A stretch of DNA of 34,984 nucleotides, from contig JAGQUM010000050.1 of NCBI GenBank assembly GCA_020438485.1, forward strand, positions 1 through 34,984, given 5' to 3'. The stretch is from Thermoleophilia bacterium. GTDB taxonomy: Bacteria > Actinomycetota > Thermoleophilia > Miltoncostaeales > Miltoncostaeaceae. This document shows, piece after piece, positions 1 through 34,984 of this stretch. The notes beneath the pieces are model-generated. The model saw nothing but the letters and a program-made list of their open reading frames with translations. It was not told the DNA's origin and ran no database searches. Each line of letters opens with the position of its first letter. The first letter of the stretch is position 1. A program made the translations under genes and the position numbers.

Positions 1-75
1 CGTCAGCGCGCGCAGCCGGGCGGCCGTCGTGGCCGTCCGCCACACCGCCGTGAGGCCCACGAGGCCGGCCGTCAC
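1..75 (-). CDS. Possible N-terminus of a divergent gene cut by the window edge
   Basis: Reading leftwards from a GTG at 75, the frame stays open to the window edge. It begins with a hydrophobic stretch (residues like TAGLVGLTAVW) followed by basic residues, as at the start of a membrane protein. Third positions are almost all G or C, but the plus-strand frame ending at the TAG at 80-82 uses the same wobble positions, so the strand is ambiguous. No Shine-Dalgarno sequence is visible. I cannot name a family. Confidence 0.22.
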   Translation of the reverse strand, partial: MTAGLVGLTAVWRTATTAARLRALT

Positions 76-166
76 CGGTTAGCCGTACGCGGCCCCCGGG
101 TTGTCCGCACCGCGGGCGCCCCGGGGCCGGGCACCGGACCGCGGGCCGCCGCGCCGCGAGGCGGGA

Positions 167-172
167 TAGGTT
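167..172 (+). promoter_or_regulatory. Candidate -10 box for the universal stress gene
   Basis: TAGGTT fits the TANNNT pattern and would start transcription near 179-180, just ahead of the perfect hairpin at 182-219. No clear -35 element is seen at the usual distance. This is a pattern match only. Confidence 0.3.
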
Positions 173-181
173 GACGGAAAG

Positions 182-219
182 GACCCGCCGACGCACCCCG
201 CGGGACGCGTCGGCGGGTC
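182..219 (+). promoter_or_regulatory. Perfect 13-bp hairpin in the leader of the universal stress gene
   Basis: Bases 182-194 and 207-219 are exact reverse complements around a 12-base loop. The hairpin lies between the candidate -10 box and the ribosome binding site GGGAGG (236-241) of the gene starting at 246. If transcription starts near 179 it would form at the very 5' end of the mRNA, where such stems can protect a transcript from decay. It could instead be the terminator of an upstream gene, but no T-tract follows. Confidence 0.4.
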
Positions 220-245
220 GGGCACTTCGCGAGGCGGGAGGCAGC

Positions 246-1145
246 GTGTCGGTTGAGGGCCACGACGTATCGGGCAGGGTCGTGGTGGGCCACGACGGAT
301 CCGACAACGCGATGACGGCCGTGCGCTGGGCCGCGGACTACGGCGCCCGCCTCGGCCTCGGCATCACCATCGTGCGCGCCGTGCCGGAGGTGCCCCTCCC
401 CACGCGGACGGGCGTCTACCGCGCCCTTCGCCACGGCCTCGACTTCGGCGAGCGCATCGAGCGGATCGCGCGAGACCACCTGGCCGAGGCGGCCGCGGCG
501 GCGGCCGAGGCGGCGCCCGGCGCCGACGTCGACACGGCGCTGATCGCGGGCGACTCGGCGGGGGTGCTGGCGGACCTCACCCATCGCGCGGCCGCCGTCG
601 CCCTGGGACGCTCCGGCGCCACCGGGATGAGGGGCGCCCGCGAGGCGCTGGTCGGCGGGACCGCGATCGCCACCGTCCACCACGCGCACGGGCCCGTGAT
701 CGTGGTGCCGCCCGGCTGCGCGTCCGTGGCCGACGGCCCGGTGGTCGTCGGCCTCGACGACGCCGAGAACGCCGGGGGCCTTGCCGCGACGGCGCGCGAC
801 GCGGCCGACGGCCTCGACCGCCCGCTCGTCGCCGTGCACGTGGTCGATATCGACGCTGCGCTGGGCGTGGACTGGGTGGGCTTCGGGCTCGCCGAGCAGC
901 AGCGGATGGAGGACGACTACGCACGGCGCCTGCCGGACGTGACGGGCGTCGCCGCGCGCGGGGGGACGGAGCACCGGGTGCTGGCGGGCCGGGCCGAGCA
1001 GGTCCTCGGGGAGCTGTCGCGCACGGCGGCGCTCGTGGTGGTCGGCAGCCGGGGCCGCGGCGGGTTCGCGGGGCTGCTGCTGGGCAGCGTCAGCCGCGCG
1101 GTGCTGAGCCACGCGGAGTGCCCCACCCTCGTGGTGCGCGCCTGA
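246..1145 (+). CDS. Tandem universal stress protein (UspA family)
   Basis: A cytoplasmic protein of 299 residues with two Usp domains, about residues 9-150 and 160-299. The first opens with RVVVGHDGSDNA and the second with PVVVGLDD, both the usual first strand of the fold. The second domain keeps an ATP-binding loop near its end (GSRGRGGFAG...LGSVS). The matching loop of the first domain (LGRSGATGMRGA) is degenerate, so probably only one site binds nucleotide. GTG 246 is chosen because GGGAGG at 236-241 sits four bases upstream; an in-frame TTG at 171 would add a basic, hairpin-encoded extension. Tandem Usps are common in actinobacteria and linked to dormancy and stress survival. The specific signal is unknown. 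Confidence 0.88.
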   Translation: MSVEGHDVSGRVVVGHDGSDNAMTAVRWAADYGARLGLGITIVRAVPEVPLPTRTGVYRALRHGLDFGERIERIARDHLAEAAAAAAEAAPGADVDTALIAGDSAGVLADLTHRAAAVALGRSGATGMRGAREALVGGTAIATVHHAHGPVIVVPPGCASVADGPVVVGLDDAENAGGLAATARDAADGLDRPLVAVHVVDIDAALGVDWVGFGLAEQQRMEDDYARRLPDVTGVAARGGTEHRVLAGRAEQVLGELSRTAALVVVGSRGRGGFAGLLLGSVSRAVLSHAECPTLVVRA

Positions 1146-1148
1146 GAG

Positions 1149-1189
1149 CCCGCCTCATCCGGCGGGCGCGCCGCGCGGCATGAGGCGGG
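1149..1189 (+). terminator. Inverted repeat after the universal stress gene
   Basis: Bases 1149-1158 and 1180-1189 are exact 10-base reverse complements separated by 21 GC-rich bases. They start three bases after the stop codon. There is no T-tract. The element also ends six bases before the candidate -10 box of yaaA, so it could act as an operator instead. Confidence 0.4.
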
Positions 1190-1194
1190 TGCGC

Positions 1195-1200
1195 TATACA
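1195..1200 (+). promoter_or_regulatory. Candidate -10 box of a leaderless yaaA transcript
   Basis: TATACA is followed by seven bases and then ATG 1208, so transcription would begin at or next to the start codon. No Shine-Dalgarno sequence lies before ATG 1208, which fits. This supports ATG 1208 over GTG 1202. Confidence 0.4.
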
Positions 1201-1207
1201 CGTGGCC

Positions 1208-1984
1208 ATGCTCGCGGTCCTGTCCCCCGCGAAGTCGCTCGACTTCGACTCGCCACCGGCCACGTCCAAGGAGGCCACGCGCCCCCGCATGCCCGGCCGC
1301 ACCGCGGAGCTGGTCGGCGTGATGGCGGGCAAGACCCCGGACGAGATCCGGCGCCTCATGCGCGTCTCGCCCGCCCTGGCCCGGCTCAACGCCGACCGGT
1401 ACGCGGGATGGGACGACGCCGAGGCGCGCCCCGCGATACTCGCGTTCGACGGCGACGTGTACCGCGGCATGGACGCCCCCGCCACGTTCGACACGCGCGA
1501 CTACACCCGCGCCCAGAAGACCGTGCGGATCCTCAGCGGCCTCTACGGCGTGCTGCGCCCCATGGACGCCATCCGCCCGTACCGGCTGGAGATGGGCACG
1601 GCGCTGGCCACGGGGCGCGGCGACGACCTCTACGCGTTCTGGGGCGACGCGATCACCGACGCGCTGCGGGCCGACGTGGACGAGAGCCCGGGCGCCGACG
1701 TGCTGGTGAACCTGGCCTCACGGGAGTACTTCGCGGCCGTCCGCCCGGACGTCCTCGGCAGGCGGGTGGTGGCACCGGTGTTCCTCGACGCAAAGGGCGA
1801 CGGCGAGCCGAGGATCGTGGCCTTTCACGCCAAGCGGGCCCGCGGGGCGATGGCGGGATGGATGGTGCGCGAGCGCGTCGACCGCCCCTCTCACCTGCCC
1901 GGCTTCGACGGCTTGGGGTACGCGCACGACCCGGAGCGGTCCGCGCCCGACGCCCCCGCGTTCGTGCGGCGCCACCCGGGGTAG
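1208..1984 (+). CDS. yaaA: Peroxide stress protein YaaA (DUF328/UPF0246)
   Basis: A cytoplasmic protein of 258 residues, the normal length for YaaA. It starts with the family signature MLAVLSPAKSLDF and keeps the YxGLYGVLRPMD-type block (here SGLYGVLRPMDAIRPYR) and the conserved NLAS(R)EYF segment. In E. coli YaaA lowers free iron and limits DNA and protein oxidation during hydrogen peroxide stress, and a DNA-binding fold has been reported for the family. ATG 1208 is preferred to GTG 1202 because homologues start at this methionine. The stop is five bases before the nitrilase-family gene, so the two are probably co-transcribed. The promoter may be leaderless. Confidence 0.9.
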   Translation: MLAVLSPAKSLDFDSPPATSKEATRPRMPGRTAELVGVMAGKTPDEIRRLMRVSPALARLNADRYAGWDDAEARPAILAFDGDVYRGMDAPATFDTRDYTRAQKTVRILSGLYGVLRPMDAIRPYRLEMGTALATGRGDDLYAFWGDAITDALRADVDESPGADVLVNLASREYFAAVRPDVLGRRVVAPVFLDAKGDGEPRIVAFHAKRARGAMAGWMVRERVDRPSHLPGFDGLGYAHDPERSAPDAPAFVRRHPG

Positions 1985-1989
1985 GCCGC

Positions 1990-2823
1990 GTGCCCGTCGT
2001 CCGCATCGCGCTGGCCAACATCCCGCCGCCAACGTTCCCGGCCGACGCGACACGGCGCGCGGTCGCCGCCGTTGCCGACGCCGGGGCGGCCGGCGCGCTG
2101 GTGGTGTGCCTGCCCGAGGCGTACGTCCCCGGCTACCGCTACCCCGACCAGCCGTCGCCGCTGGTGGACGCCGCGTCCCTCGAGGGCGCCTGGCGCCGCG
2201 TGCGCGACGCGGCGGCCGCGGCCCGCACCGCGGTGGTCCTGGGCACCGAGCGCCTCGACCCCGGCGGGCCCCGCCTGGCGGCCCTCGTCATCGACCGCGA
2301 CGGGTCGGTGCTGGGCTGGCAGGACAAGGCACAGCTCGACCCCAGCGAGGACGCCGGCTACGCGCCGGGCGACGGACACCGGCACGTGTTCACCGTCGGC
2401 CCGCTGCGGTTCGGCGTGGCGATCTGCCACGAAGGCTGGCGGTATCCCGAGACGGTGCGCGCCGCCGCCCGGGCGGGTGCGCACGTGGTGTTCCATCCAC
2501 ACGTGCACGAGGGCGACCCGGGCGGGTACGCGCCCGCGACGTTCTGCGACCCCGCGAACACGTTCCACGAGAAGGCCCTGCTGTGCCGCGCGGCCGAGAA
2601 CACCGTGTACGTCGCCAGCGTCAACGTCGCGTCGCCGGGCTCGGGCACCACGTCGGCCGTGATCCGGCCCGACGGCTCGGTGCAGTGCTGGCAGCCGTAC
2701 GGGGTGGAGGGGCTGCTGGTCGCCGACATCGACACGGCGACGGCGACGGGCCTGCTGGCCCACCGCTGCCGGGCACCGTACCCGGTAACCGGCACGCCTC
2801 CGCGCCGGTCCTCCGTGGCATGA
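1990..2823 (+). CDS. Carbon-nitrogen hydrolase (nitrilase superfamily)
   Basis: A 277-residue enzyme of the CN-hydrolase family, which cleaves or forms amide bonds through a Glu-Lys-Cys triad. All three are visible: Glu43 in LPEAYVPG, Lys113 in WQDKAQL and Cys146 in ICHEGWRYPE. The length and the ICHEGWRYPE block suit an amidase or omega-amidase-like branch, but the substrate cannot be read from sequence. No signal peptide is seen, so it should be cytoplasmic. The GTG start follows yaaA by five bases without a strong ribosome binding site. Its TGA overlaps the ATG of the next gene (ATGA at 2820), implying translational coupling. Confidence 0.85.
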   Translation: MPVVRIALANIPPPTFPADATRRAVAAVADAGAAGALVVCLPEAYVPGYRYPDQPSPLVDAASLEGAWRRVRDAAAAARTAVVLGTERLDPGGPRLAALVIDRDGSVLGWQDKAQLDPSEDAGYAPGDGHRHVFTVGPLRFGVAICHEGWRYPETVRAAARAGAHVVFHPHVHEGDPGGYAPATFCDPANTFHEKALLCRAAENTVYVASVNVASPGSGTTSAVIRPDGSVQCWQPYGVEGLLVADIDTATATGLLAHRCRAPYPVTGTPPRRSSVA

Positions 2824-3305
2824 AGCGATTCCTCGTCGTCCCCGCCGCCGTCGCGTGCGCCCTGGCCGCGACCGCGTGCTCGAAGTCCCTCAACACCGAC
2901 AACGCCGAGTCGTTCATCCGCACCGAGCTGGCCAAGCAGGGAGAGACGGAGGTGGCGTCGGTCGACTGCCCCGATCGCGAGGCGAAGTCCGGCGACACCT
3001 TCACGTGCACGGCCCACGCCCCGGACGGCACCCGCATGACGGTGGACGTCACCCAGACCAGCGACGACGGGCGCATCACGTTCACGGCGCCCGTGCTGCA
3101 CATCCGGTCGGCCGAGGACGAGATGGCGCGGCAGATCGCCGCGCAGACCGGGGCGGACGCCGTCACGGTCGACTGCCCCGACCTCGTCACCGTCGAGGCG
3201 GGGCGCGCGTTCGCATGCAGGGGCGCCGCCGGCGGCGAGACGTTCACGGTCAACGCGACAATGACGAACTCGACCGGCGCGTTCACGTTCTCGACCTCGA
3301 GATAG
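2820..3305 (+). CDS. Lipoprotein with two DUF4333 repeats
   Basis: A 161-residue protein with a basic start (MKRF), a hydrophobic stretch and a cysteine at residue 20 (ATAC-S), a plausible lipobox, so it is probably anchored on the outer face of the membrane. After it come two similar modules, about residues 24-88 and 95-161. Each has a VDCPD motif followed about 10-13 residues later by F-x-C (TFTCTA; AFACRG), the paired-cysteine pattern of DUF4333. The two cysteines of each module probably form a disulfide. DUF4333 has no established biochemical role; it is frequent in actinobacterial lipoproteins. It overlaps the nitrilase gene by four bases and ends a three-gene run from yaaA. Confidence 0.8.
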   Translation: MKRFLVVPAAVACALAATACSKSLNTDNAESFIRTELAKQGETEVASVDCPDREAKSGDTFTCTAHAPDGTRMTVDVTQTSDDGRITFTAPVLHIRSAEDEMARQIAAQTGADAVTVDCPDLVTVEAGRAFACRGAAGGETFTVNATMTNSTGAFTFSTSR

Positions 3306-3344
3306 CCGGGGACACGCGAGCGCCCGGGGCGGTCTCGAGCGATA

Positions 3345-3356
3345 ACCGGCGCCGGT
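3345..3356. other. 12-bp perfect palindrome between convergent genes
   Basis: ACCGGCGCCGGT lies in the 112-base gap between the DUF4333 lipoprotein and the marR-like gene, whose ends face each other. It might help end transcription on both strands, but the stem would be short and there is no T-tract. I see nothing else in this gap. Confidence 0.25.
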
Positions 3357-3417
3357 GGGACGCGGTTCGTGCCGGCGACGCAACCGGCCCCACGGGCGGC
3401 ACGGGAATGGCGCGCGG

Positions 3418-3918
3418 TCAGCCGTCCCCGTCCAGCGCCCGCGGTGCGCCCCGCAGACCAGGGTGCACCCCCGGCGTGAGCCCCTGCGCGGCGGCGACCC
3501 CCCGGAGCGCCCGCACGAGCGCCGCCCGCTCGCCGGCCGACAGGCCGCGCGTGAAGGCCCGCTCCTGCTCCCGGCCGGCGGCCGCCACGCTCGCGAGCGC
3601 CTCCCGCCCGGCCGGGGTCAGCTCCAGCACGTAGGCGCGGCGATCGGCCGGGCGGCGCTCGCGGGACACCAGGCCCCGTTCCTCCAGCCCCCCCACGACC
3701 GCGACGAGGCGGGTGGCATGGACGTCCAGCGCGTCGGCCAGGGCGCGCTGGCTGCGGGGCTCGCCGCCGCCCAGGGCCCGCAGCACCCCCGCCTCGGCGG
3801 GCGTGATCCCCAGCGGCCGCAGGCGGCGGGCGAACTCCCTCCCCGCCAGGGCACCCAGCTGGGACAGGAGGAACGCGACGCTGCCGTCCTGCGGCATGCC
3901 CGGGGACGAATCGGCCAT
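3418..3918 (-). CDS. MarR-family transcriptional regulator
   Basis: A 166-residue winged-helix repressor. After a short tail it has a dimerisation helix (VAFLLSQLGALAGREFARRL), a helix-turn-helix (ITPAEAGVLRALGGG ... SQRALADALDVHATRLV) and the wing with the MarR signature RERRPADRRAYVLELTPAGREAL. MarR proteins bind DNA as dimers and are released by small aromatic or oxidised ligands. It is divergent from the SDR gene, the usual arrangement of a MarR protein with its target. ATG 3918 gives the expected length; an upstream in-frame start at 3963 would place coding sequence across the shared promoter. The C-terminus after about residue 150 is Pro/Gly-rich and probably disordered. Confidence 0.9.
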   Translation of the reverse strand: MADSSPGMPQDGSVAFLLSQLGALAGREFARRLRPLGITPAEAGVLRALGGGEPRSQRALADALDVHATRLVAVVGGLEERGLVSRERRPADRRAYVLELTPAGREALASVAAAGREQERAFTRGLSAGERAALVRALRGVAAAQGLTPGVHPGLRGAPRALDGDG

Positions 3919-3942
3919 CGCCGCGAATGGTACTACACGGCG

Positions 3943-3979
3943 TGCAATCATTGACATCTGCAATCGTTACTCGTATCTT
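3943..3979 (+). promoter_or_regulatory. Sigma70-like promoter and possible MarR operator for the SDR gene
   Basis: TTGACA (3951-3956), a 17-base spacer and TATCTT (3974-3979) form a near-consensus promoter reading towards the SDR gene. The region is clearly more AT-rich than its surroundings. Two direct repeats TGCAATC (3943-3949 and 3959-3965) flank the -35 box, and CAATCATTG is a small palindrome overlapping it. Binding of the MarR protein here would block the promoter; that is inference from position. Confidence 0.6.
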
Positions 3980-4013
3980 CGAATCCGACCGGAGGCACGG
4001 AACGGAGGAAACG

Positions 4014-4820
4014 ATGAACCGCACCCTCGACGGGAAGGTCGCGATCGTGACCGGCGCCAGCCGCGGCATCGGCGAGGCCATCGCCCGCGACATGGCGGCC
4101 CGCGGCGCCGCCGTCGTACTGGCCGCCCGCGGCGCCCTCGCGGTGGACGCCGTCGCGCGCGACATCGCGGACGCGGGCGGCACTGCCGCGTGCGTGGCCA
4201 CCGACGTCGCCCGCGCCGGCGAAGTCGAGCGCATGGTCGCGACCGCGATCGAGCACTTCGGCCGCCTGGACGTGGCCGTGAACAACGCCGCGGGCGGCGG
4301 CCACGGCCCCACGCCGCTGCCCGACGTCGACGACGAGGCCTTCCGCGACGCGCTGGACGTGACGCTGGTGGGGGTGTTCCTGTGCCTGCGCCGCGAGATG
4401 GCGGCGATGCGCGACGGAGGGGCGATCGTGAACATCGGCTCCACCGCCGGCCTGGAGGGCGTGGGCGGCATGGCGGGCTACGTCACCGCCAAGCACGGGC
4501 TTGAGGGCCTCACACGGGTGGCCGCGCTCGACGGCGCCGCGCGGGGCATCCGGGTGAACGCGGTCGCCCCTGGCCCCATCCTCACGGGCCACCTGGAGCG
4601 GGCGGGCGAGCGGGCCCGGCTCGGGGCGGCGCGGGCCGTCCCGCTGGGCCGTGTCGGCCGCCCCGGCGAGGTCGCCGCCGCCGTCGCGTGGTTGTGCTCG
4701 GACGAGGCGTCGTTCGTGACGGGCGCGACGCTGGCGGTGGACGGCGGCAAGACCGCGGGCGTGCCGCCGTTCGCCGCGCCGGCTCAGCCGCCGGCAGCCA
4801 CCTCGCGAAACACCGCGTAG
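4014..4820 (+). CDS. Short-chain dehydrogenase/reductase (SDR family)
   Basis: A 268-residue classical SDR. It shows the cofactor motif TGASRGIG near residues 14-21, NNAAG for the central sheet, the catalytic Ser in NIGSTAG, the YxxxK pair in YVTAK, and the PG motif after the active site. Such enzymes reduce or oxidise carbonyl or hydroxyl groups with NAD(P)(H). The substrate is not evident; 3-oxoacyl reductase-like or glucose dehydrogenase-like roles are both possible. ATG 4014 has a strong ribosome binding site (GGAGG at 4004-4008). Regulation by the divergent MarR protein is likely. The last 37 bases overlap the end of the convergent lipoprotein gene on the other strand. Confidence 0.92.
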   Translation: MNRTLDGKVAIVTGASRGIGEAIARDMAARGAAVVLAARGALAVDAVARDIADAGGTAACVATDVARAGEVERMVATAIEHFGRLDVAVNNAAGGGHGPTPLPDVDDEAFRDALDVTLVGVFLCLRREMAAMRDGGAIVNIGSTAGLEGVGGMAGYVTAKHGLEGLTRVAALDGAARGIRVNAVAPGPILTGHLERAGERARLGAARAVPLGRVGRPGEVAAAVAWLCSDEASFVTGATLAVDGGKTAGVPPFAAPAQPPAATSRNTA

Positions 4821-5971
4821 CTGGGCTTCTCAGACCCGTCCACGCGCAGCAGGCCCGCGGGCCAGTTGGGGTTGTCCTGGAGGTTGAACCACACGACGGC
4901 CTTCAGACGCCGGTCGCGTACGACCTCGAGTCCGAAGATGTCGCGCACGTACCGGGCCTGATCGTCCTCGCTGACGGCCACCTTGCGGTACGGGGTGGGC
5001 GCGGTCGTGTAGCCGGCCTCGGTGATGTACACCGGCACACCGGGCTTCCACCCGTCGGCGGCCTCCATGAGCTGAGGCAGAGTGGCCCAACTGGGCACCG
5101 CAGGCGTGACGTCGCGGGGCGCGGAGGCCGGGTAGATGTGCTGCGAGTACGCGTCGCCGGGAACGTCGTTCGCGGCGAGAGCGGCCACCCAGTCGCGGGC
5201 ACCCACGCCACCGGGACCCGTCTTGCCGCGCGGCCCGGTGGCACCCACGAGCACGGTGGCGTCGTGGGCGCCGTGGTCGTGCACAGCCGGGTACGCGGCG
5301 CGCACCAGTCCGGCATACGCGGCGGTCCAGGCCTTCGCGCCCCCCTCGGGCTTGAGATACAGAGACAGGTTGGGCTCGTTCCACACCTCCCACAGCCGCA
5401 CCGCCGGAAGGCGTTCCCCACCGGCCGACGAGCGCCCCGAGTAGCGGGTGGCGAGCGCCGTCATAAACGCGCCGTAGGCGGCCGGGTCCGGAGGCCTGCT
5501 GTTGTACGGCATGGTGGGCGTCACGGTGGTGCCGCCCGACGCCCACGCCGGGGCGTTGAACACCGCCAGCAGCGGCTCGATGCCGGCCGCGCGCAGGCCC
5601 CGGACGATGGCGTCGAGGCGCGCGAAGCGGTAGCGGGGATCCTCGGGGTCGGTGGGGTCCGCGGGGGGGTCCGGGGCGATGTCCTTCCAGAACACGTCGA
5701 CGCGGGCCAGGCGGGCGCCGGTCGCGGCGATCATCCGCACGCGCTCGGCCGGGACCGCGTCGGCGTTCACCAGCCGGTCGTCCTGCACTCCGACGATCGG
5801 CATGTGGCCGGTGGCGACGGTGGGCAGCTGTGCCGTGATGGTGCCGTCTCCGGAACCCTCGGAGCCCGAGCAGGCCACGAGGAGCGCCGCCGCCAGGGTG
5901 AGCGCCACCAGCGCGGCCGCGTGCGCCCACGTGCGGCGGGGCCGGCGCCCGGTGTGTCCTGGGCTGGTCAT
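4784..5971 (-). CDS. Glycosidase-like lipoprotein (clan GH-A type TIM barrel)
   Basis: A 395-residue protein. It starts with a basic, twin-arginine-like region, a hydrophobic helix and the lipobox LVAC with Cys34, so it is probably a surface lipoprotein. The mature part resembles GH39/GH5-type barrels: an early strand (RLARVDVFWKDI), the acid/base motif WNEPN with Glu199 and a probable nucleophile Glu318 in ITEAGYTT, plus HIYPAS between them. It should act on a beta-linked glycan outside the cell; the sugar is unknown. The start follows the MMPL gene by 11 bases, so it is the last gene of the dsbB-mmpL operon. The open frame continues upstream but the lipoprotein signal fixes the start at 5971. 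Confidence 0.82.
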   Translation of the reverse strand: MTSPGHTGRRPRRTWAHAAALVALTLAAALLVACSGSEGSGDGTITAQLPTVATGHMPIVGVQDDRLVNADAVPAERVRMIAATGARLARVDVFWKDIAPDPPADPTDPEDPRYRFARLDAIVRGLRAAGIEPLLAVFNAPAWASGGTTVTPTMPYNSRPPDPAAYGAFMTALATRYSGRSSAGGERLPAVRLWEVWNEPNLSLYLKPEGGAKAWTAAYAGLVRAAYPAVHDHGAHDATVLVGATGPRGKTGPGGVGARDWVAALAANDVPGDAYSQHIYPASAPRDVTPAVPSWATLPQLMEAADGWKPGVPVYITEAGYTTAPTPYRKVAVSEDDQARYVRDIFGLEVVRDRRLKAVVWFNLQDNPNWPAGLLRVDGSEKPSYAVFREVAAGG

Positions 5972-5982
5972 GGGACGGGATG

Positions 5983-8304
5983 CTAGCCCGCGTGCCTCTC
6001 CCCGCGCAGCGTGAGCAGCATAGGCATGATGAGGGGCCTCACCAGCAGGGTGTCGACGAGCGCGCCGCCGGACATGACCACCGCGAACTGGCGGAAGCTG
6101 TCGAGGGGGACCAGCGCGAGCGTGGCGAACGTCGCGGCGAGCACGACCCCCACCACGGCCACGGTGGGCCCGGCGGTCGCCACCACCTCCGCCGCGAGTG
6201 CGTCGCCCCGGGCCCCACGGGCGCGCGCGGCGAGCGCGGCGCGGCCCACCAGCACCCCGTAGTCGACCCCGATGCTCAGCAGCAGCACGGCCGCGGCGAC
6301 GGGGAGGAAGAACACCAGGCCGTCCCCGGGGCCCGCCGTGACGTCGTACAGCGCCGCTGCCCCCAGCGCCGCCGCGGTGGTGAGGACGCTCAGCGCCACG
6401 ATCAGTGCCGACATCAGCAGGTCGCGTAGGAACACCGTGAGCACCCCGAGCTGGAGCGGCACCAACACCAGCAGAATCCGGACGAGGTCGCGATCCAGGC
6501 CGTCGACGACCCGGGCGACGAGGGCGCTGTCGCCGGCGACGCGCACGCGCGCGCCCTCCAGGCCGGCCCTCTCGACGGCCGCGGGCAGCTCCGCGCGCAG
6601 GCGCCGCGCCGTGTCGGCGGCCGCTCCCGTGTAGGCCTCGCGGTCCAGCACCACCACCAGGCGCGCGTGGTGCCCGTCGCGGGTCACCAGCACCCCGCGC
6701 GACACGCCGGCCAGCACGTCCGACGCGGAACGGGGCCCGGCACCCGCGCGTCCGGTGGCCGGTTCCGCGTCCGCCGGAGTCGCGAGCTCGTCCTCGAGCC
6801 GCGTCACCGCGTCCCCCAGGCCCGCGCGCTCGAGCCCCGCCCGCAGCGAACCGGGGCCCAGCACGCCGGCCACGCCGGGTATCCGCTCGATCTCGCGCGT
6901 CAGCCGCACCAGGCCGGCCTCCTCGTCGTCGAGCCCCGATCCGTCCACCACCAGCAGCGTGGGCGACAGGATGCCAGCGGCGAAGGCCTCGGCGGCGTCG
7001 GTGGCGCCCCGCGCCACCTCGGAATCCGGCGGGAGGTCGGTGACCACGTTGAACCCGCCCGGGGCGGCTCGGACGAACCCGGCACACGTCACGAGCCCCA
7101 CCAGGACCGCCGCGACCAGCGTCCGGACCACGGCCCGGCGCCGTCGCAGCACGCCGAGCGTGCTCGACCGGAGGACGCCTCCCGCCATGGGGTCGGCGCG
7201 CGCGACCCGCCGGGGCCACAGGACGCGGTCGCCGCACAGCGCGACCAGGCACGGGACGAGGGCCATGGCGACGACCCCCGCCACCGCGACCGCGGCGATC
7301 AGCGCGGGGGCGAACGCCCGGATGAACCCCATGTCGGCCAGGAGCAGCGACGCGACGCCGATACCGGTGGTGAACGCTGCGGCGGCCACGGTGGGGAGCG
7401 TCTCCGCGACGGCCGAGAGCGCGGCGGTGCGGGCGTCTCGCGTGGTGGCGTGCGCGCTCCACGCCGACAGGGTGAAAAGCGCGTAGTCCGTCACGACGCC
7501 GATGGCGACCACCGTCACCACGGGCAGCACCTCGGACGGAACCGCGACGCCCAGCCACCGCGACGCCAGGGCGAGAACGTGCATCAGCAGCAGGGTCGTC
7601 ACGCCGATCGCGGCGACCACGACCAGCGGTACCGCGACGCTGCGGAACCACACCGCGGTGATCAGCACCAGGACGGCCACGGACGCGATCTCCAGCGTGT
7701 GGAGGTGATCCGCGATGATGCGCCCGCTGGCGAGCTGGGCCGGGATGCCGCCGGTGCGTGAGACCCTGCCGTCGGGGACGTCCCGCATCCGGTCGGCGTA
7801 CGTCCCGGCCGCGGCCTCGCGCGCCCGCAGGCCGGCCTCGGGACGACCCACCAGGTTGACGATGGTGGTCGTGGAGGTCTCGCGGCTGGCGGGGAAGAGC
7901 CGCGAGACGTTGCTGTAGGGCAGCGCGAGCGCGATGTCGCCCCGGCGGCGGGGGTCCTGGGCGATGCGGGAGTACGAGTACGCGCCCTGCAGGTCGCCCT
8001 CGATGGTGGACACGCGCAGGCCCGCCGGGTTGCGGCGCACCACCTGCGAGCGGGCGTTGAGCGGCACGCGAAACAGGCGCACGGCGTCCATCTCGGTCGC
8101 GATCTCGGGCGCGCCCGCCGGTGCCAGGTCGCCCAGGGACATCCCCTGATCGCCGAAGCGGGGCACGCCCACCGCGAGCAGCGCGATCAGCGCCGCCCCC
8201 CAGGCCAGGAGGATGGGGCGGTGGTGGTCGATCATGCGCCGGGCGACCAGGCGGGACCAGCGCTCACCGGGCGCGGGGTACGGCGAGAGGTTCACGCCGG
8301 ACAC
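5983..8304 (-). CDS. MMPL-family RND transporter
   Basis: An inner-membrane protein of about 773 residues with two similar halves, each having one leading helix, a large extracytoplasmic loop and a block of five further helices, as in mycobacterial MmpL proteins. Hallmark Asp-Tyr pairs for proton coupling are present in both halves: VTDYALF in the first and GVDYGVLVG in the second. The family exports lipids, glycolipids or small hydrophobic molecules. The GTG start at 8304 lies 10 bases after the stop of the dsbB-like gene, so the two are co-transcribed. A nearby in-frame GTG at 8295 is an alternative. The cargo might relate to the glycosidase-like lipoprotein encoded next, but this is only context. 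Confidence 0.9.
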   Translation of the reverse strand: MSGVNLSPYPAPGERWSRLVARRMIDHHRPILLAWGAALIALLAVGVPRFGDQGMSLGDLAPAGAPEIATEMDAVRLFRVPLNARSQVVRRNPAGLRVSTIEGDLQGAYSYSRIAQDPRRRGDIALALPYSNVSRLFPASRETSTTTIVNLVGRPEAGLRAREAAAGTYADRMRDVPDGRVSRTGGIPAQLASGRIIADHLHTLEIASVAVLVLITAVWFRSVAVPLVVVAAIGVTTLLLMHVLALASRWLGVAVPSEVLPVVTVVAIGVVTDYALFTLSAWSAHATTRDARTAALSAVAETLPTVAAAAFTTGIGVASLLLADMGFIRAFAPALIAAVAVAGVVAMALVPCLVALCGDRVLWPRRVARADPMAGGVLRSSTLGVLRRRRAVVRTLVAAVLVGLVTCAGFVRAAPGGFNVVTDLPPDSEVARGATDAAEAFAAGILSPTLLVVDGSGLDDEEAGLVRLTREIERIPGVAGVLGPGSLRAGLERAGLGDAVTRLEDELATPADAEPATGRAGAGPRSASDVLAGVSRGVLVTRDGHHARLVVVLDREAYTGAAADTARRLRAELPAAVERAGLEGARVRVAGDSALVARVVDGLDRDLVRILLVLVPLQLGVLTVFLRDLLMSALIVALSVLTTAAALGAAALYDVTAGPGDGLVFFLPVAAAVLLLSIGVDYGVLVGRAALAARARGARGDALAAEVVATAGPTVAVVGVVLAATFATLALVPLDSFRQFAVVMSGGALVDTLLVRPLIMPMLLTLRGERHAG

Positions 8305-8314
8305 CCGCCCGCGG

Positions 8315-8875
8315 TCACCGCGGTGCCCCCTGGCGGCGCTGCACGAGCCCGGACGCCACCAGCAGCAGCGCGACGAGCACGAACGCCGTCCCCGCCAGCA
8401 CCGGGATCGTGATGTAGCCGAACTCGTCGATCCACTTCACCGAGCACGGGACGCCCACCCGGCACGCGGCGGACTCGTCGTCGGGGTGGGCCTCCACCCA
8501 GACGTGCCGCGCCGAGATGCCCGCGCCGATCAGGGGCAGGACGGCCGCGGCCAGCGTCAGCCACCAGCGCCTCACGATCGCCACGGCAACCAGCAGAAAC
8601 GCCAGCGGATACATCACCTCGCGCTGCAGCCAGCACAGGTGGCACGGGATGAAGCCCGCGTCGTTGGAGAACCACAGGCTGCCCGCCACCGCCACGGCGG
8701 CGACGCCCGCGGCCATCCACGCGCCCCACTCCCCCAGCGTCGCGGCCGCCGGCGCGATCGCCCGCCGGGCCGCCGGGGAGACCGCCGCGGCGAGAGCGGC
8801 GATCAGGAGCCCCACGACGGCAAGCTGGGCGACGACGCCCAGCGAGGCCAGCAACGCGATCCCGAAATCCCTCAC
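8315..8875 (-). CDS. DsbB-like disulfide bond formation protein
   Basis: A membrane protein of 186 residues with about four to five hydrophobic helices. The redox-active CHLC pair is Cys78-Cys81 at the end of a helix, followed by WLQREVMYPLAF, a DsbB signature. A second cysteine pair, Cys138 and Cys144 (CRVGVPC), lies in the next outer loop. These match the two DsbB disulfides that pass electrons from DsbA to quinone. GTG 8875 is used because an upstream start would add a non-membrane, basic tail. No DsbA or thioredoxin-like partner is in the window. The gene leads the minus-strand operon with the MMPL transporter and the glycosidase-like lipoprotein, suggesting extracellular disulfides there. 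Confidence 0.88.
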   Translation of the reverse strand: MRDFGIALLASLGVVAQLAVVGLLIAALAAAVSPAARRAIAPAAATLGEWGAWMAAGVAAVAVAGSLWFSNDAGFIPCHLCWLQREVMYPLAFLLVAVAIVRRWWLTLAAAVLPLIGAGISARHVWVEAHPDDESAACRVGVPCSVKWIDEFGYITIPVLAGTAFVLVALLLVASGLVQRRQGAPR

Positions 8876-8983
8876 GTGCCCCCCGGTCGTTGCGGCGTGC
8901 GTCGACCGCCCGCGCGCCGCGGGGACCATACCGCGGCCCGGCGCGGGCGGCGCACGAGCCCGGCCTTCCCGGGCGATCCGTGT

Positions 8984-9000
8984 TAGAACCCACGGTGGGT
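8984..9000. promoter_or_regulatory. Palindrome and possible -10 box in the dsbB/2-OGDH divergent gap
   Basis: ACCCAC-G-GTGGGT at 8988-9000 is a perfect 13-base palindrome. A weak -10-like TTAGAA runs into it (8983-8988), 49 bases before the proposed TTG start of the 2-oxoglutarate dehydrogenase gene. It could be an operator for either divergent operon. The rest of the 173-base gap is GC-rich and shows nothing else I can name. Confidence 0.3.
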
Positions 9001-9048
9001 GGGCCGCCCCCGCCGCCGCCTCCGTGTCGTCGATCCCGGGAGAGGGAC

Positions 9049-12000
9049 TTGTCCGCTGACTCCGAGCCGTACCGCGTCCTGCTACCCGAGCTTGGGGAGT
9101 CGGTCACGGAGGGGACGATCGTCGAGTGGAGGGTCAAGGAGGGGGACACCGTCGCCGCGGGCGACATCCTGCTCGACATGACCACCGACAAGGTGGACGT
9201 CGAGGTTCCCGCCCCGGTCGCCGGCACGATCACGAAGCTCGTGGCGGCCGAGGGCGACACCGTCGAGGTGGGCGGGCTGCTCGCCGAGATGGGCGGCGAC
9301 GGGGCGGCCCCCGCCGGCGACGCGGGCGAGGACGCCCCCGCCGACGACGCGGCGCGGGAGGAGCCCGCCGACGAGTCCCCGGCCGAGAAGGACTCCGCCG
9401 ACGAGGCGCCCGCCGAGGCCCCGGCCGCGGTCCCCAGTGGCGACGGCGTGGTGGCCATCGTGCTGCCCGAGATGGAGTCCGTGGTCGAGGGCACGGTCGT
9501 CGAGTGGTTCAAGCAGCCCGGCGACGACGTGGCGCAGAACGAGGATCTGCTGGAGATCTCCACCGACAAGGTCGACACACCCGTACCGTCGCCGGTCGCG
9601 GGCGTGCTGAAGAGCATCGAGGTGCCTGAGGGCGAGACGTTCGAGATCACGCAGGCCCTGGGCTACATCGCGGTGGGCGACGGGGCGGGCGCCGCCGGCT
9701 CGCCCGCGCCCGCCGCCTCACCCGCCGGGGGCGGCGACGGGTCAGCGCCGAAGGACGCCGAGAGCGACTCGCCGGCCACGCCGGTCGCGCGACGCCTGGC
9801 GGCCAAGGAGGGCGTCGACCTGGCCGGCGTCACCGGATCGGGATCGGGTGGGATGATCAGCAGGGCCGACGTCGAGAAGGCCGCCGCGCGCGGCGCGGAC
9901 GCGCCCCCGGCGGCGAAGCCCGCCGAGAAGGCCGCGGGCAAGGGCGGCGCCGGCGACCTGTTGAAGGGCCCGGCCGCCGTTCTGGCCACGTACATGGACA
10001 ACAGCCTCACGGTGCCGACGGCCACCAGCTTCCGCACGCTGGGCGTCGGGATGCTCGATGCCATGCGCAAGCAGATCAACGCGGACCTGGCCGAGCAGGG
10101 CAGCAAGGAAAAGCTGTCGTTCACCCACATCGTGGCGTGGGCCATCATCAAGGCCGCGGCGGAGTGGCCCGTCATGAACACGGGCTTCGAGCGCCGCGAC
10201 GGCAAGCCCTACGCTCTGCGCAGCGGCCAGGTCAACCTGGGCCTCGCCGTGGACGTCGAGCGCAAGGACGGGTCCCGCAGCCTGCTGGTGCCCGTCGTGA
10301 AGCACGCCGACGTGCTGGGCTTCAAGGGCTTCAAGGACGCGTACGACGACCTGGTCAAGCGCACCCGTTCCAACGACCTGTCGGCCGACGAACTGCGCGG
10401 CGCCACCATCACGCTCACCAACCCTGGCGGGCTGGGCACCGTCGCGTCCGTCCCGCGCCTCATGGCGGGCCAGGGCACGATCGTGGCCACCGGATCCATC
10501 GCGTACCCCGTGGGGCTCGGCAAGGCCAGTACGCAGGCCCTGGCACAGATGGGCGTGGAGAAGGTCATGACCATGACCTCCACGTACGACCACCGCGTCA
10601 TCCAGGGCGCCGAGAGCGGCGGGTTCCTGGCCTCCGTCGACGCGCTGTTGGAGGGCGGAGACGAGTTCTACAACGAGGTCCGCCAGAGCATGGGCCTCGC
10701 TCCCGCGCAGCCCGCCAAGGCCGCGCCGCCGGCCGCCGCCGCCCCCGTCGCCGCGGGCGCCGTCGCCCCCAGCGGGGGCGTGCCGCCGTCGGAGGACCTC
10801 GACCAGCTGCTGCGCTGGGTGTCGTCGGCCGCGTCGCTCATCCGGGCCACGCGCAGCCACGGCCATCTGGCCGCGGCGCTCGACCCGCTTGGCTCCACGC
10901 CGCCGGGAGACCCGTCGCTGGACCCCTCCTTCTACGGCCTGACGCCCGAGGCGATGGCCCGGATCCCCTCGTCGGTGCTGAAGATGCGCGTACCGGGCGA
11001 CAGTTTCCTGGCCGCGCTGCCCAACCTCCAGGCGGTGTACTCGGGCAGCATCGCGTACGAGGTCGAGCACATCACGTCGCACGAGATCCGCCGCTGGTGG
11101 CACCAGCACGTGGAGAGCGGCGACATGGCCGAGCCGCCGGTACCCGCCCGCAAGGTGGGCGTGCTGGAGCGCCTCATCCAGGTCGACGCGTTCGAGCGCT
11201 TCCTGCGCCGCCAGTATCTGGGCCAGAAGACGTTCTCCATCGAGGGCGTCGACGTGATGGTGCCACTGGCCGACGAGATCATCGACCTACTGGGCGAGGC
11301 GGGCTGCGAGGAGATCGTGCTGGGCATGGCCCACCGTGGCCGCCTGAGCTTCATCACGCACGTCGTGGGCCGCCCCGTCGAGTCGATCCTTGCCGAGTTC
11401 GAGGGCCACATGGAGTTCTCGTCCGAGGACGAGGGCTTCGACTTCGTCAAGACCGCCGGCGACGTGAAGTACCACCTCGGCGCGGAGGGCACGTTCGAGA
11501 CCCACAACGGCCACACCGTGACGGTGTCGCTGGCGTCGAACCCCAGCCACCTCGAGCAGGTCAACGCCGTGGCCGAGGGCTCCACGCGCGCCCGCCAGAG
11601 CGTTCGCTCCGGCGCCGCGTTCAAGCTCGACCACAAGGTCGCCGCGCCCGTCGTCATCCACGGCGACGCCGCGTTCCCCGGCCAGGGGGTGGTCGCCGAG
11701 ACGCTCAACCTGCAGGCGCTGCGCGGCTACACGACGGGCGGCACCATCCACATCATCGCCAACAACCAGATCGGGTTCACCACCGACCCGATGGACTCGC
11801 GGTCCACCGACAGCGCGTCCGATCTGGCCCGCGGCTTCGACGTGCCGATCATCCACGTCAACGCCGACGACGTTGAGGCCTGCCTCACCGCCGGCCGCCT
11901 GGCCGTGGCTTTCCGCCAGACGTTCCACCGGGACGTGCTGATCGACCTCATCGGCTACCGCCGCCTCGGCCACAACGAGGTGGACGAGCCCGCGTACACG

Positions 12001-13422
12001 CAGCCCGTGATGACCCGCACCATCAAGGCACACCCGCCCGTATCGCGCATCTACGGCACAAAGCTGGTGGGCGAGGGCCTGATCACCGAGGACGGCTTCA
12101 ACAGCATGGTGCAGGCCGCCGAGGAGGCGATGTCGGCCGCGCACAAGGAGATCACCAGCAACCCGCCCGAGCCGCCCACCGAGCAGCAGCTGGGCCGCAG
12201 CCCGAAGGAGGAACCGCTTCCGCCGAACCCGTCGGCCGATGTGCTGAACGACCTCAACGAGCAGCTCATCACGGTGCCCGAGAGCTTCACCATCCACCCG
12301 AAGCTGCGGCCGCAGCTGGAGCGCCGTCGCGGGGTGATGGGCGAGGAGGGCGGCATCACGTGGGCGCACGCCGAGGCCCTGGCGTTCGCGTCCCTGCTGA
12401 CCCAGAACGGCGTGCCGATCCGCATCACGGGCCAGGATGCCGGACGCGGCACGTTCAGCCAGCGGCACCTGGAGCTGCACGACGTGGGCGAGGGCGAGAC
12501 GTGGACGCCGCGCACCGGCCGGATCTACGTGCCGATGATGAACCTGCGCGACGCCCAGGCGACGTTCGAGCTGCACAACAGCCCGCTGTCGGAGTCGGCG
12601 GCGATGGGCTTCGAGTACGGGTACTCCACGCGCGCCTCCGAGGCCCTCGTGCTCTGGGAGGCGCAGTACGGCGACTTCGCCAACGGCGCCCAGATCATGG
12701 TCGACCAGTTCATCGTGTCCGGCCGCGCCAAGTGGGGCGAGAAGTCGCGCCTGACACTGCTCTTGCCACACGGCTACGAGGGCAACGGCCCCGAGCACTC
12801 CTCGGGCCGCATCGAGCGCTTCCTGCAGCTGTGTGCCGAGGACAACATCCGCGTGGCGAACTGCTCGACGGCCGCGAACTACTACCACCTGCTGCGCCTG
12901 CAGGCGCTGAGCTCCAAGCACCGGCCGCTGGTCGTGTTCACGCCCAAGAGCCTGCTGCGCGCGAAGGCCGCGACCGCCACGCTGGACGAGTTGGTGAACG
13001 GCGCGTTCCAGTGGGTCATCGACGACCCCACCGTCGACGACCGCGACGCGGTCACGACGGTGGCGCTGTGCAGCGGCAAGATCTACCACGAGCTGCAGGG
13101 CAGCAAGAAGCGCCCCGAGCGCCCCGACCTGGCCATCGCCCGCGTGGAGATGATCTACCCGTTCCCGCGGCGCGAGATCCGCGAGCTGCTGGCGTCCTAC
13201 CCGAACCTCAAGCAGGTCCTGTGGGTGCAGGAGGAGCCGGCCAACATGGGTCCGTGGGACTACATGAACCCCCGCCTGCGCGTGAAGGTGATGCCGAAGG
13301 GCGTGACGCTGGACTACCGCGGCCGGGCGCGGCGCGCCAGCCCCAGCGAGGGCTACCCGCAGGCCCACCAGGCCGAGCAGGAGCGCATCATCACCGAGAC
13401 GCTCACCGCCGGCGGGGAGTAG
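9049..13422 (+). CDS. Single-chain 2-oxoglutarate dehydrogenase E2-E1 with its own lipoyl domains
   Basis: A 1457-residue fusion for the 2-oxoglutarate to succinyl-CoA step of the TCA cycle. Domains in order: lipoyl domain 1 (about 8-82, lipoyl-Lys48 in TTDKVDV); acidic Ala/Pro linker; lipoyl domain 2 (about 134-210, Lys174 in STDKVDT); peripheral-subunit/E3-binding domain (about 243-278); E2 acyltransferase core (about 306-550, DHRVIQG with His515); then a full ThDP-dependent E1 from about 581 (GMAHRGRL near 759-766). Mycobacterial Kgd and corynebacterial OdhA share the E2-E1 fusion but lack lipoyl and E3-binding domains, so this version looks self-contained apart from E3. TTG 9049 is preferred for its GGGAGAGGG ribosome binding region; upstream residues are low complexity. 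A lipoyl-attachment gene follows seven bases later. Confidence 0.93.
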   Translation: MSADSEPYRVLLPELGESVTEGTIVEWRVKEGDTVAAGDILLDMTTDKVDVEVPAPVAGTITKLVAAEGDTVEVGGLLAEMGGDGAAPAGDAGEDAPADDAAREEPADESPAEKDSADEAPAEAPAAVPSGDGVVAIVLPEMESVVEGTVVEWFKQPGDDVAQNEDLLEISTDKVDTPVPSPVAGVLKSIEVPEGETFEITQALGYIAVGDGAGAAGSPAPAASPAGGGDGSAPKDAESDSPATPVARRLAAKEGVDLAGVTGSGSGGMISRADVEKAAARGADAPPAAKPAEKAAGKGGAGDLLKGPAAVLATYMDNSLTVPTATSFRTLGVGMLDAMRKQINADLAEQGSKEKLSFTHIVAWAIIKAAAEWPVMNTGFERRDGKPYALRSGQVNLGLAVDVERKDGSRSLLVPVVKHADVLGFKGFKDAYDDLVKRTRSNDLSADELRGATITLTNPGGLGTVASVPRLMAGQGTIVATGSIAYPVGLGKASTQALAQMGVEKVMTMTSTYDHRVIQGAESGGFLASVDALLEGGDEFYNEVRQSMGLAPAQPAKAAPPAAAAPVAAGAVAPSGGVPPSEDLDQLLRWVSSAASLIRATRSHGHLAAALDPLGSTPPGDPSLDPSFYGLTPEAMARIPSSVLKMRVPGDSFLAALPNLQAVYSGSIAYEVEHITSHEIRRWWHQHVESGDMAEPPVPARKVGVLERLIQVDAFERFLRRQYLGQKTFSIEGVDVMVPLADEIIDLLGEAGCEEIVLGMAHRGRLSFITHVVGRPVESILAEFEGHMEFSSEDEGFDFVKTAGDVKYHLGAEGTFETHNGHTVTVSLASNPSHLEQVNAVAEGSTRARQSVRSGAAFKLDHKVAAPVVIHGDAAFPGQGVVAETLNLQALRGYTTGGTIHIIANNQIGFTTDPMDSRSTDSASDLARGFDVPIIHVNADDVEACLTAGRLAVAFRQTFHRDVLIDLIGYRRLGHNEVDEPAYTQPVMTRTIKAHPPVSRIYGTKLVGEGLITEDGFNSMVQAAEEAMSAAHKEITSNPPEPPTEQQLGRSPKEEPLPPNPSADVLNDLNEQLITVPESFTIHPKLRPQLERRRGVMGEEGGITWAHAEALAFASLLTQNGVPIRITGQDAGRGTFSQRHLELHDVGEGETWTPRTGRIYVPMMNLRDAQATFELHNSPLSESAAMGFEYGYSTRASEALVLWEAQYGDFANGAQIMVDQFIVSGRAKWGEKSRLTLLLPHGYEGNGPEHSSGRIERFLQLCAEDNIRVANCSTAANYYHLLRLQALSSKHRPLVVFTPKSLLRAKAATATLDELVNGAFQWVIDDPTVDDRDAVTTVALCSGKIYHELQGSKKRPERPDLAIARVEMIYPFPRREIRELLASYPNLKQVLWVQEEPANMGPWDYMNPRLRVKVMPKGVTLDYRGRARRASPSEGYPQAHQAEQERIITETLTAGGE

Positions 13423-13429
13423 GGACCGC

Positions 13430-14203
13430 ATGGACGCGCCGCCCGGCCCCGGGGTCTGGCGGCGCGTCGGACCTGACGCGCTCGACCCCCGCGCCGCGGT
13501 TGACAGACCCCTCCGTCTTCTGGACCGCATGGCCGACGTCGGCCCGCCGGTGACGTCGTGGTCGACGGTCACGCGCCCCTGCCTGGTGCTGGGCCGCACG
13601 GGTCGCCCCGCCGGCGTGAACGCGGCGCACGCGGCGGCCGCCGGCATCGAGGTGGTGGAGCGCCGCTCGGGCGGGCAGCCGGTGCTGTGGGACGCGGGCC
13701 TGCTGTCGCTGGACGTCGTGCTGCCGCCCGGCCACGCCCTGGCCGGCCGGGATGTGACGCTGGCGTACCGGTGGCTGGGCGACGCGCTGGCGAACGGACT
13801 GCGCGACGCCGGCGTGCCCGGCACGCGGACCGTGTCGATCGGTGAGGCGCGCGAGCACGCCGCCCGCGGCGACGCCCAGGCGACGCGGGCCCGCCGGGCC
13901 TGCTTCGGGGCCCTGTCTCCGTTCGAGGTGGTGGCGGCCGACGGGCGCAAGCTCGTGGGCCTGGCCCAGGCCCGCCGCCGCGCGGGGACGCTGTTCCAGT
14001 GCGGCGTGCTGATGCGGTGGGCTCCGGCCACGCTGGCGGCGTGCCTGGAGGCCGACCCCGGCGAGGCGGAGCGCCTGGCCGCCGCGCTGGGCGCCTCCGC
14101 CACCGACGTCGCGACCGCCGCCCCCGGCGTGTCGGCCGCCGACGTGGTGGCTGCCGTGGACGCGCGACTCGCCGCGGCGCTCGGTGCGGTGGCGACGACG
14201 TGA
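13430..14203 (+). CDS. Lipoyl/octanoyl transferase of the LplA/LipM family
   Basis: A 257-residue member of the biotin/lipoyl attachment (BPL/LplA) fold. Visible family blocks are the opening WRRVGPDALDPRAAVDR, the RRSGGQPV loop (residues 78-85; usually RRxGGGAV), a CF-x3-SPFEVV segment with Cys158, and DGRKLVGLAQARR with the conserved Lys174. A cysteine at this place is what LipM-type octanoyltransferases use as nucleophile, so octanoyl transfer from acyl carrier protein is at least as likely as ATP-dependent lipoate ligation. The gene starts seven bases after the dehydrogenase gene, whose two lipoyl domains are its obvious substrate. Its TGA overlaps the GTG of the next gene. The Gln-Pro in place of Gly-Ala in the first loop is unusual. 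Confidence 0.75.
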   Translation: MDAPPGPGVWRRVGPDALDPRAAVDRPLRLLDRMADVGPPVTSWSTVTRPCLVLGRTGRPAGVNAAHAAAAGIEVVERRSGGQPVLWDAGLLSLDVVLPPGHALAGRDVTLAYRWLGDALANGLRDAGVPGTRTVSIGEAREHAARGDAQATRARRACFGALSPFEVVAADGRKLVGLAQARRRAGTLFQCGVLMRWAPATLAACLEADPGEAERLAAALGASATDVATAAPGVSAADVVAAVDARLAAALGAVATT

Positions 14204-15066
14204 CCAGGTTCGCCTCCGCCGACGACCTGCCCGCGCCGTTGCCGCTTGACGAGGACTGGGTGATCGAGGGTGACAACATGGCGGTGCTGTCCGCGCTGCC
14301 GGACGCCGCGTTCGACCTGGTCTACATCGACCCGCCGTTCAACACGGGCCGCGCGCGCACCCACGGCATCGTGGCGGCCGAGCGGGCCGCTCCCGGCCGA
14401 GGACGTGCGGGCTTTCACGGACGCGAGTACACCCGCCGCGTCACCGAGACCCGCTCGTACGCCGACGCGTTCGACGACTACCTGGGGTTCGTGGCCCCGC
14501 GGCTGGAGCAGGCGCGGCGCCTGCTGGCGCCCTGGGGCACCCTGTACTTCCACATCGACTACCGCGAGGCGCACTACTGCAAGGTGCTGCTGGACGACCT
14601 CTTCGGCCGCGACGCGTTCCTCAACGAGATCATCTGGGCGTACGACTACGGCGCCCGCACCACCCGCCGCTGGCCCGCGAAGCACGACACGATCCTGGTG
14701 TACGTCAGGGATCCGTCGGGGTATCACTTCGACTCGGGCGAGGTGGACCGCGAGCCGTACATGGCCCCCGGCCTCGTGACGCCCGAGAAGGCCGCGCGAG
14801 GAAAGCTCCCCACCGACGTCTGGTGGCACACCATCGTGGGGACGAACAGCCGGGAGAAGACCGGTTACCCCACGCAGAAACCCGAGGGGGTCGTGCGGCG
14901 CGCCGTGGCGGCGTCGTCCCGTCCCGGGGGCTGGTGCCTGGACTTCTTCGCGGGCTCGAGGACGCTGGGGGCGGCCGCCCGCGGCCTGGGCAGGAGGTTC
15001 GTCCTGGTGGACGACAACCCCGAGGCCATCGCGGTGATGCGCCGGCGGCTCGGAGACAGACCCTAG
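14200..15066 (+). CDS. Solitary DNA methyltransferase (N4/N6, beta-type motif order)
   Basis: A 288-residue amino-methyltransferase. The catalytic motif IV DPPF (residues 44-47, in VYIDPPFNTG) comes first. Motif X (YPTQKPE) and the SAM-binding motif I (LDFFAGSRTLGAAA, about 247-260) are at the C-terminus, the beta-class order. Motif I usually reads FxGxGT; here GSRTLG departs from it but the fold should hold. The specificity region between them includes an EYTRRVTETRSYADAF block. No restriction endonuclease gene is nearby, so it is an orphan, possibly with an epigenetic role. It overlaps the lipoyl transferase gene by four bases (GTGA). Its TAG shares CTAG (15063-15066) with the stop of the convergent gene. 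Confidence 0.86.
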   Translation: MTRFASADDLPAPLPLDEDWVIEGDNMAVLSALPDAAFDLVYIDPPFNTGRARTHGIVAAERAAPGRGRAGFHGREYTRRVTETRSYADAFDDYLGFVAPRLEQARRLLAPWGTLYFHIDYREAHYCKVLLDDLFGRDAFLNEIIWAYDYGARTTRRWPAKHDTILVYVRDPSGYHFDSGEVDREPYMAPGLVTPEKAARGKLPTDVWWHTIVGTNSREKTGYPTQKPEGVVRRAVAASSRPGGWCLDFFAGSRTLGAAARGLGRRFVLVDDNPEAIAVMRRRLGDRP

Positions 15067-16694
15067 CCGGGCGCCACCCGCACCACCAGGCACGCCGGGC
15101 CGTCGGCGGACCGGGCGCGCAGGCCGGCCAGCGCGGAGGCCAGGTCGCGCGGCCGCTCCACCCGCTCCACCGATGCCCCGAAAGCCGCGCACAGAGCGCC
15201 CGGGTCGTAGCCCCCCAGGCCCAGGCCCGGCCACGCCCCGCCCGGCCTGCCGGTGAGGTCGCGCAGGCCGGCGCGCAGGATCTCGTAGCCGCCGTTGTCG
15301 GCCACCACGAGGCCCACCCGCGCGCCGTGCCGGGCGGCCGTCCACAGCGCGTGCGCGCCGAATACCAGGCCGCCGTCGCCCTGCAGGCACGTGCAGTAGC
15401 GGCCCGGGTGCGCGATGGCCCCGCCCACGCACGCGGGGAGGCCCCAGCCGAGCGCGCTGCCCCGGTGGGCGAGCCAGTTCCCGGGCCGCCCGCGGCGGCT
15501 GCGGCGGAGGGCCCGCCCGGACGTGAGGCCCTCGTCCACCAGCATGTCGCCGGGGCGCACGTGGGCGTCGACGGCGCGGGCCAGCGCGTGCGGCGTGATG
15601 CCCCGCGGGTCCGCCACGGGGTCGGCCCATGACGCCCGTCGCCGCGCGGCGTGGGCGGCGGCGGCCGCGTGCACCCGGGCGCGCGCTCCGGGGACGCGGC
15701 GGGGCAACGCCACCAGCAGGGCCTCCGCGGCCCGCCGCGGGTCTGCGTGCAGCGCCACGTCGGTGCGAGCGTTGCGCCCCAGGCCGTCGGCATCGGCGTC
15801 GGCGTGCACCAGGTGCGTGCCCGAGGCCAGCGGGGGCCCCGGGCTGTGGCCGAACACGCGGAACACGGGGCACCCGAGCGCGAGCACGACGTCGTGGACC
15901 GCCAGGGTCGCACGGATGGCGTCGCCCATCGGGGGCAGGTATCCGGCCCAGAGCGCGTCGTTCCAGGCGACGGGCGCGCGGGCGGCGTGGGGCTCGCCCC
16001 ACACGGGTGCGCCCAGCCGCAGGGCCAGCGCCGCCACGGCCGCCCCGCCGCCCGCGTGGGCCACGCCGTCACCCGCCACGATCGCGGGCGCGTCCGCCAC
16101 AGCCAGCAGTTCGGCGGCGCGCGCGACGGCCCGGGGCGGGGGTTCCGGGGCGGGCGCGCCGGCCCACGGGGCGCGCGTCCCCTCCCCGGCGGCCGCGGCG
16201 GTCTGCACGTCCAGCGGGATGCCCACGAGAGCGGGACCGCACGGAGGCGTCAGCGCGGCGCGCGCCGCGCGGTCGAGGGCGGCGGGAAGTGAGGCGGCCG
16301 CGTCCACCTCCTCCGCGTGGACCGTGGCCTCGCGGGCGATGGCGACCACGTCGCCGCCCAGGAACGGGTCCGTGCCGCGCAGCGCCGTGTGCTGGGTGCC
16401 CGCCGTCACAAGCAGCGGCACGCGGGCGCGGCGGGCGTTCATCAGCGCCGCCATGGCCGTGGCGACGCCGGGCCCCGTGTGCAGGTTCACCGCGGCGATG
16501 CGGCCGGTGGACTGGGCGTACCCGTCGGCCATGCCCACGACGCCCGCCTCGTGCAGGCCCAGCACGTACCGCACGCGGTTCTGACGCGACAGCGCGTCGA
16601 TCAGCGGCAGCTCCGTGGAGCCCGGGTTGCCGAACAGGTGCGTGACCCCCTGGTCGGCGAGGACCGCGAGCAGGGCGTCGCAGGCACCCGTCAC
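15063..16694 (-). CDS. ThDP-dependent decarboxylase, benzoylformate decarboxylase/acetolactate synthase type
   Basis: A 543-residue enzyme with the three-domain layout of the pyruvate-decarboxylase superfamily. The N-terminal domain has VTHLFGNPGSTELP and the ThDP-activating Glu49 in LHEAGVVGMADGYA. The middle domain is Rossmann-like. The C-terminal domain has the GDG...DN cofactor motif (QGDGGLVFGAHALW to VVADNGGYEIL). The FGNPGSTELP wording is typical of benzoylformate decarboxylase-like proteins rather than biosynthetic IlvB, and no IlvN partner is near. The substrate is probably a 2-oxo acid. GTG 16694 begins the conserved N-terminus, 22 bases after the clpS stop, giving a minus-strand operon with clpS and the MDR gene. 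Confidence 0.85.
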   Translation of the reverse strand: MTGACDALLAVLADQGVTHLFGNPGSTELPLIDALSRQNRVRYVLGLHEAGVVGMADGYAQSTGRIAAVNLHTGPGVATAMAALMNARRARVPLLVTAGTQHTALRGTDPFLGGDVVAIAREATVHAEEVDAAASLPAALDRAARAALTPPCGPALVGIPLDVQTAAAAGEGTRAPWAGAPAPEPPPRAVARAAELLAVADAPAIVAGDGVAHAGGGAAVAALALRLGAPVWGEPHAARAPVAWNDALWAGYLPPMGDAIRATLAVHDVVLALGCPVFRVFGHSPGPPLASGTHLVHADADADGLGRNARTDVALHADPRRAAEALLVALPRRVPGARARVHAAAAAHAARRRASWADPVADPRGITPHALARAVDAHVRPGDMLVDEGLTSGRALRRSRRGRPGNWLAHRGSALGWGLPACVGGAIAHPGRYCTCLQGDGGLVFGAHALWTAARHGARVGLVVADNGGYEILRAGLRDLTGRPGGAWPGLGLGGYDPGALCAAFGASVERVERPRDLASALAGLRARSADGPACLVVRVAPG

Positions 16695-16716
16695 GTCGTA
16701 CGCGCCACGGCGGGCG

Positions 16717-17007
16717 TCAGTCGAGAGGCGCCATCGTGAGCCCGGCGTCCGAGAGCTGCTCCCAGTAGAGCTCGGCGGGCTCCCGCATGCCGCTCCACAC
16801 ACGGGCACGGCCGCGGTTGTGGATCTCGTTGGCGAAGCCCATCCCCTTCTCGTAGCTCACGCCCGGCAGGACGCCCGCCAGGATGGATGCGACGCCCTGG
16901 AACGTGTTGTGGTCGTCGTTGAGCACGATGATGTTGGTGGGACCACCCAGGCCGGTCCCGTCGCCCGTGCGGGGCTTCTCGACGGTTGTGGGATCGATCG
17001 TCGCCAT
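16717..17007 (-). CDS. clpS: ATP-dependent Clp protease adaptor ClpS
   Basis: A 96-residue adaptor that hands N-degron substrates to the Clp AAA+ unfoldase. The core matches the family: NIIVLNDDHNTFQGV near residues 25-39 (the Asp-Asp-His loop that binds the N-terminal residue), followed by helices and a C-terminal EQLSDAGLTMAPLD. The first 22 residues are a flexible tail, as usual. There is no Shine-Dalgarno sequence; TATCCT lies seven bases before the ATG, so a leaderless transcript starting here is possible. The gene is 27 bases after the MDR stop and 22 bases before the ThDP enzyme. The family pairing is often with a transcription or proteolysis gene, so this metabolic setting is unusual. 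Confidence 0.92.
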   Translation of the reverse strand: MATIDPTTVEKPRTGDGTGLGGPTNIIVLNDDHNTFQGVASILAGVLPGVSYEKGMGFANEIHNRGRARVWSGMREPAELYWEQLSDAGLTMAPLD

Positions 17008-17014
17008 GCGGCCA

Positions 17015-17020
17015 AGGATA
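17015..17020 (-). promoter_or_regulatory. Candidate -10 box of a leaderless clpS transcript
   Basis: On the minus strand TATCCT is followed by seven bases and then the ATG of clpS. It sits in the 27-base gap after the MDR gene. No clear -35 element is visible. This would let clpS and the ThDP gene be expressed apart from the MDR gene. Confidence 0.35.
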
Positions 17021-17034
17021 CCGCTGCGGCGCCC

Positions 17035-18003
17035 TCACTCCACGGCGACGACCACCTTGCCGCGGGCGTGGCCGCCGCCCAGGTGGCGCATGGCCTCGGC
17101 GGCCTCGGCCAGTGGGAACGTCCGGTCGATCACGGGCCGGACGCTGCCCTCGCCGATCAGCCGGGTGAGCTCGGCCAGGTCCTCGGGGCCGGTCTTGGCC
17201 GTGACGAACCCCAACGAGCGGTCGCCGCCCAGCGACAGCAGCCGCCCCAGGGCGAGGGCCTCGAGCATCTGGCGCCCGCCGCCACCCACCATCAGGTAGC
17301 GCCCACCCGGCGCGAGCATCCGCCTGTAGGCGCGAATTGGGTGGTATCCGTTGACGCCGAGGATCACGTCGTACCGCTCACCCTCCGCCGTCACGTCGGT
17401 GATGGCGTAATCGACCACGCGGTCGGCGCCGAGCTCCCCGGCCTGGTCGGCGTTGCGGGCGCTGCACACCGCGGTGACGCGCGCGCCGAGCGCCTTCGCG
17501 ATCTGCACGGCGAACGTGCCGACCCCGCCCGCCGCCCCCTGCACCAGCACGTGGTCGCCCTTCGCGGGCGCCGCGCGGCGGAGGGCCTGCAGCGCCGTGG
17601 CGCCGGCCAGCGGCACGGCGGCCGCCTGCTCGAGCGTCAACCCGCGCGGCGCCGGCGCGAGGCATGCGGCGGGCACGCACACGTACTGGGCCAGCGCCCC
17701 GCCCCCGGCGCCCCACACGTCGCCGAACACCTCGTCGCCGGGGCGGCACGTCGTGATGCCCTTGCCGACGGCGTCCACGACGCCCGCCACGTCCATTCCC
17801 AGGATCCGGCGCCTTGGGCGGAGAAGTCCGGACTGCAGGCGCACAAGGGGGATGTCGGCGGTCAGCAGGTGCCAGTCGGCCGCGTTGAGCGACGCGGCGC
17901 GTACCCGCACGCGCACCTCGCCGTCGCCCGGCTCGGGCGTCGGCACCTCGCGCAGCACAAGCTCGTCGGGGGTTCCATAGCGGGTGTAGACGATCGCGTT
18001 CAT
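17035..18003 (-). CDS. Quinone-oxidoreductase-like MDR dehydrogenase
   Basis: A 322-residue NAD(P)-dependent medium-chain reductase without the structural zinc lobe. Its N-terminal GroES-like domain has SLNAADWHLL and GMDVAGVVDAVGKG. The Rossmann domain has VQGAAGGVGTFAVQIAKALGA, the usual dinucleotide-binding segment of QOR-type enzymes. Such proteins reduce quinones or alpha,beta-unsaturated ketones with NADPH. The ATG at 18003 is preceded by TTGAGG about nine bases upstream as a moderate ribosome binding site. It is the first gene of a minus-strand group with clpS and the ThDP decarboxylase. No cysteine or histidine zinc ligands are seen at the usual catalytic places, which supports a zinc-free enzyme. 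Confidence 0.88.
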   Translation of the reverse strand: MNAIVYTRYGTPDELVLREVPTPEPGDGEVRVRVRAASLNAADWHLLTADIPLVRLQSGLLRPRRRILGMDVAGVVDAVGKGITTCRPGDEVFGDVWGAGGGALAQYVCVPAACLAPAPRGLTLEQAAAVPLAGATALQALRRAAPAKGDHVLVQGAAGGVGTFAVQIAKALGARVTAVCSARNADQAGELGADRVVDYAITDVTAEGERYDVILGVNGYHPIRAYRRMLAPGGRYLMVGGGGRQMLEALALGRLLSLGGDRSLGFVTAKTGPEDLAELTRLIGEGSVRPVIDRTFPLAEAAEAMRHLGGGHARGKVVVAVE

Positions 18004-18114
18004 CGGCGCGCCTCAAGTTCGGTCCGCGGACGCCGGGATGCTCCCCCGCACCGGCCGGGCCTTCCACCCGGGTTCGGTAAACCCTCGGCCACGAACCGCC
18101 CAACACGGGCGGGT

Positions 18115-18120
18115 TACGAT
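18115..18120 (+). promoter_or_regulatory. Candidate -10 box for the small GNAT gene
   Basis: TACGAT in the divergent gap between the MDR and GNAT genes fits TANNNT. It would give a leader of about 30 bases that carries the ribosome binding site AAGGAG (18144-18149). No strong -35 box was seen. Confidence 0.35.
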
Positions 18121-18155
18121 GCCGTCCCCGCCGACCGCACCCCAAGGAGCGCCGC

Positions 18156-18485
18156 ATGGCCGCGAGCCCACTGCCCGACAACCTCGAGGTGCGCAAGGAC
18201 GGAGCCAGGGGGGTGTTCGAACTGCTGGTGGACGGCACGCACGCGGGGCTCATCACGTTCCGCGACAACCACGGCGTCCGTGCGATGCCGCACACCGAGG
18301 TGGACGCCGCCTTCGAGGGCCGGGGCCTGTCGAGGCCGCTCATCCGGGCCGCGCTGGACCAGACCCGTGCGGAGGGACTGGGCGTGTTGCCCATGTGCCC
18401 GGCCATCAGCCGCTACGTGCAGAAGAACCCGGAGTACCAGGACCTGGTGCCCGAGGGGCAGCGCCCGGCGTTCGGGCTGGGGTAA
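18156..18485 (+). CDS. Small YjdJ-type GNAT acetyltransferase
   Basis: A 109-residue protein of the short GNAT branch (YjdJ/Acetyltransf_CG). It has an initial strand pair (GVFELLVDGTHAGLITF), then HTEVDAAFEGRGLSRPLIRAALDQTRAEGLGVLPMCP, which contains the acetyl-CoA-binding turn EGRGLS, and a tail with RYVQKNPEYQDL typical of this group. The acceptor is unknown for most members. ATG 18156 has AAGGAG six bases upstream. The gene stops four bases before the end of the convergent CHAP gene, so no terminator fits between them. Confidence 0.9.
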   Translation: MAASPLPDNLEVRKDGARGVFELLVDGTHAGLITFRDNHGVRAMPHTEVDAAFEGRGLSRPLIRAALDQTRAEGLGVLPMCPAISRYVQKNPEYQDLVPEGQRPAFGLG

Positions 18486-18489
18486 CGTC

Positions 18490-19203
18490 CTACGCGGACG
18501 GCGCCACGCGGACCAGACCCGTCCACTGGCCCGGGCCGTAGCTGCGGGCCGACACCTTGTCGCTGGAGTTGCCCTCCACCGTGTCCACGCCACCGTCGGC
18601 CTTGACGTTGGTGACCACGCCGATGTGGTCGGTGAGGCCGTCGCCGTTGCGGTCGAAGACGATGAGGTCGCCCACCTGGGCGGGGACGCCCTGGCTGGGC
18701 GTGATCCACGTGCCGGTGTCCTTGCCCCACTGCTGGACGTTGGGCACCCAGCCCTCGCCGCGGCCGTTGGGTCCCACCGGGACGCCCGCCTGCGCGCACA
18801 CCCACGACGTGAAGTAGCTGCACCACGGGCCGATGCCGGCCCCCTGGGTGGCCGTGCGATACTCGGCGATGCGCGGGCCGTTGTTCGACCCGGGCGGCTG
18901 CTCGGCCACGCCGAGCTCGGCCGACGCGATGCGGGCGATCTCCTGGCCGGTCGCGCTTCCGGTACCGACGCCCGTGAGCGCGGACGGCGCGGTCACCGTG
19001 CTCGGCCCGAGGCCGTCCTCAACGGGGCTCGTCGTATCCAGCGCGGCGTTCGTCCGGGCGGTGGCCAGTTGCTGGGCGAAGCCCGACGTGGCCGCCGCCT
19101 GGGTGGGTCCGGTGGGCGCGGGCATCGCCATGTCCTGGATCTCGCGGATCCGGGCCAGCGTCGCCGACAGGCCCCCGATGTCGTCCGTCACGGGGAAAGT
19201 CAT
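18490..19203 (-). CDS. CHAP-domain peptidoglycan hydrolase
   Basis: A 237-residue protein. The C-terminal CHAP domain (about 86-235) has the catalytic Cys128 in GPWCSYFTSWVCAQAG, His193 in DHIGVV and a polar third residue near VEGNSS (Glu210/Asn212). CHAP enzymes cut peptide or amide bonds in peptidoglycan. The N-terminal part (IGGLSATLARIREIQDM ... GFAQQLA) has no signal peptide and looks like the N-termini of flagellar rod-associated lysins, which leave by the flagellar export route; this is only a resemblance and no flagellar genes are in view. ATG 19203 is chosen over ATG 19221 because AAGGCGGGCG precedes it. The Asp-rich DRNGDGLTD stretch could bind calcium. Confidence 0.82.
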   Translation of the reverse strand: MTFPVTDDIGGLSATLARIREIQDMAMPAPTGPTQAAATSGFAQQLATARTNAALDTTSPVEDGLGPSTVTAPSALTGVGTGSATGQEIARIASAELGVAEQPPGSNNGPRIAEYRTATQGAGIGPWCSYFTSWVCAQAGVPVGPNGRGEGWVPNVQQWGKDTGTWITPSQGVPAQVGDLIVFDRNGDGLTDHIGVVTNVKADGGVDTVEGNSSDKVSARSYGPGQWTGLVRVAPSA

Positions 19204-19340
19204 CGCCCGCCTTGTCGGCATCGGCGGGGGGCGACTTGAGCGGGACGGGGGGACCGGTGAGACGGGGTCACACGCCCCGGATCGGGCCGTGGGCGCCCGA
19301 CCCCGACACGGCGACCGGTGACAGGCCCGGAAGGCGGGAA

Positions 19341-19346
19341 TATCCT
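19341..19346 (+). promoter_or_regulatory. Candidate -10 box for the DASS symporter gene
   Basis: TATCCT fits TANNNT and would give a leader of about 50 bases before GTG 19403, including the ribosome binding site GAGGGGGAG (19391-19399). The upstream gap (19204-19340) also carries a direct repeat GACCGGTGA at 19252-19260 and 19313-19321, which might be regulatory. Confidence 0.4.
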
Positions 19347-19402
19347 CGATCCGTGTCCGCAGACCTGTGCGCCTGCAGCGCACGCGCAGCGAGGGGGAGT
19401 CC

Positions 19403-20881
19403 GTGACCGGCCAATCCACATCCCGGGCGCGCATCGGCATGGCGTTCCGGGTCGGCCTGCCGCTGGTCATCGCGGCGGTCATCTGGTTCCTCCCGGTGCC
19501 GGGCACGCTGGCCGAGGACGGCTCGAAGCTGGTGGACGCCGACGGCATGCACATGCTGGCGATCTTCGTCGGCACGATCGTGGCACTGATCACTCAGCCG
19601 CTCCCGACGGCGTCGGTGTCGATCATCGGCCTGGCGGTCGCGATGATCACGAAGACCATGCCGTTGGAGGGGTCACCCGCCCCCGCGCTGGCGGGCTTCG
19701 CGAACAGCACTGTCTGGCTGATCGTCGCCGCGTTCTTTATCTCCGAGGGCTTCGTCGTGACGGGCCTCGGCAAGCGCATCGCCCTCTGGTTCGTCACGAA
19801 GCTGGGCCGCTCCAGCCTGGGCCTGGCGCACGGGATGGCGGCCACCGACCTGGTGCTCGCCCCGGCCACGCCGTCCAACACCGCCCGCGCCGGGGGCGTG
19901 ATCTTCCCCATCGTCAAGTCCCTGTCGCTGCTGGCCGGGTCGACGACGGAGACCGAGGAGTCGCGGCGCACGCTGGGCGCGTACCTGATGATGTCGCTGG
20001 TGCTGGTCAACACCGTCACGTCCGCGATGTTCATCACGGCGATGGCGGGCAACCCGGTGGCCGTCGACGCCGCCAAGGCGCTCAACACGCCCGTCGACAT
20101 CTCGTGGGGCAAGTGGGCCCTGGCGGCGGCGGTGCCCGGCATCGTGTCGCTGCTGCTGGTGCCGTGGCTGCTGTTCAAGCTGTACCCGCCCACCCGCAGG
20201 CAGACGCCGGAGGCCCCCGCGCACGCGCGCGCGGAGCTGGCGAAGATGGGCCCGATCAGCCGCAACGAGTGGACCATGGTCGGCACGTTCGTGCTGCTGC
20301 TTGCCCTGTGGATCGCCGGCGACTCGCTGGACATCAACGCCACGGCCACCGCGTTCGTGGGCGTGTCGCTGCTGCTCGTCACGCGCGTGCTGGCGTGGAA
20401 GGACCTCGCCGCCGACTCCTCGGCCTGGCAGACGCTGATCTTCTTCGGCGTGCTCGTGGGCATGGCCAGCTACCTGAACAAGCTGGGCGTGATCCCGTGG
20501 ATCGGGCAGGAGTTGTCGGACGCCGTCGACGGCACGCACTGGCTGGTCGCCTTCGGCGTCCTGTCGCTGGCGTACTTCTACGGCCACTACCTGTTCGCGT
20601 CGAACACGGCGCACATCACGGCGATGTACGCGGTGTTCCTCACGACGTCCATCGCGGCGGGCGCCCCGCCGATGTTCGCGGCACTGGCGCTGGGTTTCCT
20701 CGGCAACCTGTTCGGCGGCCTCACCCACTACGCGTGCGGCCCGAGCGGCCTGGTGGGCGGCAGCGGCTACGTGCCGATCCCGACGTGGTTCCGCCTGGCG
20801 CTCATTATGTCCATCCCGGTGCTGCTCATCTGGACGACGATCGGCGGCGCGTGGATGTACCTCATCGGCGCCTGGGACTGA
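19403..20881 (+). CDS. DASS-family sodium:dicarboxylate symporter or 2-oxoglutarate/malate exchanger
   Basis: A 492-residue inner-membrane protein with about 11-12 hydrophobic segments. It shows both Ser-Asn-Thr signatures of the divalent anion:Na+ symporter family: ATPSNTARAGG in the first half and FASNTAHIT in the second, plus FANSTVWLIVAAFFIS. These SNT motifs bind substrate carboxylate and Na+. Closest in character to the CitT/plastidic 2-oxoglutarate-malate translocator branch (LAPATPSNTAR), so di- or tricarboxylates are likely cargo. GTG 19403 is chosen for the GAGGGGGAG ribosome binding site just upstream. It has its own promoter and no operon partner. Confidence 0.9.
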   Translation: MTGQSTSRARIGMAFRVGLPLVIAAVIWFLPVPGTLAEDGSKLVDADGMHMLAIFVGTIVALITQPLPTASVSIIGLAVAMITKTMPLEGSPAPALAGFANSTVWLIVAAFFISEGFVVTGLGKRIALWFVTKLGRSSLGLAHGMAATDLVLAPATPSNTARAGGVIFPIVKSLSLLAGSTTETEESRRTLGAYLMMSLVLVNTVTSAMFITAMAGNPVAVDAAKALNTPVDISWGKWALAAAVPGIVSLLLVPWLLFKLYPPTRRQTPEAPAHARAELAKMGPISRNEWTMVGTFVLLLALWIAGDSLDINATATAFVGVSLLLVTRVLAWKDLAADSSAWQTLIFFGVLVGMASYLNKLGVIPWIGQELSDAVDGTHWLVAFGVLSLAYFYGHYLFASNTAHITAMYAVFLTTSIAAGAPPMFAALALGFLGNLFGGLTHYACGPSGLVGGSGYVPIPTWFRLALIMSIPVLLIWTTIGGAWMYLIGAWD

Positions 20882-20919
20882 CGGCCGGGCGCATCGCGCT
20901 GACCATGTGATCGGGGATC

Positions 20920-20940
20920 GTCGTCTATGAGAGCGACGAC
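20920..20940 (+). terminator. Weak hairpin after the DASS gene
   Basis: GTCGTC (20920-20925) and GACGAC (20935-20940) pair around a nine-base loop, 39 bases after the stop. The stem is short and lacks a T-tract, so it is a weak candidate for a terminator. The rest of the 156-base gap to lhr holds only the lhr -10 candidate. Confidence 0.25.
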
Positions 20941-21025
20941 ACCCCCCGGCTTCGCGCGACGGTGCCGGCGGCCGCCTCGCCGGGGTGTGCGGTCTCCTCA
21001 ACCACAAACACACGTTCGCATGCCC

Positions 21026-21031
21026 TAGACT
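21026..21031 (+). promoter_or_regulatory. Candidate -10 box of a leaderless lhr transcript
   Basis: TAGACT is followed by six bases and then ATG 21038, with no Shine-Dalgarno sequence. This spacing places the transcription start at or very near the start codon. Confidence 0.42.
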
Positions 21032-21037
21032 CCCGGG

Positions 21038-24000
21038 ATGCCCGGCGCCCCCGACCCGCTCGCGCCGTTCCACCCGCTCACGCGGGGCTGGTTCACCCGC
21101 GCGTTCGCCGCGCCGACGGGCGCGCAGGCGGCCGGGTGGCCCCGCATCGCTGCGGGCGAGCACACGCTGATCCTGGCCCCCACTGGGTCGGGCAAGACCC
21201 TGGCCGCGTTCCTGTGGGCCATCGACCGGCTGGTGACCGCGAAGCTTGACGACGCCCCGGCGCGGCGCGTGCTGTACGTGTCGCCCCTGAAGGCCCTCAA
21301 CTACGACGTCGAGCGCAATCTGGCCGGGCCGCTGGCGGGCCTGGCCGACGCCGCTCGTCGCGACGGGCGCGTGCTGCCCGAGATCGGCGTGGCGGTGCGC
21401 ACCGGGGACACGCCCCAGAACGAGCGCCAGAAGATGTTGCGCACCCCGCCCGACATCCTCATCACCACTCCCGAGAGCCTGTACCTGTTGCTGACCTCGC
21501 GCGGGCGGGAGATCCTGAAGGACGTCGGCACCGTGATCGTGGACGAGATCCACGCGGTCGCGGCCACGAAGCGCGGCACCCACCTGGCCCTCAGCCTCGA
21601 GCGCCTGGAGGAGCTCGTGCGCGGCGAAGGCGGGGCGCTGCAGCGCATCGGGCTGTCGGCTACCCAGCGTCCGCTGCAAGAGGTCGCTAGGTTCCTGGGC
21701 GGCAACGGGCCGGACGGTGCCCGCCCCGTCGCCATCGCGGACGCGGGCGCCGCCAAGGATCTCGACCTGGAGGTCGTCGTTCCCGTGAACGACATGGCCG
21801 AGGTCACGTCCTCCGGGCCCGAGCGGCAGGCCGCCGACCTGGCGCCGTTGCAGGGGGGCGAGGACACGCGCCGATCTATCTGGCCGTCCATGTATCCGCG
21901 CCTGCTGGAGCTGATCCGCGCCCACACGTCGACGCTCGTGTTCGTCAACAACCGGCGCCTGGCCGAGCGCCTGGCGATCCGCCTCAACGAATTGGCGGGC
22001 GAGGAGGTGGCCCGCGCGCACCACGGCAGCCTGGCCCGCGACCAGCGCGTGATCATCGAGGAGGACCTCAAGGCCGGGCGCATCCCCGCCCTCGTGGCCA
22101 CGAGCAGCCTCGAGCTGGGCATCGACATGGGCGCCATCGACCTCGTGATCCAGGTGGAGAGCCCCCGCAGCGTCGCCACGGGCATCCAGCGCGTCGGCCG
22201 CGCAGGCCACGGCGTGGGCCGCGCCAGCCGCGGGCGGATCTTCCCCAAGTACCGGGGCGACCTGCTGGAGTGCGCCGCCGTCGTGCACCGCATGCGCGAC
22301 GGCGAGATCGAGCGCACCACCGTCCCCCGCCTGCCCCTGGACGTTCTGGCCCAGCAGTTGGTGGCCGCGTGCGTCGACCGCGACTGGCACGTCCCCGACC
22401 TGCTGGCCCTGGTCCGCGGCGCCTACCCATTCACGGAGATCAGCCGCGAGCAGTTCGACGGCGTGCTCGACATGCTGGCGGGCCGGTACCCGTCGGACGA
22501 GTTCGCCGAGCTGCGACCGCGCCTGGCGTGGGACCGCGGCACGGACGTGGTACGCGGCCGGCCCGGCATCCGCCAGCTGACCGTGCAGAACGCGGGCACC
22601 ATCCCCGACCGCGGCCTGTACGGCGTGTACCTGGCCGACGGCACGGCCCGCGTGGGCGAGCTGGACGAGGAGATGGTGTACGAGGCCCGGGCGGGCCAGA
22701 CGTTCATGCTCGGCGCCTCGACGTGGCGCATCGAGCAGATCACGCACGACAGAGTGCTGGTCTCGCCCGCTCCCGGCGCGCCGGGAGCCGTGCCGTTCTG
22801 GCGCGGCGAGGGCGTCGGCCGCCCCGCCGAGTTGGGGGCCGCGGTGGGCGCGCTGGCCCGCGAGTTGCTCGCCGCACCTCCCGACGAGGCCCGCGCCCGG
22901 CTGGCCCGCGACAGCCGCTTCGACGCCCGGGCGGCCGAGAACCTGGTGCGCTACCTGCACGACCAGGCCGAGGCCACCGGCGCGCTGCCCAGCGACCGCA
23001 CCGTCGTGATCGAGCGGTTCCGCGACGAGATCGGCGACTGGCGTATCTGCCTGCTGAGCCCGTTCGGGGCCCGCGTCCACGCGCCGTGGGCCATGGCGCT
23101 GTCGGCACGCATCCGCGAGGAGACCGGGCAGCAGGTCCACCCCATCTGGAGCGACGACGGCATCGCGCTGCACCTGCCCGAGACCGACGAGGCGCCCGAC
23201 GGCTCGATAATGCTGATCGACGCGGACGAGGTCGACGAGCTGGTGATCGGTGAGCTCGCCTCCAGCGCCCTGTTCGGCGCGCGCTTTCGCGAGAACGCCG
23301 GGCGTGCCCTGCTGATCCCCCGCCGACGCCCCGGCCAGCGCACGCCGCTGTGGCAGCAGCGTCTGCGGGCGTCGGCGCTGCTGCAGGTGGCGCGCCGCTA
23401 CGGCAGCTTCCCCGTGATCCTCGAGACGTACCGCGAATGCCTGAACGACTGGTTCGACCTGCCCGCGCTGCGCGACGTGCTGGGCGGCGTCGCCACCCGC
23501 CGCATCGCCGTGGTGGAGGCCGACACCGACCGCCCGTCGCCGTTCACGTCGACGCTGATGTTCGAGTACGTCGCCACGTACATGTACGACGACGACGCGC
23601 CGGTCGCCGAACGCCGCGCCCAGGCGCTGGCGCTCGACCGCGACCTGCTGCGCGAGCTGCTGGGAGACGACGGGCTGCGCGAGCTGTTGGACGCTGACGC
23701 CATCGCGGCCGTCGAGGCCGACCTGCAGCACACGAGCGAACGGGCCCGCGCCGCCCACCCCGACGCACTGCACGACCTGCTGCGCATCGTGGGCGACCTC
23801 ACGGCCGGGGAGGTGGCGGCCCGCCTGGCCGAGCCGTCGCGGGCCGACGCGTGGCTGGAGGCCCTGCGTGCCCAGCGGAGGGCCGTCGGTGTGCGCGTGG
23901 CGGGCGAGGACCGCTGGATCGCGGCCGAGGACGTGGCCCGGTACCGCGACGGGCTCGGCGTGATGCCCCCGCCGGGGCTGCCCGACGCGCTGCTGGCCCC

Positions 24001-25483
24001 GACGGACGACGCCCTGGTGGGGTTGGTGGGTCGCTACGCCCGCACGCACGGGCCGTTCACCGCCGCGGACGCGGCAGCGCGCCTCGGCATCGCGGCGGGC
24101 GCAGCCGAGGCGGCGCTGGAGGTGCTACGCGGGCGCGGGACCGCCGTGGAGGGCGAGATGCTGCCCGGCGGGTCGGGGCGCGAATGGTGCGACACCGACG
24201 TGCTTCGCCGCCTGCGCCGCGCCAGCATGGCCGCGCTGCGGGCCGAGGTGGAGCCCGTTGAGCACGCCGCGCTGGGCGCGTTCCTTCCCACGTGGCAGGG
24301 GGTCGACCGCGCCACGTCTCCCGGTGGCCCCGACGCGCTGCGCGACGTCATCGCGGCGTTGCAGGGAGTCGCCCTGCCCGCCGCGCAGTGGGAGAACGAG
24401 GTGTTCCCCCGCCGCCTGGGCGGCTATTCGCCCGCGTGGCTCGACCAGCTCGCCGCGGAGGGTTCGGTGCGGTGGCTGGGCGTCACCCCCACCGGGGGCG
24501 GCCGCGTGGCGCTGTACCTGCGCGAGGACGCCGCGCTGCTGGCCGCGCCGCCCGGGCCGGTGCCCGACGACGCCGCCGCGGCGGCCGTGGCCGGGGCACT
24601 GGCGGGCGGGGCCCTCTTCTGGGACGAGCTGCTGGACGCGGCCGGCGTGGACGCCGAGGGGGCGTTCGCCGCGCTCTGGAGGCTGGTGTGGGCGGGGCGG
24701 GTGGCCAACGACACGTGGACGCCGCTGCGGGCCCCCCGGCGGCTCCCCGTTCCCCCGCCGGCGTCGCGGCACCGCGTGGGGCGCCGGGCCCGCCGGCCTT
24801 CCGCCGCCGGGCGCGCGGTGCTGGCGGGGCGCTGGGCGTCAACCGACTCCCTGTTCGCGGGGGCGCCGTCCCCCGCGCAGCAGGCTCAGGCGCGCGCCGA
24901 GCTGCTGCTGGAACGCCATGGAGTGGTCACGCGCGGCGCCGCCATCGCCGACGGCACGCCGGGCGGGTTCGCCGCCGTCTACCCCGCGCTCGCGCGGATG
25001 GAGATCACGGGTGCGTGCCGCCGCGGGTACTTCGTCGACGGGCTGGGGGGAGCGCAGTTCGCGGTGCCGGGCGCCGTGGACCGGCTGCGCGACATGCGCC
25101 CGGGCGGGGCCGGCGACGCCGCCACGCTGGTGCTGGGGGCGGCCGACCCCGCGCAGGCCTACGGCGCGTCGCTGCCGTGGCCCGCGCACGGCGGCAGCCG
25201 GACGCCGTCGCGGGTGCACGGCGCGTACGTCGTCACGCGCGGGGGCCGACCGGTGCTGTACGTCGAGCGTGGTGGCCGCGGCATCGTCACCTTCGAGGGT
25301 ACGGGGGACCTCGACCTCGACGCCGGCCTCGCCGCACTGACCGCGTGGGTCACATCCCACCGCGCGCGGGTGCTGCGACCCGAGCGCGTCGACGGAGTGC
25401 CGGTCACGGGATCGGCGTGGGAGGAGCGCCTGGAGTCCGCGGGCTTCCGCCGCGACCTCAGGGGGATGATCCTGCGTGCCTGA
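21038..25483 (+). CDS. lhr: Lhr-type long helicase-related protein
   Basis: A 1481-residue superfamily 2 helicase, the length of the full Lhr (Lhr-core plus long C-terminal region). The motor has Walker A APTGSGKT (47-54), motif Ib TTPES, Walker B DEIH (169-172), SAT in GLSATQRPL, and motif VI QRVGRAGHGVGR. The Lhr-specific winged-helix and beta-barrel follow. The long C-terminus, seen in E. coli and mycobacterial Lhr, contains tandem winged helices and ends in YVERGGRGIVTF. It is a 3'-5' DNA-dependent ATPase with RNA:DNA unwinding activity, induced by DNA damage in mycobacteria. The stop overlaps the start of nei2 by eight bases, matching the lhr-nei2 pair of Mycobacterium. Confidence 0.95.
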   Translation: MPGAPDPLAPFHPLTRGWFTRAFAAPTGAQAAGWPRIAAGEHTLILAPTGSGKTLAAFLWAIDRLVTAKLDDAPARRVLYVSPLKALNYDVERNLAGPLAGLADAARRDGRVLPEIGVAVRTGDTPQNERQKMLRTPPDILITTPESLYLLLTSRGREILKDVGTVIVDEIHAVAATKRGTHLALSLERLEELVRGEGGALQRIGLSATQRPLQEVARFLGGNGPDGARPVAIADAGAAKDLDLEVVVPVNDMAEVTSSGPERQAADLAPLQGGEDTRRSIWPSMYPRLLELIRAHTSTLVFVNNRRLAERLAIRLNELAGEEVARAHHGSLARDQRVIIEEDLKAGRIPALVATSSLELGIDMGAIDLVIQVESPRSVATGIQRVGRAGHGVGRASRGRIFPKYRGDLLECAAVVHRMRDGEIERTTVPRLPLDVLAQQLVAACVDRDWHVPDLLALVRGAYPFTEISREQFDGVLDMLAGRYPSDEFAELRPRLAWDRGTDVVRGRPGIRQLTVQNAGTIPDRGLYGVYLADGTARVGELDEEMVYEARAGQTFMLGASTWRIEQITHDRVLVSPAPGAPGAVPFWRGEGVGRPAELGAAVGALARELLAAPPDEARARLARDSRFDARAAENLVRYLHDQAEATGALPSDRTVVIERFRDEIGDWRICLLSPFGARVHAPWAMALSARIREETGQQVHPIWSDDGIALHLPETDEAPDGSIMLIDADEVDELVIGELASSALFGARFRENAGRALLIPRRRPGQRTPLWQQRLRASALLQVARRYGSFPVILETYRECLNDWFDLPALRDVLGGVATRRIAVVEADTDRPSPFTSTLMFEYVATYMYDDDAPVAERRAQALALDRDLLRELLGDDGLRELLDADAIAAVEADLQHTSERARAAHPDALHDLLRIVGDLTAGEVAARLAEPSRADAWLEALRAQRRAVGVRVAGEDRWIAAEDVARYRDGLGVMPPPGLPDALLAPTDDALVGLVGRYARTHGPFTAADAAARLGIAAGAAEAALEVLRGRGTAVEGEMLPGGSGREWCDTDVLRRLRRASMAALRAEVEPVEHAALGAFLPTWQGVDRATSPGGPDALRDVIAALQGVALPAAQWENEVFPRRLGGYSPAWLDQLAAEGSVRWLGVTPTGGGRVALYLREDAALLAAPPGPVPDDAAAAAVAGALAGGALFWDELLDAAGVDAEGAFAALWRLVWAGRVANDTWTPLRAPRRLPVPPPASRHRVGRRARRPSAAGRAVLAGRWASTDSLFAGAPSPAQQAQARAELLLERHGVVTRGAAIADGTPGGFAAVYPALARMEITGACRRGYFVDGLGGAQFAVPGAVDRLRDMRPGGAGDAATLVLGAADPAQAYGASLPWPAHGGSRTPSRVHGAYVVTRGGRPVLYVERGGRGIVTFEGTGDLDLDAGLAALTAWVTSHRARVLRPERVDGVPVTGSAWEERLESAGFRRDLRGMILRA

Positions 25484-26288
25484 GGGCCACGTCGCGCACC
25501 GCAACGCCGGGCTGTGGAACGCCCACCTGGTAGGCCGCACGGTGACCGGCGCGACGTCGTCCTCTCCGCGCGCGCTGGCCCAGGACATCCCGGGGCGCCT
25601 GCGGGGCGACGTGCTGGCCTCCGCGGAGGCCCGCGGCAAACACCACATCATGCGGTTCGCCAGCGGCCGGGTGCTGCTGACCCACCTGCGCATGAACGGC
25701 GTGTGGCGGCTGGGCCGGGGCACGCCGCGCGGACGCCCGCGCAACCTGACGCTCGCCCTCGAGTTCGGCGACGTCACGGCGGCGCTGTACCGCTGCCAGT
25801 CCGTCCGCCTACTCGAGCCCGGTGAGCCCCTGCCGCCCGGCGTGCGCCGGGTGGGCCCCGACCTGCTGGACGACGCCGTGGACCCCGCCGCCACCACCCG
25901 CGACGCGCTGGCCGCCACCGACCCGGGCCGGGAGGTGGGCGAGGCCGTCATGGACCAGACCCTGGTCTCGGGCATCGGCAACGTCTACAAGAGCGAGAGC
26001 CTCTTCCTGGCCGGCGTCGACCCCTGGCGCGCCGTCGGCACGCTCACGTCCGCGGAGGCCGAGGACGTCGGGCGGATCGCCGCCGAGCTGCTGCGCCGCG
26101 GCGTGCGCGACGGCGGGGCCATCACCACGTTCGACCCGCCCAGCCGGCCGTGGCGGCGACCGGGGGGCGAGCGGTGGGTGTACCGCCGCGTCGATGAGCC
26201 GTGCCGGCGCTGCGGCGCCCGCATCCGGGCGCGGGGCCAGGGCGACGAGAACCGCACCACCTACTGGTGCCCGAGTTGCCAGAAGTAG
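25476..26288 (+). CDS. nei2: Endonuclease VIII-type DNA glycosylase (Fpg/Nei family)
   Basis: A 270-residue base-excision repair enzyme. Pro2-Glu3 begin the catalytic PEGH N-terminus, with Pro2 as the Schiff-base nucleophile. The helix-two-turn-helix includes DQTLVSGIGNVYKSESLF, the family DNA-binding block. A C-terminal zinc finger has two Cys pairs (CRRC ... CPSC) at about residues 242-269. It removes oxidised pyrimidines or similar damage and cleaves the abasic site. GTG 25476 is fixed by the need for Pro at position 2. It overlaps lhr by eight bases, so the two repair proteins are made from one message, as in mycobacteria. Confidence 0.94.
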   Translation: MPEGHVAHRNAGLWNAHLVGRTVTGATSSSPRALAQDIPGRLRGDVLASAEARGKHHIMRFASGRVLLTHLRMNGVWRLGRGTPRGRPRNLTLALEFGDVTAALYRCQSVRLLEPGEPLPPGVRRVGPDLLDDAVDPAATTRDALAATDPGREVGEAVMDQTLVSGIGNVYKSESLFLAGVDPWRAVGTLTSAEAEDVGRIAAELLRRGVRDGGAITTFDPPSRPWRRPGGERWVYRRVDEPCRRCGARIRARGQGDENRTTYWCPSCQK

Positions 26289-26311
26289 CCGAAATCGGCG
26301 AACCCGTCCCC

Positions 26312-26334
26312 GCGGGGGGAACGACTCCCCCCGC
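26312..26334 (+). terminator. Strong hairpin after nei2
   Basis: GCGGGGGGA (26312-26320) and TCCCCCCGC (26326-26334) form a perfect nine-base stem with a five-base loop, 23 bases after the stop of nei2. No T-tract follows, but stems alone often end transcription in high-GC actinobacteria. Confidence 0.6.
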
Positions 26335-26364
26335 CGGGCTGATCAACTCCGGGACGAGCGTCCA

Positions 26365-26374
26365 GTGCATGCAC
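26365..26374. promoter_or_regulatory. Palindrome GTGCATGCAC upstream of the carrier-protein operon
   Basis: A perfect 10-base palindrome 86 bases before the carrier-protein start, in the only intergenic space of this operon (26335-26459). It may be an operator. I cannot see a convincing -35/-10 pair near it. The ribosome binding site for the operon is GAGGTG at 26447-26452. Confidence 0.3.
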
Positions 26375-26459
26375 GGGCGCCGGGGAGCACAATCAGCGTG
26401 AGGGGCAAACGCCGCCGCGCGCGGAGGCCGCCCCGCCAGGACAACCGAGGTGCCACAGG

Positions 26460-26696
26460 ATGAAGGAACGCGTCCGCCGTATCGTGATGGACCACGGGCG
26501 GCTCTCCGTTGCCTCGCTCTCCGACGCGGACGACCTGTACCGCGCCGGCATGACGTCGCACAGCAGCGTCAACGTGATGCTGGCGCTGGAGTCCGAGTTC
26601 GACATCGAGTTCCCCGACGAGATGCTGACCCGCGAGACGTTCGCGACCATCGACGCCATCGTCGGTGCGGTGGGCTCGCTGGCGGGGGCCGCCTGA
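26460..26696 (+). CDS. Dedicated carrier protein (ACP/PCP-like)
   Basis: A 78-residue four-helix carrier protein. The phosphopantetheine attachment region reads LYRAGMTSHSSVNVMLALE. Aligned with ACP (DSLDTVELVMALE), Ser33 is the modified serine, though the usual DSL is TSH. The following helix region EFDIEFPDEMLTRETF is typical. Carrier proteins next to amino acid:carrier-protein ligases are known to accept an activated amino acid rather than a fatty acid, and the same operon encodes such a ligase here. GAGGTG seven bases upstream supports ATG 26460. Its TGA overlaps the ATG of the next gene (TGATG). Confidence 0.85.
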   Translation: MKERVRRIVMDHGRLSVASLSDADDLYRAGMTSHSSVNVMLALESEFDIEFPDEMLTRETFATIDAIVGAVGSLAGAA

Positions 26697-27850
26697 TGGC
26701 CGCCGCCGCGTTCCACGAGGCCGTCGCCGCCGCGGCCGGCGTCGCAGCCCAGCACGCCGACGACGTCGACGCCCGGGCGCGCTTCCCGCGCGAGGCCATC
26801 GACGCCCTCCGCGATGGGGGCACACTCGGCGCGTCGGTGGGCACGGCTCACGGCGGCCCCGATGTGGGCTTCGCGGACATCTGCGACGCGTGCCGCGTGC
26901 TGTCCCGTGGTTGCGCCGCCACCGGGATGATCTTCGCGATGCACCACATCCAGGTGGCCAGCATCGCCCGCCACGCCGGGGACTCCGCGTACATACGCGA
27001 TTACCTGGGGCGAGTGGCGTCCGAGCAGCGCCTCGTCGCCTCGGCGACATCGGAGGTGGGGACCGGCGGCGACCTGCGGCGCAGCATCGCATGCGTCGAG
27101 GACCGGGGCGGCGGCCGGCTCGGCTTCACGAAGAACGCCCCCACGGTGTCGTACGGCGGGCACGCCGACGACGTGCTGACCACCGTCTGGCGCGGACCCG
27201 ATGCGGATGCGTCCGACCAGGTGCTGGTGCTGACCGCGCGCGACGAGAGCGGCATGACGCAGACCGGCGAGTGGGACACCATGGGCATGCGCGGCACGTG
27301 CAGCCCCGGGTTCGAGATCTCGGCGGTGTTCGGCCCCGAGCAGATCGTCCCGGGCGAGTTCGCCCCCATCTGCTCCGAGACGATGGTGCCGTGGTCGCAC
27401 CTCACGTGGGCCCACGTCTGGCTGGGCATCGCCACGTCCGCCGTGGGACGGGCCCAGGCCATGGTGCGGGCGCAGGGCCGCCGCAGCCCCGACGTCACGC
27501 CGGAGGCCGGCGGCCGCCTGTCGGCCGTCGTGGCCCGCCTGCAGGCCATGCGGGCGTTCGTGGACGCGGCCACCGCCGAGTACGCGGCGTTGATGGACGG
27601 CGACCCGGCCCACCTGTCGAGCTTCGGATACGGCCTGCGGATCAACAACCTCAAGATCCGGGCCAGCGAGGACGTCGCGGCGATCTGCCACGACGCGCTG
27701 GGCGTCGTCGGCATCGCGGGATACCGCAACGGCACGCCGTTCTCCCTGGGGCGCCACGTCCGCGACAGCCTGTCGGCCGCCCTGATGATCGGCAACGAGC
27801 GCATCCACGCCACCAACGCCCGCATCCTGCTGGTGCAGCGCGAGGTCTGA
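26696..27850 (+). CDS. Acyl-CoA-dehydrogenase-like flavoprotein of the carrier-protein operon
   Basis: A 384-residue protein with the acyl-CoA dehydrogenase fold: alpha-helical N-terminal domain, middle beta-domain (SATSEVGTGGDLRRS; EWDTMGMRGTCSPGFEI), and C-terminal helical bundle with the FAD/dimer region (LGVVGIAGYRNGTPFSLGRHVRD). At the place where classical enzymes carry the catalytic Glu (YEGT), the sequence reads MIGNERI, putting Ile365 there, so it is unlikely to be an ordinary fatty acyl-CoA dehydrogenase. Members near carrier proteins can oxidise aminoacyl thioesters on the carrier, as in prolyl-carrier oxidation. It is coupled to the carrier-protein gene by TGATG, and the ligase gene starts two bases after its stop. 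Confidence 0.85.
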   Translation: MAAAAFHEAVAAAAGVAAQHADDVDARARFPREAIDALRDGGTLGASVGTAHGGPDVGFADICDACRVLSRGCAATGMIFAMHHIQVASIARHAGDSAYIRDYLGRVASEQRLVASATSEVGTGGDLRRSIACVEDRGGGRLGFTKNAPTVSYGGHADDVLTTVWRGPDADASDQVLVLTARDESGMTQTGEWDTMGMRGTCSPGFEISAVFGPEQIVPGEFAPICSETMVPWSHLTWAHVWLGIATSAVGRAQAMVRAQGRRSPDVTPEAGGRLSAVVARLQAMRAFVDAATAEYAALMDGDPAHLSSFGYGLRINNLKIRASEDVAAICHDALGVVGIAGYRNGTPFSLGRHVRDSLSAALMIGNERIHATNARILLVQREV

Positions 27851-27852
27851 CC

Positions 27853-28785
27853 GTGGCCGCCGACGACTCCCCCACCCCGTTCCGCGACGAACTCGTCGCA
27901 CGCGGCCACCTCATCCCCAGCGGCCAGCCCGGCGTGTTCGGCCGCGGCGACGAGTTCGAGCGGGTGTGCACCGGGTTCGACCGCCTCGTGGATGACGCGG
28001 TGGCCCCCGACGGGGCCGAGCGGCTGCGCTTCCCTCCGCTCGTGCCGAAGCTCAGCATCGAGAGGGTGGGGTATCTCAAGTCGTTCCCGGACCTCATCGG
28101 GGCCGTCTTCGGGTTCCGCGGCGACGAGGCCGAGGCGGCCGAGATGGCCCAGACCGCGTGGGAACACGGCGACTGGTCGGGCCACCTTCGTCAGATGGAC
28201 GTGACGCTCACCCCCGCGGGCTGCTACCCCTGCTACCCGGCCGTCGCCGCGCGCGGGCGCCTGGCGGCGGACGGCGCGCTGCTGGACCTGGGGCCGTGCA
28301 GCGTGTTCCGCAACGAGCCGTCCGACGACCCGGCGCGCCTGCAGGCGTTCCGCATGCGCGAGGTGGTGCGCATCGGCACCCCCGAGCAGGTGCTGGAGTG
28401 GCGTGAGCGGTGGATGAGGCGCGCCCAGGACGTCTTCGCCCGCGTCGAACTGGACGCCGACGTCGACGTCGCCAACGACCCGTTCTTCGGCCGCGGCGGC
28501 AGGATGCTGGCCAAGAATCAGCGGGCCCTCCAGCTGAAGTTCGAGGTGCTCGCCCCCATCGCCACGAACGCGCCCACCGCCATCTCCAGCTTCAACTACC
28601 ACCAGGACCACTTCGGCCACGCGTTCGGGATCGAGCGGCACGACGGTGAGGTTGCCCACTCCGCGTGCCTCGGCTTCGGCCTCGAGCGCGTCGCGATGGC
28701 GCTGATGCGCCGCCACGGCACCGACGTGGGCTCCTGGCCCTCCGACGTGATGCGCGAACTGCGGCTGGACGGGCCCCGGCCGTGA
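27853..28785 (+). CDS. Amino acid:[carrier protein] ligase (truncated seryl-tRNA-synthetase homologue)
   Basis: A 310-residue class II aminoacyl-tRNA-synthetase catalytic core without a tRNA-binding domain. Motif 2 reads CSVFRNEPSDDPARLQAFRMRE and motif 3 GFGLERVAMAL. Predicted zinc ligands in the active site are Cys124 (TPAGCYPCYP), Glu170 (FRMREVVRIG) and Cys272 (SACLGFGLER), the Cys-Glu-Cys set shared with methanogenic-type SerRS and with amino acid:carrier-protein ligases characterised from Bradyrhizobium and Agrobacterium. Those enzymes load glycine or alanine onto the phosphopantetheine of a carrier protein encoded nearby, not onto tRNA. GTG 27853 is two bases after the upstream stop. 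The end overlaps the hydrolase start (GTGA). Confidence 0.9.
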   Translation: MAADDSPTPFRDELVARGHLIPSGQPGVFGRGDEFERVCTGFDRLVDDAVAPDGAERLRFPPLVPKLSIERVGYLKSFPDLIGAVFGFRGDEAEAAEMAQTAWEHGDWSGHLRQMDVTLTPAGCYPCYPAVAARGRLAADGALLDLGPCSVFRNEPSDDPARLQAFRMREVVRIGTPEQVLEWRERWMRRAQDVFARVELDADVDVANDPFFGRGGRMLAKNQRALQLKFEVLAPIATNAPTAISSFNYHQDHFGHAFGIERHDGEVAHSACLGFGLERVAMALMRRHGTDVGSWPSDVMRELRLDGPRP

Positions 28786-30554
28786 ACACCGACACCGTGC
28801 CCTCCCACTCCGCACCCGAGGCCCCCGGAAGCGCCACCCGCCACGGGTACTTCACCACGTCGAACGGCGTTCCGCTGCTGGGGCACCTGCACGGGGGCAC
28901 CGCCGAGCGAGGGGTCGCCGCGCTCATCGTGGCCCCGTTCGGCTGGGAGGACGTGTGCAGCTACCGTCCGCGCCGCGCGCTGGCCCGGCGCCTGGCCGCC
29001 GAGGGGATCCCCACGCTGCGCTTCGACGCCCCCGGCGCCGGCGACAGCGCGGGCGACGCCTCGCTGCCGGGCCGCGTGGACGCCTGGATCGACGCCGTCG
29101 CCCGCGCGGCGCAGGTTCTGCGGGACGAGACGGGGTGCGCGCGCGCCGTCGCCGTCGGGATCGGGCCCGGCGCCGTCGTGGCGGGGCACGCGCTGCTTGC
29201 CGGCGCCCTCCTGGACGCCGCCGTGCTATGGCCCGCCGTGGGGCGCGGCCGCCAGTTCGTGCGCGAGATGGCGGCGCTGAGGCGGCTGGAGCGCCAGGAG
29301 TACGCGTCCGAGGCCGACGATGGCGAGGACGACGGCACCGTCGCCGGGTTCCTGGCCGACGCCGCGTTCCGCGACGCGCTGTCCGCGCTCGACCTGGCCG
29401 ATGCCGCCGGGTCCGGCTCGCTCGCGGGCGCCCGGGTGCTGGCGATGGGCCGCGACGGCATCGCGCCGGACGCGCGCCTCGTGGACGCCCTGCGCGGCGG
29501 CGGCGCCTCGGTCGAAACCGACGGGGGGGCCGGATACGGCGCCATGATGGCCGACCCCCAGGCGGCGCGCATCCACGGCGACACCTCCGCCCGCATCGCC
29601 GGGTTCTGCCTGGACGTCGGCCAGGACCTGCCCGCCGGCGACGTGACGGCAGTGCTGCAGCCCACCGCGCGGGTTGCGGACGGCGTCGACGAGCACCCTG
29701 TCGAGCTGCGTGCGGCGGACGACGGGCCCACGCTGTTCGGCCTGTGGTGCCGGCCCGCCGGCGGCGCGGCGGCCGATCGGGTCGCCGTGTTCCTCAACGC
29801 GGGCAGCGTGCGACACATCGGCCCCAACCGGCTGTGGGTGGAGATGGCCCGCGACCTCGCGCGGAGGGGCATCCCCAGCCTGCGCGCCGACCTGTCGGGC
29901 ATCGGCGACGGCGACGGCGACGAGGACCTGCGCACGCAGGAGGCTGGGCTGCACGACCCGTCGCTGGTGGTCGAGGCCCGCCACGTCGTCGACGCGGCCC
30001 TCGCGGGCTCCGGCGCGGCCCGCGCAGGGCTGGTGGGCCTGTGCAGCGGCGCGGCATGGAGCGCGCACGTGGCCGCCGACGACATGCGCGTCGACCGCGC
30101 CGTGATGATCAACCCCCGGTACATCGTGTGGGACCAGGACGTCGCCGACGCCCGCGAGACCGCAAGCGCGTCCACGTCGGTGCTGCGCCGCTCCGCGTGG
30201 CGCAAGCTGGCGGAGGGCCGCGTGACGCCCCGTCGAGCGGCGGCCGTGGCCCACGCGATGCTCACCCGCGCGGTGGGGGCCGCCACCCGGCGCCGGTCGT
30301 CGCGCGACGTGCCACCGGCCGCGGCCGACGTGGTCCGCCGCCTCGGCCGCCCGGGCCTGCGGGCGCTGTTCGTGTTCACGGCCGGCGAACCCCTGCTGGA
30401 GGAGCTCGAGGCCGACCGGCTACTGGCCCGCCGCGACGCTCCCGACGTCGTGCGGCTGGAGGACGCGGGCCACACGCTGCGGCCGCGCTGGGCGCAGGAG
30501 CGCGCGATCGAGATCGTGTCGCGGCACGTCGCCGGCGACGACCGCCCGGCCTAG
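28782..30554 (+). CDS. Tandem alpha/beta-hydrolase of the carrier-protein operon
   Basis: A 590-residue cytoplasmic protein made of two alpha/beta-hydrolase domains, about 20-280 and 305-585. They resemble exosortase-system-associated hydrolases (APFGWEDVCSYRPRRALARRL; FLNAGSVRHIGPNRLW). In domain 1 the nucleophile elbow is GIGPG (126-130), with no Ser, Cys or Asp, so this half is probably inactive. In domain 2 the elbow is GLCSG (419-423), placing Cys421 as nucleophile, and a late His lies in DAGHTLRP. It could release or transfer the aminoacyl group from the carrier protein, which is inference from the operon. GTG 28782 overlaps the ligase stop. Its TAG shares CTAG with the stop of the convergent YihY gene. 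Confidence 0.8.
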   Translation: MNTDTVPSHSAPEAPGSATRHGYFTTSNGVPLLGHLHGGTAERGVAALIVAPFGWEDVCSYRPRRALARRLAAEGIPTLRFDAPGAGDSAGDASLPGRVDAWIDAVARAAQVLRDETGCARAVAVGIGPGAVVAGHALLAGALLDAAVLWPAVGRGRQFVREMAALRRLERQEYASEADDGEDDGTVAGFLADAAFRDALSALDLADAAGSGSLAGARVLAMGRDGIAPDARLVDALRGGGASVETDGGAGYGAMMADPQAARIHGDTSARIAGFCLDVGQDLPAGDVTAVLQPTARVADGVDEHPVELRAADDGPTLFGLWCRPAGGAAADRVAVFLNAGSVRHIGPNRLWVEMARDLARRGIPSLRADLSGIGDGDGDEDLRTQEAGLHDPSLVVEARHVVDAALAGSGAARAGLVGLCSGAAWSAHVAADDMRVDRAVMINPRYIVWDQDVADARETASASTSVLRRSAWRKLAEGRVTPRRAAAVAHAMLTRAVGAATRRRSSRDVPPAAADVVRRLGRPGLRALFVFTAGEPLLEELEADRLLARRDAPDVVRLEDAGHTLRPRWAQERAIEIVSRHVAGDDRPA

Positions 30555-31522
30555 ATGTCCTCGGCGTCTCGCGCGCGCGACGCGCGGCGCAGGCGTCCCC
30601 GCAGGAACCGGTACTCCTGGTTGGCCTCCGCCCCCACGAGCAGCACGACCCCCAGGGCCCAGAGGAACGTGAGGTACACCACGATGGTCGCCAGGCCGCC
30701 GTACACGGCGAAGCTGTCGAACAGCGACAGGTACCAGGCGAACGCCTGCGTGAAGCCGATCGTCCCGATGGACGCCACGAGCACGCCCAGCCCGTAGCTG
30801 CGGTGGGCCCGCTCGGGGTCGTTGGGCCCGAAGCGGTAGATCACCCAGATCATCACCAGCAGCATCAGGACCGCGACGGGGAACCACAGGTCGGCCAGCC
30901 GCCGCACCGTCGCGTGGTCCCAGTCGTAGCGGTCCCCCAGGAAGCCGATGAAGTCCTGCCCGACCAGCAGGGCACCGTTCACGATCACCATCCAGAACGC
31001 CCACATGGCAGCGAACGCAATCCCCACGAACTTGCCGCGCACCCACCCCCGGTGCGGCACGTCGGCCGCCCGGTCGAGGCCCGTGATGAGGGCCCCGATG
31101 GCGTTGCCCACCAGGTAGAGGGCGCCGAGGCTGCCGACCACCAGGAACACGGCGGCGCGCCCCTGGTTGCGGGCCGCCGAGCGCAGCACATCACCCAGGA
31201 TCTCCTGGTACGCCTGGGGGATCTGCTCGCGGTACGTGTCCTGCACCCGCGTCGCGGCGTCCCGGCCGCCCACCAGGCTCACGGCGGAGATGATCACGAT
31301 GAACAGCGGCACGGTGGCGATGAACGCGTTGTAGGCGAACTGGCTGGCCAGGCCCGTCACCTGGTCCCGTTGGGAGCGCATGGTGGTACCCACGATGAGC
31401 CGCCACAGCGTGCGCACGACCCGGACGGGCAGCGCTCGGCGGCGCGGCGCCGCGGGGATCTCGGGTTCCGCCGCAGGGGCGCCCGCCGCCGGCGAAGGGA
31501 GGTGGGGTGGGCCGTCGGTCAT
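30551..31522 (-). CDS. YihY/BrkB-family membrane protein
   Basis: A 323-residue inner-membrane protein with about six transmembrane helices, typical of the YihY/virulence-factor-BrkB family. Recognisable blocks are the start of the core (QVTGLASQFAYNAFIATVPLFIV), a long amphipathic loop, LFDSFAVYGGLATIVVYLTFLWA and the final GAEANQEYRF, a family signature near the last helix. It has a Pro/Ala-rich cytoplasmic N-terminus. The biochemical role is not settled; early naming as ribonuclease BN was wrong. ATG 31522 or ATG 31546 are both possible and neither has a ribosome binding site. The stop overlaps the stop of the tandem hydrolase (CTAG at 30551-30554). Confidence 0.87.
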   Translation of the reverse strand: MTDGPPHLPSPAAGAPAAEPEIPAAPRRRALPVRVVRTLWRLIVGTTMRSQRDQVTGLASQFAYNAFIATVPLFIVIISAVSLVGGRDAATRVQDTYREQIPQAYQEILGDVLRSAARNQGRAAVFLVVGSLGALYLVGNAIGALITGLDRAADVPHRGWVRGKFVGIAFAAMWAFWMVIVNGALLVGQDFIGFLGDRYDWDHATVRRLADLWFPVAVLMLLVMIWVIYRFGPNDPERAHRSYGLGVLVASIGTIGFTQAFAWYLSLFDSFAVYGGLATIVVYLTFLWALGVVLLVGAEANQEYRFLRGRLRRASRARDAEDI

Positions 31523-31652
31523 TCTCGGGAGGATGCAATCACGCATCGGCGTGACATGCCTTTCGCCCCCACCACGGGCCTCACCTGCCCGAACGTCCAG
31601 CGGCGGCCACCCGGGCGGGGGGTGAAACCGTGATGAAACTGCGCAAACCTCC

Positions 31653-31775
31653 TAGTGAGGGATCGTCCGGGATGCTCCGCATTCGGGGTGTGCGCGCAAG
31701 GGCACAGCGCCGCGCGCCTCGAGCGAGAAAGCCGCACCGGACGCCGGCTGGCTCGCAATGGGCGGTCCCTCACTG
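31653..31775 (+). ncRNA. Candidate structured RNA with a four-way junction
   Basis: Bases 31653-31669 pair with 31759-31775 in a 17-pair helix: 13 Watson-Crick and 4 G-U pairs, with a perfect nine-base core (AGTGAGGGA/TCCCTCACT). Inside, three hairpins abut without gaps: 31670-31684 (six pairs, three-base loop), 31685-31720 (ten pairs plus a three-pair tip, one bulge) and 31721-31754 (four and five pairs around an internal loop). Only 31755-31758 (GCAA) remain unpaired at the junction. The G-U pairs favour a plus-strand transcript, since they would be A-C mismatches on the minus strand. It could be a small RNA or the leader of the next gene. It matches no RNA family I recognise. Confidence 0.45.
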
Positions 31776-31797
31776 CTCGCGTCCGCGCGCTTTCGAC

Positions 31798-31803
31798 TAT
31801 GAA
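31798..31803 (+). promoter_or_regulatory. Candidate -10 box for the 3-hydroxyisobutyrate dehydrogenase-like gene
   Basis: TATGAA is followed by seven bases and ATG 31811, the same layout as for yaaA and lhr. If used, the message is leaderless and the structured element upstream is a separate transcript. An overlapping in-frame ATG at 31799 lies within this box. Confidence 0.33.
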
Positions 31804-31810
31804 TACCGGC

Positions 31811-32656
31811 ATGGACGTGGGCTTCATCGGGACCGGGCTCATGGGCGCGGGCATGGTGCGCAACCTCCGCGACGCGGGTCACGACGTCACCGTGTTCGCG
31901 CGCACGCCCGCGCGCGCCCCCGAAATGGGTGTGCCCGTCGTGACCGACGTGACGGGCGCCGTCTCGGGACGCGACGCCGCGGGCCTGTGCGTCACCGACT
32001 CGGGCGACTCGGCGGAGGTGGTGCGCGCGATACTGGCCACTGCGCAGCCGCCGCCGCTGATCCTCGACATGAGCACCATCGCGCCGGCGGCGGCCCGGTC
32101 GCTGGCCGCCGAGTGCGCCGCCCACGGGGTCGCCTACCTCGACTGCCCGGTGAGCGGCGGCCCGCCGGGGGCCGACGCGGGGACCCTGGCGATCATGTGC
32201 GGCGGAGACGCGGACGCGTACGCGCGGGCCGCGCCGCTGCTCGACGCGATGGGCGACCCGGCCCGGCGCACGTACTGCGGGCCGTCCGGCGCGGGCCTGG
32301 TGGCGAAGCTCGTCAACAACGCCCTGGTGGGCGTCATCAGCGCGTCCACGGCCGAGGCCCTCGGCATGGCCCAGCGGGCGGGGCTCGACCCGGCGCTGGC
32401 ACGCGAGGTGGTGCTCGGCGCGACGGGCGCGTCGTGGCAGTTGGAGAACCTCTTCCCTCGCGTCCTCGCCGGCGACCACGCGCCCGGGTTCACGGCCCAG
32501 AACCTCGTGAAGGACCTCGGCCACGCGCTGGGTCTGGATGACACCCCGATGCCGTTCGCCGAGGAGGCCCTGCGGCAGATGGCCGAAGTCGACCCCGCGC
32601 TCGACTACGGCGCCGTCGCGCGCCGTTCGATGGAGCTCCCGGAGAACCGCCGGTAA
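31811..32656 (+). CDS. Beta-hydroxyacid dehydrogenase (3-hydroxyisobutyrate dehydrogenase type)
   Basis: A 281-residue NAD(P)-dependent oxidoreductase. The Rossmann start is VGFIGTGLMGAGMVRNL. The substrate-binding signature DCPVSGGPPGADAGTLAIMCGG is clear (DxPVSGG). The catalytic lysine is in VAKLVNNALVG, and the C-terminal helical domain follows (FTAQNLVKDLGHAL). Family substrates include 3-hydroxyisobutyrate, tartronate semialdehyde and succinic semialdehyde. The second position of the cofactor loop is followed by FARTPAR, whose Arg suggests NADPH preference. ATG 31811 is used, with ATG 31799 (adding MNTG) as an alternative; neither has a ribosome binding site. A hairpin follows the stop. 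Confidence 0.88.
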   Translation: MDVGFIGTGLMGAGMVRNLRDAGHDVTVFARTPARAPEMGVPVVTDVTGAVSGRDAAGLCVTDSGDSAEVVRAILATAQPPPLILDMSTIAPAAARSLAAECAAHGVAYLDCPVSGGPPGADAGTLAIMCGGDADAYARAAPLLDAMGDPARRTYCGPSGAGLVAKLVNNALVGVISASTAEALGMAQRAGLDPALAREVVLGATGASWQLENLFPRVLAGDHAPGFTAQNLVKDLGHALGLDDTPMPFAEEALRQMAEVDPALDYGAVARRSMELPENRR

Positions 32657-32659
32657 CGC

Positions 32660-32678
32660 CGGCGGGCAGGCCCCGCCG
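32660..32678 (+). terminator. Hairpin after the dehydrogenase gene
   Basis: CGGCGGG (32660-32666) and CCCGCCG (32672-32678) form a perfect seven-base stem with a five-base loop, starting four bases after the stop codon. No T-tract follows. Confidence 0.45.
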
Positions 32679-32744
32679 CACCCGGGGCGAAACAACCGGG
32701 GTGTTCTCGCACCCGGCCATTACAGAACGCCGACACCCCGTTGC

Positions 32745-32750
32745 TAGCGT
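32745..32750 (+). promoter_or_regulatory. Candidate -10 box of a leaderless transcript for the secreted TIM-barrel gene
   Basis: TAGCGT is followed by seven bases and GTG 32758, the first codon of a good signal peptide. There is no Shine-Dalgarno sequence. A weak -35 candidate TTACAG lies at 32720-32725. Confidence 0.4.
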
Positions 32751-32757
32751 CGTCGGC

Positions 32758-34749
32758 GTGCGTGCCCTCGCTACCTTCGCCGGCGTGGTGCTGGCCCTGT
32801 CGCCCGCCCTCGCCTCGGCACAGACCACCACACCCGCGCCCGCGGATCCCGCGGCGCCCGCCGTCCCCGCGGCGGTGCCCCCGCCGGTCGGCATCGAGCT
32901 GCGCCTGCCCGACCCCGGCTGGTATCCGGCCCGCACCCCGTCGTCCGTGACGGGGCTGTCGACACCGGCGCAGGTGATCGAGCCGCTGCTTCCCCAGACC
33001 GGCGCCGCGCGGTCGGAGGCCGAGTCGCGGCTGGCCCGCGGGCAGGTGGTGGGCGGCGCGCAACAGACGTACGACCTGCCCGGCCAGCCCACGCTGCGGG
33101 CCTGGGCGGTGCAGTTCGCGTCGCCCGGCGGGGCGCGTGGCGGCGCAGAGGCCATGCGGTGGGCGCTGCGGGTCCGCGCCGACACGTCCACGCAGACCGT
33201 CATCGAGCTGCCCTCGCCGGCCGGGGCCCGCCTGATCGTGACGGCCGACCGGGCGGGGGGGACCCGCACCACCGCCATCATCGCCATGGGCACGTGGGCG
33301 TACGGCGTCGAGAGCCAGGCGGCCGCGGGTCAGTCCCCCGAACCCACCGTCGCGGCGTTGATCGGCCGCGTCATGGAACGCCAACCCGACCGCTTCGACC
33401 CGGCGGGCGCCCAGCCCGTGGGCGTGGACGACGCGCTGCGCGCCGCGCTGGGGACGGCGTACGCCGCCACGCTGCGCCGGGGAGCCGCCGTGCGCCCCCC
33501 CGTGGCGGGCACGACGCAGGCCGCGACGTACCAGGGGACCGACTGGGCGCTGGCGCGCTTCTCGGGCGTGTCCTCCGATCCGGTGCTATTCCGCCGCCCC
33601 GCGGGCGGGTCGGCGTGGACGGTGGTGGGCGACGTCGGCGGGCAGGGGTGCCCGCGCATCCCGGCACCCGTCAAGGAGGTGTGGGGGCTCTCCTCCGCGT
33701 GCCCCCTCAGCGCGTCGCCCGTGTCCCGCCCCGACGACCCGGACGCGCTCACCGGCGACGACTCGCCGTTCCGCGGCCTGGGCACGTGGGTGTGGGAGCT
33801 GAAGCGGCCGGGGGACGCGGCGTCCGTGGTCACCCAGGCCACCACGTTCGGGCTGCGCACCGTGTTCGTGAAGTCCGGCGACGGGGTGCGCTACTGGAAG
33901 CAGTTCGACCGCTCCATCGGCACGTTCCGGGCGGCGGGCCTGAAGGTGTGCGCGTGGCAGTACATCTACGGCCGGCGCCCGGTGGCGGAGGCCCGCGTGG
34001 CGGCCCGGGCGGTGCGCGCGGGCGCCGACTGCTTCGTGGTCGACGCCGAGTCCGAGTTCGAGGGCCCGCGGGGCAGCTACGGCGGCCGCACGTACCGCGC
34101 CGCCCGCCTGTACATGGCCGAACTGCGCCGCCTCGTCGGCCCCGACTACCCCATCGCGCTCACCAGTTTCGCGTACGTCGACTACCACCCCCGCTTCCCG
34201 TACTCGGCGTTCATCGAGGGCCCCAACGGGGTGGACGTCAACATGCCGCAGATCTACTGGGGCGCGTTCCGCCAGAGCGTCGACAGGGCCGTGAACCGGA
34301 CCGCCCGGTGGAACAGCATCTACGGCGTGCCGATCGCCCCCATCGCCGGCACGTACGAGCGCGAGGTGCCGTCCGACCTGCGCCGCTTCCGGTGCCTGTC
34401 CGCGGCCATCGGTTGGCCGGGCGCGTCGTACTGGAGCTTCCAGGAGACGCGGGCCTCGCAGTGGCCCGCCATGGGCCGGCCGGTGTCGTGCACCGACGCC
34501 ACGCTGGTGCGCACCTACCCCACGCTGCGCATCAAGAGCCACGGCGACGCCGTCGTGTGGCTGCAGACCCGCCTGCGCGCCTGGGGCAGCCCCGTGGCCC
34601 GCACCGGGTTCTTCCGCGGCCAGACGCGGGCCGCTGTCAGGGCGTTCCAGCGCTCCCACGGCCTGCAGGCGGACGGCGTGGCGGGATCGGTGACGTGGTC
34701 GCTGCTGCTGGGGAACCCCCCGCCCCGGGCGGCCTCGCGCGGGCGTTGA
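32758..34749 (+). CDS. Secreted TIM-barrel glycoside-hydrolase-like protein with a peptidoglycan-binding domain
   Basis: A 663-residue exported protein. GTG 32758 gives a clean signal peptide (MRALATFAGVVLALSPALASAQ). After a Pro/Ala linker comes an N-terminal module of unknown type (about 45-320) with repeated ATYQGTDWALARFSG-like strands. Residues about 335-585 form a TIM-barrel reminiscent of DUF1906/GH25-type proteins: GTWVWELKRPGD, LRTVFVKSGDG, KVCAWQYIYG, the acidic cluster FVVDAESEFEG, MPQIYWGAF and SYWSFQE. The C-terminal about 65 residues are a PG_binding_1 domain (SHGDAVVWLQTRLRAWG ... FQRSHGLQADGVAG). It probably works on or beside the cell wall. Whether it is hydrolytic rests on the Asp-Glu cluster and is not certain. 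A hairpin follows the stop. Confidence 0.85.
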   Translation: MRALATFAGVVLALSPALASAQTTTPAPADPAAPAVPAAVPPPVGIELRLPDPGWYPARTPSSVTGLSTPAQVIEPLLPQTGAARSEAESRLARGQVVGGAQQTYDLPGQPTLRAWAVQFASPGGARGGAEAMRWALRVRADTSTQTVIELPSPAGARLIVTADRAGGTRTTAIIAMGTWAYGVESQAAAGQSPEPTVAALIGRVMERQPDRFDPAGAQPVGVDDALRAALGTAYAATLRRGAAVRPPVAGTTQAATYQGTDWALARFSGVSSDPVLFRRPAGGSAWTVVGDVGGQGCPRIPAPVKEVWGLSSACPLSASPVSRPDDPDALTGDDSPFRGLGTWVWELKRPGDAASVVTQATTFGLRTVFVKSGDGVRYWKQFDRSIGTFRAAGLKVCAWQYIYGRRPVAEARVAARAVRAGADCFVVDAESEFEGPRGSYGGRTYRAARLYMAELRRLVGPDYPIALTSFAYVDYHPRFPYSAFIEGPNGVDVNMPQIYWGAFRQSVDRAVNRTARWNSIYGVPIAPIAGTYEREVPSDLRRFRCLSAAIGWPGASYWSFQETRASQWPAMGRPVSCTDATLVRTYPTLRIKSHGDAVVWLQTRLRAWGSPVARTGFFRGQTRAAVRAFQRSHGLQADGVAGSVTWSLLLGNPPPRAASRGR

Positions 34750-34755
34750 TCCGGG

Positions 34756-34790
34756 GGGCGTTGGCCGAACGCCCAGGGGGCTCTCAGCCC
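34756..34790 (+). terminator. Two adjacent hairpins after the TIM-barrel gene
   Basis: GGGCGTT (34756-34762) pairs with AACGCCC (34768-34774) around a five-base loop, and GGGCT (34778-34782) pairs with AGCCC (34786-34790) around CTC. They lie just after the stop codon and together look like a terminator for the upstream gene. Confidence 0.5.
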
Positions 34791-34797
34791 GGCCACA

Positions 34798-34829
34798 GGA
34801 TCGGGCCTCACGCTGCGGGAGTCCGATCC
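34798..34829 (+). promoter_or_regulatory. Inverted repeat upstream of the last gene
   Basis: GGATCGG (34798-34804) and CCGATCC (34823-34829) are exact reverse complements around an 18-base loop, ending 10 bases before the ribosome binding site of the gene at 34851. It could be a leader hairpin or an operator. Confidence 0.3.
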
Positions 34830-34850
34830 GACCCCACCCGGAGGCCCCCC

Positions 34851-34984
34851 ATGCCGCCCGCCACACACACCCACACCCACACCCCGCCGGCCGTCCCGGC
34901 GCGCCCCCGCCCCGCGGGGCTCGCCGCGGGACGCGTGACGCGCGCGGACGTCGCGGCGCTGCGCCGCCGCAACGCGGCGGGGGC
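34851..34984 (+). CDS. N-terminus of an unidentified protein, cut by the window end
   Basis: ATG 34851 has a good ribosome binding site, GGAGG at 34840-34844, and opens a frame that runs off the window. The first residues are Thr-His repeats (THTHTHT, from a CACACC-type base repeat at about 34861-34882) and a Pro/Ala/Arg stretch, then VTRADVAALRRRNAAG, which looks like the start of a helix. About 44 residues are visible. No signal peptide or known family can be recognised. Confidence 0.55.
   Translation, partial: MPPATHTHTHTPPAVPARPRPAGLAAGRVTRADVAALRRRNAAG

Follow-up and report, generated by a model that had tools for sequence, protein, structure and literature searches.

Positions 31653-31775 (+ strand) of the window, the whole 34,984-nucleotide stretch of contig JAGQUM010000050.1 analyzed here, almost certainly represent a conserved structured RNA that folds into a four-way junction. 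The host belongs to the Miltoncostaeaceae or nearby (Thermoleophilia, Actinomycetota), and the RNA is a previously undescribed family of ~105-125 nt with a narrow distribution in one bacterial family, the Miltoncostaeaceae. A sequence-only reading had proposed a new structured RNA at this site, and the proposal has stood: shuffled sequences fold worse, nine homologues carry compensatory changes and no match to an Rfam family, a tRNA or a tmRNA was obtained.

The predicted fold has a minimum free energy of -75.3 kcal/mol, whereas its shuffled versions average -54.6 kcal/mol (z -5.49; RNAfold, 200 dinucleotide shuffles). None of the 200 shuffles folds as well, which settles the shuffle check named in that reading. 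RNAfold also reproduces the architecture described there, i.e., a 17-pair closing helix with four G-U pairs and three abutting hairpins, together forming the four-way junction. The core of this closing helix (P1) that is conserved across relatives comprises 14 pairs in the window, delineated by RNAfold and covariation, with its 5' strand at 31655-31668 and its 3' strand at 31760-31773. The 5' strand extends to 31653-31669 in this genome, and the outermost U-G and A-U pairs as well as the innermost G-U pair occur in the window genome only. P2 is a small hairpin (AUGC-UCC-GCAU, 31672-31682) that is supported in genus g1 and in genus g12, but not in g6. Based on genome features, we take g12, of which G012 is a single-contig genome, to be Miltoncostaea. 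P3 forms the long arm (31683-31722), with changes on both sides in 10-11 of the 13 modeled pairs, and its apical loop GGGCAC (31700-31705) is invariant in all nine homologues. According to the fold and a hand alignment, P4 (31723-31756) consists of P4a (GCGAG/CUCGC), P4b (AGCCG/CGGCU) and a loop with CACCGGAC. A kissing pair between the P2 and P3 loops (CC with GGG) looked plausible by eye and was discarded for its inconsistency in G014.

When 100 related genomes were searched at the DNA level, a single convincing homologue emerged, in the congeneric G001 (70% identical, same gap); the other blastn matches were noise of 18-50 bases. The G001 RNA adopts the same junction fold and, in this comparison of two sequences, six pairs are changed on both sides while no predicted pair is broken. 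Further copies were found in the DNA upstream of family-wide orthologues of the downstream dehydrogenase, which were collected by a protein search. A first covariance model (R1) combined with inspection located the RNA upstream of the dehydrogenase in G015, G006, G012, G025, G019 and G014, whose minimum-energy folds are likewise closed four-way junctions, P2 being weak in the two g6 genomes. Eight sequences served to build a second model (R2), which recovered the ninth copy in G022, a genome outside the training set, in the same genomic setting and with a score of 90.5 bits. The covariance model thus finds one copy per genome in nine genomes from four genera of Miltoncostaeaceae, and the fold beats its shuffles in each of the seven homologues tested (z -3.3 to -5.6). 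Among 399 genomes of the class, R2 returned exactly the nine carriers at an E-value of 0.05; in the phylum sample (296 genomes), its matches were limited to family members and one chance match in a protein-coding frame. That match, in G576 (L148, 35.7 bits), is taken as chance because the frame around it resembles a universal stress protein, and the R1 matches outside the family (L038-L042) and in G000:C68 were dismissed for their low scores and the lack of a common setting. Neither the class nor the phylum sample contained a convincing covariance-model match outside the Miltoncostaeaceae.

Covariation was scored for the 25 pairs of P1 and P3 in a MAFFT alignment that was not fitted to the structure. 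In this alignment 87.4% of the P1/P3 cells are paired, compared to 75.7% in shuffles and 37-45% when the partners are slid by 1-3 columns. Double compensatory changes occur in 17 of the 25 pairs, compared to 8.4 in shuffles and 2-6 in slid versions. The covariation score (0.49-0.51, versus 0.08-0.17 for the slid versions) was reached by none of 500 shuffles. Compensatory changes, which the sequence-only reading had suggested looking for in relatives, are therefore found in the nine genomes beyond both the shuffle and the slid-partner controls. The same picture emerges from a model-fitted alignment, which is biased toward the model and contains the chance match L148. In the hand alignment, paired cells amount to 107/110 for P1, 42/45 for the P3 tip and 43/43 for P4a across nine genomes, to 31/31 for P4b in seven genomes and to 28/28 for P2 in six genomes; the alignment does not support P2 in the two g6 genomes. 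P4 provides an example of a full swap, from GCGAG/CUCGC to CGCUC/GAGCG. The opposite strand of 31653-31775 is also a good folder. The hand-aligned helices contain 15 G-U and no A-C combinations and, although this alignment is biased toward the structure, it has no reason to favor G-U over A-C strand-wise in P1; the RNA is therefore read from the + strand.

All nine genomes have the same gene 30-74 nt downstream of the RNA and in the same orientation. In the window this gene (31811-32656, + strand, with an in-frame ATG also at 31799) encodes a member of the 3-hydroxyisobutyrate dehydrogenase superfamily, an NAD(P)-dependent dehydrogenase with two NAD-binding domains (Pfam PF03446, PF14833), for which all curated NCBIfam equivalogs scored below cut-off. 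The divergent upstream neighbor is a YihY/BrkB membrane protein (30551-31546, - strand; Pfam PF03631). The intergenic gap, given earlier as 276 bases, measures 252-264 bases from the YihY/BrkB gene (31546) to the dehydrogenase ATG at 31799 or 31811, close to the original figure. YihY is the divergent neighbor in most carriers, while G014 has the apparent end of Fpg just upstream of the RNA instead. Since G014 keeps the pairing of RNA and dehydrogenase without an adjoining YihY, the RNA stays with the dehydrogenase rather than with YihY. R2 detected no RNA where the dehydrogenase has other neighbors (g9, G010, G005), and in genus g8 YihY adjoins the dehydrogenase with the RNA absent. In the dehydrogenase tree, many forks of which are weak, G014 groups with the RNA-less g9 while the other carriers are found elsewhere. 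This arrangement suggests that the RNA is old and has been lost several times. Separately, the gap between YihY and the dehydrogenase in g8 (L069) contains CATCGCGCCACGGGGCGCCCCGTGGCGCGATG, a perfect palindrome immediately upstream of the -10 element, and a similar GC-rich hairpin is located at a contig end in G004. Three dehydrogenases from MAG records titled Bifidobacterium breve (L086, L092, L093) are 58-62% identical to that of the window and group with Miltoncostaeaceae; these titles are probably wrong.

We propose, with a confidence barely above an even chance, that the element acts as a stand-alone small structured RNA instead of as a leader or riboswitch of the dehydrogenase. Three features favor this interpretation: a candidate -10 signal before P1, a dehydrogenase that is mostly leaderless and the absence of an expression platform. 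An AT peak lies 8-13 nt upstream of P1 in all nine genomes (0.69 in the top 5-nt window, versus a mean of 0.28) and is the strongest within 177 nt upstream; it is as expected of a -10 element with transcription starting at P1. In the window it corresponds to the candidate -10 element AAACCT (31645-31650, + strand). No canonical sigma-70 pair was found upstream of the RNA. A G-run at approximately -41 to -36 from P1 followed by a GAAA-like sequence is also conserved in the nine upstream regions; its counterpart in the window, a G-run and then TGAAAC (31612-31628, + strand), is a candidate -35 or regulator region according to the upstream alignment. In g12 this element takes the form of a palindrome, CCCCCCGGGGGGCGAAA, found with 0-1 mismatch only at the RNA locus in three genomes (L153, L154, L155), and the G-run with its GAAA element is a possible regulator site.

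At the dehydrogenase itself, a TANNNT motif at -13/-12 is present in 18 of 28 genomes, compared to 0.02 expected from random positions. Such a motif around -12 is a signal of leaderless genes described for Actinobacteria (PMC3160421). Most of the remaining genomes have TATGAAT at the dehydrogenase start, with or without the RNA; in the window this candidate -10 element of a leaderless mRNA is located at 31798-31804 (+ strand), and it is also found in the RNA-less G017 and G008. Taken over the family, TANNNT or TATGAAT precedes the start codon by 5-7 nt in ~26 of 30 orthologues, so the gene is apparently leaderless family-wide; only G015 and G006 have switched to a start with a clear Shine-Dalgarno sequence. 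Seven of the nine RNA carriers have this leaderless -10 element downstream of the RNA, and the main dehydrogenase transcript would therefore lack the RNA.

As a stand-alone molecule, the RNA would be read from the + strand off its own promoter, starting near the first base of P1, and would accumulate as a separate small RNA rather than existing solely within the dehydrogenase mRNA. Compactness and stability would come from P1. The action of the RNA, either by pairing with another RNA or by binding a protein or ligand, may be mediated by the P3 loop, which is invariant and exposed, and by the C-rich single-stranded stretch that follows P1.

The competing model, a cis-acting leader of the dehydrogenase mRNA (riboswitch or protein-bound) in which the junction senses a metabolite or protein and regulates the gene 30-74 nt downstream at the level of transcription or translation, has a considerable probability that nevertheless falls short of one half. 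Gene, strand and order are constant in nine genomes of four genera, even with the different upstream neighbor in G014, and the RNA is not found where the dehydrogenase has moved. This unbroken tie to a single gene is the pattern expected of a cis-acting leader and counts against a stand-alone RNA. The same holds for G015 and G006, where the dehydrogenase has a clear Shine-Dalgarno sequence, pairable within the fold, and no visible promoter of its own. The compact junction with its invariant loop is, moreover, aptamer-like. A further point against the stand-alone interpretation is that no intrinsic terminator follows the RNA: no stem with a T-tract was found there in the window. Many GC-rich actinobacterial terminators lack a T-tract. 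What counts against a leader, in turn, is the leaderless -10 element in 7/9 carriers and the association with one gene only. Across the nine genomes, no consistent fold joins the RNA and the start codon and no conserved expression platform was found, nor does the window offer a terminator that could serve as one. On a read-through transcript of the window (31774-31821), a pairing is possible between the bases that follow the RNA, GCUCGCGUCC, and the start of the dehydrogenase, GGACGUGGGC (z -2.3 to -3.2); this pairing is not conserved among relatives. Both models may hold if some transcripts read through, as the two g6 genomes hint. A more specific variant, in which the RNA is an aptamer class for a metabolite or cofactor of the accompanying dehydrogenase, is unlikely; the four-way junction and GGGCAC loop of such an aptamer would be unlike those of any described riboswitch.

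It is far less probable that the element merely insulates neighboring genes, or stops or slows the polymerase between them, with the fold serving only that purpose. The RNA does have transcription units on both sides, in G014 with Fpg immediately before it, but a simple hairpin would be enough for such a role, a U-tract is missing, and a conserved four-way junction, an invariant loop and a sense-strand bias exceed the need. It is hardly credible that the region is coding, be it as a small ORF or as an N-terminal extension of the dehydrogenase: the frame is open in this genome, where an ORF (31655-32656) spans the RNA and the dehydrogenase, but the distance between RNA start and gene start varies over all three phases, stops break the dehydrogenase frame in G001, G015, G019 and G022, and substitutions track the base pairs. 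With phase and stops differing between genomes, we consider the region as noncoding. Because no stop interrupts this frame along the RNA in the window, automatic annotation could wrongly extend the dehydrogenase N-terminally across it. Equally implausible is a mobile or repeated palindromic element, whose long near-palindromic ends are set against one copy per genome at an orthologous site in every carrier and no plasmid match; the single copy rules out a MITE or repeat for this genome.

With this RNA, a bacterial order without RNA work in the literature searched gains a well-supported structured RNA family; the papers found there that mention Miltoncostaea have no RNA discovery in their titles or abstracts. 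It also illustrates that a fold noticed by eye in GC-rich sequence can withstand comparative tests. The fixed pairing with the dehydrogenase offers a concrete gene for testing the function of the RNA and, if a cultured Miltoncostaea strain carries it, expression and ligand or target become testable.

Compared with known systems, the RNA fits no Rfam family, in line with the initial impression. Rfam 15 gave nothing above the gathering threshold in the whole window, Rfam applied permissively to the gap and to six loci homologous to it gave chance-level matches only, and ARAGORN found no tRNA or tmRNA. The weak Rfam matches to mir-3138, Scr5676, ASdes and IRES_Bip remained below threshold and were rejected. 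The Streptomyces RNA Scr5676 (RF02832) is the only Rfam model that aligns across the entire element (13.8 bits), but it does so on the opposite strand, far below the gathering score of 56, with an E-value of 3.3 and most pairs broken, and the match is attributed to chance. The closest parallels are the structured-RNA candidates surveyed from long GC-rich intergenic regions by the Breaker laboratory (PMC11109978, PMC2864571), among them the yjbM motif with three members (PMC11109978). Unlike those candidates, the present RNA and its homologues are fitted by no Rfam 15 model, yet they share the GC-rich gap, the complex fold, the covariation, the constant gene neighbor and the small number of members. 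Orphan riboswitch candidates differ by the leaderless gene start in most carriers and the conserved expression platform that was not found here, but they share with the RNA the multi-helix junction, the invariant loop and the location before one enzyme gene on the same strand.
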